NCBI GenBank assembly: GCA_018697295.1
Contig: JABHTJ010000005.1
Location: forward strand, 1 to 54,115
Length of the DNA stretch: 54,115 bases
Source of the DNA: an archaeon
GTDB lineage: Archaea > Nanobdellota > Nanobdellia > Pacearchaeales > GW2011-AR1
Direction: 5' to 3'
The notes under the pieces are model-generated. The model did not search any database. It was not told where the DNA came from and was given only the letters and a program-made list of their open reading frames with translations. A program made the translations under genes and the position numbers. Below are positions 1 through 54,115 of this stretch, one piece after another; within the stretch, counting starts at the first letter, position 1; every line of letters begins with the position of its first letter.

Positions 1-158
1 CAAACTATGAATTTTATGTTGACACGCGACGTTATGGTTCTATTCCCCATGGTGGTTTTGGAATGGGCGTTGAAAGAGTAATATCTTGGATTTGTGGGTT
101 ACGAACGATTAAGGACGCGATTGCATTTCCTCGAACGATGACTAGAATGTCTCCTTAG
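1..158 (+). CDS. asnS: Asparaginyl-tRNA synthetase-like, C-terminal fragment
   Basis: Partial gene; its 5' part lies before the window. The reading frame starts at base 3 and ends at TAG 156-158, leaving about 51 residues. The visible part holds class II motif 3: GFGMGVERV followed by the [10 protein letters not shown] tail. This is the ATP-binding end of class IIb aminoacyl-tRNA synthetases (AsnRS/AspRS/LysRS). The [14 protein letters not shown] stretch and the FPRT tail fit archaeal AsnRS or the archaeal AspRS/AsnRS-like group best. The enzyme would charge tRNA with Asn (or Asp) in the cytoplasm. Family is secure; exact substrate is less so because the amino-acid-binding region is not visible. 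Confidence 0.75.
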
Positions 159-171
159 GGTTTTTTAGGAA

Positions 172-486
172 TTAAAATTTTCCCCAACCAGAAATTCCGC
201 CGTCTAAATCGAATGCACTCTCAAACCCGAATTTTTTCATTAGCATGATTGTATGAGAACTTCTTACGCCAGTCCTACAATAAACCGCATAGGTTTTAGA
301 GCCGTCGAGTTTCTCTAATTCTTCTTGGAAATTCTTTTTGTGATAATCAATTTCGAGTGCATCGCTTGTTATTTTTCCCGCTTTAATTTCTTCAGGAGTT
401 CTTATATCAATTGCGACTGTGCCAGGCTTATCTAATAGATCTAGGAAATCGTCCTTTGAAATTGTTTTGAAGTTTTTTTCTGCCAT
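172..486 (-). CDS. Single-domain rhodanese-like protein
   Basis: 104 residues, one rhodanese domain. The active-site loop is CRTGVRS with the nucleophilic Cys at residue 70. An IDIRTPEE motif near residue 26 and a DGGISGW ending are typical of single-domain rhodaneses (GlpE/PspE type). Such proteins carry a persulfide on the Cys and move sulfane sulfur in the cytoplasm. No signal peptide is visible. It is transcribed divergently from the secreted-protein gene at 569 and ends just after the upstream synthetase gene, convergent with it. The sulfur acceptor cannot be told from the sequence. Confidence 0.9.
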   Translation of the reverse strand: MAEKNFKTISKDDFLDLLDKPGTVAIDIRTPEEIKAGKITSDALEIDYHKKNFQEELEKLDGSKTYAVYCRTGVRSSHTIMLMKKFGFESAFDLDGGISGWGKF

Positions 487-539
487 CTTTTATGAATAAT
501 TTAGAGATTTTCAGTATTTATTTCTTTTTATTGCAAATG

Positions 540-548
540 TTTATATAG
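540..548 (+). promoter_or_regulatory. TATA box for the gene at 569
   Basis: TTTATATAG, centred about 25 bases before the ATG at 569. This is the archaeal TATA-to-start distance expected of a leaderless transcript, and no Shine-Dalgarno lies between. Confidence 0.6.
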
Positions 549-568
549 ATTCCTCACTAAATCCTTTT

Positions 569-1165
569 ATGAAAAAAGAGATTGGTTTTTTGTTGATGAG
601 TGTTTTTTTAATTGGAATGGTATTTGCTGCCCAAGGAGAGGGAACTGAAGCTGTTGCCATTAATTATCAAGGTGGAGCTGAGAAGGTAACAGGGATTCAA
701 CAAATTAAGGCGGGAAATTATCTTGTGGCATCTGGAGAACAAATACAAATTAAAGAGCAAGCCCAAAATCAATTCAAGTTAGAAGTTGGAGATGCATTTG
801 CACATTTTGAAGGCAAGATGACTCAAGAACAAGTTGGTGAAAAAATTAAGTTAATGACTCAGCTAAAAAATGGAAAAAATGTTGAAGTCAAAATTATGCC
901 CGATGTTGCTTCCGAAACTGCATTGGAGAAATTACGATTAAAAAATTGTGTTGAATCTGAAGGTTGTTTGATTGAACTAAAGGAAGTTGGACAAGGCGAA
1001 GATGCTAAACTATCTTATGAATTGAAAACTCAAAGACAATCAAAAATTTTTGGATTGTTTAAAGCTCGAATGAAGGTTGAAGCTCAAGTTGATGCTCAAA
1101 CAGGAGAACTAATCGATTCAAAAAAACCTTGGTGGGCTTTTTTAGCAACAGAACCCGCAGAATAA
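569..1165 (+). CDS. Secreted protein of unknown function
   Basis: 198 residues. Residues 1-20 form a Sec signal peptide (MKKE followed by a hydrophobic run ending VFAAQG). The mature part is hydrophilic, rich in Lys, Glu and Gln, with two Cys (around residues 132 and 138) that could form a disulfide. A stretch near residues 100-125 (Val-rich, then SETALEKLRLKNC) resembles secreted domains common in DPANN genomes, but I do not recognise a named family. A TATA box 25 bases before the ATG supports this start. The gene stands between a divergent rhodanese and uvrC, which has its own TATA box. Confidence 0.7.
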   Translation: MKKEIGFLLMSVFLIGMVFAAQGEGTEAVAINYQGGAEKVTGIQQIKAGNYLVASGEQIQIKEQAQNQFKLEVGDAFAHFEGKMTQEQVGEKIKLMTQLKNGKNVEVKIMPDVASETALEKLRLKNCVESEGCLIELKEVGQGEDAKLSYELKTQRQSKIFGLFKARMKVEAQVDAQTGELIDSKKPWWAFLATEPAE

Positions 1166-1182
1166 TTCTTAGAATGAAAGAC

Positions 1183-1190
1183 TATAAAAG
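1183..1190 (+). promoter_or_regulatory. TATA box for uvrC
   Basis: TATAAAAG-like element about 23-26 bases before the ATG pair at 1209/1212. It places the transcript start at or beside the start codon and argues against the upstream TTG at 1203. Confidence 0.55.
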
Positions 1191-1208
1191 TTAGATTTTT
1201 ATTTGTTT

Positions 1209-2774
1209 ATGATGATAGATTTAACGAAGTTGCCAAAAAATCCGGGATGTTATCTGTTTAAGGATATTAATGGAACTATACTTTATATTGGGAAAGCGAA
1301 AGTTTTAGCGAAGCGAGTTCGGAGCTATTTTAATAAAAATCATGATGATAGTAAGACAAATATTTTAGTTTCGAAAATTGATTCTGTTGAATTTTTTGTA
1401 ACAGATAGTGAAATTGAAGCACTCATTTTAGAGAATAATCTGATAAAAAAACATTCTCCCAAGTACAATATTGATTTGAAAGATTCGAAGAGGTATGCAT
1501 ATATTGAATTGACGGCTGAAGAATTTCCACGATTTTTGATTGCTCGAAAGCCGGATTTGAAAAGTGGTTCAAAATATTTTGGGCCATTTGTTTCTGCCGC
1601 TTCTCGAGACCACATTCTTGAAGCTGTTCGTCGAATTTTTAGAATTCGAACTTGTAAGAAACTTCCAAAACGCGCATGTCTTAGGCATTCGATAGGACTT
1701 TGTAGTGCGCCATGTACTGGAGCTATTTCTAAGAAGGATTACTTGAATGATGTTGCATCTGCGAAAATGGTTTTAGAAGGGAAAAATAAAGAGCTTACGA
1801 AACATCTCAAAAAACGAATGGAGAAATTGTCGAAGGCGCAAAATTACGAACTTGCAATGGAAGTTCGTGAACAAATTGGCTCTCTTGACTATTTATCTGA
1901 AAGACAGAAAATGGAGCGGCAAAAACATTATGACGAGGATATTATTAATTATGTTGCTGTTGGTGAGACTATTCATTTGATGTTATTTAATTCTCGTAAA
2001 GGTATACTTGAGAATAAGCAGGAATTTGAACTCGAGAAGACTCCTCATTTTTTGGAAGAATTTTTAGTTAGCTTTTATTCTAAAGAGAAAACAGTTCCTC
2101 GAGAAATTATTGTACCTAAATTAATTGATGAAAAAATTGAGAAGTATTTGAGTTCATTTCGGCGATTCTGGAATGTTAAAATTACTGTTCCAAAGCAAGG
2201 TGAAAAAAAAGAACTACTTGATTTAGTTTTGAAAAATCTTGAGATTGGATTATTTGGAAATCGTGAGAAGATTGAGGATTTAATGAATTCTTTGAAACTT
2301 AATGAACTTCCCAAAGTGATTGAATGTTTTGATATTTCTCATTTGTCTGGAACTTCTACTGTTGCATCGATGGTGCAGTTTCGAAATGGAGTCGCTGATA
2401 AAAGCAATTATCGTAAATATAAAATTCGAACCGTTCACCAAATTGATGATTTTGCTTCGATGAAGGAAGTTGTTTCTAGAAGGTATTCTAAGTTGCAGCG
2501 AGAGAATTTGGATATGCCGAACTTAATTGTGGTTGATGGTGGGAAAGGCCAGTTGAGTTCTACCATTGAAGTAATGGAAGAACTTGGATTAAAAGTTCCG
2601 GTGATTAGTCTTGCGAAACGTGAAGAGGAAGTTTTTATTCCGGGAAGAGTTAGTCCTATTTTATTAGATAAACGTGGAAAGGCTTTGAAGTTGTTGCAAG
2701 AAATTCGTGATGAAGCTCATCGGTTTGCGATTGCGTATAATCGGTTGTTGCGGCGGAAGAAGGTTAGGGAATAA
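1209..2774 (+). CDS. uvrC: Excinuclease ABC subunit C, lacking the HhH domain
   Basis: About 521 residues from the ATG at 1209. The N-terminal GIY-YIG nuclease domain (GCYLF...ILYIGKAK, residues 13-32) makes the 3' incision. A Cys-rich segment follows (CKKL...ACLRH...GLCSAPC, around residues 150-170), the likely Fe-S site of UvrC. A UvrB-binding UVR segment lies near residue 210. The C-terminal RNase H-like nuclease for the 5' incision is present: FDISH, VVDGGKGQ and DEAHRF carry the catalytic acids and His. The protein stops right after this domain, so the usual C-terminal tandem helix-hairpin-helix is missing. UvrC acts with UvrA and UvrB in nucleotide excision repair; uvrB follows at 4772. 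In archaea this pathway is usually of bacterial origin. Confidence 0.95.
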   Translation: MMIDLTKLPKNPGCYLFKDINGTILYIGKAKVLAKRVRSYFNKNHDDSKTNILVSKIDSVEFFVTDSEIEALILENNLIKKHSPKYNIDLKDSKRYAYIELTAEEFPRFLIARKPDLKSGSKYFGPFVSAASRDHILEAVRRIFRIRTCKKLPKRACLRHSIGLCSAPCTGAISKKDYLNDVASAKMVLEGKNKELTKHLKKRMEKLSKAQNYELAMEVREQIGSLDYLSERQKMERQKHYDEDIINYVAVGETIHLMLFNSRKGILENKQEFELEKTPHFLEEFLVSFYSKEKTVPREIIVPKLIDEKIEKYLSSFRRFWNVKITVPKQGEKKELLDLVLKNLEIGLFGNREKIEDLMNSLKLNELPKVIECFDISHLSGTSTVASMVQFRNGVADKSNYRKYKIRTVHQIDDFASMKEVVSRRYSKLQRENLDMPNLIVVDGGKGQLSSTIEVMEELGLKVPVISLAKREEEVFIPGRVSPILLDKRGKALKLLQEIRDEAHRFAIAYNRLLRRKKVRE

Positions 2775-2803
2775 TTTAAATAGTTTTATTGATAGTTATT
2801 TAT

Positions 2804-4039
2804 ATGGAGATAGATAAGAGGTTGTTTTCTTTAATTGGAGTCGCACTGTTAATAATTGTCATTGGATTTATCTTAGAGAATGGAGACTTGAGAACCTCTC
2901 CCGGCCAATTTTACCTAGAGATCGACAGTTATGGAAGTGTCGAGGATTATTTAAGTCCTTATTCTATTGTTACAGCAGTTCATGGAATTGATTTAACTGA
3001 AAGCTTGATGGCAGATTATGAATTTTCTTATTCAACAGATGAGAGAAATTGGAAGCCATTGCCAGGATTTTATGATTTGACTGACGGAGGCATTACTGAA
3101 ATTCTTCTTTATACGGAGGGGATGGAATTAATTAGTGACGATTATTTTATTCGGGCAAAAGTTATTTTAGAAAATGGAAAGAGTGAGGAAGTGATCGGTC
3201 GAACAAAAGAATTTAATGGAGATTTATTTGAAACTTTAGATGGCGGAATCCCATTTACGGGAAGGGCGATTTCTCAACCGAGCGGAGATGGAGATGGGAA
3301 AGATGAAAAGAAACCTCTTGAAGTGGAAGATGCATGTACTTGCGATAGTATAGAAATTAAAAATAAAAAAACAGATAAGCCGCCATTTCCAAAAAGTGCT
3401 CCACTTGGACCAACACCAAAAACAGGAAGTGATAAAGTTGCAATAAAAACAGATGTTGAACCTATTGGAGAATTGAGCCCTGGAGACCTTGCAGTTGTTC
3501 AAAATGGTTTTTCAATTGAGATACATACTTCTCGAGTTCCGTCTACTTCTCCGATGGAATGTCAAACTGAACAAGAAGTTCAATCGACAATAAGTATAGA
3601 TGGAGATGGAGATGGGAAAGCAGATATTGTTGGAGACGTAGATACTGGGACAGATGAGGAAGGAAATTCCAAAAAAGAGTATAAAGTGCGAGATGATGAA
3701 GGAAAGCCTGCAAAAGGAAGTTCACCATATGGGAATAAAGAAGGAGATTATGAAAAGGATGACTATGAAGGAGAAAGTGACGGAAAGTTGGAAACAACTG
3801 AAGATCCAAACGACGATTCAAAAGAAACTACTACGACTGCAGATTATCCTCAGCAGGGAATTCCTTACCCTGCAGGATTTGTTGATGGAATGAAAGTTAA
3901 TCGAAAAGATAAGTATAAATTTACAGTAACCGGAATTCATACATGTGTTTGTGAATTTGAACTTGAACTTGATTTTGAAACAACTGAGAAGACTGTAAAG
4001 GTACATAAAAATAAACTCACAGTCTTAAACTGTGGTTAA
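2804..4039 (+). CDS. Membrane-anchored extracellular protein with DGDGDGK motifs
   Basis: About 411 residues from the ATG at 2804, chosen because a TTTAAATAG box (2775-2783) lies about 25 bases upstream. One transmembrane helix (residues 7-25) anchors a large acidic, probably extracellular, region. Two DGDGDGK motifs (around residues 162 and 267; the second continues ADIVGDVD) look like Ca2+-binding loops of the dockerin/thrombospondin type-3 kind. Cys pairs (ACTCD, CVCEFE) suggest disulfides. The middle is low-complexity, rich in Lys, Glu, Asp, Gly and Pro. I do not recognise a named family. A Shine-Dalgarno-led small membrane gene follows at 4061, likely in the same transcript. Confidence 0.65.
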   Translation: MEIDKRLFSLIGVALLIIVIGFILENGDLRTSPGQFYLEIDSYGSVEDYLSPYSIVTAVHGIDLTESLMADYEFSYSTDERNWKPLPGFYDLTDGGITEILLYTEGMELISDDYFIRAKVILENGKSEEVIGRTKEFNGDLFETLDGGIPFTGRAISQPSGDGDGKDEKKPLEVEDACTCDSIEIKNKKTDKPPFPKSAPLGPTPKTGSDKVAIKTDVEPIGELSPGDLAVVQNGFSIEIHTSRVPSTSPMECQTEQEVQSTISIDGDGDGKADIVGDVDTGTDEEGNSKKEYKVRDDEGKPAKGSSPYGNKEGDYEKDDYEGESDGKLETTEDPNDDSKETTTTADYPQQGIPYPAGFVDGMKVNRKDKYKFTVTGIHTCVCEFELELDFETTEKTVKVHKNKLTVLNCG

Positions 4040-4045
4040 ATTAAA

Positions 4046-4053
4046 AAGGAGGT
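4046..4053 (+). promoter_or_regulatory. Strong Shine-Dalgarno before the 58-residue membrane gene
   Basis: AAGGAGGT eight bases before the ATG at 4061. It fixes the start of this short gene and indicates translation from an internal position of a polycistronic mRNA. Confidence 0.75.
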
Positions 4054-4060
4054 ATAAAAA

Positions 4061-4237
4061 ATGGACCTTACAAATATATGGTGGGTTGTAACATTCGTTG
4101 CAGCTGTTTGGGTAATTTACGATGTATGGGCTAAAAATGAGCGTGCACAGACTGGAATGAAGGTTGTATGGACAATTCTCGCATTGCTTTTTGGCGTAAT
4201 TACTGCAATAATTTATTACTTTACTCAGAAGAGGTAA
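4061..4237 (+). CDS. Small two-helix membrane protein, PLDc_N-like
   Basis: 58 residues (MDLTNIWW...YYFTQKR). Two hydrophobic helices are separated by a polar turn (YDVWAKNERAQTG) and followed by a WTILALLFGVITAIIYY helix. This layout, with a Trp before the second helix and a terminal Tyr-rich helix plus basic tail, resembles the small PLDc_N (phospholipase D N-terminal-like) membrane module. It has the best Shine-Dalgarno of the region. It begins 21 bases after the stop of the preceding membrane protein, so the two are probably co-transcribed. The molecular role is unknown. Confidence 0.75.
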   Translation: MDLTNIWWVVTFVAAVWVIYDVWAKNERAQTGMKVVWTILALLFGVITAIIYYFTQKR

Positions 4238-4285
4238 AGAATAATTTTAATTTATTTTTTTATTTTTGATAGTATTATTTTGATA

Positions 4286-4747
4286 ATGGGAAAGAACAAG
4301 TTTAAGTCGTGGGTTGTGAAAAGAAGAAATATGCTTAGTTGGATTTTTTCAATTCTGATTGCGATAATTTTGGTTCAGTCATTATTTTTTAAATTTACGA
4401 ATTCTGCTGAGACACAATATATTTTTGGAATTCTTGGGCAATTTGTAGGAGCGAGTTTTCTTTCTCCTTTTTCTGAGCTAGTAATGCATTATGGAGGATA
4501 TATTGTCGGAATACTTGAGATGGTTGGAGTAATACTTCTTTTGTTCCATGACACGCGTAATATTGGCTCAACGCTTATTTGTGTTCTTATGATTGGCGCA
4601 CTTTTTTCCCATATTTTTACTCCGTTGGGAATTGTTGGCAATGATGGCGGACTTCTTTTCGGCATGGCAGTCTTAGTTTTGGTTAGTTCTTTGATTGTTG
4701 CTTATTTAGAAGAACTTAGAGTGAGATTGGTTTATCGCAAGCATTAA
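4286..4747 (+). CDS. Integral membrane protein, possibly DoxX-like
   Basis: About 153 residues from the ATG at 4286; an in-frame TTG at 4280 is a weaker start. Four transmembrane helices. The first helix followed by FFKFTNS, then a GG..VGILEMVGVILLL helix with an acidic residue, and a third helix GSTLICVLMIGALFSHI, follow the plan of the DoxX family. Those proteins are small quinone-linked or redox-related membrane proteins. The match is by pattern only. The gene lies directly before uvrB on the same strand, but uvrB seems to have its own promoter. Confidence 0.6.
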   Translation: MGKNKFKSWVVKRRNMLSWIFSILIAIILVQSLFFKFTNSAETQYIFGILGQFVGASFLSPFSELVMHYGGYIVGILEMVGVILLLFHDTRNIGSTLICVLMIGALFSHIFTPLGIVGNDGGLLFGMAVLVLVSSLIVAYLEELRVRLVYRKH

Positions 4748-4771
4748 AACCCTTTATTTTCTTCAAAGTTT

Positions 4772-6721
4772 ATGAAATATTTACAAAAAAAATTTGATTT
4801 AGTTTCGCCTTTCAAGCCTGAAGGATCCCAACCTAAAGCAATTGCCGAATTGAGTGAAGGAATAAAGAATAAGAAAAATATGCAGACGCTTCTCGGAGTT
4901 ACTGGTTCTGGGAAGACATTTACTATGGCTAATGTTATTGCGAATGTGAATAAACCAACGCTTGTTATTGCACATAATAAAACACTTGCTGCTCAACTGT
5001 ATGAAGAGTTTAAAATGTTTTTTCCAAACAATCGCGTAGAATATTTTGTTTGTTATTATGATTATTTTCAACCAGAATCGTATCTTCCTGCAAAAGACCA
5101 ATATATCGAAAAAGATTCTGCGATTAATCCGCGAATTGAACAAATGCGTCATGCGACTACGGCCTCGCTGCAATCTCGTTCAGACACGATTGTTATTGCT
5201 TCGGTTTCTTGTATTTACGGCCTGGGGAATCCAGAGAATTATTCTTCGATGGGAATTGATTTGGAAGTTGGTATGAAAATTTCTCGTAAAGATTTGATTG
5301 TGAAACTGATTTCAATTTTATTTGAGCGAAATGATACAGAACTTATGTCAGGGCGATTTCGTGTTAGGGGCGATACAGTTGATTTAATTCCGGGTTATTC
5401 AAATAATATTATTCGAATTGAACTCTTTGGAGATGAGATTGAGCGAATTAGGGAGATTGATAAAAACACTGGCGAGACTGTTGATAAGCTCAATTACTTT
5501 TTTGTTTATCCTGCGAAACATTTTGTTGTTCCAGAAGATAAATTTGAAGCTGCACTTTTGAGTATTGAAAATCAATTGCAAGACGATTTGAAAACGATTA
5601 GTGATCCATTAATTGCTCATCGATTGAAACAACGAACAATGTTTGATTTAGAGATGATTCGAGAAACTGGAAGTTGCAAGGGAATTGAGAATTACTCTCG
5701 GCATTTTGATTTTAGAGATGGTGGAGAAAAAGCATTTTGTTTGATTGATTATTTTAAGGAAGATTTTTTGATAATTATTGATGAGAGTCACCGAACACTT
5801 CCGCAGATTGGTGGAATGTATAATGGTGACAGAGCTCGAAAGACGAACTTGATTGATTATGGATTTCGATTAACTAGTGCTTATGATAATCGACCGTTGC
5901 AATTTTTTGAATTTGAAAAGTATATGAGCGAAAATTCAGTTGTTTTTGTTTCTGCTACTCCTGCGCAATATGAATATGAGCATTCCGCAGAAGTAGTTGA
6001 GCAGATTATTCGCCCAACTGGATTGATTGATCCACGAGTTGAAATACGTCCCGTAGGAAACCAAATTGTCGATGTAAAAAATGAAATTAAGAAAGCTGTG
6101 AAGGCTGGTTCGAGAGTTTTACTTACTACTCTTACTAAAAAAATGGCAGAAGAATTAGCAGATTATCTGAGTGAACAAGGAGTTAAATGTCGATACTTGC
6201 ATTCCGAAATTGATACGCTTGAGAGAACTGAGATTCTTCGACAACTTCGTTTGGGAGAGTTTGATGTTTTGGTAGGGATAAATTTACTTCGGGAAGGAAT
6301 TGATATTCCAGAAATTGGATTTGTTGGAATTTTGGATGCAGATAAAGAGGGATTTTTGCGAGATGCTAAATCGCTTATCCAAATTATTGGGCGGGCTGCT
6401 CGAAATACGGAAGCATATGTTGTTTTGTATGCGGATAAGGAAACTGTTTCTATTAAAGAGGCTGTTCGCGAGACAAATCGTCGTCGTGAAATTCAGCTAG
6501 AGTATAATAATAAGAATAAGATTACACCGAAAACGATTATTAAGCCGATTAAGGAAAAGGTTGTTGAAGTTTCCGACACGAAGTATATTCCTAAAGGGGA
6601 CATTCCGAATATGTTGATTGAACTTGATGCAGATATGAAAGAGGCTGCTGAGCGATTGGACTTTGAGCGAGCGATTGCGTTAAGAGAGAAAATTAAGAAG
6701 TTAGAAGATGTTTTGAAATGA
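4772..6721 (+). CDS. uvrB: Excinuclease ABC subunit B
   Basis: 649 residues, near the usual 660-670. Walker A is GVTGSGKT (42-49). The DNA-clamping beta-hairpin region YYDYFQPESYLPAKDQYIEK (around 94-113) is intact. Helicase motif II is DESH (about 339), motifs V and VI are GINLLREGIDIPE and QIIGRAARN, and the C-terminal UVR segment (ADMKEAAERLDFERAIALRE) can bind UvrC. UvrB is loaded by UvrA at DNA lesions, verifies damage and recruits UvrC. All key motifs are present, so it should be active. uvrC is 2 kb upstream on the same strand; uvrA is not in the window. Confidence 0.98.
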   Translation: MKYLQKKFDLVSPFKPEGSQPKAIAELSEGIKNKKNMQTLLGVTGSGKTFTMANVIANVNKPTLVIAHNKTLAAQLYEEFKMFFPNNRVEYFVCYYDYFQPESYLPAKDQYIEKDSAINPRIEQMRHATTASLQSRSDTIVIASVSCIYGLGNPENYSSMGIDLEVGMKISRKDLIVKLISILFERNDTELMSGRFRVRGDTVDLIPGYSNNIIRIELFGDEIERIREIDKNTGETVDKLNYFFVYPAKHFVVPEDKFEAALLSIENQLQDDLKTISDPLIAHRLKQRTMFDLEMIRETGSCKGIENYSRHFDFRDGGEKAFCLIDYFKEDFLIIIDESHRTLPQIGGMYNGDRARKTNLIDYGFRLTSAYDNRPLQFFEFEKYMSENSVVFVSATPAQYEYEHSAEVVEQIIRPTGLIDPRVEIRPVGNQIVDVKNEIKKAVKAGSRVLLTTLTKKMAEELADYLSEQGVKCRYLHSEIDTLERTEILRQLRLGEFDVLVGINLLREGIDIPEIGFVGILDADKEGFLRDAKSLIQIIGRAARNTEAYVVLYADKETVSIKEAVRETNRRREIQLEYNNKNKITPKTIIKPIKEKVVEVSDTKYIPKGDIPNMLIELDADMKEAAERLDFERAIALREKIKKLEDVLK

Positions 6722-6773
6722 ATTCGTAGTTGAGCGCAATAAATCTTATAAGCGTCTTGTTAATGATTTATAG

Positions 6774-8336
6774 ATGAATGAAAAAAGAAGTTACAAAAAG
6801 GTTTTGACAAAGTCGAATTATTTGCTCGGTCTGCAGTGTTCTAAGTTACTTTGGGTTAAATTGTATGATAAGACTCGAATTCCTGCTCCAGATGATTTTG
6901 CAATGTATCGATTTGGAACTGGAATGAGGACTGAAGATATGGCGAAGACACTTTTTCCTGATGGAATTGATATTCCTAGAGAAGATTTTCTAGAAAATTT
7001 AAAACAGAGTACTGAACTTTTGAAAAAACGTGTTCCATTATTTGAGCCATCGTTTAAATTTGATCAACTTTATTCTCGAGGAGATGTTTTAGTTCCAGTT
7101 AATGAAGATGAATGGGATATTGTCGAAATGAAGAGTGCTACAAAAGTAAAAGAGGTTAATTTGCATGATGTTAGTTTTCAAAAATATGTGTATGAGAAAT
7201 GTGGACTAAAGATTCGGAAAAGTTTTGTTATGCATATTAATCGAGATTATGAACGCTCAGGTGACTTAGATATTTCTAAGTTATTTGTTCAAACAGAAGT
7301 TACCGAAGATATAAAAAAATTAGAAGTTGGAATTAAGGAGCGAATTGAAACAATGTTGGAAATTGTGAATAGCAAGGAAATTCCAAAATATATCATTGGA
7401 AGTCATTGTACTGACCCTTATGAATGTCCAATTAAACGAGAGTGTTGGGCCGAACTTCCAGGCGGAAATATCTTGGACTATTATCAAAAAAATAGAATTC
7501 AATGTTTTAAGCTTGGGGACTTTGGGCAAGTGAAAATAAATCGAATCCCAGAATACTATAGCAAGGAACATAACCCATTTCAAAAACAAGCGGTTGCCGT
7601 TCAGGAAGGAAATGGTTTTGAGAAACGTGTTATAGGAAAATTTTTTGATGAATTGAAGTATCCAGTTTATTATTTGGATATTCGTGCGATAAATCCTGCG
7701 ATTCCGAAGTTTGATGGCATGAGACCTTATCAAAAAATTGCTTTTCAATTTAGCCTCCATATTCAAACCGGACCTCACTCGAATATCTCACATGTTTCCT
7801 TTCTTTCTGATGGGAAAACTAATCCACGATTTTTACTTTTGAAAATTCTTAAAGACCATATTGGAAGTGATGGAACGATTTTAGTTTTTGATAAATATAA
7901 GGAAAGTGTGATTTTACGAGATCTTGCGAAAACATTTTTTAGTTTTAAGCCATGGATTTACGATTCTGTTTTACCGAGAATAAAAAGTGTTTGGGAAGTT
8001 TTTGAGAATTTCCATTATTTTGATATTGAAAAAACGCTTAATCATTCGATACAATTTCAATTGCCAAAATTTTGTGATATAACTGATAAAGATTTAGATG
8101 TAATTGATGGTGAGCATCGACAACTTGCTTATGAAAAATGGGTCCATACAGATATTGACGAACTAGTTGCTGAATCTAAGGAGGATGAAAGTGAGATTAG
8201 TTTAGATTTCAAGAAAGGAGTTGTTGAAGAAAAAGTTGAAGAAGTTAGGAAGGATTTGAGAAAGAAATCTCGTGAAGAGACCTTGTCGTTAATCCATATT
8301 GTTGATGCGTTTGGGAAGATTGTGGAGAGTACATAA
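6774..8336 (+). CDS. DUF2779-type protein: Cas4/RecB-like nuclease plus DEDD exonuclease-like domain
   Basis: 520 residues. The N-terminal half looks like a PD-(D/E)XK nuclease of the RecB/Cas4 kind: RGDVL...DIVEMKSA (about 100-121) gives the D and E-x-K residues, followed by a Q-x-x-Y-like motif (FQKYVYEKCGLKI). Cys 22 together with Cys 213, 219 and 225 could hold a Cas4-like Fe-S cluster. The C-terminal half starts at YYLDIRAINPAIPKF (about 299) and continues PYQKIAFQFSLH, as in DUF2779. There the usual D-x-E of DEDD exonucleases reads DIR, so one metal ligand is lost. A TATA-like CTTATAAG about 25 bases upstream supports the start. It lies between uvrB and a UvrD-like helicase, suggesting DNA repair or nucleic-acid processing. 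Confidence 0.8.
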   Translation: MNEKRSYKKVLTKSNYLLGLQCSKLLWVKLYDKTRIPAPDDFAMYRFGTGMRTEDMAKTLFPDGIDIPREDFLENLKQSTELLKKRVPLFEPSFKFDQLYSRGDVLVPVNEDEWDIVEMKSATKVKEVNLHDVSFQKYVYEKCGLKIRKSFVMHINRDYERSGDLDISKLFVQTEVTEDIKKLEVGIKERIETMLEIVNSKEIPKYIIGSHCTDPYECPIKRECWAELPGGNILDYYQKNRIQCFKLGDFGQVKINRIPEYYSKEHNPFQKQAVAVQEGNGFEKRVIGKFFDELKYPVYYLDIRAINPAIPKFDGMRPYQKIAFQFSLHIQTGPHSNISHVSFLSDGKTNPRFLLLKILKDHIGSDGTILVFDKYKESVILRDLAKTFFSFKPWIYDSVLPRIKSVWEVFENFHYFDIEKTLNHSIQFQLPKFCDITDKDLDVIDGEHRQLAYEKWVHTDIDELVAESKEDESEISLDFKKGVVEEKVEEVRKDLRKKSREETLSLIHIVDAFGKIVEST

Positions 8337-8370
8337 AAATTTATAATGAGTAAAACAATACTTTTACTAT

Positions 8371-8949
8371 ATGGCAAATCATTTTATTATAAGTCCAACA
8401 GATATTAAAATTGAGATAACTGAAGGAGAAGAGGAGAGTTATGAAGGGCAAATTGAGAACCTAAAATATGCTAGAGGGCATTTTATAGAAATCTTGGTTG
8501 AAATTGAAAATAAAATTGATGCGATTATTGAATCATTAATTATAAGGCCAAATAAGGGGATTAGAGATGTCTTTAGAAAAAAAGTTCTCAATTCGAGAAT
8601 ACTAAATACTCGCTCTAAAGTAAATTTGCTTTATGAATTGATAAAAATAAAAAATTGCTCCATTGACTTAGCAAAATTTTCGAAATCATTAGATTTTTTA
8701 GTGAGTGAAAGAAATAAATGGGCGCATGGACTTATTTATTTTGAGAGGAAGAAAATTAATAAAAAGTTAATTTTACAGGCAAATTTACTATATTATAACT
8801 CGAAGGATGAGCAAGCAAATTATGAAATTCATGACAGGGATGTTAAAGAAATTAATGGAAAATTGAACATTATTTCTGAAGTGTTAAATGGACTTGTAAA
8901 TGATTTAAAAATAGGTGTTGAGGATGTTGTCGGGAAGGAAGCCTCATAG
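8371..8949 (+). CDS. HEPN-like protein, possible ribonuclease
   Basis: 192 residues, mostly helical, no signal peptide. Residues 114-119 (RNKWAH, followed by G) form the R-x4-H motif that marks HEPN domains, whose active members cut RNA as dimers. The preceding helices (IEILVEIENKIDAIIES; SKVNLLYELIKI) fit the HEPN four-helix plan. A TTTATAAT box (about 8340-8347) gives leaderless spacing to the ATG. No partner nucleotidyltransferase (MNT) gene is adjacent, so a HEPN/MNT toxin pair is not evident. It converges on the UvrD-like gene. Assignment rests on motif and predicted fold only. Confidence 0.55.
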   Translation: MANHFIISPTDIKIEITEGEEESYEGQIENLKYARGHFIEILVEIENKIDAIIESLIIRPNKGIRDVFRKKVLNSRILNTRSKVNLLYELIKIKNCSIDLAKFSKSLDFLVSERNKWAHGLIYFERKKINKKLILQANLLYYNSKDEQANYEIHDRDVKEINGKLNIISEVLNGLVNDLKIGVEDVVGKEAS

Positions 8950-9000
8950 GAATATTTCCTAACTAAAGTAAACCTAAATCAGATCCCATCAATTATAAAA

Positions 9001-11001
9001 TTAATACTCTTCAATAGATTCCTCGACAAGCGAACTTACACTAATTGATTCTTGAGGTTTTTCATAACTACCTGGTTTGGTTGGTGTTAATTTTTCTTCG
9101 ATTTCTTTAATAGGTGCACTTTGCCTTTCGAGAGCCCTCATCTCATCAGTGATAAAGTAAGTTGGTTTTTTTCCAGAATATGTGAGGCATAAAATATCTT
9201 GGGCTCGTGAGATTGCGACGTAGAAAAGTCTTCGTTCTTCTTCTAATTTATCGAAGTGTTCAGTTTTTACCATTTCAACTGCCGGATGGTCACTTGCCTT
9301 GCAAGGGAAATTTTGTTCGTTGCATCCAATTACAAATACTTTTTTTGCTTCGAGTCCCTTAATTGCGTGAATCGTTGCGAGTGTTAATGCTCCATCTGGA
9401 GATTCCTTGGGATTCCTTACTTCATCAGTTTTTAGAACGTGTGGAATTTTTCTTTGATTGAGCATTTGAGAGAGTTCAGTTAATTGCCTGTTAGTTCTTC
9501 CAAGAACGAAAATATCTTTGTAAGGAATTTTTGAATTGGAGATTTGGTCGACGATAAAAATTCTTTCAAACTGTTCATTTTCAAAATCGACTATTTTAAT
9601 TGAAGAATCTGAGTCGAAGTGATGTTCTAAATTTGGAAGACCCATTCCAGAAATTGAATGATTCATAAAATCGACTATCATTTTTTTACTTCGATAATTT
9701 TTTGTTAAATGAATTACTTCTGAAGACCCATAATCTTTTTGGAAATTTAAGATATAGCGAATGTCTGAACCGCGCCATCCAAAAATTGATTGCCGAGGAT
9801 CTCCAACTGCAAAAAGATTTGGCGCGTTAAGAAGCGTGATTAGTTCGACTTGCATTGCGTTTACATCCTGATATTCATCGATTAAAACATATTGGAATTT
9901 TGGGATATTTGCCTGATTTTTTTTTAAAAAATCTAGGCAATCTATTAGTTGGTCCGAATAATCCCTGAGTCCTTGAATTTGCATATGCTCTTTTAGATAT
10001 TTCGTGATTTTGTAAATCATTTGTGCGTTTGAACGATTTTTTGGATCTACTCCTTCGCTGAAATCGAACTCTTCAATTCCGCTTACTTTGAAATAATCCA
10101 TGACCGAGAAACAATCATTCATAAAAGTGTTGCTGAGCTGACCCGCGGTTTTAAAACGACGCTGTTGCGGAGTGAAATATCTATCTATTGCATCTCCCAT
10201 ATCAATTCCTAATGTACCCAGTGCCATATTCATTGCGAGAATTTTGTCAGAATAATTTTGAACCCGCATTGTTCGACCGTAGACTTGCATTTCATGTGAA
10301 CGTAAGATTTTTTCACAAAAGGAATTAAATGTGTGAACATTAACATTTCTTATTCCCGCACTCTGTAATCTTTTTTCCATTTCTTTTTTTGCCTTTCTTG
10401 TAAATGTAATCGCGAGAACGGATCCTGGTGCTACCGCCTTATATCTAACTAAGAATTCAATTCTTTTTGTAAGTACTGTTGTCTTTCCTGAGCCTGCTCC
10501 AGCGACACATAAAATATTTTGAGCGATTGAAACAATTGCTTTTTTTTGATACTCATTGTAACCGTTCAAAAAACTGTCTAATTCTTGAAAAATTATTCTT
10601 TCTTCTTCCGTAATTTCTGATTTTTTGAAATCTACATTATTTTTTAATTGTTTTTGAAGAAGTGTTGGATGAGCAATTTCATTATTTCCCTTTATAGTTA
10701 ATTTTAAAACTTTTACAAATTTATTATAATCACTAATTGCCAATTCAATCATCCCATTTTGAACTAATCTGTCAATTTCTGAGATAATTTTTTCCTCATT
10801 CCACTCAAGGCACCCAAATAAATGAAGTTCATCTAATTGATTTTTGCTAATAGATTTATTTTTGTAACTTCCCCTCAAAAAGTCGATGAGTAATTGTTTT
10901 CCTACTTGGAATGGAAGTTCCAAAAGTGCTTGAAGAATTTTTGTATACAGAACTGACTCATTTTTTTGTTCTTCTAGAGATGATACACTTGCCTCTTCCA
11001 T
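9001..11001 (-). CDS. UvrD/Rep-family SF1 helicase with N-terminal RQC-like winged helix
   Basis: 666 residues. Residues 168-174 are Walker A (GAGSGKT). Further SF1A motifs are ITFTRKAKKE, LIDEYQDVN (Walker B), VGDPRQSIFGWRG, LTKNYRS, TIHAIKGLEAKKV and RRLFYVAISRAQ. It is a 3'-5' DNA helicase of the UvrD/PcrA/Rep type but compact. Residues 20-105 precede the helicase and resemble the RQC winged helix of RecQ helicases: ELPFQVGKQLLIDFLRGS, a LFGCL segment and a L-T-x-K-G end. Such a domain would bind DNA. Given the nearby uvrB and uvrC, release of the excised strand in excision repair is plausible, but that is inference. Confidence 0.9.
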   Translation of the reverse strand: MEEASVSSLEEQKNESVLYTKILQALLELPFQVGKQLLIDFLRGSYKNKSISKNQLDELHLFGCLEWNEEKIISEIDRLVQNGMIELAISDYNKFVKVLKLTIKGNNEIAHPTLLQKQLKNNVDFKKSEITEEERIIFQELDSFLNGYNEYQKKAIVSIAQNILCVAGAGSGKTTVLTKRIEFLVRYKAVAPGSVLAITFTRKAKKEMEKRLQSAGIRNVNVHTFNSFCEKILRSHEMQVYGRTMRVQNYSDKILAMNMALGTLGIDMGDAIDRYFTPQQRRFKTAGQLSNTFMNDCFSVMDYFKVSGIEEFDFSEGVDPKNRSNAQMIYKITKYLKEHMQIQGLRDYSDQLIDCLDFLKKNQANIPKFQYVLIDEYQDVNAMQVELITLLNAPNLFAVGDPRQSIFGWRGSDIRYILNFQKDYGSSEVIHLTKNYRSKKMIVDFMNHSISGMGLPNLEHHFDSDSSIKIVDFENEQFERIFIVDQISNSKIPYKDIFVLGRTNRQLTELSQMLNQRKIPHVLKTDEVRNPKESPDGALTLATIHAIKGLEAKKVFVIGCNEQNFPCKASDHPAVEMVKTEHFDKLEEERRLFYVAISRAQDILCLTYSGKKPTYFITDEMRALERQSAPIKEIEEKLTPTKPGSYEKPQESISVSSLVEESIEEY

Positions 11002-11034
11002 ATAGGTTTATTTTTTTGAGGTTTTTAACCTTTA

Positions 11035-11970
11035 TTACTCTAGAACATTTAATCTTGCAAAGTTATTTTCCTTATCTAGTTCTTCTATTTGGTTAGTGTA
11101 ATCTATGTGGAAATCAATTGGCACATTGCTAAGAGAATTTAATTTAACATTTGAGACTTGGAGGATCCTACTGTGGCCGATTTCTATTTCCTCGATTACA
11201 AATTTCTCTATTACTTTTTCTTTACTTACAATAACTAGATTAAATCCAGGCATATTCGTAAGTCCCTCGTTTCCAATAGTAATATTAAAATCTAAATATT
11301 TTCCTTTTTTTATTGCAGCTAATTCTTTGATTTCTGCATCAGGAAGTTCGGGAATTGTATATAGTTGTTGAATTGTTATCGCCATATCCGGAGTAATTCT
11401 TTGTTCACAATTAGACACATTATTCATAATGCCTTGAGGATTTGCGATATGATCGAATCCGAATACATGAGATAGTTCGTGAATTTCAACGACAGGATAT
11501 TCACAACTTGATTCTTTGTAAAGAGATATTTTTCCTTTCTGAATTATTTTAAATTTACTCGTATTAATAATTAATGATGGTCCGCCCTCTCCTGCGGCAA
11601 AATGAGACTCTCCAATTTCAATATAATCATTTGAGCAGCCGATTTCTATATCTGCTTGTCTTCCACTAATTTCTTTGAACGTTAGTATCACCATTGCTTC
11701 TTCAAAAATCTCTACCGCCTCTCTTAATTTATTACGTCTATTTGGCTCACAAGTAGGTTCAATAAAATAAGTGATATTTTTGTGATTGAATCGTAAATTT
11801 TCCATGAATACTGGCTTATTTCCATATTCAATTTGAGGTTCTGGTTCATTGCTCATCTGATTTTCGAAAACTTCTAATTGAACTGCATCATGAGGAATGT
11901 TCGAATACAAAAAATAACCTGAAAAAACTAGTGTTCCAATTAATAAAATCACCTCTAATAATTTTTTCAT
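11035..11970 (-). CDS. Membrane-anchored or secreted metzincin protease with CARDB-like domain
   Basis: 311 residues. Residues 5-22 form a hydrophobic signal/anchor. The catalytic zinc site HELSHVFGFDH (164-174) matches H-E-x-x-H-x-x-G-x-x-H, and Met182 in PQGIMNN provides the Met-turn. This places it in the metzincin/matrixin-like metalloproteases. Cys 74, 112, 156 and one near 189 could make disulfides outside the cell. The last 90 residues (ITIGNEGLTNMPGF ... DKENNFARLNV) look like a CARDB/DUF11-type beta-sandwich used in extracellular adhesion. It starts with a weak AATAAAAAC box about 25 bases upstream, so is probably leaderless. Targets are unknown. Confidence 0.85.
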   Translation of the reverse strand: MKKLLEVILLIGTLVFSGYFLYSNIPHDAVQLEVFENQMSNEPEPQIEYGNKPVFMENLRFNHKNITYFIEPTCEPNRRNKLREAVEIFEEAMVILTFKEISGRQADIEIGCSNDYIEIGESHFAAGEGGPSLIINTSKFKIIQKGKISLYKESSCEYPVVEIHELSHVFGFDHIANPQGIMNNVSNCEQRITPDMAITIQQLYTIPELPDAEIKELAAIKKGKYLDFNITIGNEGLTNMPGFNLVIVSKEKVIEKFVIEEIEIGHSRILQVSNVKLNSLSNVPIDFHIDYTNQIEELDKENNFARLNVLE

Positions 11971-12070
11971 GTTTGGATAATGGAGAAGGAGTTTTTATTT
12001 GTTGTTATCTAAATTTCTTTGCCCTCCAGACCCTATAAATAATTATAAATAGAATTTCATATTAGTTTTT

Positions 12071-12550
12071 ATGGATTTTCCTGAGTTGATTTCAAAGAGC
12101 AGAGACCATCTGGTTGAACAAATTCGAGATTATTCTAGATCTCAAAAAGAATTATGGCAACAAGTTCCTTGGTTAAGTTATGAGGCTGATGGAAGAAGTT
12201 CTACCTTAGACCCGTATGTTTCAAGACCCTATCATGATGGAACTATGGAAATACATTTATTTTCTAGTTTTACAATGGATTGTCCAATTTATGTTGATCT
12301 TTCAAACGGTGAATTAGTTCGAAAAATATCTTCTGGCCTTACTCGGGAAGTAAAAATCATTTCTGCTGAAAATAAATATGTTTTTCCAATAGCAAATAGC
12401 CTTGAGAGGATTGATGCACAAAGAATTATTGATTCTTTAGAGGATAGGGCCAATGGCCCTCTTTCTCCAATAGGTAATCGTATAAGAAAAGAATCATTAG
12501 ACATTCAAAATAATGAGAATCCTATGTCCAAAATATATACTCGAGACTAA
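12071..12550 (+). CDS. Hypothetical protein, 159 residues
   Basis: No family recognised. Soluble, no signal peptide or membrane helix. The N-terminal 30 residues are helical (SKSRDHLVEQIRDYSRSQKE), then come a proline- and tyrosine-containing stretch (SRPYHDG), a beta-rich centre with two basic/acidic alternations (VDLSNGELVRKISSG; REVKIISAENKY), and a helical Asp/Arg-rich end. A TTATAAATAG box (about 12043-12052) lies about 25 bases before the ATG, supporting a real promoter and start. It converges on the dihydrouridine synthase gene with only two bases between stops. Confidence 0.6.
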   Translation: MDFPELISKSRDHLVEQIRDYSRSQKELWQQVPWLSYEADGRSSTLDPYVSRPYHDGTMEIHLFSSFTMDCPIYVDLSNGELVRKISSGLTREVKIISAENKYVFPIANSLERIDAQRIIDSLEDRANGPLSPIGNRIRKESLDIQNNENPMSKIYTRD

Positions 12551-12552
12551 AA

Positions 12553-13377
12553 TTATTCTAAATCCTCGACACATTTCGCAGAGATTATTTTTCTGCGCAT
12601 TTCTTTTGCTTTTGGATTTCCTTTTGTAAAACACATTGCATGATATTTTATTTGACGAAAATGTAAATCGTATTTTTTTGCGAGTTTTAGATAATCTTTG
12701 AACTCAAAATTTTTCTCTTTTTGGAGAACTTTTGAAAAGATGTTTGGATTTCCGATCGAAGCTCTTCCGATGAATACAAAATCGAAATCTTTGAGAATTG
12801 TTTTTACATTTTCTTCATTTACATCTCCAGAATAGATCACGGGAATTTTTATTGAATCTTTTAACTCAAGTGCAAAATCATAATCTGCTGTTCCTGAATA
12901 TCCTTCTTGGCTTGTTCTTGGATGAATTCCTACTGCGTCGCAATGTTCTTCTGCTATTTTTGCGATTTGTAGAGCTTGAGGAGATTTTCTAAGTTTGACC
13001 ATCACAGGTTTTTTAGTTGAGGCACGAATTGTTTTTAGAATATCATTTATGTTCTCAAAATCTTTATGCATGAATGCTCCATGAGATAATTTTTTTGATA
13101 GCTTTGAAGGACAGCCGAGATTGAAATCCCCTCCGCTCACGTTTGCATCGTGTTTTTTTATGAATTCTTCCATTCCCTTATTTGTATTTCCAAACAACTG
13201 GAGAATTGGTTTGTCATCGAAATGAATCTTTTGTCTTGAGAGTGAATTTACCATCCCTGTAAACGTGAGAGCTGCCCCTGCCTTTTTACATAGAAGGCGA
13301 AATGCAATATCGTTTGGCTCGAGCATTGGCGAAAGGAATATTCTATTTTTTAGTTTTAGATTTTTTAGTTTTGGCAT
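12553..13377 (-). CDS. dus: tRNA-dihydrouridine synthase
   Basis: 274 residues, a TIM-barrel FMN enzyme that reduces uridines in tRNA D-loops using NAD(P)H. Seen motifs: LSPMLEPNDIAFRLL (barrel start), NLGCPS with catalytic Cys 89, then HGAFMHKD. KPVMVKLRK, the IHPRTSQEGYSGTADYD phosphate/FMN region and YSGDVN...FIGRASIGNP are also present. The C-terminal helical tRNA-binding domain is short, about 50 residues after the barrel, as in compact archaeal members. It is convergent with the gene at 12071 and divergent from the small membrane gene at 13455. Confidence 0.95.
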   Translation of the reverse strand: MPKLKNLKLKNRIFLSPMLEPNDIAFRLLCKKAGAALTFTGMVNSLSRQKIHFDDKPILQLFGNTNKGMEEFIKKHDANVSGGDFNLGCPSKLSKKLSHGAFMHKDFENINDILKTIRASTKKPVMVKLRKSPQALQIAKIAEEHCDAVGIHPRTSQEGYSGTADYDFALELKDSIKIPVIYSGDVNEENVKTILKDFDFVFIGRASIGNPNIFSKVLQKEKNFEFKDYLKLAKKYDLHFRQIKYHAMCFTKGNPKAKEMRRKIISAKCVEDLE

Positions 13378-13454
13378 GTGATAAGAGAGAAATTGAGATT
13401 TTTAGGGGTTTTGGTTTTGGAAGATTATTTAAAGTTCAATATCTTTATGAATAG

Positions 13455-13676
13455 ATGTTAGAATCAATTAGTTATTTTTTAATTTTTGGAAAGCCAGCTA
13501 TTTTCTGGGGAGGGCTCACAACTTATTTTTGTCTTCTTATGACGATTTATCTTGGACGAGCAGCACGAAGAGGAAAGTTAGAAAGTGGATTTAAGTGGCA
13601 TTTTAGATTTGCGTATACTACTGCTATTGTTGCGACCATTCATGGCGGTTTGGGAATTTTGGCTTATACTGGCTAG
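13455..13676 (+). CDS. Small membrane protein with conserved-looking histidines
   Basis: 73 residues with two transmembrane helices (about 17-34 and 50-70) joined by a basic loop (GRAARRGKLESGFKWHFRF). His 49 in the loop and His 63 in the second helix (ATIHGGLG) are placed like heme or quinone ligands of small cytochrome-b-like membrane proteins, but no family is certain. An ATTTAAAG box about 25 bases upstream supports the ATG. The stop overlaps the stop of the convergent metallo-beta-lactamase gene by four bases. Confidence 0.6.
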   Translation: MLESISYFLIFGKPAIFWGGLTTYFCLLMTIYLGRAARRGKLESGFKWHFRFAYTTAIVATIHGGLGILAYTG

Positions 13677-14254
13677 TAATCATGTCCAGGCATTAATTCA
13701 TATCCGTCTTCTTTGACTAAATTGAGGAGTTTTTGTAGGCTATCATCCATTTTTTCGGGGACGGAGTTTGGAAAATCTGTTCTTCCAATTCCATTTTGGA
13801 AGAGAGTGTCTCCAGAGAATAATAATTTTCTTTTTTTATCTAAAAGTGCGATGCTTCCTTTTGTATGTCCAGGAACTTCTAAAACTTCTAAGTCTTGGAT
13901 TTTTTTTGGAAATGGGTTTGCTTTTTTGATTGATTCGTTAATCTCTTTTGGGACTTTTCCAAAAAAGAAATATTCTGGAGTTTTTTTGAAGTCTTCGAGT
14001 TCTTCTGAAGAGGCATATATTTTTGCGTTTGAGAATAACTCTGCATTTCCACAATGATCGTAATGTAAGTGTGTTAGTAAAAGAAGTTCTATTCTCTCCA
14101 ATGGAATAATTGATTCTATTTGTTCTTTTATGTGAGCTTTTGCTTCTGGTGCAGAGGTATCAATCACCATTGGCAAAGGTTTTGTATAGAGATATACATT
14201 TGAATCTCCAGAGATTTTGTAAAAGTCTTCAGCTATTTTTTTGATAGAGTTCAT
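13673..14254 (-). CDS. Metallo-beta-lactamase-fold hydrolase, glyoxalase II-like
   Basis: 193 residues. The metal site is THLHYDHCGN, with H62, H64, D66 and H67. The later ligands are the His of VPGHTKGS, the Asp of FSGDTLF and the final His in PGHDY. The GRTDFPN motif after SGDTLF is typical of glyoxalase II-like and persulfide-dioxygenase-like hydrolases. The protein is shorter than canonical glyoxalase II (about 250) and lacks its C-terminal helical domain. It is likely a cytoplasmic thioester or related hydrolase; the substrate cannot be read from the sequence. Confidence 0.9.
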   Translation of the reverse strand: MNSIKKIAEDFYKISGDSNVYLYTKPLPMVIDTSAPEAKAHIKEQIESIIPLERIELLLLTHLHYDHCGNAELFSNAKIYASSEELEDFKKTPEYFFFGKVPKEINESIKKANPFPKKIQDLEVLEVPGHTKGSIALLDKKRKLLFSGDTLFQNGIGRTDFPNSVPEKMDDSLQKLLNLVKEDGYELMPGHDY

Positions 14255-14288
14255 TGAAGAAATAATAGTAAAGACTATTTAGGTTTTT

Positions 14289-14320
14289 GGAATGCTCTTT
14301 CCTATTGAAAGAGCTATTCC
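14289..14320 (-). terminator. Hairpin downstream of the secreted repeat-protein gene
   Basis: GCTCTTTC pairs with GAAAGAGC around a five-base loop, extended by GGAAT/ATTCC with one bulged base. It lies about 47 bases past the stop of the minus-strand gene and is preceded, in the direction of transcription, by a T-rich stretch. It probably forms or protects the 3' end of that mRNA. Confidence 0.5.
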
Positions 14321-14366
14321 CTAAAAATTTAAAATAAAAAAATAAAAAAGTTAATCCTTAATCAAT

Positions 14367-15470
14367 TTATTGATCGTGGATTGCAAATACGTTTTGATTA
14401 GCTACTTTTACAATCTTTGAAGGAGTTAATTTGATAGGTTCTGTTGAATCATCAAAATCGAAGTGATATCCGTGTCCTTCTAAAGCGTTGTAGAATCGGT
14501 TAAGCAATCTTGCAATTCGTTCATCTGAAAGATTAGAGTTTACAATTCGATTGTAAATAGATCTCCATCGAGCGATGTTGATTCCATTTGAACCATTATC
14601 TGATTCTAAATCAGCTAATTCATCTTCCAAACTTTCACTATCAAAATCGAAGTTGTATCCGTGGTCTTCCAAAGCATTGTAGAATCGGTGAAGTAATCTC
14701 GCTATTTTCTCGTCTGAGAAATTAGAGTTTACAATTCGATTGTAAATAGATCTCCATCGAGCGATGTTGATTCCATTTGAACCACCGTTTGCTTCAAGAT
14801 CATCTAATTCAGTTTCCAAAGATTCGTAACTTACTTCAAGATCGTCTCCGAAATAACCATTACTGTATAAAGCGTTTCGAAGTCTTTTTGCTATTTCTGA
14901 TCTTTGTTCATCAGACATATTTGGACTTGCGTTTTTGAAACGTTCAACGATTGATCTCCAGTATGCATCATTAGAATTGCCTGATTCTGCTGAATCTTCG
15001 TTATCAGATCCTTGACCGTATAAAGCGTTCCAGAATCTCTTCCAGAGTTGTGCTTTTTGTCTATCCGTTAAGTCAGCATTATCGATTCTATTATATATAG
15101 ATCTCCAAAATTCTGAATTAAAAGAAGATTCTTCAGTAAACAAAGGCTTTTCTGAGGGATTCGTAGGTGAAGCACCAATTGTCTTTACTGCAGTAACTTT
15201 TCCACTTAACTTATTATAGTTAATCTGTGCTGCTTGAATTGCCTGTTCGCTTGCGCCAACATCCTTTAACTGAGCAATCTTATTAGCTAAATTAGCTTGT
15301 TTTGTTTCTTTAAAGCCAATTGCTAACTTAAATTTAGCCCAAGTACTTTTGAAAAATCCAATTTGGCTTACTTGTGCGTTTGAAGTTACTTCTTCTGCAC
15401 TTGTTAAGGTCAAACCAGATGTTCCAACTACTAAGAATGCAATTAAGAGCATTGTGTATATTTTATTCAT
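14367..15470 (-). CDS. Secreted protein with four tandem WRSIYNRI repeats
   Basis: 367 residues from the ATG at 15470, chosen for the AAAGGAGGT nine bases upstream and the signal peptide that follows (MNKIYTMLLIAFLVVGTSG...). After the signal come a helical segment (about 25-80) and four helical repeats. Their core is WRSIYNRI-x-NSxxSDExxARLLxRFYNAL-x-x-HGY, with acidic linkers. Repeats 3 and 4 are 63 residues apart and share 64 identical bases (14532-14595 and 14721-14784), a sign of recent duplication or gene conversion. No known family is recognised; a cell-surface or secreted helical array is likely. A promoter with TGAAACAA repeats and a membrane-bound winged-helix protein lie upstream. 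Confidence 0.85.
   Translation of the reverse strand: MNKIYTMLLIAFLVVGTSGLTLTSAEEVTSNAQVSQIGFFKSTWAKFKLAIGFKETKQANLANKIAQLKDVGASEQAIQAAQINYNKLSGKVTAVKTIGASPTNPSEKPLFTEESSFNSEFWRSIYNRIDNADLTDRQKAQLWKRFWNALYGQGSDNEDSAESGNSNDAYWRSIVERFKNASPNMSDEQRSEIAKRLRNALYSNGYFGDDLEVSYESLETELDDLEANGGSNGINIARWRSIYNRIVNSNFSDEKIARLLHRFYNALEDHGYNFDFDSESLEDELADLESDNGSNGINIARWRSIYNRIVNSNLSDERIARLLNRFYNALEGHGYHFDFDDSTEPIKLTPSKIVKVANQNVFAIHDQ
14532..14784 (-). repeat. In-gene tandem duplication with a 189-base period
   Basis: Bases 14532-14595 recur exactly at 14721-14784. The 189-base period equals one 63-residue protein repeat, so the reading frame is kept. It is a coding repeat. Confidence 0.85.
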
Positions 15471-15479
15471 GTTGTTTAA

Positions 15480-15488
15480 ACCTCCTTT
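15480..15488 (-). promoter_or_regulatory. Shine-Dalgarno of the secreted repeat-protein gene
   Basis: AAAGGAGGT on the minus strand, nine bases before the ATG at 15470. It decides the start and rules out the longer frame that runs to 15617. Confidence 0.8.
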
Positions 15489-15550
15489 CATTTTTTGATT
15501 ATGAATGGATGTTTGTTTGTTTGTTTCCATAATTAATCTAGATGAAAAGT

Positions 15551-15658
15551 GTATATAACTCGTACGTGAAACAAGATGAAACAAGATTTTTGAGAAATTT
15601 ATCGAGGCTGATGTCAATTATTGGTTGTTTTTGGTTATGGCGGAAATTGGTTGTTTCA
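15551..15658 (-). promoter_or_regulatory. Promoter with TGAAACAA repeats upstream of the secreted repeat-protein gene
   Basis: On the minus strand a TATA-like GTTATATAC lies near 15551-15559, giving a 5' UTR of roughly 60 bases. Just upstream of it, the plus strand carries two adjacent copies of TGAAACAAGA (15567-15576, 15577-15586). An inverted TTGTTTCA is at 15651-15658 and a partial TTGTTT near 15625-15630. Repeated half-sites directly upstream of the TATA box are where archaeal activators bind. The adjacent membrane-anchored winged-helix protein is the obvious candidate. Confidence 0.45.
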
Positions 15659-15670
15659 GGTGAAAATGGA

Positions 15671-16516
15671 CTATTTTACTAGCCTAACTAAATTAGCATT
15701 TCCGTGAGATTCTTTAGTGATTAGTCCTTTTTCTTCTAAACTTCTAAGTTTTCTACTGAGCCGAACCTTAGAAATTTCTAAAGTTTGTTCCATTTCCTTA
15801 GTCCATGATTCTCCAGACTTTTTTTTGAGCAAATGTTCAATTATCTTTTTTTCATCCCCGAATAAATTCTTTGTTTTGCTCTCAGTAGATAATTTTTTGT
15901 GTGTTTCTTTTAATTTTTTTTGTTTGCTTGTTTGTTCCTCATTCATTTCCTTCATTCGTTTTTTATAATTCTTATTTTGATACCATGCTAATGCAATCCC
16001 GCCAAGAATAATCGCGATTATTGTTATCAAGTATAATGCGATTGGAGTATTTGTTCCTTTTTCATAAAAGATGATAATTTCGCTTCCATCAAAATCGTTC
16101 CATGTCAAGATGATATTTTGTCCATTGGAGGAAGTAACGAATTCCTTTGGAAATGCTAAATCGTTTGATAGAATGTATCCTTTTGGAAGGACTACCTCTA
16201 TTTTTGATGAAGCAGTAAGCGGTCTTGTAATTGTGAATAAATATTCGTCTTTTCCAATTGATTCAATATATTCTGATGTTTCGAAGGAAACTATTAATTG
16301 TTCTTCTAATACCATTACATCTTCGATTAATTCATAGCCGCTTGAAGGATTTAAATTAGTATAGATTGTTGGTAGAATTAGAGTTTCTGGCTGCGTTATA
16401 TCTGCAGTTACTTTTGTTGAAAAAGAATCTAGCTCATAAGTCATTGTGCTTGCCGAAGTTAGACTAGTTAAGAGAGTTATACAGAGTATACTAATTAGGA
16501 AGAGGTATTTTTTCAT
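15671..16516 (-). CDS. Membrane-anchored winged-helix transcriptional regulator
   Basis: 281 residues. A signal peptide (1-22) is followed by an extracytoplasmic beta-rich region (about 23-155) and one transmembrane helix (about 157-178, IALYLITIIAIILGGIALAW). A charged coiled coil comes next (YKKRMKEMNEEQTSKQKKLKE) and then a C-terminal winged helix (about 212-281). The winged helix shows LEISKVRLSRKLRSLEEKGLI recognition-helix and wing features. This plan (outside sensor, helix, inside DNA-binding domain) is known in archaeal one-component membrane regulators. Its stop side faces the promoter of the secreted repeat-protein gene. Its own start overlaps the end of the phosphatase-like gene by four bases (ATGA), so the two are co-transcribed. 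Confidence 0.8.
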   Translation of the reverse strand: MKKYLFLISILCITLLTSLTSASTMTYELDSFSTKVTADITQPETLILPTIYTNLNPSSGYELIEDVMVLEEQLIVSFETSEYIESIGKDEYLFTITRPLTASSKIEVVLPKGYILSNDLAFPKEFVTSSNGQNIILTWNDFDGSEIIIFYEKGTNTPIALYLITIIAIILGGIALAWYQNKNYKKRMKEMNEEQTSKQKKLKETHKKLSTESKTKNLFGDEKKIIEHLLKKKSGESWTKEMEQTLEISKVRLSRKLRSLEEKGLITKESHGNANLVRLVK

Positions 16517-17181
16517 TTTATTTTGTATTCGAATACTTTATCATATGGAATGAACCAAGAGGTGGTTTCTTTAATGTTTGCTTTTTCCATAATTTTTCTA
16601 AATAATCTAATCGAATTTCCATGGGCAGAAATTGCAACATTTACTTGATTTTTTTTCATGAATTTTTTTAAATCTTTGATGAATTTTTTTACTCTAACTT
16701 CTACGTCTGCAAATGATTCTCCGCCTGGTGCAGCTACCTTCCATCCACGGTGAATTGCTTTATACTCTTCTTTTCCCAAAAACTTCTCGACTTTTCTTCT
16801 TAACTTTGGTTCTAAATTTTCAATCGCATCTCCATGAACTCTTAAGTCATACCCTTGTTCTCCGATTCTTTTTACGAATTGATCGTGGGTTGAGCCTTGT
16901 AACTCCCCATAACTTCTTTCAATCATTCTGTCATCCTCAAGGATTAATTTTACTTCAGGATGAGTGTCTAAAACCGGTTTTAGAGTATCTTTAGATCTAG
17001 AGAGGTGAGTGCGAATTGCAACTTCAAACTTTTTATTTTTTAATTTTTTTGCAATTGTTTTTGCATGCCTTCTTCCTTTCGCAGTTAATTTTGCCTCGCT
17101 TTGCCCCGTAAACCTTCCGTCGCGATTAAATGTCGTTTGGCCGTGCCTAAATAAATAAACTCTTAATTCCCTCTTTTTCAT
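16513..17181 (-). CDS. Histidine phosphatase / phosphoglycerate mutase-like enzyme
   Basis: 222 residues. The catalytic motif is LFRHGQTTFN near residue 10, followed by GRFTGQSEAKLTAKG. Further conserved parts are HLSRSKDTL, the acid donor region RMIERSYGELQG, PGGESFADVEVR and the second His in SAHGNSIR. The R-F-T-G-Q-x-E layout and the length suit cofactor-dependent phosphoglycerate mutase (GpmA type) as well as related broad phosphatases. It would act in the cytoplasm, perhaps in glycolysis. It leads a two-gene operon with the membrane regulator. Confidence 0.85.
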   Translation of the reverse strand: MKKRELRVYLFRHGQTTFNRDGRFTGQSEAKLTAKGRRHAKTIAKKLKNKKFEVAIRTHLSRSKDTLKPVLDTHPEVKLILEDDRMIERSYGELQGSTHDQFVKRIGEQGYDLRVHGDAIENLEPKLRRKVEKFLGKEEYKAIHRGWKVAAPGGESFADVEVRVKKFIKDLKKFMKKNQVNVAISAHGNSIRLFRKIMEKANIKETTSWFIPYDKVFEYKIK

Positions 17182-17241
17182 ATTATACTAGAGATTCATT
17201 GCTATAAAAACATTTTTATAAGAATTCTTCTTAGATATTAT

Positions 17242-17529
17242 ATGATTATGATTTACGTTATTATGGGAATTTTGGTTGTTGCGGGATTAATTTTTATTCA
17301 ATTTGAACACCATACGAAAAAACTCAAAGTTATGGTTGGGCTAGCTGTCGTGTTGCTTGTTTTTTTCTCGGTGATGGGATTTTATAACTCTGGTCAGTCG
17401 GATTTCTCGTCGATAAAAAGTTCCTTAGATACTGTATTCTTTTTTGCTGGTTGGATGTGGCAATCATCTTTAGAAATCTGGGATGCTGGCGTTGATTTTA
17501 CTGGACGAGTTATTGGGATTGTTAGTTAG
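17242..17529 (+). CDS. Small membrane protein, 95 residues
   Basis: Two transmembrane helices (about 3-20 and 31-48), the first followed by a charged EHHTKKLK loop, then an amphipathic C-terminal half rich in aromatic residues (FFFAGWMWQSS, IWDAGVDFTGR). No family recognised. A second ATG at 17248 could be used. A TTTTTATAAG element near 17212-17222 lies about 25 bases upstream. The gene ends before a stretch holding the tRNA-Thr gene on the other strand. Confidence 0.55.
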   Translation: MIMIYVIMGILVVAGLIFIQFEHHTKKLKVMVGLAVVLLVFFSVMGFYNSGQSDFSSIKSSLDTVFFFAGWMWQSSLEIWDAGVDFTGRVIGIVS

Positions 17530-17534
17530 TTATT

Positions 17535-17655
17535 TGGAAAGCCACAGGCAGGATTCTTCTCACAATTTGCACTTCAGAAATAAATCGCTTCAAAGACTTC
17601 TTCGGAGCGAATTGTTCGCCCGCGACTGTCACGTGTTTGATTAATCTGTGGAAAA
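17535..17655 (-). other. Structured non-coding stretch with a degenerate copy of the tRNA-Thr 3' end
   Basis: No gene found. Bases 17541-17556 match the tRNA-Thr 3' end (17657-17672) at 14 of 16 positions, and the adjoining TGGAAA is also shared. In minus-strand RNA the stretch can fold: CCACAG just after the tRNA can pair with CTGTGG at the far end. Inside, a TCGCT/AGCGA stem enclosing CGAAG/CTTTG forms a ten-pair hairpin with one mismatch. It may be a small RNA, a tRNA trailer or a relic of tRNA-targeted integration. Confidence 0.35.
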
Positions 17656-17728
17656 AGCCACAGACGGGATTCAAACCCGTGACCTCGTCATTACCAATGA
17701 CGCACTCTGTCAACTGAGCTACTGCGGC
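17656..17728 (-). tRNA. tRNA-Thr (GGT)
   Basis: 73-base cloverleaf read on the minus strand. Acceptor GCCGCAG pairs with CTGTGGC (one G-U). The anticodon stem CGTCA/TGACG holds the loop TTGGTAA, giving anticodon GGT for Thr codons ACC/ACU. The T arm ACGGG-TTTGAAT-CCCGT is complete and the discriminator base is U, usual for archaeal tRNA-Thr. CCA is not encoded and there is no intron. Confidence 0.95.
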
Positions 17729-17780
17729 TTGTTAATGTTGATTACCTTAAATTTATAAATGGTTCTATGGTTAGCTCTTG

Positions 17781-18263
17781 ATGGAACTTGATAGCGAGAT
17801 TACTTTTGGAGAGGAATATGAAGAATTGCGGGAAAAGTATAGTTTGCCCGAATTCGATAAATTAGCAGAAGATTTTGATATTGAGAAAGTTTCTGAAAAA
17901 GAATCTACATTTATTCTTCGAGAGATTCGGCGCATGATTCATGAGAAATTGTCTGCTTATTTGAGTCTTTTTGAAATGTTAGTTAATCCTAGTGCGCCCC
18001 CAATGTTTATGTTTGGAGTGATTAAGAAGATGAATGGAGACCATAAGGAACTGATTAAGAAGGTTTATGAAAATCTTGTCAAACTCCAAATTAGCATTAT
18101 GAAACTTGATACAGTTTATTCAGAGAAGAGTGAAGCAGAGTTTATTATTCGTTCATTTAGTGAATGGCAAGATATGAAAGTCAAGATTCATGATTTGATT
18201 GATTCATTTGAGCAGAATGTTGAGAAAAATGATAGCTTGAAGAAGACTAGTTATTTTGGTTAA
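17781..18263 (+). CDS. Hypothetical helical protein, 160 residues
   Basis: No family recognised. Starts at ATG 17781 (an in-frame TTG precedes it); a TTTATAAAT element near 17750-17758 lies about 27 bases upstream. Almost entirely helical and acidic, with a helix carrying FILREIRRMIHEKLSAYLSLFEMLV (in two halves around residues 48-72), a short NPSAPPMFMFG loop, and two further helices. No signal peptide or membrane segment. It converges on pheT, stops overlapping by four bases. Likely a DPANN-conserved cytoplasmic protein of unknown role. Confidence 0.6.
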   Translation: MELDSEITFGEEYEELREKYSLPEFDKLAEDFDIEKVSEKESTFILREIRRMIHEKLSAYLSLFEMLVNPSAPPMFMFGVIKKMNGDHKELIKKVYENLVKLQISIMKLDTVYSEKSEAEFIIRSFSEWQDMKVKIHDLIDSFEQNVEKNDSLKKTSYFG

Positions 18264-19912
18264 GCTAGGAAATCTAAATCAATTTCCATTGCTACAATTG
18301 GCATTTTTATTTTCCAGTTTTTGATTACTCTTGGAGCGATTTCTCCGATGAATCCGATTCTTCTTTCATTGACGATTATTGCTGCGACCCTTCCAGGAAT
18401 GTAATTGTGATTTTCCATAACTTCTAAATCGTATTTGATATTGAGCATTTTGAATAGATAATCAAGAACTTGTTTTAGGTCAGTAAATGTTATTGATTCA
18501 TCAATTAATGCGATGCTTAGATTTTCTGTTTCTTTGATTGGAACATCTCCCAAGGCATATTCATCTTTTTTGAAGACCGTTCCCATTTCGAAAATCTTTT
18601 GTGGATATGCTGCGTCAGAGTTTTCTGAGATTATTTGTAATGCGTTTGTGAGAAGGTCTATTCGAAGGACTTCATGTTTTGTTTTAGAATCTAGGACTTC
18701 TAAGAAGTCGGTAAAATCATAATGCATTTTTTTGATATCTTTTTTTGTGCTTAAATGAAAGGAGGACGTTTCTAATAATCCTAATCCGGATAAAATTTCT
18801 GCAATTTTTTGTTTTGTTTTTTCGAAAGGTTGTTCATATGCAATTGTTGAAATTTTTGGAAGAATTGGTTCGAAGTTTTCATACCCATAAGCAATCGCGA
18901 TTTCTTCTGCTAAATCTATCCAATGAAGAATATCTGTTCTGTATGCGGGAATTAATGCTACTGCTCCCGATTTATTTTTTTCAAAACCGATCCCCATTCT
19001 TGCCAAGAATTTTTTAACATTTGATTCTGTTAATTGGATTCCCAAAGTCTTTTCTATGTCTTCAATTTTAAACTTTAATTCTTCAGATTGCATTTGAGGC
19101 GTTTGTAAATTCTTTTCTGATTTATCGATTATATTCATTGCATAAATTTTCGAGCCCATCTCGCTAATTGTTGCAACAATAATTGCAAGACATTTTTGTA
19201 CATAGTGCAAATTTGAACCAGAACATTCGATAAATACTTCTTTTGTTTCATTCGTTACTCTCCCAGTTTTTTCAGAGTTGATTATTGGTGGCATACTTAA
19301 AATTTCGTCGTTTGCGTCGATAAAAATCGGATATTTTTCAAAATCTTTTAAAAGACCCCCATAAACTTTGCCCGTTGGATGATTTTTTAAAATGTGTTTT
19401 GCACTCATCTCCTTTTTTTCTTCAAGAGGTATGAATTTAATTTCTTCAGGTATTTTCGCGGTATACCTAATTGGAAGTTTTATTTTATCTAATGGATAAA
19501 TTCCAATTGCAACCTTTTTTCTTTTTCTTCCAATAGAGCTATGAAGTTTTTCTTGTAAATCAATTAAATCTTCTATTTTTTCTCCAGTTAATTTTAATCC
19601 TTTCACGATTGTGCAAACAGTATATGGCCTGATATTTTTTACTGATTTTTCTATAGTCACCTCGTAATCTTTTTCAGGTTTATTGATTTTAAATTGAGCT
19701 ACTTTTGATTTTTCTCTGAATTGATTTACTGCTCGTGCGAAATTTTGAAGCGACAATAAATCTGGCCTATTTGGAAATACCTCTACAGATAGAGTTTTGT
19801 CATTTACTTCTTCGATAGGAGTTCCCATCTGAGTAATTTTATCTTCTAATTCAGGAGTTATCTTTCCTATTTTCTTTTCAAGTTCAGTTTTGTTAAGCGT
19901 TAGTATTGTCAT
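18260..19912 (-). CDS. pheT: Phenylalanyl-tRNA synthetase beta subunit
   Basis: 550 residues, the archaeal/eukaryotic type length (bacterial PheT is about 790 and carries extra EMAP and anticodon domains). Visible parts: the N-terminal DKTLSVEVFPNRPDLLS segment (B1), the B3/B4 editing-type core with VFIECSGSNLHYVQKCLA, and the B5 region near EDIEKTLGIQLTESNVKKFL. A catalytic-like class II fold follows (DILHWIDLAEEIAIAYGY, then FEMGTVFKK and AEIDLDF-like end). It partners PheS to charge tRNA-Phe. Its ATG directly follows the pheS stop codon, so the two are translated from one mRNA. Confidence 0.95.
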   Translation of the reverse strand: MTILTLNKTELEKKIGKITPELEDKITQMGTPIEEVNDKTLSVEVFPNRPDLLSLQNFARAVNQFREKSKVAQFKINKPEKDYEVTIEKSVKNIRPYTVCTIVKGLKLTGEKIEDLIDLQEKLHSSIGRKRKKVAIGIYPLDKIKLPIRYTAKIPEEIKFIPLEEKKEMSAKHILKNHPTGKVYGGLLKDFEKYPIFIDANDEILSMPPIINSEKTGRVTNETKEVFIECSGSNLHYVQKCLAIIVATISEMGSKIYAMNIIDKSEKNLQTPQMQSEELKFKIEDIEKTLGIQLTESNVKKFLARMGIGFEKNKSGAVALIPAYRTDILHWIDLAEEIAIAYGYENFEPILPKISTIAYEQPFEKTKQKIAEILSGLGLLETSSFHLSTKKDIKKMHYDFTDFLEVLDSKTKHEVLRIDLLTNALQIISENSDAAYPQKIFEMGTVFKKDEYALGDVPIKETENLSIALIDESITFTDLKQVLDYLFKMLNIKYDLEVMENHNYIPGRVAAIIVNERRIGFIGEIAPRVIKNWKIKMPIVAMEIDLDFLA

Positions 19913-21451
19913 TTATTTTCTCCAGAATTTGGTTTCCCGTAATTTATTTATGTCGTTTTTATATAATTCTCTAAGGTCCGTTATTTTATAAAAGTCGGTG
20001 ATGATTCTGTCGAATCCTTGGCCCCATGCTAGAACTGGAATGTGTTTTCCGAATATTGGAATGGTTACCTCTGGTCGAAACATTCCTGCACCCCCGAGTT
20101 CGAGCCATTTTTTATGTACTGGATGGAATACGTCGATTTCCAAACTTGGTTCTGTATATGCAAAATATGCTGGCCTAATCCTAATTTTTTCATACCCCAT
20201 TTTTTTGTAAAATTCTTTTAAGTAACCTAGCAGTTGCCTGAAATTTGCATTTTCATCGATGACAATTCCCTCAGTTTGATTAAATTCAAACCCGTGAGAC
20301 CAGTCAACAGTTTCATTTCTAAAACATTTTCCTAATGCGAAATATTTTGCCGGAAATTCATTTGTTTCCTTAATTTTTTGTAGTGTTCTCATCGAAAGAG
20401 AAGTTGTGTGAGTCCTTAGTAATACTTTTTTTGCATCTTCCTCGTCCCATTCGTATTGCCAACCCTTGCTCCCGTCAAGACCTCCTTCATGAGCTTTTCT
20501 AATTTGAGAAACTACACATTCATTTTTCTTTTTTCCCTTCAGAGGAATTTTTCCAGTAACTCCTTTGATAAAAAATGTATCTTGCATTTCCCTTACTGGA
20601 TGGTCTTGCGCAGTAAATAATGAATCAAACACCCAAAAACCCGTTTCTACTTTTGGCCCATCCATTTCCTTAAACCCCATCTCTAACCAAATACTTTTTG
20701 CATACTCCTTAGATTGATTTACAAAATGTTTTTTCCCCCCATGAATTCTTGGAACTGGACTTGTCACATCATAACGCCTAAATCTTTTAGATTTCCAACC
20801 ATTTTGTTTTAATAATTTTGGAGTTAACTGTTCTATCAAATCAATTGAAAAATCTTGTGAAGCGATTTTCTTTCCATTTTCTGAAAGCCTTATCTTTATT
20901 TGATTAATCTCTTTTACCTCAATAATTTCTTTTCTTGCTTGTAAATTTTTGAATGCTTGTAAATCGTCACCTTCTAGAGAATCTTTTTCAAGAGGTAATT
21001 TCTCAAGAAATAATTCTTCAATCATTTTTTTAGAAATGTCTTTTGAACCCTTATCAAGATATAATTTTCCCTCGTTAATTTGGATAAGATCTTTTTTTCT
21101 TAAAGTACCTAAGGCGATTTTTGATTCGTTTTGATTTAAGTTGCATGCCTTTTTTATTTCCCCAATAGGTAGAAATTCTCTTTTACTCAAGGTGTTTAGG
21201 AGGATTCTTTCTGGAAGATCTTTTTTTAAATAATTAATTCCTAGGATCCCCAAATCAATATTGTGCTCTTTATTGATATTTTTTTCAATAAGAGCCTTAT
21301 TTTCTAAGAATGTTACCCCTCTCAGAATACTTGTTTTATCTAACTCACTTTCTTTTGAGATTTCATCTAATTCTTTATAATCCTGGCTAAGGACTTCAAG
21401 AACCTTTTTTTCAATAGGAGATAATGATTCTATAATCTCTTTTTCATCCAT
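19913..21451 (-). CDS. pheS: Phenylalanyl-tRNA synthetase alpha subunit
   Basis: 512 residues, archaeal/eukaryotic type. The N-terminal 200 residues hold tandem winged-helix-like domains (starting LSPIEKKVLEVLSQ) that bind tRNA. The catalytic class II core shows HFVNQSKEYAKSIWLEMGF (motif 1 region), the TARDHP-like substrate loop written here TAQDHPVREMQDTF, and LRTHTTSLSMRTL. FRNETVDWSHGFEFNQTEGI is motif 2, and GGAGMFRPEV with AWGQGFDRI is motif 3. PheS carries the Phe-AMP active site. It is followed without a gap by pheT. Confidence 0.97.
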   Translation of the reverse strand: MDEKEIIESLSPIEKKVLEVLSQDYKELDEISKESELDKTSILRGVTFLENKALIEKNINKEHNIDLGILGINYLKKDLPERILLNTLSKREFLPIGEIKKACNLNQNESKIALGTLRKKDLIQINEGKLYLDKGSKDISKKMIEELFLEKLPLEKDSLEGDDLQAFKNLQARKEIIEVKEINQIKIRLSENGKKIASQDFSIDLIEQLTPKLLKQNGWKSKRFRRYDVTSPVPRIHGGKKHFVNQSKEYAKSIWLEMGFKEMDGPKVETGFWVFDSLFTAQDHPVREMQDTFFIKGVTGKIPLKGKKKNECVVSQIRKAHEGGLDGSKGWQYEWDEEDAKKVLLRTHTTSLSMRTLQKIKETNEFPAKYFALGKCFRNETVDWSHGFEFNQTEGIVIDENANFRQLLGYLKEFYKKMGYEKIRIRPAYFAYTEPSLEIDVFHPVHKKWLELGGAGMFRPEVTIPIFGKHIPVLAWGQGFDRIITDFYKITDLRELYKNDINKLRETKFWRK

Positions 21452-21505
21452 ATTTTCAAATATGAATAAGAGTTTTTAAGGTTTAGTAAAGGGCGTTGAA
21501 TTAAG

Positions 21506-23248
21506 CTAATAGAAAGTCTTATGGACTTCTTTTAGATTTTTTAGATGCATTTTCTTGTATTTTTTTACTGAAGGTCCATGTGAAGTAATTACCTTCGATA
21601 ATTCTTCTCCAGCTAAAATTTTTGGAGTGATTACATAATCTGCACCTTTTTTATATAATTTTAGAGTCTCACTTATTCTTGAACCGGTTACAATAACTCG
21701 TGCTTTCGGATTTTGTTCTTTTATTACTTTCAAAATATATGCATTTTCCCTATAATTTGGAATTGTAGAAATAACGGTTTTAAGATTTTTTATTGAAATT
21801 TTTGAAAATAAATCTGGGCTAGTTATATCCCCATAAAGACAGGGAATTTTTTTATCAATCAAGTGTTTTATTATTTCCGGATTATAATCTATAACAAGTA
21901 ATTTTTCCCGATTTTTTAATAATCTTTTTAGAAATACTCCTCCGACCCGATGGGAACCGATAAGTAAAGTTTCTTCTTTTCCAGTTGCATCATACTGGAG
22001 GATTTCATGAGTTGGTAAGAATTTGAATAATGAAAGGGGATATCTAAATAATTTGTGTGCTTTTTCTTTGTATTCAATAAAATAAGGAGTTATTGACATA
22101 GAAATTATTGTTGCGAGAATTACTGTCGAGAAAATTGACATGTCGAGTACGCCAAGAGTTACGCCAAGCATTCCGATTATTAGAGAGAACTCTGAGAGTT
22201 GTGCAAGAGAGGCTGCAGTTTCAAAACTTGTTTTTTGCCTATATCCCGTGACCCTTAGAAGAATAAAAGTGATTGTAGGTTTTAATATGAATGCTCCGAT
22301 TAATAGTGCACCGAAAAGAAGTAAACGTTCTCCAACTCCTGCAAAGATAATTTGCATTCCGAGTGCAACGAAAAATAAAATCGCGAAGAAATCTCTTAAT
22401 GGCGAAATTCTTGATTCTAACTCTACCTTAAATGGAGAGTTCGCGAGTGAAACACCTGCTATGAATGCTCCAATTACAATTGAAATTTCCGATACGAATG
22501 CTAAAATAATGAATAGGAATAGTACTCCTAGAGAAGTCAAGAATAATAGTTCTGTCGAACGTGCCGCAAATCTAAATATTCTATCAAGGACAAATTTTTG
22601 CAAAATCATTGCTATCGCTAAAATTGCTAATAGTTTTGAAAATGCGATTGCTAGAGGTGCTAGAGCAAATCCTCCGGTCGTAAATACTACAATTGCAATA
22701 ATTGCAATCAAATCTTGGAAAAGTAAAATTCCTAAAACTAATCTTCCATGAAGTGTTACAATCTCTCCGGAATCTGCTAAGAGTTTAATGTCGACCATTG
22801 TAGAGCCGAATGCAAGGATTACTCCGATATAGGCTGCCTGAAGAGCCGTTAAATCCAGGAAACCTTTTAGTGCAAATGCGATTCCAAAAATTATTACCAT
22901 TTGTAAAATCGCGATAAGAGCTATTTTTTTTATGTTCGCTTCCCTAATTTTTCTAAATGAAATTTCTAGTCCTGCCGTGAAAAGCAAAAACGCGATTCCA
23001 ATTTCTGAGAATGCCTGGATTAATTCTACGTTTTTGACGAATCCCAATACTAAAGGTCCTATGATAAGTCCGGCTAATACATATGCTGGAATAAGTGGTT
23101 GTCGAAGAGCTTTTGCCACAAAAGCTAGAATCATAGAAATTATTACAATAATTGCTAAATCAAAAATTATTATTTCACTTGGATGAAGATGAGTAATCCT
23201 AGTTCCTAAACTTGCTATCGCATTTATTATAAAATTTTGAATTACCAT
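21506..23248 (-). CDS. CPA2-family cation:proton antiporter with TrkA-N domain
   Basis: 580 residues. The N-terminal 390 residues hold about 12 transmembrane helices of the Na+/H+ exchanger fold (starting IIIFDLAIIVIISMILAFVA). Family hallmarks are LIPAYVLAGLIIGP, FLLFTAGLEISF and FGSTMVDIKLLADSGE. From about residue 430 a Rossmann-type TrkA-N (RCK) nucleotide-binding domain follows (LLIGSHRVGGVFLKRLL, VIDYNPE, PCLYGDITSPDL, ARVIVTGS). This arrangement matches KefB/KefC-like K+ or Na+/H+ antiporters gated by nucleotide. It acts in the cell membrane in ion and pH control. The usual G-x-G-x-x-G reads GSHRVGG, so the ligand is uncertain. Confidence 0.93.
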   Translation of the reverse strand: MVIQNFIINAIASLGTRITHLHPSEIIIFDLAIIVIISMILAFVAKALRQPLIPAYVLAGLIIGPLVLGFVKNVELIQAFSEIGIAFLLFTAGLEISFRKIREANIKKIALIAILQMVIIFGIAFALKGFLDLTALQAAYIGVILAFGSTMVDIKLLADSGEIVTLHGRLVLGILLFQDLIAIIAIVVFTTGGFALAPLAIAFSKLLAILAIAMILQKFVLDRIFRFAARSTELLFLTSLGVLFLFIILAFVSEISIVIGAFIAGVSLANSPFKVELESRISPLRDFFAILFFVALGMQIIFAGVGERLLLFGALLIGAFILKPTITFILLRVTGYRQKTSFETAASLAQLSEFSLIIGMLGVTLGVLDMSIFSTVILATIISMSITPYFIEYKEKAHKLFRYPLSLFKFLPTHEILQYDATGKEETLLIGSHRVGGVFLKRLLKNREKLLVIDYNPEIIKHLIDKKIPCLYGDITSPDLFSKISIKNLKTVISTIPNYRENAYILKVIKEQNPKARVIVTGSRISETLKLYKKGADYVITPKILAGEELSKVITSHGPSVKKYKKMHLKNLKEVHKTFY

Positions 23249-23276
23249 CTTTTAGATTATATGGTGAATTCTCTTT

Positions 23277-23867
23277 TTAAAATTTTGTAGAAGAGACTAT
23301 ATCGCTAGTATGCATCCCAAGACTTGAGAGAAATGATTTTCTTGATTTTTCATCTACTTTTTCTTTTTTATCCTCGGCAAAACTTGCAATTTTTATTTGA
23401 GTGTTCGTTTTCTTGCAAATTTTTATATTCTGCATAATTTTTGCGAGAGTATTTGCTTTTTCTTTTGGAGAGAATGTCGAGATTTTTGATGTGTCGATGA
23501 CTATTTGAATATTTTTTTGTTTTGCAATTTTTGCAACAACATGATTAAGGCCAGAGTCTCTTTGTTTTAACGTATCTCTTAAAGTATTGTTTTCTGGAGA
23601 GACTAAATAATTAATTTTTAGTGTTTCGATTGCTCGTCGATTAAATGCATCTCCATTTCCCTCAACTGCAATTAATTTTTTGTTTTTGGAAGGATTATTT
23701 TTTTGCAAACTTTCTAAACTTGCAATAATTTTTCTTGCTTCAGATTCTGTTGCTTTTTCTCCGATTAGATAACCATCACAGTTATCATTTGAGCTTAGAT
23801 CTGTTTTCTTCGATATTTTTTTGAAATAAAGAGAATTTTTTGTTTTGAAAAAATTTATATCTTCCAT
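23277..23867 (-). CDS. rnp3: Ribonuclease P protein component 3 (Rpp30)
   Basis: 196 residues. The fold is a degenerate TIM barrel. The segment RDSGLNHVVAKIAKQKNIQIVIDTS (quoted in part: GLNHVVAKIAKQ) near residue 105 and the following IMQNIKICKKTNTQIKIASFA match the signature of archaeal RNase P p30. Together with the RNA and other proteins it trims the 5' leader of pre-tRNAs. The N-terminal 60 residues are less conserved. It follows the UMP kinase gene on the same strand with about 30 bases between, in the direction of transcription. Confidence 0.85.
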   Translation of the reverse strand: MEDINFFKTKNSLYFKKISKKTDLSSNDNCDGYLIGEKATESEARKIIASLESLQKNNPSKNKKLIAVEGNGDAFNRRAIETLKINYLVSPENNTLRDTLKQRDSGLNHVVAKIAKQKNIQIVIDTSKISTFSPKEKANTLAKIMQNIKICKKTNTQIKIASFAEDKKEKVDEKSRKSFLSSLGMHTSDIVSSTKF

Positions 23868-23897
23868 GAAGGAGTATTGGAAATAGAGTTTTTAGAT

Positions 23898-24590
23898 TTA
23901 ACCTTGGATGATGGTTCCTTTGAACTTTCGACCTTTCAAAATATTGTCTATTGCTGTGAGTGAACCTACTATGTATGTTGGAATTTTCTTTTTTTGAATT
24001 GTTTTTGCCGCAGTTTGATCGAGTACGAAATGTTGTCCTGCAGTGAATTTTATTTTTGAAGTAATTTTTTCGAATTTTTTCCAGGTAATTTTTGGAATGT
24101 GTTTTGCCTTAGGATTTTTCTGCGGATTAGTTGCATAGAGCCCATTTACATTTGTTAAATTGATAAATGGAGCCTTTAGATATGTCGAGATTAAACTTGC
24201 CGTCCCATCACTTGTGTTGTTTTTTCTATATCTTAATCCTCCGCAGAAAACTATTTGATTTTTTCCAAGAAGATCTTTTATTTTTTTCATATTTTTTGGA
24301 ATCTCTTCATTTGCACTTTCTCCGAAAAATCTTGCCATGAATCGTGCATGAAATCTTGTTACTGCAATTCCGGCCATTGCTTTTGCTCTTGCACTTTTAT
24401 CGAGTTTTCTAAGTGCCCCAATATATTTTCTTGCAGTTGTTCCGCCACCCGTTACGACGACGAATCTTTTTGAAGGATGTGAATCAATTAATTTTTTAAA
24501 ACGAGTTAGAAATTTTTCATCAACATTATCTGGCACAATTCGCGAACCACCAAGACTAATCACCCATATTTTTTGCACATCTTTTTTCAT
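23898..24590 (-). CDS. pyrH: UMP kinase, archaeal type
   Basis: 230 residues, amino-acid-kinase fold. VISLGGSRIVP (9-19) is the ATP-phosphate loop, VVVTGGGTTARKYIGA the UMP loop, and IVFCGGLRY plus SDGTASLISTYL the central motif. NLTNVNGLYATNPQKNPKA is the nucleotide-lid segment, and the C-terminus carries GTIIQG. It phosphorylates UMP to UDP in pyrimidine synthesis. Length suits archaeal PyrH (about 225-230). It lies just upstream of rnp3 and may share its mRNA. Confidence 0.95.
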   Translation of the reverse strand: MKKDVQKIWVISLGGSRIVPDNVDEKFLTRFKKLIDSHPSKRFVVVTGGGTTARKYIGALRKLDKSARAKAMAGIAVTRFHARFMARFFGESANEEIPKNMKKIKDLLGKNQIVFCGGLRYRKNNTSDGTASLISTYLKAPFINLTNVNGLYATNPQKNPKAKHIPKITWKKFEKITSKIKFTAGQHFVLDQTAAKTIQKKKIPTYIVGSLTAIDNILKGRKFKGTIIQG

Positions 24591-24644
24591 GATTGGAGAA
24601 ATGAAGTGAAGTATAAAAGTGTTTTGGGATTTTTGATGTTAAAG

Positions 24645-25682
24645 TTATGCTGGAATTGTTTCGTAAACGTTGCAAGAAGGATTTTGGTTTGTTTGATAGG
24701 TGAGGACTGTTGAACCCCAATGTTTTTCTGCAATGAAAGGGATGATTATATTTTGTTTAGAATGTGCATAGGTTATGATTATATCGCCATCTCGATAATC
24801 AAATTCACTTGAATATTCTATTGATGTTAAAAGTCCGAGTTCAGTTTTTGATAATTTTGCTTTTTGTTCTTCATCAAAACCGTATATAAATTCTGCATAC
24901 GTCATATTAGTTCCCCTCATGGTTTTGAATAAATAATTTTTCCAATGAAATATTTGATTACCTGTTCCTATTTCATGAAGTTGTAATTTTGCAATTTCTG
25001 AATCTAACGAAGTAACTTTTAATTCAATGCTATTAATCTCTTCTCTAAGAATACCTATTGCAATAATTTCTTCATTCGTGTTATTCCATTCTATAGAAAA
25101 TTCTATTTGGTTTTTTTGAAGATTAATTAATTTAAACCAATCTCTTAAAATTTTATTTGTTCCACCCGGATATATTGATTCAATTTCATCTAGGTGAATA
25201 TTGATTTGATTTTCTATTTCACTTACTTTTGAATTAGAACTATAACTAAGAGGAGAATAATAATCATTTACCTCTGGTGCGAATGAAATCCGGTAACATT
25301 GAAAACACATAAGATCCTCATCAAACCAATTAGAGGCATATAGCTCATATTCTCCTTTTCCATATAGGGCGTGACAACTTGCCATTGCATCCATGATTTG
25401 AATTCCTGCCCTATCATAATCTTTATAATCAATAATTTTGTGACTTGCCTGACATTTAAATGGAAATTCCTCTGCTATTTCTTTTCCCATTTCTGCTGCA
25501 AATCCGCCCCCTTTATCGATTGCTTGCTGGCGAAGAATAACACTTTGCCTGCAAACCTCATAGTTAATATCTTCTTCAATTACAAATTCCGTGAAAATAA
25601 AATATAAAGAAATTCCGAGAATAATAAGTCCTATAATTAAATTGAGCAAAAGCCCCCACTTATAATCTGCTTTCTTATTCAT
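24645..25682 (-). CDS. Membrane-anchored protein with pilin-like N-terminus
   Basis: 345 residues. Begins MNKKADYKW followed by a hydrophobic helix (about 11-29). The short basic head plus KKA/D before the helix fits a class III (type IV prepilin) signal, although G is replaced by A. Outside, a 310-residue region has Cys 43, 73 and a C-x2-C (CFQC, about 132-135), suggesting disulfides. No family recognised. It overlaps the preceding gene (25675-26190) by eight bases and forms a three-gene operon with it and 26228-27778. Confidence 0.65.
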   Translation of the reverse strand: MNKKADYKWGLLLNLIIGLIILGISLYFIFTEFVIEEDINYEVCRQSVILRQQAIDKGGGFAAEMGKEIAEEFPFKCQASHKIIDYKDYDRAGIQIMDAMASCHALYGKGEYELYASNWFDEDLMCFQCYRISFAPEVNDYYSPLSYSSNSKVSEIENQINIHLDEIESIYPGGTNKILRDWFKLINLQKNQIEFSIEWNNTNEEIIAIGILREEINSIELKVTSLDSEIAKLQLHEIGTGNQIFHWKNYLFKTMRGTNMTYAEFIYGFDEEQKAKLSKTELGLLTSIEYSSEFDYRDGDIIITYAHSKQNIIIPFIAEKHWGSTVLTYQTNQNPSCNVYETIPA

Positions 25683-26190
25683 TTGATTCCTCAGTTATTT
25701 TAAATTTATAATGACCATCCTCAAAGATTACTTTTACCACTTTATTCAATAGTATGCTAAATTCTGATTCTGGATTTTCGTTTAAGGTTATTGGTTTTTC
25801 TATACCTTTGCAATAATCGCATTTTATTGTTTCGTCGTCTATTGAACATACGCATAACTGATTAGGAGTATTTGAAGATGCAATGAATATTTCTTTGGGA
25901 GCTAATTCTAAGTAATTTTTCTCCCCGAAGTAAATTAGATAATACTTTGGCCCATCATCGCTTGAAAGTGCACTAATTTCTTTTGTTTCTCCGGGATTTG
26001 CTTTTGCTGCATCTATTTTTTCAATAGCCAAGTCAAAATATACCTCTGAAGTTTTTTCTACTTTATTAAAACCTGGAACGAATAATTGATAAAACAATAA
26101 GAAGACTATGGCCACTCCAGCGAAAGCAAGAAGTGCTTGGACGGTTTCGCTAGGCACCATGGACTCGCCCCTTTTATTTAATTGAAACAT
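25675..26190 (-). CDS. Pilin-like small membrane protein with CxCS/CDYC motif
   Basis: 171 residues. The head NKRGESMVPSETVQALLAFAG gives a class III signal: KRG, then an acidic residue at +1 and a long hydrophobic helix (about 18-36). The external part carries C-V-C-S and C-D-Y-C pairs (around residues 112 and 123), possibly a metal or disulfide knuckle. No named family. The middle gene of an operon with 26228-27778 upstream and 24645-25682 downstream; it starts 38 bases after the stop of the former. Confidence 0.65.
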   Translation of the reverse strand: MFQLNKRGESMVPSETVQALLAFAGVAIVFLLFYQLFVPGFNKVEKTSEVYFDLAIEKIDAAKANPGETKEISALSSDDGPKYYLIYFGEKNYLELAPKEIFIASSNTPNQLCVCSIDDETIKCDYCKGIEKPITLNENPESEFSILLNKVVKVIFEDGHYKFKITEESNE

Positions 26191-26227
26191 ATAACCGAAG
26201 AGATTTTGAAGTATTAAAATATATTGT

Positions 26228-27778
26228 TTAGGTTTTGGTCGGACAGTTATTTTCTAGGAATTTTTTTGTATCCGTTGTTAGATATTTTTTATGGAATTCG
26301 TCTAGCGTTAATTTGTAGTCTTGTTCCGCACCAATTTCTTGCCATTTATCATTTTTATATTCTGTCAGAATTACAGGGAATTTTTCTTGAGCGAACGGAG
26401 GTGCAACTTCTAATCTTAATTTTCTTGTTTGAGAAGAGAGAGTTATAATATTACTCTTAGAAATTTTGAAGAAATGATGCTCTCCTAAGGTATCTAAACC
26501 GTTTCCTGTAATTTCGAGAGGATTAAATTTGTCAAGAGATTCTAATTTAAGAGTGATTTTTCCAATATTGGGATTGCTTACATCAAAAGGTATATCTACT
26601 ACCTTCCACTCACTATCTGAAGATTCATCTCCCAAAAAATCTCCTATATTGATTTTACTTAAAGTTATTTCTCTCCCAATATCTTCATCTCCAACTAGAA
26701 TTTCATAAGTTTCACTATTTATTTGAATTGATTCTCCTTCATGAAAATCTTCAAAAAACTCTAGTTGGAGATTTGAAATATCATAAATATCTTCCATGTT
26801 TTCTCTAATCCAACTTTGAACTTCAGAAATGTCTTCATTACTATCAAGCTGATTATTTTCGTCGTAAGAAGGAATTTTATTTCCGATCCCATATTCTGGA
26901 CCATAAGTTAAAAGATCATTCCAATGAGAACTTTTACTTTCTTCTAATGTTAATGTCGAATAATATATTTCGTCATCAAATGCGTTCCAGAGAAAAGTAT
27001 TATCTGCGTAACTTTTGAAAGTATTTATCATTTCAATTGTTGAGATTTTTTTAAGTTCGTCGATATATTCTAATCGATTATTTTTGCTAAGTTGAACGGT
27101 CTTGTCAGTTTCTAAATTTCCATCTTCTCCTTGAAGGTAAATATTCCAGCTATCGTGCCAACCAACAGCATAAATCCATCGCCCATCATTTTGAGATTCG
27201 CTATCGATTGCCCGACTATAGAAAACGTGCACGTCATTAAACATGGATTCATATTCTTTTTCTAAATTGTTTTCTTCGAGATATTTTGTGGCTTCAGAAT
27301 AAAAGTCATAATTGAATTTTGATTCTTCTAAAGAATTTTTTAGCAAAAACGCTTCTTGCCAAATTGGTTTATCGTTTTGAAATTTTCCGATATACCATGG
27401 AGTGAACCCTCGCCTAAAAAGTGTCCATTTGCCAAATTCACTTCCTTTGACAAAACAAGTTCCATCAGTACACTGTGTTAATTCTATTTTTTTTGAATCT
27501 GTTCCCAGATACATTAGTTGTTCAACAAATGATTCTCCCTGGTAAACTTCAGCGATATTTCTTGTTAGGCATTTATTTTCGGAGATTTGATCAAAATTAA
27601 AAGTTTTAAAATTGTATAAAACTTCGTCAAATTTTCCCTCGTATTTTTCAATTATAGGATTAAAACCTTCTAAGATATATCCTCGCACGATTAATAGTAG
27701 CAATAATACAAGTAAGACTATAGTTAATAATTTTTTAACTGTCCAATCTGTTGAACCCCTTTTATTTTGAAACTGCAT
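26228..27778 (-). CDS. Large pilin-like membrane-anchored protein
   Basis: 516 residues. The head MQFQNKRGSTDW followed by a 17-residue Leu/Val helix (about 17-34) matches a class III signal (KRG then S), so a type IV pilin-like peptidase may process it. The outer part is acidic and rich in aromatic residues, with CLTRN (about 60) and a C-T-D-G-T-C (about 103-108) pair and a final Cys. Many Tyr-Trp segments (GRWIYAVGWHDSWNIY) suggest a beta-rich surface domain. No known family. It leads a three-gene operon; a TATA-like ATTATTTAAAG precedes it. Confidence 0.65.
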   Translation of the reverse strand: MQFQNKRGSTDWTVKKLLTIVLLVLLLLLIVRGYILEGFNPIIEKYEGKFDEVLYNFKTFNFDQISENKCLTRNIAEVYQGESFVEQLMYLGTDSKKIELTQCTDGTCFVKGSEFGKWTLFRRGFTPWYIGKFQNDKPIWQEAFLLKNSLEESKFNYDFYSEATKYLEENNLEKEYESMFNDVHVFYSRAIDSESQNDGRWIYAVGWHDSWNIYLQGEDGNLETDKTVQLSKNNRLEYIDELKKISTIEMINTFKSYADNTFLWNAFDDEIYYSTLTLEESKSSHWNDLLTYGPEYGIGNKIPSYDENNQLDSNEDISEVQSWIRENMEDIYDISNLQLEFFEDFHEGESIQINSETYEILVGDEDIGREITLSKINIGDFLGDESSDSEWKVVDIPFDVSNPNIGKITLKLESLDKFNPLEITGNGLDTLGEHHFFKISKSNIITLSSQTRKLRLEVAPPFAQEKFPVILTEYKNDKWQEIGAEQDYKLTLDEFHKKYLTTDTKKFLENNCPTKT

Positions 27779-27820
27779 GCAATGGGAAGAGAAAGGAATT
27801 ATTTAAAGATTTGGTGAGAG

Positions 27821-28102
27821 TTATTTTACTGTGAAAAGTTTGTCGTCATCAACGTCGAATATGTCTAGCCTGACTCCTGCGTCAATCCAGCCGTGTGCGT
27901 AATTGAGTGCTGCAAATGCATTTACGAAATCATCTTTTTGCCTGAAATGGTTTGCGTCAGAAATATAATTAGTTACCATATCGATGATCTCTTGCGAATG
28001 TTTTTCTTTGCTCGGCAAAATATTTTTTTTGGCAATTTCAAAAGCTTTATTTGTAACACTAAAATATTTTTCTAATTTTTCTTCTGTGATTTTATTTTCC
28101 AT
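27821..28102 (-). CDS. DUF357-family protein
   Basis: 93 residues, all helical and cytoplasmic. The stretch YISDANHFRQKDDFVNAFAA followed by LNYAHGWIDAGVR matches the archaeal DUF357 family (Af1782-like helical bundle). Its function is unknown; RNA- or nucleotide-related roles have been suggested for such helical bundles but nothing here tests that. It has its own CTTAAATAT promoter-like box about 25 bases before the ATG, and follows the operon 28144-29333 on the same strand. Confidence 0.85.
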   Translation of the reverse strand: MENKITEEKLEKYFSVTNKAFEIAKKNILPSKEKHSQEIIDMVTNYISDANHFRQKDDFVNAFAALNYAHGWIDAGVRLDIFDVDDDKLFTVK

Positions 28103-28143
28103 ATCTTTTGAACTTGAAGAGGATATTTAAGATTATTGTAAGT

Positions 28144-28803
28144 TCAACTTAGTTGTTTCTTTATTACAAATCTTGTTCCAATCATCTCTGAGACAACTGC
28201 ACTGATAAGAAGGTGGTCGACGGCAGCTCTGAAAACTCCATTAAGCAGGGGAATGTGTGCTTTGTTTGAAATATTTTCGATTAGTTCGCTTATTTCTCCA
28301 GATGAGAGCGCAATTTTTGTAATTTGTTTTTGGCCAAGCCTTAGTACTAAAATTTGTTTTTGAGCACCAGTGCATTCTATTTGTTGAACTGAAGGATCAT
28401 TTAGAAGTTGCGTGATTTTTCCATAATCTTGAGCATTTACTTCCACCTCATTATTTGCGCCTTTTGGAAGGGGAATCGTCGGAGGAGCTATCCTTCTTGG
28501 TGGAACAAAAGGTCTTCTAATTTGTCTTGGAGGTCCCTGTTGCAAGAGTTGTTTTCTTACAGGAGGAGAAGGTTGTTTTTGAGGCGTTTGCAAATTCCTT
28601 TTTGAACTTGGAATTATTCTAAGATCATTTTTTCTTTGTTGTCTGACCAATACCTGAGAAGACAATTTGGGAATCAAATCTGCATTAATGACATTTCTTT
28701 CTTGAATTGGATAATTTTTCATCCCAATAATTCGAATTATTTGAAATGTAAATTCTCTAATGAAAGGTTCTATTGCAATTGTTGAAATTTTTTCAGAAGT
28801 CAT
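28144..28803 (-). CDS. Protein with stand-alone secretion-ATPase N-domain-like C-terminus
   Basis: 219 residues. Residues 1-60 are a folded, hydrophobic-rich part, 65-112 are a Pro/Arg/Gln-rich linker, and 120-219 form a domain like the N-terminal part of type II/IV secretion ATPases. Its signs are LLNDPSVQQIECTG, then ILVLRLGQ, the helix SSGEISELIENIS, and SEMIGTRFVIKKQ. There is no P-loop, so it cannot be the motor itself; it could be an adaptor or paralogous regulator. It overlaps the preceding gene by four bases (ATGA), so the two are translationally coupled. Family resemblance is by pattern. Confidence 0.55.
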   Translation of the reverse strand: MTSEKISTIAIEPFIREFTFQIIRIIGMKNYPIQERNVINADLIPKLSSQVLVRQQRKNDLRIIPSSKRNLQTPQKQPSPPVRKQLLQQGPPRQIRRPFVPPRRIAPPTIPLPKGANNEVEVNAQDYGKITQLLNDPSVQQIECTGAQKQILVLRLGQKQITKIALSSGEISELIENISNKAHIPLLNGVFRAAVDHLLISAVVSEMIGTRFVIKKQLS

Positions 28804-29333
28804 ATCCGTGGAAGTGGCTTTGGCTTGATTCTTGTTTGTTCAGTTGTAGAATCTTCAGAAGTATTTTCTGGAGAAAAACTATTCCTTGATGTTTGTGGAG
28901 GAACTTGGTGGAAATGTGCCTGTTCATGACGAGGTTCTTCTGCATGAGGTTTATTTCGGAGGTTTTCTTCCATTAACACAAGCCCCTTGGCAATGGTTTT
29001 ATTTTGATCAAGAAGCGAATCTATTTTCTTTAACATTCCCTCATTATCCTTTTGAGTTGGACCTTGCATGAAATTCTTCGCTGCTTCTTCGAAAACTTGT
29101 AATAGAGTTTGAATATTTTGAGAAAGATTTCCAAACTTCATAGAAAGATTTGTCATCGCATGTTGTAATCCGACAAAATTTTCAATCAACAATTGCTCTC
29201 TTTCTCTTGCAGTCATTTGTTTTGGTTTTGATGAAGGAGTTTTCTTTTTGATAACTTTCTTTTTAGAAGGATTATTTGAAGGATTATCGTGAGTCGTTTC
29301 TGTAACTGTCTTAGTTACCACCTTTTTTACCAT
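28800..29333 (-). CDS. Basic-headed coiled-coil protein
   Basis: 177 residues from the ATG at 29333; a longer frame extends upstream but that region lacks a start signal. The N-terminal 50 residues are Lys/Thr/Ser/Pro-rich (TKTVTETTHD, KKKVIKKK). A helical heptad-bearing middle (about 50-135) contains FVGLQHAMTNLSMKFGNLSQ and DSLLDQNKTIAKGL. The tail is Pro/Gln/His-rich and disordered. It probably binds a partner through its coiled coil, most simply the product of the overlapping downstream gene. No named family. Confidence 0.65.
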   Translation of the reverse strand: MVKKVVTKTVTETTHDNPSNNPSKKKVIKKKTPSSKPKQMTAREREQLLIENFVGLQHAMTNLSMKFGNLSQNIQTLLQVFEEAAKNFMQGPTQKDNEGMLKKIDSLLDQNKTIAKGLVLMEENLRNKPHAEEPRHEQAHFHQVPPQTSRNSFSPENTSEDSTTEQTRIKPKPLPRI

Positions 29334-29397
29334 AGTTAATGTAATGTTTGGATGTTTATAAACTTTTTTGGAAATAACATTTATTTTAAAGAGAATA

Positions 29398-29460
29398 TGG
29401 GCGCAGAGTGCCACAGGCATTCGATACTTCGTATCATCAGAATCTGAACCCTGGGTTCGA
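29398..29460 (-). other. Non-coding stretch with three short hairpins and a degenerate tRNA-Trp 3' end
   Basis: No gene is supported. TGGGCGCAGAG at 29398 resembles the tRNA-Trp 3' end (TGGGCGCGGAG at 29461). Between lie three perfect short hairpins: TGCC-aca-GGCA, GATAC-ttc-GTATC and GAACC-ctg-GGTTC. It may be a tRNA trailer or processing structure, a small RNA, or a decayed duplicate tRNA. Confidence 0.3.
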
Positions 29461-29531
29461 TGGGCGCGGAGGGAATCGAACCCCCTTCTTTCGGGTTGGA
29501 GCCGAATATTCTACCACTATACCACGCACCC
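29461..29531 (-). tRNA. tRNA-Trp (CCA)
   Basis: 71-base cloverleaf on the minus strand. Acceptor GGGTGCG pairs with CGCGCCC (one wobble) and the discriminator is A. The anticodon stem TTCGG/CCGAA encloses CTCCAAC, giving anticodon CCA (codon UGG). The T arm is GGGGG-TTCGATT-CCCTC. CCA is not encoded. No intron, although archaeal tRNA-Trp often has one. Confidence 0.93.
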
Positions 29532-29567
29532 ACGTTATTTCGTAGAATTGGAGTTTTTTAAAGTTAC

Positions 29568-30242
29568 TTACGCGAGCTGTTTCATTTCTTCGATTTCTTT
29601 ACTTGAGATTGCTGCACCCTTAAATTTGAGACTATATAGAATAGCATCTAAGGTTTGTTTGTCTTTTTTTAGAGGAATTAAATTTTTCTTATATGCTACG
29701 AACATTAATTCTGGAGAGCGGATAAATTTGAATTCTTTAAACTCGCTTGCGAGACTATTCTCCATAGAGATTTTTGTGTGAACCTTTCTTTCGATTAATT
29801 TTTTTAAGTTTTGTGGCGATTCTGCTAAGAGTCTTGTGCTCCTCTCATCAATTATGATTACATTTTCACATTTACATAATCTTGCAAAAGCAATACAAGA
29901 TGCTTCTCCTTCGTGAATAATCGAAATTTTCTCACCGTTCTTTTGTGAACGTAAAACGCCGTTCCCGAGTTTCATTATTTTCTTTGTTTCTTTTTCTAAA
30001 ACATTATTTGAAATAAAATCGCTGGAATATTTTAGAATTTTCCTATCTACTAAATTTTTTATCTTGATTGCTTCAAACTTATATTTTTTAATTTTCATTG
30101 GCCTATCAATTACTTCTTGCTTAACGCTGGGTGTTATTATGAATTCACCATTGAAATTTTCTTTTAATTTTTCAAGTACTGGGAGTAATCCATTCATTGT
30201 TAGAGAGATTAAAGGTCCCGTATCGAAGATTACATATTTCAT
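29568..30242 (-). CDS. PIN-domain protein, probable ribonuclease
   Basis: 224 residues from the ATG at 30242. It opens with MKYVIFDTGPLISL, the first PIN strand and Asp. Other acidic sites are VKQEVIDR (Glu), EGEASCIAFARL (Glu) and IIIDERSTRLL (Asp), together the four-acid Mg2+ site of PIN nucleases. The length exceeds simple VapC toxins (about 130), with an insert around residues 70-110 and a C-terminal helical tail. A longer upstream frame exists, but ATG 30242 overlaps the end of the gene 30239-30799 by four bases, typical of a coupled pair. RNA cleavage is likely; the target is unknown. Confidence 0.8.
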   Translation of the reverse strand: MKYVIFDTGPLISLTMNGLLPVLEKLKENFNGEFIITPSVKQEVIDRPMKIKKYKFEAIKIKNLVDRKILKYSSDFISNNVLEKETKKIMKLGNGVLRSQKNGEKISIIHEGEASCIAFARLCKCENVIIIDERSTRLLAESPQNLKKLIERKVHTKISMENSLASEFKEFKFIRSPELMFVAYKKNLIPLKKDKQTLDAILYSLKFKGAAISSKEIEEMKQLA

Positions 30243-30799
30243 TGGAAGATATCCTCTGCAATTTTTAATCTTTTTTTGACTGGCATGCTCATAGATATGT
30301 GTGCTTCCGAAATAGATGATTGGCCAATGTAACTTGATAAATCCCATAAACTAACGCCTAAGAGTTCTGCTGTTTTTTCTGAAGAGATTCCGTGTTCGTA
30401 AATTTTGAATGCTTTATTGATTTCTGCTTTTCTAAAAACATCTTTGATATATGTTCCAAGATTGCCGTCGATTTTGTTTAAAGATGCCCTAATTTTTCCG
30501 AAAGAAATTCTGCATTTTGAAAGGTCGTCATTCGCAAGACAAACGGTTCCAGCATCAAGATTTTTTAGAAGAGAATTATAAAAAATATCCCACCCCTCCA
30601 TATTCCGATAATGTTTTCTCTCGAGAATTTTTCCAATTGAGTAGACTAATACTGCTACGATTATATTATCTGGGTCTTGAGAAAGCGTTGCTTGGTGAAT
30701 TGTCTGATTGGATAGAATTTTTATTTCATGGGAATTATCTTCTTGGATTAGCCTTTTTACCTTTTTTAATACGTCGAGTACGTGACCTGCCTCTTTCAT
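30239..30799 (-). CDS. Helical protein with C-terminal HTH, coupled to a PIN gene
   Basis: 186 residues, soluble, mostly helical. The N-terminal 140 residues hold long helices (MKEAGHVLDVLKKVKRLIQ; VVLVYSIG-type segment near residue 50). Residues 137-165 (YEHGISSEKTAELLGVSLWD followed by LSSYIG) have the spacing of a helix-turn-helix. The gene ends inside the start of the PIN gene (ATGA overlap), a layout typical of toxin-antitoxin or other tightly coupled pairs. It may be the DNA-binding/antitoxin partner. No named family is recognised. Confidence 0.6.
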   Translation of the reverse strand: MKEAGHVLDVLKKVKRLIQEDNSHEIKILSNQTIHQATLSQDPDNIIVAVLVYSIGKILERKHYRNMEGWDIFYNSLLKNLDAGTVCLANDDLSKCRISFGKIRASLNKIDGNLGTYIKDVFRKAEINKAFKIYEHGISSEKTAELLGVSLWDLSSYIGQSSISEAHISMSMPVKKRLKIAEDIFQ

Positions 30800-30849
30800 A
30801 TTTTGATTAAGAGGATAATCTATATAAATCCTTTTGATGAAATATATTC

Positions 30850-31233
30850 ATGGAAATATTGCTCGATACAAATTTTGTTTTGACTTGTGTGAAACAAAAT
30901 ATTCATTTTGATAGCCTTGCGAATGAACTCTTTGATGAAAAAATTACTTGGATTGTTGCCCAAGACGTCTTGAATGAACTTGGAAATTTAAAAGATAGGA
31001 AAGGAATGAAAAAAGAAGATCGAGAAGCTGCAAGTATTAGTTTTGAAATTTTGAAAATGTTGGAACCTGAAATTATTGAGTTGCCAGGTAAAAACCCAAA
31101 TGTAGATATTAAACTTGTAAACCATATTATTGATACAGAGATTGTTTTAGCGACGCTAGATAGAGATTTGAAGAAACGTGTGAAAAATAAAATCTTGACG
31201 ATTCGTGGGAAAAATAGTTTAGAGATTATTTAG
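30850..31233 (+). CDS. PIN-domain nuclease, Fcf1/VapC9-like
   Basis: 127 residues, a minimal PIN domain. MEILLDTNFVLTCV gives the first Asp, VLNELGNLKD the Glu, and TEIVLATLDRDLKKRV the final acidic pair; an I-R-G-K-N ending is common in archaeal Fcf1/Utp24-like PIN proteins. These cut rRNA precursors or other RNA. It is divergent from the HTH/PIN pair at 30239-30799, with about 50 bases between, where a TATA-like TATATAAATCC serves the plus strand. Family is secure, substrate unknown. Confidence 0.85.
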   Translation: MEILLDTNFVLTCVKQNIHFDSLANELFDEKITWIVAQDVLNELGNLKDRKGMKKEDREAASISFEILKMLEPEIIELPGKNPNVDIKLVNHIIDTEIVLATLDRDLKKRVKNKILTIRGKNSLEII

Positions 31234-31296
31234 TTAGATTGTAGAAGAATTTTTAATTTCCTTAAAATTTATAAGTGATGAATGTCTTAAGTTTGT

Positions 31297-31941
31297 ATGA
31301 AGAGGGGTTTTGAGAATATGGATGTGTCAAAGAGAGGCCAGGTTTTTTTATTTGCTGCAGTTGTTATTTCTGCTATTTTGCTTAGTGTTGGGACTGTCTC
31401 GAATATTGCACTTGTTAGTGAAGAACCACAAAATTTAGAGAAATTGACGATGGAAGTGAAACGGGAAACAGGAAAAGTTATTGATTATGAAATTCGTGAT
31501 GGGTGGTCTGAAGATTATTCTAAAATCGAAGATTTTGTTGTGAATTTTTCAAAAGATCTTCGTGATCAGGACCCTAATTTGAATTTTATGTTTATTTATG
31601 GAAATAGTTCAGAAGTATTTCTCAAAAACTATGGCTCGAAGGCTGCCCAAATTTGCATTAATGACAATCCTGGCAATTGCGAAGATATTCTTGGAGCATC
31701 CCAATTATTTGAGAGTAGAATTTATCATGGAGGGGGTTTTACGGATGTTACTTTTGCTAATGATGATGTAAATTTGTTGTGGGAAGCCTCATTTAATGAG
31801 ATAGATCTTGGTGATTCTCTTGACAAAATCAATATTACTATTTTTGACGAAAACCACATATTTAATTTTGGGGATTCTCGTCAAGTAATCTTTGTTGTAC
31901 AAAAGGAGGTAGGAGATGAAAATTTTGTTTCAGTTATGTAA
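31297..31941 (+). CDS. Pilin-like membrane-anchored protein
   Basis: 214 residues. The head VSKRGQVFLFAAVVISAILL shows a class III signal: KRG, then Q and a hydrophobic helix, as in archaeal pilins and archaellins. The outer part is acidic, with C-I-N-D-N-P-G-N-C (about 128-136) able to form a disulfide. An AATTTATAAGTG box near 31266-31277 lies about 25 bases before ATG 31297. It overlaps the next pilin-like gene (31916) by 26 bases, so they are co-transcribed. Confidence 0.65.
   Translation: MKRGFENMDVSKRGQVFLFAAVVISAILLSVGTVSNIALVSEEPQNLEKLTMEVKRETGKVIDYEIRDGWSEDYSKIEDFVVNFSKDLRDQDPNLNFMFIYGNSSEVFLKNYGSKAAQICINDNPGNCEDILGASQLFESRIYHGGGFTDVTFANDDVNLLWEASFNEIDLGDSLDKINITIFDENHIFNFGDSRQVIFVVQKEVGDENFVSVM
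31903..31910 (+). promoter_or_regulatory. Shine-Dalgarno inside the end of the upstream pilin-like gene
   Basis: AAGGAGGT five bases before ATG 31916. It lies in the coding sequence of the upstream gene and fixes the start of the overlapping downstream gene. Confidence 0.7.
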
Positions 31942-32419
31942 GAAGATGAAAAAGCAAGGACTTAGCAATATGGTTGCTTATGCGCTTTTGATTTCGATTA
32001 CAATTACTTTGTCTATTTTTGTGTATGGATGGCTTCGATTTTTCGTTGCTGAGCCCGATGTTACTGAATGTTCGGGGGATGTGAATGTTGTTATTCAAAA
32101 TTATAGTTGTGTTACTGGCCTTGCGACAGGACACTTAGATATTACTCTTAAGAATAAAGGACTCTTTAATGTTGACGGATTTATTGTTCGCGTCCATGAT
32201 AGGCCTGACGCTGACTTTGGATTTTATACCTTGGACGATACCGGAGTTCCACTTGTTCCAGGAGAAGAACACACTATTAGTTTTACTAATGTTGATTTAG
32301 CAGCAGAAGGTATTGATGACGACATTACACTTTTAGAAGTTCAGCCGTTCCTTTTGAATGGAGATTCGATTAGTTGTAAATCGATTATTTCGCAAAAAAT
32401 TGATTGTGAAAACCCGTAA
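31916..32419 (+). CDS. Type IV pilin-like protein
   Basis: 167 residues. The head MKKQGLSNMVAYALLISITI has a class III signal (KKQG then L, S) and a hydrophobic helix (about 15-38). The rest is a beta-sandwich-like domain with Cys 50, 62 and two later Cys (SCKS, DCEN). The phrase LKNKGLFNVDGFIVRV is typical of archaeal pilin C-domains (DUF1628-like). The start is set by the Shine-Dalgarno at 31903. It overlaps the previous pilin-like gene and is followed by a hairpin terminator at 32434. Confidence 0.7.
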   Translation: MKILFQLCKKMKKQGLSNMVAYALLISITITLSIFVYGWLRFFVAEPDVTECSGDVNVVIQNYSCVTGLATGHLDITLKNKGLFNVDGFIVRVHDRPDADFGFYTLDDTGVPLVPGEEHTISFTNVDLAAEGIDDDITLLEVQPFLLNGDSISCKSIISQKIDCENP

Positions 32420-32433
32420 TTTGTTTTACTCGT

Positions 32434-32466
32434 CGATTAAAAATCTTTAATTAAGGTTTTTAATCG
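32434..32466 (+). terminator. Hairpin plus T-run after the pilin-like pair
   Basis: Ten perfect base pairs (CGATTAAAAA with TTTTTAATCG) around a 13-base loop, followed directly by long T-rich runs. It sits 14 bases after the stop of the gene ending at 32419 and before a separate promoter at about 32539. Confidence 0.7.
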
Positions 32467-32566
32467 ATTTTTTTATTTTTTTATTTGATTAATTTCTTAA
32501 AAATTGCTTTTTTAGGAGAACTCTACTTTAGAAAAACTTTATAAATTATAGTAACTCTCTTATCTC

Positions 32567-33052
32567 ATGAAAAGAGGTTTGGTTAGAAGTAGAAAAGGAT
32601 TATCGCCGATTATTGCGAGTGTTCTTTTGATTTTGTTAGTCATCGTACTTGCGATTTTAATTTTTGCGTGGGCGCGAGGTTTTATTAGTGAACAGGTCGA
32701 AAAGTTTGGACAACCAATTGATTCTTATTGTGAAGCCGTTAATTTTGAAGCCGAAATAATTGGTCCACTTGAAAATGCGGTTCTTGAAGTTGTTAACAGG
32801 GGAGATATTGATATTTTTAGACTCAGTATTTTAATGACAAAAGGTGGAAATTCTATTATGAGAGATTTTGATTATCCTATTGCTAAAGGTGATTCGATTA
32901 GTGTTAATTGGGTATTCTTACTAGATGAATTAGATCCAAGCAGTACCCCTGAAAAAATTGAATTATTCCCTGTTCTCGTCGGACAAGTTAAAGGACAAGA
33001 ATCTACAAAGCCATTTACTTGTCTTGATAATGGAAAAGAAATAGCATTTTGA
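32567..33052 (+). CDS. Type IV pilin / archaellin-like protein
   Basis: 161 residues. The N-terminus RSRKGLSPIIASVLLILLVI is the classical archaeal prepilin motif (RKG, L-S-P-I-I-A-x-V-L-L). A beta-rich C-domain follows, with Cys 52 and Cys 152 and VLEVVNRGDIDIFRLSILM, as in the archaeal Pilin_N/DUF1628 group. After processing and assembly it would be part of a surface fibre or pseudopilus. It has its own CTTTATAAATT box about 25 bases before ATG and lies after the terminator of the other pilin-like pair. Confidence 0.8.
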   Translation: MKRGLVRSRKGLSPIIASVLLILLVIVLAILIFAWARGFISEQVEKFGQPIDSYCEAVNFEAEIIGPLENAVLEVVNRGDIDIFRLSILMTKGGNSIMRDFDYPIAKGDSISVNWVFLLDELDPSSTPEKIELFPVLVGQVKGQESTKPFTCLDNGKEIAF

Positions 33053-33083
33053 TTAGTTTTTTATTTAGAATTAAATAATGGAG

Positions 33084-34370
33084 TTATTTTTTCTTAGTAA
33101 TTTTTTTCATGCCACACATATAATTTTGGAGGACTTTTGGAATTTTGATTTCACCGTCTTTTGTTTGGTTGTTTTCCATAATTGCGATTAGTGCTCGAGG
33201 AGATGCCACCACAGTATTGTTTAATGTGTGTGCGAAATAATTCTTTTTGCCGTCGTTAATTTTGATTTGTAACCTTCTACTTTGTGCATCTTCTAAATTT
33301 GAACAACTTCCCACTTCAAAGTATTTTTTTTGTCGAGGGCTCCATGCTTCGACATCACAAGACTTTGCTTTTAGATCTGCTAAATCTCCAGAACAACATT
33401 CAAGCTTTCTTACAGGAATGTTTAAACTTTTGAAAAATTCGACAGTTGCATTAAGCATTTCTTCATAGAATTTGTAAGAATCACTTGGCTCACAGACTAC
33501 AATCATTTCTTGTTTTTCAAATTGGTGAACGCGATATAATCCCCTTTCTTCAATTCCATGTGCACCCTTTTCTTTTCTAAAACATGCACTATAGCTTGTT
33601 AGTTTTTGTGGAAGTTCTTTTTTGAAAAGAGTTTTTTCAAAGAAAGCTGCAATCATTGAATGTTCTGAAGTCCCAATAAGATACAAATCCTCGTCTTCAA
33701 TTTTATACATCATTGCATCCATTTCTTCAAAACTCATAACACCTTTTACAACATCACTTCTTATGAGAAATGGCGGGATGAAATGTGTATAACCTTTTTG
33801 CACCATAAAATCTTTTGCATAGGTTAGAATTGCTGAATGGAGCAATGCGATGTCTCCCTTTAGAAAATAGAATCCTTGTCCAGATGTTTTTCTTGATGCG
33901 TCCAAATCCAGACCTCCTAAGGATTCAGCTAACTCTGCATGATTATAAATTTCGAATTCTGGAATGTTTGGCTTTCCAATTTTCTCTAGTTCAACATTAT
34001 CTTCTTCTCCTTTTCCTTGTGGCACTGAAGGATGCATTATCTGAGGAATTTGAACCATTATTGCATCAACTTTTTCTTTCGTTTTTTTTGCAAGATTTTC
34101 TAATTTCTCTAATTCTTCAGGGATTTTTTTTGCCTCTATAATTAATTTTTTTGCTTCTCCTTTCTTTTTTCCCTTCATTAATTGATTAATTGATTCACTA
34201 ATTTTATTTCGTTTACTTCGAAGATCATCTACTGCTTTTTTTTCTTTTCTCCATACAGCGTCGAGTTTTGCAACTTTGTCAACTAAAGAAACTTTTTTAT
34301 CTTGAAACTTTTTTTTAATATTCTCTTTTACTAATTCTGGATTTTCTCTTATTAGAGTTATATCTATCAT
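33084..34370 (-). CDS. serS: Seryl-tRNA synthetase, bacterial/common type
   Basis: 428 residues, class IIa. The N-terminal two-helix coiled-coil arm (about 25-110, Lys/Glu-rich) grips the long arm of tRNA-Ser. The catalytic core shows FYFLKGDIALLHSAIL, PPFLIRSDVV, motif 2 CFRKEKGAHGIEERGLYRVH and QFEKQEMIVVCEP. Motif 3 is NNTVVASPRALIAIMENNQT. It charges tRNA-Ser. It is the widespread type, not the rare methanogen type. Convergent with the pilin-like gene ending at 33052. Confidence 0.97.
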   Translation of the reverse strand: MIDITLIRENPELVKENIKKKFQDKKVSLVDKVAKLDAVWRKEKKAVDDLRSKRNKISESINQLMKGKKKGEAKKLIIEAKKIPEELEKLENLAKKTKEKVDAIMVQIPQIMHPSVPQGKGEEDNVELEKIGKPNIPEFEIYNHAELAESLGGLDLDASRKTSGQGFYFLKGDIALLHSAILTYAKDFMVQKGYTHFIPPFLIRSDVVKGVMSFEEMDAMMYKIEDEDLYLIGTSEHSMIAAFFEKTLFKKELPQKLTSYSACFRKEKGAHGIEERGLYRVHQFEKQEMIVVCEPSDSYKFYEEMLNATVEFFKSLNIPVRKLECCSGDLADLKAKSCDVEAWSPRQKKYFEVGSCSNLEDAQSRRLQIKINDGKKNYFAHTLNNTVVASPRALIAIMENNQTKDGEIKIPKVLQNYMCGMKKITKKK

Positions 34371-34456
34371 GTTTTGAAAAAGGTTGCGAGATATTTAAAA
34401 CTATTCTTTGGAAAGTAGTTGGAAATATTTATTAATCGTTATCCATATTTTTTGGA

Positions 34457-35125
34457 ATGGAAGATAAGGAATTAATTAGGCGTGTTAGGAATTCTATACG
34501 TGCTAAAAAATCTCAGGCTCAGATTTTGAATGGTTTTTTAGATAAAGGATATAAATTAGAATATGCAGAAAAAATAATTGCTAAAGCAAAGTTACCGAAG
34601 AGAGTTTTTGGAATTTTTGTTTTATTTTTTATAGTCTTTTTTTCTATTTCGATTGCAAGCTATACACTTTTTTCAAATAATGAAAAAGGGAATTTAAAAA
34701 ACCCCTTAGATAGCCTCTCGGTTACGGGAAATGTTGTTGGCCTTGGCGTAGGAGATTTATCAGATATTGAATCTATTGAAATTACTCCCGAATTTATTAG
34801 TTATCTGTTGAATGAAGTCGGTGTTTGGAGGCTCCATGCGCATCCGATTACTTTTGAAAAGCCATTAATTATTACTCAGCTTGATGATAAATATTTTTCG
34901 TCGACTATTGGGGAAGGAATTGAGACGATTGTTGGTAGCGGGCAAGAGGCAGATGTTCAAATCGGATTATCCAAGGAGATTCTTATGGAGATTCTTTCAA
35001 CTGATGAACCTGAAGAAATTGTTAGAAATTATTTAGATAATGGAGAAATTCTTGTAACGCCTCTTGCAGGAGAAACGACGCTTCTTGCTAAAGGTTATTT
35101 GAAATTATATGGGGATTTGGAATAA
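34457..35125 (+). CDS. Membrane protein of unknown function
   Basis: 222 residues. The cytoplasmic N-terminus (about 1-50) is basic and helical, with KKSQAQILNGFLDKGYKLEY resembling short SHOCT/UBA-type three-helix motifs. One transmembrane helix follows (about 52-72, FGIFVLFFIVFFSISIASYT). The outer or distal part has a beta/alpha domain with VGVWRLHAHP near residue 120 and a repeated I-G-L-S-K-E segment, somewhat like SCP2-type folds. No family is certain. TATA-like ATATTTATTAATCG lies about 25 bases upstream. Confidence 0.6.
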   Translation: MEDKELIRRVRNSIRAKKSQAQILNGFLDKGYKLEYAEKIIAKAKLPKRVFGIFVLFFIVFFSISIASYTLFSNNEKGNLKNPLDSLSVTGNVVGLGVGDLSDIESIEITPEFISYLLNEVGVWRLHAHPITFEKPLIITQLDDKYFSSTIGEGIETIVGSGQEADVQIGLSKEILMEILSTDEPEEIVRNYLDNGEILVTPLAGETTLLAKGYLKLYGDLE

Positions 35126-35226
35126 TGTGATACTACTCTAAAATTTTGTGTCACTGGCCGAAATTTTTGTATCTACTAAAGATGGACGAATAAAGAAAGA
35201 AAACCTTAAAAGCCCATAACTACTAA

Positions 35227-35252
35227 AATATATACATTAAAAACTATATATT
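35227..35252 (+). promoter_or_regulatory. Palindromic TATA element of the small winged-helix gene
   Basis: AATATATA (35227-35234), ten bases, TATATATT (35245-35252): a perfect eight-base inverted repeat. The left arm sits about 27 bases before ATG 35258 and must double as the TATA box. A dimeric repressor bound here would block TBP, so autoregulation by the 88-residue winged-helix product is likely. Confidence 0.5.
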
Positions 35253-35257
35253 ACAAC

Positions 35258-35524
35258 ATGGGAGACAGCTTTGATTTATTTTTTAGAAGAAAACCAGCGA
35301 TGATGCTCATTGCCCTTAGAAAGGTCTCTAGAGCAAAATATGGTTCTCAATTAGCAAAGGATGTTGATTGCACTTATTCTCATGCGGTGAAGATTTTGCA
35401 GACTCTTGAAGAAATGGGGCTAGTTAGTTTTGAGAAAAAGGGTAGAATCAAGATTATTAAGTTGACTCCAAAAGGAACAAAAGTATCTGAACATATTGAA
35501 GGGATACGAAATATTGTTGGTTAG
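35258..35524 (+). CDS. Small winged-helix transcriptional regulator
   Basis: 88 residues, a single winged helix of the MarR/ArsR/HTH_24 kind. Helix 2 and recognition helix are SRAKYGSQLAKDVDCTYSHA and VKILQTLEEMGLV; the wing is FEKKGRIKIIKLTPKGTKV. It probably binds DNA as a dimer; no metal or ligand site is visible. The promoter carries an eight-base inverted repeat that includes the TATA box, suggesting autorepression. It converges on the proteasome-like gene. Confidence 0.85.
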   Translation: MGDSFDLFFRRKPAMMLIALRKVSRAKYGSQLAKDVDCTYSHAVKILQTLEEMGLVSFEKKGRIKIIKLTPKGTKVSEHIEGIRNIVG

Positions 35525-35570
35525 ATGTTTTTGAATAATGAGTGGTTAAGATATAAAACTTTAAAAAAAA

Positions 35571-36509
35571 TTAATGAACTTTCTTTCCCCTTAAAAAATC
35601 ATTAAATTTCTTTGCATCAGTTGCTTCTTTCATCATTTCTTCTTCAATAGTACCTGGAGCTTTATCTTTAACTACTAAATCATACACTGCACCCCTAACA
35701 AAATCTATTTCTAAAAACCCTTGGGTAAGTCCTCTCACAACTTCTTGAGCCTGATGACATTGAGCTTCTCGAGGGATAGCTATAGTGCCATCATTAGCCA
35801 TATAGATTATTGAAGGAGTTCCACCCACGCCGTTATTAATATCTGAAGATCCGTTTGTTGCTTCAATTGCGGCAACAATTCCTTCATCATCAGGAATTGT
35901 TCTTCGTTCTTCTCTAGTCATCCCTGAAACAAACCCCGAAAGAACCTCATTAGATTTATCATAGCCACTCCCGAGAGTTGCATTAGGAGCATAAAACTGT
36001 GTACGATTTCCCCCATTAGTAATACCATAAATTTCGAATCTATCATTTTCAATCCCTCCAAGCAAGATCCCTAATCCTTTAGACCCCTCGAGACCTCCAA
36101 GAATTTGTTTAGAGGTATTAATTGAATCGGCACTTAATGATCTTCCACTTTGAAGCGTACCAGCACTTAGATCTTCTAATCCAAACCCCATACGATTTCT
36201 CAAAATTGCATCTTTTTCTCCAACCATATATCTCGTAATAACATCGCGAACGGCATCTGCAGCACTGCGAAGTTGATTCAAAGATTCACTAATTCCCTTT
36301 TGTTCAAATTCCCTTTGAGAATCGTGATAAAGAGTTGTAAATAATTCATTAACAGGTCCTGTTCCGCCATAAATTGCTTTTCTCTCACCACCTAAACCAA
36401 TTGTAAGAAGTTTATCAAAAGAATTAGTATGCCTCTCCGCTGTAGAACCTTGTTCATCCGCAACAGCAACACCACCGTCTTTCAAGCGTAGATAATTTAA
36501 TACAGTCAT
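35571..36509 (-). CDS. Proteasome-like Ntn hydrolase, divergent
   Basis: 312 residues. The opening M-T-V-L-N-Y-L-R-L-K-D-G-G-V-A-V-A-D-E follows proteasomal beta and HslV starts. After Met removal Thr2 becomes the N-terminal nucleophile, Asp18 falls at position 17 and Lys33 close to the catalytic Lys33. IGLGG, IYGGTGPV, ILLGGIENDRFEIYGI, the ATLGSGYDKSNEVLSGF strand (177-193) and SSDINNGVGGTPSIIYM (221-237) match the order of proteasome motifs, including LGSG and the Ser/Asp-GG site. Residues 55-135 are a long insertion. The absence of a propeptide resembles HslV and Anbu. A TTTAAATATG promoter box lies about 27 bases upstream of the start. Target and partner ATPase are unknown; the nearby CDC48 proteins are candidates. 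Confidence 0.7.
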   Translation of the reverse strand: MTVLNYLRLKDGGVAVADEQGSTAERHTNSFDKLLTIGLGGERKAIYGGTGPVNELFTTLYHDSQREFEQKGISESLNQLRSAADAVRDVITRYMVGEKDAILRNRMGFGLEDLSAGTLQSGRSLSADSINTSKQILGGLEGSKGLGILLGGIENDRFEIYGITNGGNRTQFYAPNATLGSGYDKSNEVLSGFVSGMTREERRTIPDDEGIVAAIEATNGSSDINNGVGGTPSIIYMANDGTIAIPREAQCHQAQEVVRGLTQGFLEIDFVRGAVYDLVVKDKAPGTIEEEMMKEATDAKKFNDFLRGKKVH

Positions 36510-36590
36510 AAAAAATAGGCATTAAAGACATATTTAAACTTTTCTATTTGTTACCATTTTTTAATGATAATAAAATTAATATTGCTTGAA

Positions 36591-36665
36591 TGGCCCTGAG
36601 GGGATTTGAACCCCCGACACCTAGATTAAGAGTCTAGTGCTCTGACCAGGCTGAGCTACAGAGCC
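36591..36665 (-). tRNA. tRNA-Lys (CTT)
   Basis: 75-base cloverleaf on the minus strand. Acceptor GGCTCTG pairs with CAGGGCC (one G-U). The anticodon stem CTAGA/TCTAG encloses CTCTTAA, giving CTT for the Lys codon AAG. The T arm CGGGGG-TTCAAAT-CCCCT is complete; discriminator A; no CCA, no intron. Confidence 0.95.
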
Positions 36666-36717
36666 ATTATAAATTATCAATAGAAATTTTCATTAAAAAC
36701 TTAACTGTTTGTAAAAA

Positions 36718-37032
36718 TTAGTCATCAACCCGTACAACATTCTTACATTTTGTGCATTTGTAGAATTTTGATTCTGGTTCGTCACCCGATCTCATTTGCC
36801 TAATCCAAAAATAAGCTTTTTTGGCATTACACTTTCCTTTTTCACAATCATAATCTGTAATTGGATGAACATCTGAATTTTTTTCGTCGACTACTGCTAC
36901 AGTGACTGAATCGTTTACTTCTTCAACAACTTCCATCTTGACATTTCCCTTCGCAATGTAACTGCACCGAGGGCAACCAAATTTTTTGGTTTTCATCATT
37001 AGGATGGCTTGGCACTTTGGGCAAAATTCCAT
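36718..37032 (-). CDS. tfs: Transcription factor S (TFS/RPA12-like), unusual C-ribbon
   Basis: 104 residues. N-terminal zinc ribbon: Cys 4, 7, 20, 23. C-terminal ribbon: Cys 63, 68, 93, 96, with the tip RQMRSGDEPE (79-88) carrying the Asp-Glu pair (84-85) that enters the RNA polymerase active site and stimulates transcript cleavage. The AYFWIRQMRSGDEPE segment is diagnostic. The first Cys pair of the C-ribbon is spaced C-x4-C (CEKGKC) in place of the usual C-x2-C. It lies between tRNA-Lys and the signal peptidase gene. Confidence 0.92.
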   Translation of the reverse strand: MEFCPKCQAILMMKTKKFGCPRCSYIAKGNVKMEVVEEVNDSVTVAVVDEKNSDVHPITDYDCEKGKCNAKKAYFWIRQMRSGDEPESKFYKCTKCKNVVRVDD

Positions 37033-37084
37033 CTTTTTCTATATCTTGGCATTATATAAAGATTTTGTTAGAAGTTTTTGAGAG

Positions 37085-37666
37085 TTATTTGCACAAACCA
37101 CGGTTACTTGGAGATCTTGCCCCTTCAAAAAAGATTAATTTTGCCCAGCCAATAAATGGAACTTTGAATAATGCTTTTCCAATTAGTTGATCTTCAGAGA
37201 TTTTCTTTTCAGAACTTAGTTGTTGAGCATTTGTTTTGTAGTTGTCTCCTTTTGTTGCATAATGTTCATTTTTGTAAATTAAACGATGGATTAGAGGGTG
37301 TTTTGTCCCCCCTTCAAAGATTATAACGTCACCAACTTCTGCTTTTTTTGCACTTATGACAAATATGACATCTCCTTTTGAAAATCCATTTTGAAAATCC
37401 CATCCAGCTGTATCTCTAATCTCAATTCCATTTTCTTCATAGATTGAACTACCAAATGTTTTTGTGAATCCGTCTTCGTGGTGATACATTGAACAACTCT
37501 CGACGATAACCAGAGGTAGTTGAGTTCCCGTAAGAAATGAAAGTCCTGGAAAGAATACGAATTTTATTAATGCGAATGCTAGAAGAAGTGTGACGAGAAA
37601 TGAGGGCCAGCTATCTTTTTGCAAAAAAATTTTTGTTTTGTTAAAATATTCACCAATTAAATTCAT
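37085..37666 (-). CDS. Signal peptidase I, archaeal/ER type
   Basis: About 193 residues from ATG 37666, favoured over 37714 because TCTTATAAAC lies about 28 bases upstream. One N-terminal membrane helix (about 18-36) anchors the catalytic domain. The serine is in ESCSMYHH; the general-base residue is the His of HPLIHRLI, as in archaeal and ER signal peptidases that use His in place of Lys. The Asp-containing ATKGDNYKTNAQQL matches the GDNN-type motif. It cleaves Sec signal peptides, such as those of the secreted proteins in this window. Two later stretches form the C-terminal part. Confidence 0.9.
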   Translation of the reverse strand: MNLIGEYFNKTKIFLQKDSWPSFLVTLLLAFALIKFVFFPGLSFLTGTQLPLVIVESCSMYHHEDGFTKTFGSSIYEENGIEIRDTAGWDFQNGFSKGDVIFVISAKKAEVGDVIIFEGGTKHPLIHRLIYKNEHYATKGDNYKTNAQQLSSEKKISEDQLIGKALFKVPFIGWAKLIFFEGARSPSNRGLCK

Positions 37667-37783
37667 GTTTGTTGAAGTTGAATTTAGTTTATAAGATTTT
37701 TGTGTTTGAAACAATAATAGTTATTTTGAATTATACAAATCATTAAAATAGAATGTGTGTTTTTATCATTGGAGGAAAAAGAG

Positions 37784-38308
37784 ATGAAAAAGATTGCTTT
37801 TATTGGGACACATGGGACGCGAAAGACTACGTATTCGCACGGACTTGCATATTATTTGAAGACACAAGGAATCAATGCCGATTTGCTCTATGAAGTTGCG
37901 CGGAAATCTCCACTTCCAATCAATGAAGATCGAACTCCTTCAACGCAGCGTTGGATTTTGCATACTCAAATTGCCGAGGAGCTTGCATTTGAAAAACAGG
38001 AAATTGATGCACTCGTTTGTGATCGGTCGGTCCTCGATAATTATGCCTATTTTGTTGAAAAGTTTGGGCGAGATGTTGCACTTGATGCAATTGTGAAATC
38101 TCATGTGAAGACTTATGACTTGTTGATTAAAGTCCCCATAACAAGAGACCAGATTGATGATGACGGAATACGATCAACAGATAAGGACTTTCAGCGAAGA
38201 ATTGACGAGACAGTCGATATTTTACTGAAAAGCTTTGGCGTGATTGTTGTTCCGTTTGAAAATATTGATCAAATTGTTAAACATTCGTTGAAGCGTTTTG
38301 GAAATTGA
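37784..38308 (+). CDS. P-loop NTPase, AAA_28/NadR-like kinase
   Basis: 174 residues from ATG 37784, set by GGAGG eight bases upstream. Walker A reads GTHGTRKTT, with Arg where the Gly before the Lys is usual. YEVARKSPLPIN and LVCDRSVLDNYAYF (Walker B-like D-R-S) follow the order of AAA_28/NadR-type nucleoside or nicotinamide-ribose kinase-like proteins. IKVPITRDQIDDDGIRSTDK holds the lid Arg. It may phosphorylate a small nucleoside-type molecule; the substrate cannot be told. The Gly to Arg change is also seen in some relatives and need not inactivate it. Confidence 0.75.
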   Translation: MKKIAFIGTHGTRKTTYSHGLAYYLKTQGINADLLYEVARKSPLPINEDRTPSTQRWILHTQIAEELAFEKQEIDALVCDRSVLDNYAYFVEKFGRDVALDAIVKSHVKTYDLLIKVPITRDQIDDDGIRSTDKDFQRRIDETVDILLKSFGVIVVPFENIDQIVKHSLKRFGN

Positions 38309-38333
38309 GCTTAATCGCCATAATCCTTAAATA

Positions 38334-38354
38334 GTATATACTTCGTGTGTATAC
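38334..38354 (+). promoter_or_regulatory. Palindromic operator upstream of the AbrB-CDC48 operon
   Basis: GTATATAC, five bases, GTGTATAC (7 of 8 positions symmetric). It lies between the TATA-like TTAAATAG (38327-38334) and ATG 38355, covering the predicted transcript start. The same core occurs at 41050-41068 in front of hsp20. A repressor here would block RNA polymerase. Confidence 0.65.
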
Positions 38355-38687
38355 ATGGAAGATTTATTTGATAATACAGTCCTTTGCAAGAATTGTGATA
38401 CTAAGATGTTGAAAATTTCTTTGCAGAAAAATGGATTTAATTTGAGGTCTCTTGGATGCAATGGTTGCTCGAACAAGATTATACATCCACAAGACTTAAA
38501 AGAGTATGAAGAATTTCAGAGCTTGAAGAAAAAGAATTTTCGTGTTAAACTTCGGTTTGTCGGGAATTCTTATGCGGTTTCGATTCCGCGGGAGATAATT
38601 GATTTTATGAATGAACAAGAAAAATCTGTAAATGAAATGGTTGATTTATCATTTGAAGAATTTGGGAGGATATCGTTACACTTTTAG
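38355..38687 (+). CDS. AbrB-like regulator with zinc ribbon
   Basis: 110 residues. Cys 11, 14, 35 and 38 form a zinc ribbon. Residues about 58-108 are a SpoVT/AbrB domain (VKLRFVGNSYAVSIPREIID), a swapped-hairpin dimer that binds DNA. The gene is leaderless by promoter geometry. It heads an operon with CDC48 (15 bases to the next start), and its own promoter carries a palindrome also present before hsp20. It is therefore the simplest candidate for the regulator of both operons. A role as part of a protein complex is also possible. Confidence 0.8.
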   Translation: MEDLFDNTVLCKNCDTKMLKISLQKNGFNLRSLGCNGCSNKIIHPQDLKEYEEFQSLKKKNFRVKLRFVGNSYAVSIPREIIDFMNEQEKSVNEMVDLSFEEFGRISLHF

Positions 38688-38702
38688 TAACAAATTATTA
38701 TT

Positions 38703-41018
38703 ATGGCTGAAAAAATAAGCAAATCTGTTAAACTTCGAGTAGTTGAAGCGCTTGCCGACGACGCGTATAAAGGAATTGTTCGAATTGATCCGCGACTTAT
38801 GAAAGATCTTGGACTCGAGCGAGGAGATATTGTTCAGTTGAAGGGAGACCGCGAAACCTATTCTATAGTGGATAGAGCTTATCCAGCAGATTTGGGAGAG
38901 AAAATTATTCGGATGGATGGAATTGCACGAAAAAATGCGAAGGTTGGGATTGAAGATTTTATTGAACTTCGAAAAGCAGAAGTTGTTCCTGCTAAGAAAA
39001 TTGTGATTGCTCCTGCTCAGCAAGGAATGGTTGTTCAAGCAAATAGCGATAATTTTGTGAAAGGACTTTTAGGAAAACCTATTCGAAAAGGCGACATCAT
39101 TGTTATGGGTGGAACACAGAGACGAAAAGATATTATGAGTGAAGGAATCGGAGATTTATTTGGTGGCGACATGAGCGAAATTTTTAATCAAATGGGCTTT
39201 GGTGGTGCTCCAGGAGGACTTACTCAAATTAGATTTGTTGTTGTTTCGACAAATCCAAAACAGCCGGTGAAAATTACTGAATCCACACAAATAACTCTTA
39301 GCTCTAAAACTGTGGAAATTTCAGATGAACAAATTCCACAAATTACCTATGAGGACATTGGAGGATTAACTACTGAAGTTAAGAAAGTTCGTGAGATGGT
39401 TGAATTGCCATTGAAACGTCCAGAGATTTTTTCTCGATTAGGAATTGAACCTCCAAAAGGTGTATTGTTATATGGGCCTCCAGGGACGGGGAAAACGTTA
39501 CTTGCTAAAGCTATTGCAAATGAGTCTGAAGCGCATTTTATTCTTCTGAATGGTCCAGAAATTATGTCGAAATTTTATGGGGAAAGTGAGAAAAAGATTA
39601 GGGAAATTTTTAGTGATGCAGAAAAAAATGCCCCTTCAATTATTTTTATTGATGAAATAGATTCTCTTGCTCCAAAGAGAGAAGATGCTGGTGGCGAGGT
39701 TGAGAGGCGGGTTGTTTCACAACTTTTGACTATGATGGATGGACTGAATACACGAGGAAAAGTTGTTGTTATAGGGGCTACGAATAGACCGAACTCTATT
39801 GATCCTGCACTTCGTCGTCCAGGGAGGTTTGACCGAGAAGTAGAAATTTCAGTTCCAGATAAAGATGGACGACTTTCAATTTTTAAAATTCATACGCGAG
39901 GAATGCCACTTACAGAAGATGTTGATTTGAAAGAAATGGCGAGAAAAACTCACGGATTTGTCGGGGCAGACATTAGTTCGCTTGCAAAAGAAGCTGCAAT
40001 GAATGTTCTTCGACGAAACATCCATAAGTTTAATTTAGAAGAAGACCAAGAAATTCCTCAAGAAATTTTAGATGAACTAAGAGTTTCTAAAATAGATTTT
40101 GATGAGGCTTTGAAAACGGTTAGACCTTCAGCCATGCGAGAAGTTTTGGTTGAGACCCCGAATACTAGATGGGGCGATATCGGGGGGGTCGAAGGTGTCA
40201 AGAGAGATTTGCGAGAAGCCGTCGAATGGCCCTTAAAACATCCGGAATCATTTACTCGAATGGGAATTTCTCCTCCGAAAGGCGTTTTATTGTATGGGCC
40301 TCCAGGGACGGGGAAAACTCTTTTAGCTAAAGCTGTTGCGAATGAATCTGAAGCGAATTTTATTCAAGTAAAAGGTCCAAGTTTATTATCTATGTGGGTT
40401 GGAAAATCTGAAGAAGGAGTTAGGAAAATTTTTGAAAGAGCTAGACAAGTTTCTCCTTGTGTTATTTTCTTCGATGAAATCGATTCTCTAGCAGGAAAGC
40501 GAGGAAATCAGCATACTGGAGGTGGATCAAAAGTTACAGAGAACGTACTTAATCAAATGCTTTCTGAAATGGATGGTATTGAGGATTTGCATAATGTGAT
40601 TGTTATTGGTGCGACGAACAGGCCAGATATGTTAGACCCTGCATTAATGAGACCTGGAAGATTCGATAGAATTGTCTATGTTCCAGTTCCAAAATCCGAA
40701 GGGAGATTGAAGATTTTAGAAGTCCATACAAAAGATATGCCCTTGGAGAATTCTGTTGATTTGAAAAACTTTGCTGAAAAGACTGAAGGATATACTGGAG
40801 CCGATTTAGAATCTCTTGCTCGTGAAGCTGCAATGCTTGCCCTTAGAGAAGACATTACTACAAAAATAGTTACCAACAAGCATTTTGAAGAAGCTATGGA
40901 GAAGGTTTTGCCCTCGGTATCAAAACACGATCATGAACTGTATAAACAAGTTGAACAAAAATATTTGAAGAGTGCAAGAGCAGGCCTTGTGAATAATGGC
41001 GCGATTTATGCAAGCTAA
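38703..41018 (+). CDS. CDC48/VAT-type AAA ATPase, copy A
   Basis: 771 residues. The N-domain (about 1-190, double-psi barrel) carries an insertion [19 protein letters not shown] (about 150-168). D1 Walker A is GPPGTGKT (257-264) with Walker [11 protein letters not shown]2 Walker A is GPPGTGKT (531-538) with VIFFDEIDS. Each ring has Arg-finger motifs ([17 protein letters not shown] and [17 protein letters not shown]). This unfoldase feeds substrates to proteases or disassembles complexes. The C-terminus ends I-Y-A-S, close to but not exactly the HbYX proteasome-docking tail. It is downstream of the AbrB gene, under the palindromic operator. Confidence 0.97.
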
Positions 41019-41036
41019 TTTTTGTTAATCGATAAT

Positions 41037-41047
41037 TTTATAAATAG
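41037..41047 (+). promoter_or_regulatory. TATA box for hsp20
   Basis: TTTATAAATAG, directly before the operator at 41050. It predicts a transcript start near 41067 and a 5' UTR of roughly 43 bases without a Shine-Dalgarno. Confidence 0.6.
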
Positions 41048-41049
41048 AA

Positions 41050-41068
41050 GTATACACAGCTTGTATAC
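41050..41068 (+). promoter_or_regulatory. Palindromic operator upstream of the Hsp20-CDC48 operon
   Basis: GTATACA-CAGCT-TGTATAC: perfect seven-base arms with a five-base spacer. It lies just after the TATA box, the same place as the related element at 38334. Shared sequence and shared geometry point to one regulator for both operons. Confidence 0.7.
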
Positions 41069-41109
41069 ACAAGATTTGTGAAATAAAATAAATTATAATA
41101 AAAAATAAA

Positions 41110-41484
41110 ATGAACCCTTTTGGAGATGACCCGTTTGAAAGACTAGCACGAGAATTCTTTGGTGGAAACAATAGTTCAGATGATGAATTTATACAAACTG
41201 AACAGGAAGTAAAATCTCTTGATTTAATTGAAGGAAAAGATCATGTTTATTTAATATTTGAATTTCCTGGATTTAAGGAATCTGAGGTTAATGTTGAAAT
41301 TTCTCGTGACGAGATTATTATTGTTACGTCGAGAAAAGGACTTGAAGGAGAAGAAGAATATATTTCTCAAAAACTTGCTGCGACAAACCCAATTCGTAAA
41401 AAACTTCCAAGCATAATCAAAACTAAAAATTATTCTAAGACATTTCGAAACGGTGTTTTAGAAATTGTTTTCGATAAAAAATAA
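41110..41484 (+). CDS. hsp20: Small heat-shock protein, Hsp20/alpha-crystallin
   Basis: 124 residues. An N-terminal arm (1-30, DPFERLAREFFGG) precedes an alpha-crystallin domain (about 35-120) with YLIFEFPGFKESEVNVEISRDEIIIV and the closing FRNGVLEIVF, the G-x-L strand. No C-terminal I-x-I extension is visible after F-D-K-K. It holds unfolded proteins in a soluble state. The gene is one base ahead of CDC48 copy B and shares its promoter, which carries the palindromic operator. Confidence 0.93.
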   Translation: MNPFGDDPFERLAREFFGGNNSSDDEFIQTEQEVKSLDLIEGKDHVYLIFEFPGFKESEVNVEISRDEIIIVTSRKGLEGEEEYISQKLAATNPIRKKLPSIIKTKNYSKTFRNGVLEIVFDKK

Positions 41485-41485
41485 A

Positions 41486-43732
41486 ATGGCAGCTGAAAAA
41501 AAGAAACCGCAGGGAATTGAAGTTAAGGTAGCTGAAAGTTTGCAAGAAGACATTAATGAGGGAATTGTTAGAGTTTCTTCGGAAGTAATGAATGAACTAA
41601 AAATTGTTAGTGGAGATTATGTTGAAATTTCTGGAAAGAATTCACTTGTCTTGAAGGCTATGCGCTCTCTTGAATCTGAAATTTATTCTATTCGTCTTGA
41701 CGGGACTACTAGGTCTGATTTAACAACATCTCTTGGAGAAAAAGTTTTTATTTCTAAGGCGGAAGGATTGAAGGAAGCAAAATCGATTACACTTTCTCCC
41801 TTGCAAGAACTTCGATTAAGTAAGGAATCGAATGCTTATTTTCATAGCAAACTTCTTTCACATCCATTAAAACAAAAGCAGACGCTTGTGATTATTGCTA
41901 GCTCTAAAAAACTTGGCTATATTGTTTCAAAGACGATGCCAAAAGGAGCAGTTTATGTTACTCCGAGCACGAAAATTGATTTAGCTGAAGAGGTATACTC
42001 TGGAGATTCTGGGAAACCTGGAATTTATTATGAAGATATTGGTGGACTTAAAGCAGAGATTGAAGGAATTCGTGAAATGGTCGAGCTTCCAATGAAGCAC
42101 CCAGAAGTTTTTGAAAAACTTGGAGTTGGTGCACCAAAAGGAGTTTTATTGACAGGGCCTCCAGGAACTGGAAAGACCTTACTTGCAAAAGCTGTTGCGA
42201 CTGAGACCGATTCAGCATTTTATTCCATTGCAGGTCCAGAAATTATGAGCAAATATTATGGAGAAAGTGAAAAACATATTCGAGAAATTTTTGAGAAGGC
42301 TGAGAAGAATTCTCCTGCGATTGTTTTTATCGACGAGATTGATTCTATTGCTCCAAAACGAGGAGACGGAACTGACCAAACCGAAAAACGAATTGTTGCA
42401 CAGCTACTTACTTTAATGGACGGGATAAAATCGCGTGGACAATTAGTTGTTATGGCTGCAACGAATAGGCCTGAAGATATTGATCCAGCACTTCGTCGCC
42501 CAGGTAGATTTGATAGAGAACTTAAGATTAATCCCCCGATGGAAGAAGGACGAAAGGAGATTTTGCAAATTCATACGCGAGGAATGCCTCTTGACTCTAA
42601 AGTTGATTTTGACGAAATTGCACGAAAGACTATTGGCTTTACTGGAGCAGACTTGGAAGTTTTGTGTAAGGAAGCTGCATTAAAATCTATTAAACCACAT
42701 TTTGAAAAGTTGAAAAATATGGATGAGAAAGTTCCTGCAGAGATTTTAGAAAGTATTCAAGTTTCAAAAGAACATTTTTTAGCGTCGCTGGCACATATTG
42801 AACCCTCTGCTATGCGAGAAGTTTTGATTAATAAGCCACATGTAAAATGGAGTGATGTTGGAGGACTTGGTGAAGCTAAGGAAAAACTTAGGGAACTTGT
42901 TGAGTTGCCATTAATTCGTCCAGACTTATTTGAAACTGCCGGAATAAAACCTTCTAAAGGAGTTTTACTAACTGGAGCTCCTGGAACTGGAAAAACATTA
43001 CTTGCGAAAGCAATTGCAACTGAATCAAATGCGAATTTTATTTCTGTTAAAGGGCCAGAGCTTGTTTCAAAGTGGGTTGGAGAATCTGAAAAACATGTTA
43101 GAGAAATTTTTAAGAAAGCGCGACAAGTTGCTCCATCAATTATTTTCTTTGATGAATTTGATAGTATTTCTAAGTCGCGAGGAAGTTCAATGAATGACTC
43201 TGGAGAAAAAATTGTTAATCAGTTACTGACAGAACTTGATGGTGTTGAAGAGCTTGAAAAAGTTGTAATTATTGCAGCGACTAATCGCCCAGAATTAATT
43301 GATCCAGCACTTATTCGACCTGGAAGAATCGATTCTATTATTGATTTGAAAATTCCGGATAAAGAAACTCGGCGAGAAATTTTTAAAGTACATACAAGAA
43401 ATATGCCTTTGGAAAAATCTGTTAATGTAGAAGATTTTGTTTCTAAGATGGATGGTTGGACTGGGGCGGAAATTGAATCTCTTGCTCGTGAGGCCGGAAT
43501 GAAAGCGATTAAGCGATTTTACAAGGCTGGTTCTAAGGATGCGATGAAGATTAGCAAAGAAGATTTTGATTTAGCTTTTGGAGAGTTAGAAAAAACTCGA
43601 AATGTTGCTCAGGGTTCGAGCGTGAGTAGTATGCCCGATATGAGTAAGCTTGCTGAAATGCAAAAAGACTTGGAGAAGAATGTTGGGGAAAAAAATCTTA
43701 TAACTTATAAGAAGAAAGTTAAGAAAAAATAA
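41486..43732 (+). CDS. CDC48/VAT-type AAA ATPase, copy B
   Basis: About 748 residues from ATG 41486; the longer frame from 41465 overlaps hsp20. The N-domain has no GF-rich insertion. D1 Walker A is GPPGTGKT (224-231) with [10 protein letters not shown]2 Walker A is GAPGTGKT (about 497-504), with Walker B reading IIFFDEFDS where DEIDS is usual. D2 Arg-finger region [17 protein letters not shown] is intact. The C-terminal tail is Lys-rich (YKKKVKKK) and has no HbYX. It is co-transcribed with hsp20, one base apart. It is a diverged paralogue of copy A. Confidence 0.97.
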
Positions 43733-43733
43733 A

Positions 43734-44642
43734 TTATTCTCTTGTAGTGCAATATGCTTTTCCGTCGCTGATTACAAATAAATTTTCACATTGAGCTACT
43801 GGTTTTTTTGTTTTTTCTATTAATTTTGGATATTCATAAAAGATTCCTTGCTTTTTTAGTGAAGCGAAAATGAATTTTAACTTCGTAAATCCTTCTCGTT
43901 CAAGCCATCGCATGCAAAATGGTCTTGTTTTAAAATTTTCTTTAATATATTCGACCACTTTTCTTGCTTCTTTATCTCTGGCTGGCGCTTCAGAATTAAT
44001 TGAATAGATTCCTCCACCCTCTCCGGAATAAATTTTTCCATTTCCAGTTGTTAAGAAGGGTTCTACTGCAAACGCCATTTCATCTAGTTTATTTTCACTA
44101 TCATTTCGATAGTTTGGAATGGTTAGTCCTGCATGAATCATATCTTTTCCAACCATATGGCCTGAAAGTCCGTCGATTAACGCAAATTTATTGTCATGTT
44201 TTTCATTTGCTTCATCTAAAACATCCATTACTGCATCTCCAATATTCGAAACTTTAATTCCTGGCTTGACAGTTCTTATTACTGCTTCTTGCATTTCCTT
44301 ATTTATCTCGACTAAATCTTTATGACGATTATCTTCAGTCAAATCAAAAGATATTGCTGTGTCTGCGAAGAACCCATTTACGGTTATTCCGACGTCAAAT
44401 TTTAGAAGACCTGTTGCTACTTCTTTGCTTGTTGAATCTGGAGTAAAATGTGCGGCTACCTCATCGATAGATAGATTTACTGGAAAGCCAAGTTCTCCCC
44501 CGAGTTCGATTATCTTATCGTCAACTTTTCTTGCAATTTCGATTAATGGAACGCCAGGTTTAATGATTTCTCTCGCATATCTTTTTACAGCTTGCGCTAT
44601 TTCCCCTGCTTTTATGTAAGAGTTAAGTTCTTTAGAGTCCAT
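43734..44642 (-). CDS. map: Methionine aminopeptidase type II
   Basis: 302 residues, archaeal/eukaryotic type II, recognised by the ~60-residue helical insert before the last metal ligands. Metal-binding residues: D in KFDVGIT and FFADTA, H in IHAGLTIP, E in FAVEPF, E in AQCENLF. It removes the initiator Met when residue 2 is small. Thr2 of the proteasome-like protein at 36509 would be such a substrate. It converges on CDC48 copy B with one base between stops. Confidence 0.96.
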   Translation of the reverse strand: MDSKELNSYIKAGEIAQAVKRYAREIIKPGVPLIEIARKVDDKIIELGGELGFPVNLSIDEVAAHFTPDSTSKEVATGLLKFDVGITVNGFFADTAISFDLTEDNRHKDLVEINKEMQEAVIRTVKPGIKVSNIGDAVMDVLDEANEKHDNKFALIDGLSGHMVGKDMIHAGLTIPNYRNDSENKLDEMAFAVEPFLTTGNGKIYSGEGGGIYSINSEAPARDKEARKVVEYIKENFKTRPFCMRWLEREGFTKLKFIFASLKKQGIFYEYPKLIEKTKKPVAQCENLFVISDGKAYCTTRE

Positions 44643-44680
44643 TTTATTTTTAAGAGAATGAGATTTTTAATGTTGTTGGT

Positions 44681-45187
44681 TTAGATTGTCTGAGATTTTC
44701 TTCTTCTCTCTTTTGGTAAAAATGCATAGATTGTTTTTCCAATGTCACCGATTTTTCCGGTTCCGATAAAATCTTTTTTGTCCGAAGATTTTATGATTAC
44801 GAAACCTTCGAAGTTTTCTTTTTGTTGTTCATCCGTTAACTCGATATTTTTCCCTTTGAACCATTCTTCTTCTTGCTCTTCAGTTAATGTAATTATTTTT
44901 TGTGTTATTTGGTCTTTCCAAGTGTGAAGTCCATCAAGGCTTATTCTTGTTTCTTGTTTTCCAATTTTTTTATTGATTGCATCTTTTGCTACATATAATC
45001 CAACTCCTTCTATTGGCAAAATTCTCCAGAGGTCGTAGATTTCTTCAGTAGATAAACTTCCAGAATATGCGCGAATTCGTTCTCTTCCAGTTCTAACTAA
45101 AAGTTCTGGAATTTTTTTAATGCCGAACTCTTCTAGATTTTGAATTATCTTTTTCTTCTTTGCTTTGTTTAAGATTTCTATTTTCAT
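44681..45187 (-). CDS. NOL1/NOP2/Fmu-associated PUA-like protein
   Basis: 168 residues. The N-terminal half has a Lys-rich start (NKAKKKKIIQNLEEFGI) and ILLVRTGRERIRAYSGSLST; the C-terminal half carries FEGFVIIKSSDKKDFIGTGKIG, a PUA-like RNA-binding pattern seen in archaeal partners of NSUN methyltransferases. The gene overlaps the upstream methyltransferase gene by four bases, so it is translationally coupled and very likely helps it bind tRNA or rRNA. Family by pattern and context. Confidence 0.7.
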   Translation of the reverse strand: MKIEILNKAKKKKIIQNLEEFGIKKIPELLVRTGRERIRAYSGSLSTEEIYDLWRILPIEGVGLYVAKDAINKKIGKQETRISLDGLHTWKDQITQKIITLTEEQEEEWFKGKNIELTDEQQKENFEGFVIIKSSDKKDFIGTGKIGDIGKTIYAFLPKERRRKSQTI

Positions 45188-46242
45188 TCTTTAATCTCCT
45201 CGCTTAATTTCTTAATCTTTGCAACGAAAAAGCCGTCGGTGTCGTTGTCTTGTGGATAGAGTCTTAAACATTTTTTTAATTCCGAGCTCATTTTTGTATC
45301 TTCCCAATCGCAAATTCCTTCCCTAAATTTTAATGGAAGATTAATTGATTCAATTTGTAAATCATATTTTTCTAAGAGATAATTTACAATAGCTTCATTT
45401 TCTTCAGGTGCTAAGGTGCAAGTTGAATAAATCATTTCTCCATTTACTCTTAGAAGTGGAATTGCTGCATCAGCTAATCTTTTTTGTATTGATGCAATTT
45501 TTTTAATCATATGTTTGTTCCAGATAAGAAATGTTTTTGGGCTTTTACGAAGTGTTCCTTCTCCTGAACAGGGCGCGTCTACTAAAATTTTATCGAATTT
45601 GATTTTTGATTTTTTTAGAAGATTGTTGCATAGTGCGACCCCATCTTTTCTTGTAACAATTGTGTTCATTACTCCACATCGTTCGAGATTTGAGTTTAAT
45701 ATTCCAATTCTTCCCATGCTTACTTCGTTTGCAATTATCGTTCCGCGGTTATTCATCATCGCTGCTGCCTGAGTTGTTTTGCTTCCAGGGCTTGCGCAAA
45801 GATCCAAGATTATATCTCCTTCTTCTGGTTTTAAAATTAACATTGGAAGCATGGAGGAAATTTCTTGAACATAATAATATCCTAGCAAGTGTTCTTTGGT
45901 TTTTCCTAGTTCTCCAGGATTTAGTTCATTTTGTATAGTCATTATTTCGGGATTTTTTGGAAAAGGTTGTTTTAATTTCCATCCATAATCTTCTAGACGA
46001 AATTTTAACTCTTTAACCGAAATTTTAAGCGTGTTGCATCGAATCGAGTTTGGTGTTTTTGTGTAAGAAATTTCAAAGAACTTTTCTGCATCTGCTTTTC
46101 CAATTAGTTTTTCCATACGTTCTCGAAATTCTTCCTTGATTGGAAATCTGTTTTTGAGATACTCTGAATATTCTTGTTTTTTGAGTGGTTTTTTTTCTTT
46201 TGAAGGTGACCCAGCTTCTATTTTTGATAATTCATTTTCCAT
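45184..46242 (-). CDS. NOL1/NOP2/Sun-family RNA cytosine-C5 methyltransferase
   Basis: 352 residues. Rossmann methyltransferase: motif I DLCASPGSKTTQAAA, VDAPCSGEGTLRKSP (motif IV with its Cys), and IYSTCTLAPEENEAIV (motif VI with the catalytic Cys). The two Cys are the resolving and attacking residues of RNA m5C enzymes. The N-terminal 90 residues hold the RNA-binding part without a PUA domain, which the coupled gene at 44681 seems to supply. It methylates tRNA or rRNA cytosines using S-adenosylmethionine. Divergent from the DUF202 gene. Confidence 0.94.
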   Translation of the reverse strand: MENELSKIEAGSPSKEKKPLKKQEYSEYLKNRFPIKEEFRERMEKLIGKADAEKFFEISYTKTPNSIRCNTLKISVKELKFRLEDYGWKLKQPFPKNPEIMTIQNELNPGELGKTKEHLLGYYYVQEISSMLPMLILKPEEGDIILDLCASPGSKTTQAAAMMNNRGTIIANEVSMGRIGILNSNLERCGVMNTIVTRKDGVALCNNLLKKSKIKFDKILVDAPCSGEGTLRKSPKTFLIWNKHMIKKIASIQKRLADAAIPLLRVNGEMIYSTCTLAPEENEAIVNYLLEKYDLQIESINLPLKFREGICDWEDTKMSSELKKCLRLYPQDNDTDGFFVAKIKKLSEEIKE

Positions 46243-46326
46243 AATTTTTTGAGGAGAAATGCTCTTTTAATGGTTTTGTATTGCTTTTCTCGAAAGTTAT
46301 TTAAAGAAACTTGAATAGTTTAGACT

Positions 46327-46578
46327 ATGAAAAAAGAAGGTGGAAGAAGAGATCATCTAGCTGAACAAAGAACTCATCTTGCGAATGAGCGGACATTGCT
46401 TGCTTACTGGCGGACCGCATTTTCATTTTTTATTCTTGCTGCATTTATTTCTAAGTTTTCTGACTCAGATTATTCTGCGATTTCAACTTCTGCGTTCGCT
46501 ATTTTTTCAGTAGTGATTTTTATCTATGGTTTTGTTCGATTTAGAAAATATCATCGAGAAATTTTAGCAGTTAAGTAA
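46327..46578 (+). CDS. DUF202 small membrane protein
   Basis: 83 residues. The motif RTHLANERTLLAYWRTAFSF (19-38) is the DUF202 signature, followed by two further helices (about 43-66). The N-terminal 15 residues are basic and cytoplasmic. Members are small membrane proteins of unknown function. A TTATTTAAAG box near 46297-46306 lies about 25 bases before the ATG. It converges on the membrane gene ending at 46584. Confidence 0.9.
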   Translation: MKKEGGRRDHLAEQRTHLANERTLLAYWRTAFSFFILAAFISKFSDSDYSAISTSAFAIFSVVIFIYGFVRFRKYHREILAVK

Positions 46579-46583
46579 TTAAT

Positions 46584-47219
46584 TTAATGACTATGCACGC
46601 AACATCCGGAATCTTTTTTTAGAAATAGTAATGGGAAAATTATATCACTTATGCTACATGGAATGTAGACGACTATGAAAACTATAATTATTAGCAGAAG
46701 TATACTCGCAAAAGTTAGTGTTGGTGTAAATGCTAAGACATAGAATAGGCTTGCGATGACTGATAAGAATACGTGGAGATTGTGAGATAATTTAAAAGTT
46801 GCATGGAATTTTTGTGAAAAGATTCCGATAAAAGTTCCGGCTAATGCGATTAATGCAATTTTTATTGGTTCTTCGATTAGTGGCAAGTGAAAACTTATTT
46901 TTAGGAAGAATAATTTTCCGATTAAGAATGGAAATAATACATCGCTTACGCTTCCTACAATGATTGCTCCGAGAAATCCGAGGATTATTGCAGTTGTTTT
47001 TGATTTTTTATACTTGTAATAAAGTGCAGAGGTCGCTATTGCTGAGACAAAAATATGCCCGATATGAAATAGTTCAAATGTTGAGGTGATTTTTGGAGAG
47101 GAAAATGAAACTCCTGCAATAAATAAAAAGGTTATAATAATTCCTGCAATAATCCCTGTTATGAAAGTGAATGGAAAGTGGTGTTTTAATTCATGGAGTA
47201 TTTCTTGTTTTTTTGTCAT
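46584..47219 (-). CDS. Polytopic membrane protein with CCVHSH tail
   Basis: 211 residues with about six transmembrane helices. Positions rich in His occur at helix ends: LHHFPF-like KHHF near residue 13, HIGH (about 52-55), HATFKLSHNLH (about 140-150). The C-terminus ends D-S-G-C-C-V-H-S-H. Together they look like metal-binding sites. No family is certain; it resembles small permease-like archaeal membrane proteins that may bind divalent metal. It lies downstream of polB on the same strand with 48 bases between. Confidence 0.6.
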   Translation of the reverse strand: MTKKQEILHELKHHFPFTFITGIIAGIIITFLFIAGVSFSSPKITSTFELFHIGHIFVSAIATSALYYKYKKSKTTAIILGFLGAIIVGSVSDVLFPFLIGKLFFLKISFHLPLIEEPIKIALIALAGTFIGIFSQKFHATFKLSHNLHVFLSVIASLFYVLAFTPTLTFASILLLIIIVFIVVYIPCSISDIIFPLLFLKKDSGCCVHSH

Positions 47220-47267
47220 AGAGGAGAATAGGAATATCAGTTTTTAGAGTTTATGTTTGGAGCCTTA

Positions 47268-49682
47268 CTAAAATAATTTCTTTTGACTCTCGCCATCTGC
47301 AATTTCGGCTATATTTACATCAAATACTTCAAATATATTTTCAACCGCGGGTAAAACTTGATGATTAAGATAATAATTTACATCGTATTTTTTATTATCT
47401 CCAGGTAAAAAAACTCTATCGCCAATTCGTTTGGACTTTCCGGAAATTTCTCCGACATAATATTCGATTATTGTTCCTGTGGCGACCGGAAGTCCTTTTG
47501 CCTTAATCTTTTTTGCTGCAACAACATGAGGACCTTCTGCCTTGTATTCATTAATTGGTCTTCGAAGTTGTGTTTTAATAATTAAATCTTTTAACGCTAC
47601 CTTTCTATTCTTTAGATTCTCAATTGTTTTTTTTGTTTCTAGAAGTGCTTTAGTTTTATTTCCGTCTTCGAGAACATGAGTTAAAACATTACTTTGCAAT
47701 TTTCTTGTTAATTGACACCAATCTCTTCGTACTGTTTCAAAACCTCTAATTTTTACTTTCCCTTCTTCATCTAAGAGTGCATATTTTTTCTTTGCTCCAC
47801 GAGTTGAATCTCGGCCACTCACAAAAATTCCCCGTTGGAAAAAATCTTCTAAATCAAGCTCCATAATTCCGGGAAGAGAGTCATTTATTTTTTTAAGAAT
47901 TGTAAGCATTTCTTTTTTGGTTTTTTTGTTTCTCAAGACAACTACGGAATCTGTATCCCCATAGATTACTTGACAATTTTCTTTTTCCATTTGTGAAATC
48001 GTGTTTTGGATATTATCTCTTGCAAATTTTGCCGTTGCTGCGGCTGCCTCTCGGCAATAATACCTTCCGCCAAAATATGCTTGATAGCCGTAACTTGCAT
48101 TAGCCAGTAATTTATACGCATTACTTCTTGCCCTCAAATACCCAGATTTATTTTTTGCATATTCTTTTTTGTGTTTTTTTCTTTTCTCAATAATTTCAGA
48201 AATTAGTGTTGGAAAAAATCCCAAATTTTTTGAAGACTTGAAAGTCCCATCTTTTTTAATTGTTGATTTTGATAAATTGTAGCTGACAATTACTGAAGCA
48301 TACATGCTCGTGAAATCAAACATTGCAATTCCCTCATAAAGTCCGGGTGTTGGTTCAAATACAAATGCTCCTTCGAATTTTCCCATTGCCCTTCTTCTCC
48401 CAATTTCTTCAGGGCCAGGTCTTTTTTCTGCTATTTCGTCGAACCTATCTAAATTGTGGAGAAGATAATTTTCTACATGGGTCGCCATCCTGCTCCTAGA
48501 AATATTGAATAGAGGTTCTTTGATAATCTGAGTGAATTCAAACATGTCTGGCCAGATTTTTTGAAATAAATCATAAGTTACTTTTGTATCTTGAAGATTA
48601 TAGGAATAAAATTCTTTCCATTCTTCTTCAGTTAAATTTTCCAAATCATTTAATTTTGAGAAATCAAAATCTTCTTTTTGATCACCAATTAATTCTTTTG
48701 CTACCTCGTTTAATGATAGAGATTCTGACTTGAGATATTGAGAGTATACTGCTGAAATGAAACGATAAATATCAATATGCAAGATCCCATTGATTTTTCC
48801 CGTGGGAATTCTTCCCCTCGTAAATTGAGGCCCTTTCCTATCAAGTCCAACATCAAGAATTGCCTTATGTTTTTGTGCGGCAGTTTTAAGATAGGGTAAA
48901 TCAAATCCGTCGCTGAAATAGCCAGTTAAAACATCTGGATTTATTTTGTTCACTTCATCTGCGAATGCCTCTAGCATATCTTTTTGAGAATCGAATAATT
49001 CTACGTATTCTTGAGGTTTTTTTACCTTTTTCCATGTTAGAACTTTTTTGTAATTTTTTCCATATAGTGCAATCATCAAGACATCTCCCTTCCCTACTTC
49101 TCGCCCATTTGTTTCGATATCGTAGGCCAGCACTGTTGGGACATAAGGTTCTTGATTTTTTGAGAGAATTATTTTTTTTGCATAGATTACTTGTCCTACT
49201 TCAAGACCTTGAGCGATCCCAGAGAATTCTTCGAGAGTTACAATGGAACCTTCTACGTCATATCTTTTTAGTGGCTCGATATTTTTTTCCTTGATATACT
49301 TAGTAATAAGATTGATATCGAACTCTCTTCGAACACTAATATCTTTATTTTCTCCAATTTCTGAAACGATATCTTGCAAATCCTTATGGTTATTTGTGAA
49401 TACTTGAATTGCAGTTACAGCTTGACCCAAATATTTTTTCTTTTGTATATTTGTTTTGGTAATTGTTGACGTTCTCGAGGATTTTTCTATTTTGATTTTT
49501 GAAATTTTTTTTATTACTTTTTTTGCATCTGCTTGTGGTTCGAGAACTATCCAGAAGTTTGGCTCATAGTCATCAATTATACAAATTTTTTTACCTTTTG
49601 AATTCTTTCCGATGAGTTGGACATAATTCTTTCCTTCGTAATCGAAATAATCGTAATCTAGTGGGATGAAGCTTGTTTTCAT
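47268..49682 (-). CDS. polB: Family B DNA polymerase
   Basis: 804 residues. 3'-5' exonuclease: ExoI YDIETNG (about 188), ExoII DVLTGYFSDGFDLPYL and ExoIII YNLQDTKVTYDL. Polymerase motif A is FDFTSMYASVIVSYNL (canonical D-F-x-S-L-Y-P-S-I-I, here with Ala for Pro), motif B ANASYGYQAYFGGRYYC, motif C YGDTDSV. The KKYALLDEEGKVKIRGFE segment is the KKRY-like thumb motif. The C-terminus Q-K-K-L-F is a likely short PCNA-binding (PIP) tail. It is the probable replicative or repair polymerase; no small/large PolD genes appear here. Confidence 0.97.
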   Translation of the reverse strand: MKTSFIPLDYDYFDYEGKNYVQLIGKNSKGKKICIIDDYEPNFWIVLEPQADAKKVIKKISKIKIEKSSRTSTITKTNIQKKKYLGQAVTAIQVFTNNHKDLQDIVSEIGENKDISVRREFDINLITKYIKEKNIEPLKRYDVEGSIVTLEEFSGIAQGLEVGQVIYAKKIILSKNQEPYVPTVLAYDIETNGREVGKGDVLMIALYGKNYKKVLTWKKVKKPQEYVELFDSQKDMLEAFADEVNKINPDVLTGYFSDGFDLPYLKTAAQKHKAILDVGLDRKGPQFTRGRIPTGKINGILHIDIYRFISAVYSQYLKSESLSLNEVAKELIGDQKEDFDFSKLNDLENLTEEEWKEFYSYNLQDTKVTYDLFQKIWPDMFEFTQIIKEPLFNISRSRMATHVENYLLHNLDRFDEIAEKRPGPEEIGRRRAMGKFEGAFVFEPTPGLYEGIAMFDFTSMYASVIVSYNLSKSTIKKDGTFKSSKNLGFFPTLISEIIEKRKKHKKEYAKNKSGYLRARSNAYKLLANASYGYQAYFGGRYYCREAAAATAKFARDNIQNTISQMEKENCQVIYGDTDSVVVLRNKKTKKEMLTILKKINDSLPGIMELDLEDFFQRGIFVSGRDSTRGAKKKYALLDEEGKVKIRGFETVRRDWCQLTRKLQSNVLTHVLEDGNKTKALLETKKTIENLKNRKVALKDLIIKTQLRRPINEYKAEGPHVVAAKKIKAKGLPVATGTIIEYYVGEISGKSKRIGDRVFLPGDNKKYDVNYYLNHQVLPAVENIFEVFDVNIAEIADGESQKKLF

Positions 49683-49803
49683 ATGTTTTTTATGTTTTTG
49701 CGACTTATAGTTCTTTGGAGCTTTGAGAGATTTAGAACTTTAATACTACTCCTAAGATACGACAAATAGAAAACTTTAAATAGTTTCTAGGAGTTTATTG
49801 TTT

Positions 49804-50313
49804 ATGGGAACACAAGGACAATTTGATTTTGGTTGTGATAGAAAGTCTGCTGTTGAAAGGCCTGCTACAAGATTATCTAGAAAAGAAGTTATTATCCCTC
49901 AAGAACATGATTCCCCGAATACTTGCATTGATGCAATTCAAAAGATTGTTGAAGATTCTCATCCTTCGGTTCGTGTTTTGCTTAACGCGACTTACTCTCC
50001 CCTCTGCCCAAATTCCTGCCAAGAGAGCTATACTATCTCACTTGATGCAAAAATGTATCACCACCATAGCGGAGAAGATTTTCATTATTTTCAGCACCAA
50101 ACCTGTCCCAATACTGGAACAAGAACTCACGAGAGAGGAGATGGGAGATTAGACCCAGATACTGAGGCAAAAGATTATTTAGAAAGGGTTATTGGAGAAT
50201 TGCAAGATAGAGGACTATTTACTGCCGAAGGATCTGTTTTTGCGAGACATGAAGAGGCTGAACGAATTTCTCAAGGAAACTTAGAAGATTATCTAGTTCC
50301 CCTGGTTAATTAA
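49804..50313 (+). CDS. Cys/His-rich hypothetical protein
   Basis: 169 residues from ATG 49804. No family recognised. The centre is rich in metal-type ligands: SPLCPNSCQESY, MYHHHSGEDFHYFQH and QTCPNTGTRTHERG, with three Cys and eight or more His within about 60 residues (about 60-120), suggesting a bound metal. No signal peptide; the rest is helical (YLERVIGELQDRGLF). A CTTTAAATAG box about 25-30 bases upstream supports a start near 49804. It lies between polB (divergent) and fen1. Confidence 0.6.
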   Translation: MGTQGQFDFGCDRKSAVERPATRLSRKEVIIPQEHDSPNTCIDAIQKIVEDSHPSVRVLLNATYSPLCPNSCQESYTISLDAKMYHHHSGEDFHYFQHQTCPNTGTRTHERGDGRLDPDTEAKDYLERVIGELQDRGLFTAEGSVFARHEEAERISQGNLEDYLVPLVN

Positions 50314-50353
50314 GAAACAGAAATTATATTAAGGAATTCTTTTTATTTTTATC

Positions 50354-51385
50354 ATGGGAGTTAACATATCGGAGATTATTCCGCGAAAGGAAATCGAGAT
50401 TACTGAATTGAAGGGAAAGGTTGTTGCAATTGATGCATTTAATACGCTTTATCAGTTTTTGACGACGATTCGCCAGCCAGACGGAACCTCTTTGATGGAT
50501 TCTAAGGGGAGAATAACGTCGCATTTATCTGGACTTTTTTATAGGACAATTAATCTGCTTATTGAAGGCGTAAAGCCAGTTTTTGTTTTTGATGGGAAAC
50601 CTCCTGAATTAAAGATGGCTGAACTAGCGAAAAGAAAAGAAGCGAAGATTCGTGCAATGGAAAAATATGAGATTGCGAAAAAAGATGGGGATTCTGGCGA
50701 GATGCGAAAATATTCTGGGCGTTTTGTGAAAATTACTGAGGAGATTATTCAGGAAAGTAAGGACCTTTTGTCTGCGATGGGTGTTCCTTGGATTCAGGCT
50801 GAAAGTGAAGGCGAAGCTGAGGCCTCTGTTCTTGCACGGAATAATATGGTTTGGGCTGCAGCATCTCAAGATTATGATGCTCTTTTATATGGCACTCCAA
50901 TTTTGATTAGAAATCTAACGCTTGCTCGACGAAGGAAAAATGGTGCTGGAATTTATATCGACATTGGAATTGAAAAAATAGAATTTTCCCAAGTTCTTAA
51001 TTCTCTTGGGATTGATCGCGACCAATTAATTTGTCTTGCTATTCTTGTTGGAACTGACTATAATCCTGGCGGAGTAAAAGGTTTGGGCCAAAAAAAATCT
51101 CTTGAAATTGTTCAGAGAAATAAATATCCTCTCGAGATTTTTGATTATGTTGAACGCAATGAATCTCTAGAATTGAATTTTGATTGGAAAATAATTTTTA
51201 AACAATTTAAAGACTATAGCGCTTCTTTTGAAGAAACGATTGTCTTTGGCAAAGTTAATGAAGAAGCTTTAAGAAAATTATTATCTGAACACGATTTTTC
51301 TATTAATCGTATTGATTCTGGCCTTGAAAAATTGCGAAAAATTAATGATAAGAAAAAACAAAAAGGTCTTGGTGATTTTTTTTAA
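50354..51385 (+). CDS. fen: Flap endonuclease 1
   Basis: 343 residues, near the usual 335-345. N-region starts MGVNISEIIPRKEIEI, VVAIDAFNTLYQFL with the first Asp, VFVFDGKPPELK, and the I-region ESEGEAEASVLAR with catalytic Glu. SQDYDALLYG gives the Asp pair, and GTDYNPGGVKGLGQKKSLEIV the H3TH DNA-binding motif. The C-terminus QKGLGDFF is a perfect PCNA-interacting box (Q-x-x-L-x-x-F-F). It removes 5' flaps in Okazaki-fragment maturation and repair, next to polB whose tail also suggests PCNA binding. The Asp pair GTDYN and upstream Asp 27 complete the metal site. Confidence 0.97.
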   Translation: MGVNISEIIPRKEIEITELKGKVVAIDAFNTLYQFLTTIRQPDGTSLMDSKGRITSHLSGLFYRTINLLIEGVKPVFVFDGKPPELKMAELAKRKEAKIRAMEKYEIAKKDGDSGEMRKYSGRFVKITEEIIQESKDLLSAMGVPWIQAESEGEAEASVLARNNMVWAAASQDYDALLYGTPILIRNLTLARRRKNGAGIYIDIGIEKIEFSQVLNSLGIDRDQLICLAILVGTDYNPGGVKGLGQKKSLEIVQRNKYPLEIFDYVERNESLELNFDWKIIFKQFKDYSASFEETIVFGKVNEEALRKLLSEHDFSINRIDSGLEKLRKINDKKKQKGLGDFF

Positions 51386-51390
51386 TTATT

Positions 51391-52353
51391 TTATCCTCGG
51401 ATAAGAATAAATGAGATGTATAATAAATATAAAATAACGAATACTATTCCACTTTTTCTAGTTAGTTGATGTTTTTTTCGAACAAATATGAAAACAAATA
51501 GAAGGAGTGTTGCGAAGAACATTACCGAAATATCAAATAGGATAAAATCTGGAATTTTGATTGGGCGTATTAATGCTGCAATTCCAAGAACCCACAAAAT
51601 ATTGAATATGTTGCTTCCGATTATATTTCCAACGGCTAAATCTACTTTTCCCTTTAGAACTGCATTGATGCTAACTGCTAACTCGGGAAGACTTGTTCCC
51701 AGGGCGATTGCAGTTGCGGAAATTAGAAATTCGCTAATACCGAAAATTCTTGAGAGGTTGATTACTCCCTCAAGGACTAATTTTGCTCCGATAAAAATTC
51801 CGACTATTCCCAATAGAAGTTTTAATGCGATTTTGTAATTATCATCTTTTTCAGGTTTTAGAAGAGGTACTTTTGATTTCTCATTTTTTATCATTTCAAG
51901 AACTGAATATATAAACATTCCAAATAAAGCTAGCAGGATTAATGCATTGATTCTTGTGAGATAAGGTCCTTCGAAATCTCCGATGAAGACCTTACTTACT
52001 AAAATGAATAAAATAAATGAAGATACTAATGCGAAAGGAATTGTTTTCCAAACAGTTGTATATCTTATAGTAACTGTTCCAACGATTGCCGAAATTCCGA
52101 GGACGAGGAGAATATTTGCAATGTTACTTCCAATTATATTTCCAAAAATTAAATCTGGATTATTATTTATTGCTGCAAAAATGTTGACAACTAATTCTGG
52201 AAGACTGGTTCCAAATGCGACGACAGTTAATCCTATTACTAATGCTGAAACGCCTAGTTTGTGTGCGAGAGAAGTTGAACCTTTGACTATTAAATTAGAA
52301 CTTTTAACAAGCATATATAATCCTAATAAAAATAAAATTAGTTCTGTCACCAT
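51391..52353 (-). CDS. CaCA-family Na+/Ca2+ exchanger-like
   Basis: 320 residues, about ten transmembrane helices in two inverted halves. Both alpha repeats are clear: GTSLPELVVNIFAA with FGNIIGSNIANILLVLG (first), and GTSLPELAVSINAV with VGNIIGSNIFNILWVLG (second). The Glu of each GTSLPE binds the cation. Such YrbG-type antiporters extrude Ca2+ in exchange for Na+ or H+. A hydrophilic loop between the halves (about 155-172, EKSKVPLLKPEKDDNYK) is short, as in prokaryotic members. It converges on fen1 with five bases between the stops. Confidence 0.95.
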   Translation of the reverse strand: MVTELILFLLGLYMLVKSSNLIVKGSTSLAHKLGVSALVIGLTVVAFGTSLPELVVNIFAAINNNPDLIFGNIIGSNIANILLVLGISAIVGTVTIRYTTVWKTIPFALVSSFILFILVSKVFIGDFEGPYLTRINALILLALFGMFIYSVLEMIKNEKSKVPLLKPEKDDNYKIALKLLLGIVGIFIGAKLVLEGVINLSRIFGISEFLISATAIALGTSLPELAVSINAVLKGKVDLAVGNIIGSNIFNILWVLGIAALIRPIKIPDFILFDISVMFFATLLLFVFIFVRKKHQLTRKSGIVFVILYLLYISFILIRG

Positions 52354-52428
52354 TTTTATTCGAGGGTTAAAGATTTTATAAATTTTTGTAGTGGATAGAT
52401 TTAAATAATTTTAAAGTTTTGAAATATT

Positions 52429-52647
52429 ATGATAGTTGGGATTTTTTTAGGAGTTAGTTTGGCAGTTTTTTTGGCGGCCAGCCTTTTGATGCTTACAGGA
52501 GCTAGTGGTTTAGTTCAAGATAATATTATCACTGGTTCAGTTATTGGAAACACGGGCCTGAGGCCCTATTTGGCATTTATAATAGTTATTTCTTTAGCAG
52601 TTTTATATTTTACTTTTGGATATTTGAAAAAAAGAATGAATTATTAG
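52429..52647 (+). CDS. Small two-helix membrane protein
   Basis: 72 residues. Two transmembrane helices (about 2-22 and 45-66) joined by a Gly/Ser/Asn-rich loop (VQDNIITGSVIGNTG), ending in K-K-R-M-N-Y. The N-terminus of the loop contains TGASG. No family recognised. TTTAAATAATTTT near 52400-52412 lies about 25 bases before ATG. It is followed by a stretch with two hairpins before the large repetitive gene on the other strand. Confidence 0.6.
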   Translation: MIVGIFLGVSLAVFLAASLLMLTGASGLVQDNIITGSVIGNTGLRPYLAFIIVISLAVLYFTFGYLKKRMNY

Positions 52648-52738
52648 TTTTTTGTCGTCGGAATACCATCATTTTAAGAAATAAAAAAGGTGGTTTTTGA
52701 AATCTACGAAATAAAAAACGTTTATTGAAGGAAGTGAT

Positions 52739-52784
52739 AAAACCCCGCTGAACAAATCGGTTAAGAAATGCTCGGCAGGGTTTT
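52739..52784. terminator. Strong bidirectional hairpin between the small membrane gene and the repeat gene
   Basis: AAAACCCCGCTGA and TCGGCAGGGTTTT form a 13-position stem with one mismatch and one G-T wobble; the loop is about 20 bases. The plus strand ends with TTTT and the minus strand also ends with TTTT, so it could stop transcription both ways. It is much more stable than other 3' ends in the window, which are mainly T-rich. Confidence 0.65.
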
Positions 52785-52802
52785 GTTGTTGTGTGGAGCG
52801 GT

Positions 52803-52830
52803 TCTCGATTCTCCGTTAGGAGTGTCGAGA
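52803..52830 (-). terminator. Second hairpin directly after the repeat-gene stop
   Basis: TCTCGA pairs with TCGAGA, with an inner CTCC-gtta-GGAG stem across a two-by-two internal loop. It begins three bases after the minus-strand stop at 52833. With the hairpin at 52739 it probably forms the 3' end of that mRNA. Confidence 0.55.
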
Positions 52831-52832
52831 TG

Positions 52833-54115
52833 CTAGGGTTTGAACCTGGCGACGAAGATGTCGTAGCTTCCGGCAGAAGTCAGGACTGTTTCGTTGGGTT
52901 CGCCTGCTCCGAAGGTTGCTTCTCCTCCAGAAGAGAACTCTCCAAAAGATCCAGTCACTGCAATGTCTCCGTTTTGGAAGACCGTTATTGAGCTTCCTCC
53001 AGCAAATTCTCCTCCACCTGCTTGCTTGGCCCAGGCGAGGGTTCCGTCAAGGTTGTAGCGGGCGATGAAGACGTCGTAGCTTCCGGCAGAAGTCAGGACT
53101 GTTTCGTTGGGTTCGCCTGCTCCGAAGGTTGCTTCTCCTCTGAATCCCCCAGTTAGAACCGGAGAATTATCTGAGAGGACAGTTATGGAATTTGACCAAT
53201 CACTAGCCATTCCCGGAAAATTATCTTCGCTTCCTCCTGCTTGTTTGACCCATTGAAGAGTCCCGTTGGGATTGTAGCTAGCAATGAAAATGTCTGAACC
53301 CCCGAAGGAGGTGAGAGTGGTTTCGTTGGGTTCGCCGGCTCCGAAGGTTGCTTCTCCTTCGAATCCTCCCGTAATCCCGAGTGATGCTCCTTGAAGAGAA
53401 GTAATTGAAACACCTACGTCTCCGAAGAGTGCTCCCTCATTTTCTCCGACAGCCTGTTTTACCCATTGAAGGGAACCGGCGAAGTTGTAGCTGGCGACGA
53501 AAATCCCATATCCAGAATAGGAGTGCATGAGAGTGGTTTCGTTGGGTTCGCCGGCTCCGAAGATTATTTCTCCATTGAAGAACCCTGTTACTGCCAAGGA
53601 ATCTCCAAGGAGGGAGGCAATTGCAGGACCTCGATTTATCGTCCAGTCAAGGTCATTTGCATTGGTTTGTTTGGCCCAGGCAAGGGTTCCGTCAGAGTTG
53701 TAACGGGCGATGAAAACATCTGAACGCTCTGAGATGAGAGTGGTTTCGTTGGGTTCGCCGGCTCCGAGAATTGCAGTGTCCCAGAAGAGTCCAATTACTC
53801 CAAGGTCTCCATTGGAGAATGAAGTGATAGAACTACCTGCAGACCAATCACCTTGTGCCTGTTTGGCCCAGGCAAGGGTTCCGTCAGAGTTGTAACGGGC
53901 GATGAAGAAACTAAGACCCTCTGAATAGGAATTTATTAGAGTGGTTTCGTTGGGTTCGCCGGCTCCGAGAATTGCAGTGTCCCGGAACATTCCCGTTATT
54001 GCGAACTTTCCTTCTTGAAGGGCCTTCACTTGGAGAGGCATCTCTGAAGTTCCTTCGTTGCTCAAATCTTCCTCTTTGGCCCAGGCGAGGGTTCCGTCTG
54101 AGTTGTAGCGAGCGA
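52833..54115 (-). CDS. Repetitive beta-propeller-like surface protein, C-terminal part
   Basis: Partial: the frame is open to the window edge; about 427 residues are visible and the N-terminus lies beyond. At least six repeats of about 60-72 residues are seen. Each holds AGEPNET, then D-I/V-F-I-A-R-Y-N-x-D-G-T-L-A/Q-W-A/V-K-Q, and a G-x-x-I-x-G-x-F strand. This matches the bacterial/archaeal 'GTLxWAKQAGG...FxGxATFG' repeats of large secreted beta-propeller or SBBP-type proteins. Every repeat carries N-E-T, a possible N-glycosylation site. Repeats are near-identical in DNA over up to about 66 bases. The region looks less AT-rich than the rest, which may mean transfer or repeat expansion. Confidence 0.85.
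   Translation of the reverse strand, partial: ARYNSDGTLAWAKEEDLSNEGTSEMPLQVKALQEGKFAITGMFRDTAILGAGEPNETTLINSYSEGLSFFIARYNSDGTLAWAKQAQGDWSAGSSITSFSNGDLGVIGLFWDTAILGAGEPNETTLISERSDVFIARYNSDGTLAWAKQTNANDLDWTINRGPAIASLLGDSLAVTGFFNGEIIFGAGEPNETTLMHSYSGYGIFVASYNFAGSLQWVKQAVGENEGALFGDVGVSITSLQGASLGITGGFEGEATFGAGEPNETTLTSFGGSDIFIASYNPNGTLQWVKQAGGSEDNFPGMASDWSNSITVLSDNSPVLTGGFRGEATFGAGEPNETVLTSAGSYDVFIARYNLDGTLAWAKQAGGGEFAGGSSITVFQNGDIAVTGSFGEFSSGGEATFGAGEPNETVLTSAGSYDIFVARFKP
52860..53140 (-). repeat. Near-identical tandem coding repeats in the surface-protein gene
   Basis: Bases from 52860 recur at 53073 (213-base offset, 71 residues) over about 66 identical positions. Related copies recur through the gene with variable spacing. 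They keep the reading frame. Confidence 0.8.

Follow-up and report, generated by a model that had tools for sequence, protein, structure and literature searches.

The gene at positions 35571..36509 (minus strand) of the window, by which we mean the whole stretch of 54,115 nucleotides analysed here, raises the question of what kind of proteasome-like protein it encodes and how this protein relates to the 20S proteasome and its known homologues. The open reading frame, its translation and its homologues define a product of 312 residues (P0001) that starts at an ATG and has the N-terminus MTVLNYLRLKDGGVAVADEQ, in which Met is followed by Thr. A sequence-only reading had described it as a divergent proteasome-like Ntn hydrolase without a propeptide; the translation places Thr2, Asp18, Lys33 and the LGSG motif (residues 179-182) where that reading had them, in proteasome order. 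Its length is likewise confirmed, and so is the missing propeptide: the reading frame is closed by a stop four codons ahead of the ATG with no alternative start between the two, and P0001 therefore cannot encode one. The upstream sequences make a propeptide impossible in several other family genes as well. The absence had been regarded as remarkable, but it is usual outside beta subunits and HslV; Fuchs et al. 2021 (PMC8665760) describe propeptides for most beta and HslV subunits and for none of the other homologues of the proteasome-like group. A TATA-like box, TTTAAATA, is read at 36531..36538 (minus strand), -29 to -22 relative to the ATG; it is a putative promoter element, and its spacing fits a leaderless transcript beginning at the P0001 ATG. 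Directly upstream of the gene, and outside the system, ARAGORN places a tRNA-Lys(CTT) (36590..36666, minus strand). Insertion linked to this tRNA was considered and rejected, as tRNA-Lys is absent beside the gene at the other loci tested, bar two distant tRNAs in L042.

A scan of genome contigs with the single P0001 sequence retrieved no relatives; the family search began from one relative of 36% identity in the same genus and continued with profiles. In overlapping draws, profile searches located the family in 15 genomes among approximately 1,000 DPANN genomes sampled, including four member genomes among the 181 searched in the taxonomic family of the window, six others among 378 at the class level, one further genome in a phylum draw, and additional ones from an order-level draw centred on G472; a Woesearchaeota genome among these last is the same as one from the pattern scan. 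Carriers recognised in genome contigs with a four-sequence profile are Candidatus Pacearchaeota ARS1126 and ARS103, a Woesearchaeota MAG (Bin_187) and a Nanoarchaeota MAG (B62T1B5). The family is rare and patchy in DPANN. Every member seen is from DPANN, with two pattern-based scans of genome contigs covering the ground beyond its own phylum. A viral or plasmid origin was rejected on the grounds that neither P0001 nor A2 has relatives in viral contigs and that the L049 homologue has none in plasmids or phages. Two copies look interrupted, one by an in-frame TAA (L053, 223 onward, in G624) and one as a 68-residue fragment (L060, 1501-1707, in G516), apparently through sequence error or gene decay.

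Conservation was assessed in 14 intact homologues with 21-35% identity to P0001, all of which begin with Met-Thr. The residues T2, D18, K33, L103, G180, G182, V228, G229, G230, I234 and L306 are invariant in all 14. They include Thr2 (mature Thr1; 36504..36506, minus strand, as are the other features of P0001 given below), the predicted N-terminal nucleophile, together with Asp18, corresponding to proteasome Asp17 (36456..36458), and Lys33, the counterpart of proteasome Lys33 (36411..36413). A lack of conservation at these three positions among homologues had been named in advance as evidence against the sequence-only reading, and it is not seen. Because these and other residues are invariant across the homologues, the motif pattern is more than chance. 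The GSG motif (residues 180-182; 35964..35972) falls in the proteasome Ser129 region, with S181 kept in 12 of the 14. Further downstream, N-x-G-V-G-G (residues 225-230; 35820..35837), in which N225 and G227 are each found in 13 of 14 sequences, occupies the place of the proteasome motif D-x-x-S-G-x-G. In the proteasome, Asp166 and Ser169 are placed near the Thr1 amine. The counterpart of the former in P0001, D223, is D, K, N, R, L, V, E or A across the family, and N226, at the Ser169 position, is variable too. Of the Ser-Asp-..-GG site described earlier, the GG part holds in every homologue and the Ser-Asp part does not; the latter reads as a chance resemblance and not as a conserved catalytic site. 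Near the C-terminus lies a further motif, LRGY[KR] (residues 306-310; 35580..35594), with R307 in 13 and Y309 in 12 of the 14; P0001's own tail is LRGKK, a K standing in place of the Y.

The relationship to proteasomes emerges from profiles and not from the single P0001 sequence. P0001 on its own has no match in Pfam or NCBIfam, its best match in the PDB, proteasome beta-10, is not significant (E 0.06), and at E<=1 PF00227 matches two and TIGR03634 four of 12 family members. A profile of these 12 sequences, by contrast, reaches Thermoplasma proteasome beta in the PDB at E 1.6e-5, and all 60 of the 60 chains listed are proteasome subunits. HMM-HMM comparison with DPANN psmB gives a probability of 96.9% (E 1.4e-10 for one comparison), against 41.5% with psmA. 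An early AlphaFold2 model from four sequences was poor (pLDDT 61), and the model from 12 sequences was used instead (pLDDT 88.8, pTM 0.87); its strands and helices follow proteasome order, and its best Foldseek matches are proteasome subunits and Anbu, with a TM-score of 0.81 normalised to Thermoplasma beta. The predicted structure has the alpha-beta-beta-alpha proteasome fold of the Ntn hydrolases, and the unlike fold that would have counted against the sequence-only reading is not what the model returns.

The model also shows how P0001 departs from a proteasome subunit. From GTG (51) to LLGG (148) it has 97 residues, compared with 56 in DPANN psmB, a net insertion of about 41. The 80-residue insertion (residues 55-135) first proposed was thus too large, since part of that stretch forms ordinary H1/H2 helices in the model. 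Helices are predicted at 54-71 and 79-107, and the S3-S4 gap is five residues; the insertion region would consist of an extended H2, a short helix at 111-116 and a helix at 127-143. Its bounds are residues 72-125 or approximately 92-143, as HMM-HMM alignment and secondary structure differ on which helix is H2. The latter bounds, drawn from the AlphaFold2 model, the psmB length comparison and HMM-HMM, place a helical insertion before strand S5 at 36081..36236. The link between H3 and H4 is about eight residues longer than in a beta subunit, and within it lies the conserved segment R-x-x-R-x-x-I-x-P-x-E-G. Beyond the final strand of the core come some 50 additional, helical residues, overlooked in the sequence-only reading, which end in the LRGY[KR] motif and account for much of the extra length of P0001; the model resolves the C-terminal region (residues 248-306; 35592..35768) into four helices, 248-262, 268-279, 285-295 and 299-306. 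The sites of the insertion, of the H3-H4 lengthening and of the C-terminal helices have all been linked to ring assembly (Fuchs et al. 2021, PMC8665760). Because the insertion and the C-terminal helices sit at such sites, a canonical double ring for P0001 appears doubtful on anatomical grounds.

That the protein is neither a typical beta subunit nor HslV nor Anbu agrees with this anatomy, which sets it apart from connectase as well. HslV shares the Thr1 Ntn fold, and four of the 12 members match phrog_1040, a phage family resembling HslV; however, HslV is described as a compact subunit that has only a very short loop at the pore and HslU as its partner (Fuchs et al. 2021, PMC8665760), and judged by this published description it differs from the far longer P0001 with its 312 residues and insertion. 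Anbu resembles P0001 in lacking a propeptide, in having a C-terminal helical extension and in standing among the top fold matches, whereas its extension is one long H5 coiled coil in place of the several short helices predicted here; Fuchs et al. 2021 (PMC8665760) list it as bacterial in their table.

The family profile also uncovered a second unannotated DPANN proteasome-like family (A5), which starts with MTVGIS and carries SWQERxN. It has the Met-Thr start, D18, K33, GSGxD and NxGVGG in common with the P0001 family, and differs by an IPYSxWQxRxN motif near the C-terminus and a divergent insertion. HMM-HMM comparison of the two families gives 99.1% (E 1.7e-18). On its own the sister family does not reach proteasomes in the PDB; it is placed in the proteasome-like group because of its link to the P0001 family and the shared residues. 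At E<=1e-30 it was found in six of 280 class-level genomes, a seventh match (G317) belonging to the P0001 family, and its loci are L056 1162-2109, L057 1501-2466, L058 1099-2058, L059 1342-2385 and L061 1273-2220, with others in L093 and L094. Phylogenetic analysis recovers psmB as a single clade (support 98/97) and joins the P0001 and sister families in one clade outside psmA plus psmB (100/99), with long branches flagged. Within it the P0001 family is not strictly monophyletic relative to its sister, and the same-genus copy P0002 pairs with a Woesearchaeota copy (96/86) and not with P0001, a pattern suggestive of horizontal transfer or of differential loss. Profile, fold and tree together back the view of a divergent, new branch of proteasome-like Ntn hydrolases, one published cluster, PHI, being compared by its published anatomy only.

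Could P0001 nevertheless act within the proteasome system of its host? Canonical psmA and psmB lie elsewhere in the source genome, on contigs other than that of P0001, and both genes are present in 13 of the 15 member genomes, the other two (76-81% complete) having one of them. The expectation that genomes with the family might lack psmB is therefore not borne out, and replacement of psmB by P0001 was rejected because of this coexistence. Similarity to psmB (PF00227/TIGR03634) extends to the fold, the Thr1/Asp17/Lys33 order, the GSG motif and significant profile similarity, but P0001 has no propeptide, is about 100 residues longer, has NxGVGG for RDxxSGxG and C-terminal helices, and belongs to a separate clade, with psmB existing as a separate gene; without a Pfam or NCBIfam match, conserved Asp166/Ser169 counterparts or grouping with psmB, it departs from a canonical beta subunit. 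A role as an alternative beta subunit in the 20S particle of its host, or as a homo-oligomeric barrel fed by a nearby CDC48 unfoldase, would suit the fact that the nearest relatives of solved structure are beta subunits, that in one relative about 3 kb, with a gene for a KH/beta-CASP protein, separates the family gene from psmB, and that the window holds two tandem CDC48-type AAA genes with a small heat-shock (HSP20) gene between them (38703-43732), the CDC48 genes lying 2-7 kb from P0001. Yet among the same-genus genomes checked the second CDC48 type (63% identity) is shared with the window only by G008 and G009, and these two genomes, which have the tandem pair, gave no match for the P0001 gene, while G006 has the family gene and a single CDC48 match. 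The partnership with a CDC48 unfoldase put forward earlier was rejected on this pattern of presence and absence within the genus. No conserved AAA+ neighbour is seen at other family loci, and the context varies, with no conserved gene neighbourhood across the loci examined; putative neighbours named from sequence are a YchF-like GTPase, ribosomal protein L7Ae, endonuclease III, a PHP-domain protein, a TrmB-like regulator, an aminoacyl-tRNA synthetase, a tRNA-dihydrouridine synthase and AMMECR1. With the three departures at ring-assembly-linked sites also against it, a role as beta subunit or CDC48-fed barrel is quite improbable. Very improbable is a catalytically dead scaffold in the manner of a proteasome alpha subunit: the D166/S169 counterparts are indeed lost, but the N-terminal Met-Thr, Asp18 and Lys33 persist in every homologue at low identity, there is no alpha-type N-terminal helix, and the profile is nearer to beta than to alpha. 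Two further features of the surroundings may be recorded. In Pacearchaeota ARS1126, three unannotated ORFs in a row (96, 96 and 116 residues) adjoin the homologue (L039, 6942-7872). In the window, positions 31297-33052 hold a run of short proteins (214, 167 and 161 residues) with a single N-terminal hydrophobic segment, resembling secreted proteins of the archaeal pilin/flagellin type.

Two further proteasome-like homologues are described from archaea. Connectase is archaeal, lacks a propeptide and has a specialised helical insertion in a proteasome-like fold, and it provides a precedent in the same superfamily (PMC8665760) for a transpeptidase or protein ligase in which the amine of a second protein resolves the acyl-enzyme. 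A single chain of about 310 residues with no propeptide and no linked ATPase would be compatible with such an activity, and the helical insertion could gate the site. However, connectase has no H1/H2 and carries a two-helix insertion between S3 and S4 (PMC8665760), whereas P0001 is predicted to have H1/H2-like helices, an insertion elsewhere and only a short S3-S4 gap; connectase is absent from the best 50 Foldseek matches of the model, no known recognition motif or substrate points to ligation, and we consider a connectase-like enzyme unlikely. By anatomy, the closest published cluster is PHI (Proteasome homolog with Helical Insertion), compared here by its description only: its insertion follows H1/H2, it has no propeptide and it is assigned to 'Other Archaea' (PMC8665760). 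The insertion predicted for P0001 falls in the same interval, between H1 and S5, with the identity of H2 ambiguous. On the other hand, PHI is reported as one of the clusters with the closest ties to proteasome subunits, while PF00227 misses 10 of the 12 P0001-family members, so that P0001 being a divergent DPANN branch of this uncharacterised cluster, and not a separate subfamily, has some plausibility but a low probability. Fuchs et al. 2021 reported 22 new proteasome-like clusters, each required to have at least 10 members (PMC8665760). We found no literature on a DPANN proteasome homologue, and one later review citing that study has nothing to add on such homologues. It is tentatively proposed that the two sister DPANN families, as putative N-terminal-threonine enzymes with NxGVGG and C-terminal motifs of their own, may form a new lineage outside these 22 clusters that carries out specific processing of proteins, or their ligation, with neither rings nor ATPases.

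The reading we favour, and consider probable, is that P0001 belongs to a distinct proteasome-like subfamily lacking annotation and is an active Ntn hydrolase with an N-terminal threonine, which acts on a narrow range of substrates apart from the 20S pathway and assembles differently from the 28-mer. A Thr at position 2 permits removal of Met1 by methionine aminopeptidase. Such removal would expose Thr1, whose hydroxyl would attack a peptide (amide) bond with the assistance of Lys33 and Asp18, as in established Ntn chemistry, the Gly48-Gly51 region serving as the oxyanion hole; the resulting acyl-enzyme could be released by water, as in a protease, or by another amine, as in a connectase-like ligase. 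Since the Asp166/Ser169 counterparts are not conserved and an NxGVGG loop takes their place, the fine chemistry of the active site should differ. Narrow, ATPase-independent processing outside the 20S pathway is proposed because psmA and psmB are present, no ATPase is linked, and the protein has the insertion and C-terminal helices with LRGY[KR]. The extra helices probably reflect a more specialised job for the family.

Few proteasome-like proteins beyond the 20S and HslV have been characterised, and one that has, connectase, has become a useful protein ligase. Neither Pfam nor NCBIfam covers the P0001 family, so its genes probably carry no annotation beyond that of a hypothetical protein. Some of the smallest archaeal genomes retain the family alongside a normal proteasome; its active-site loop is altered, its C-terminal tail is conserved, and it offers a concrete target for the study of further activities of the proteasome fold and of its early evolution.
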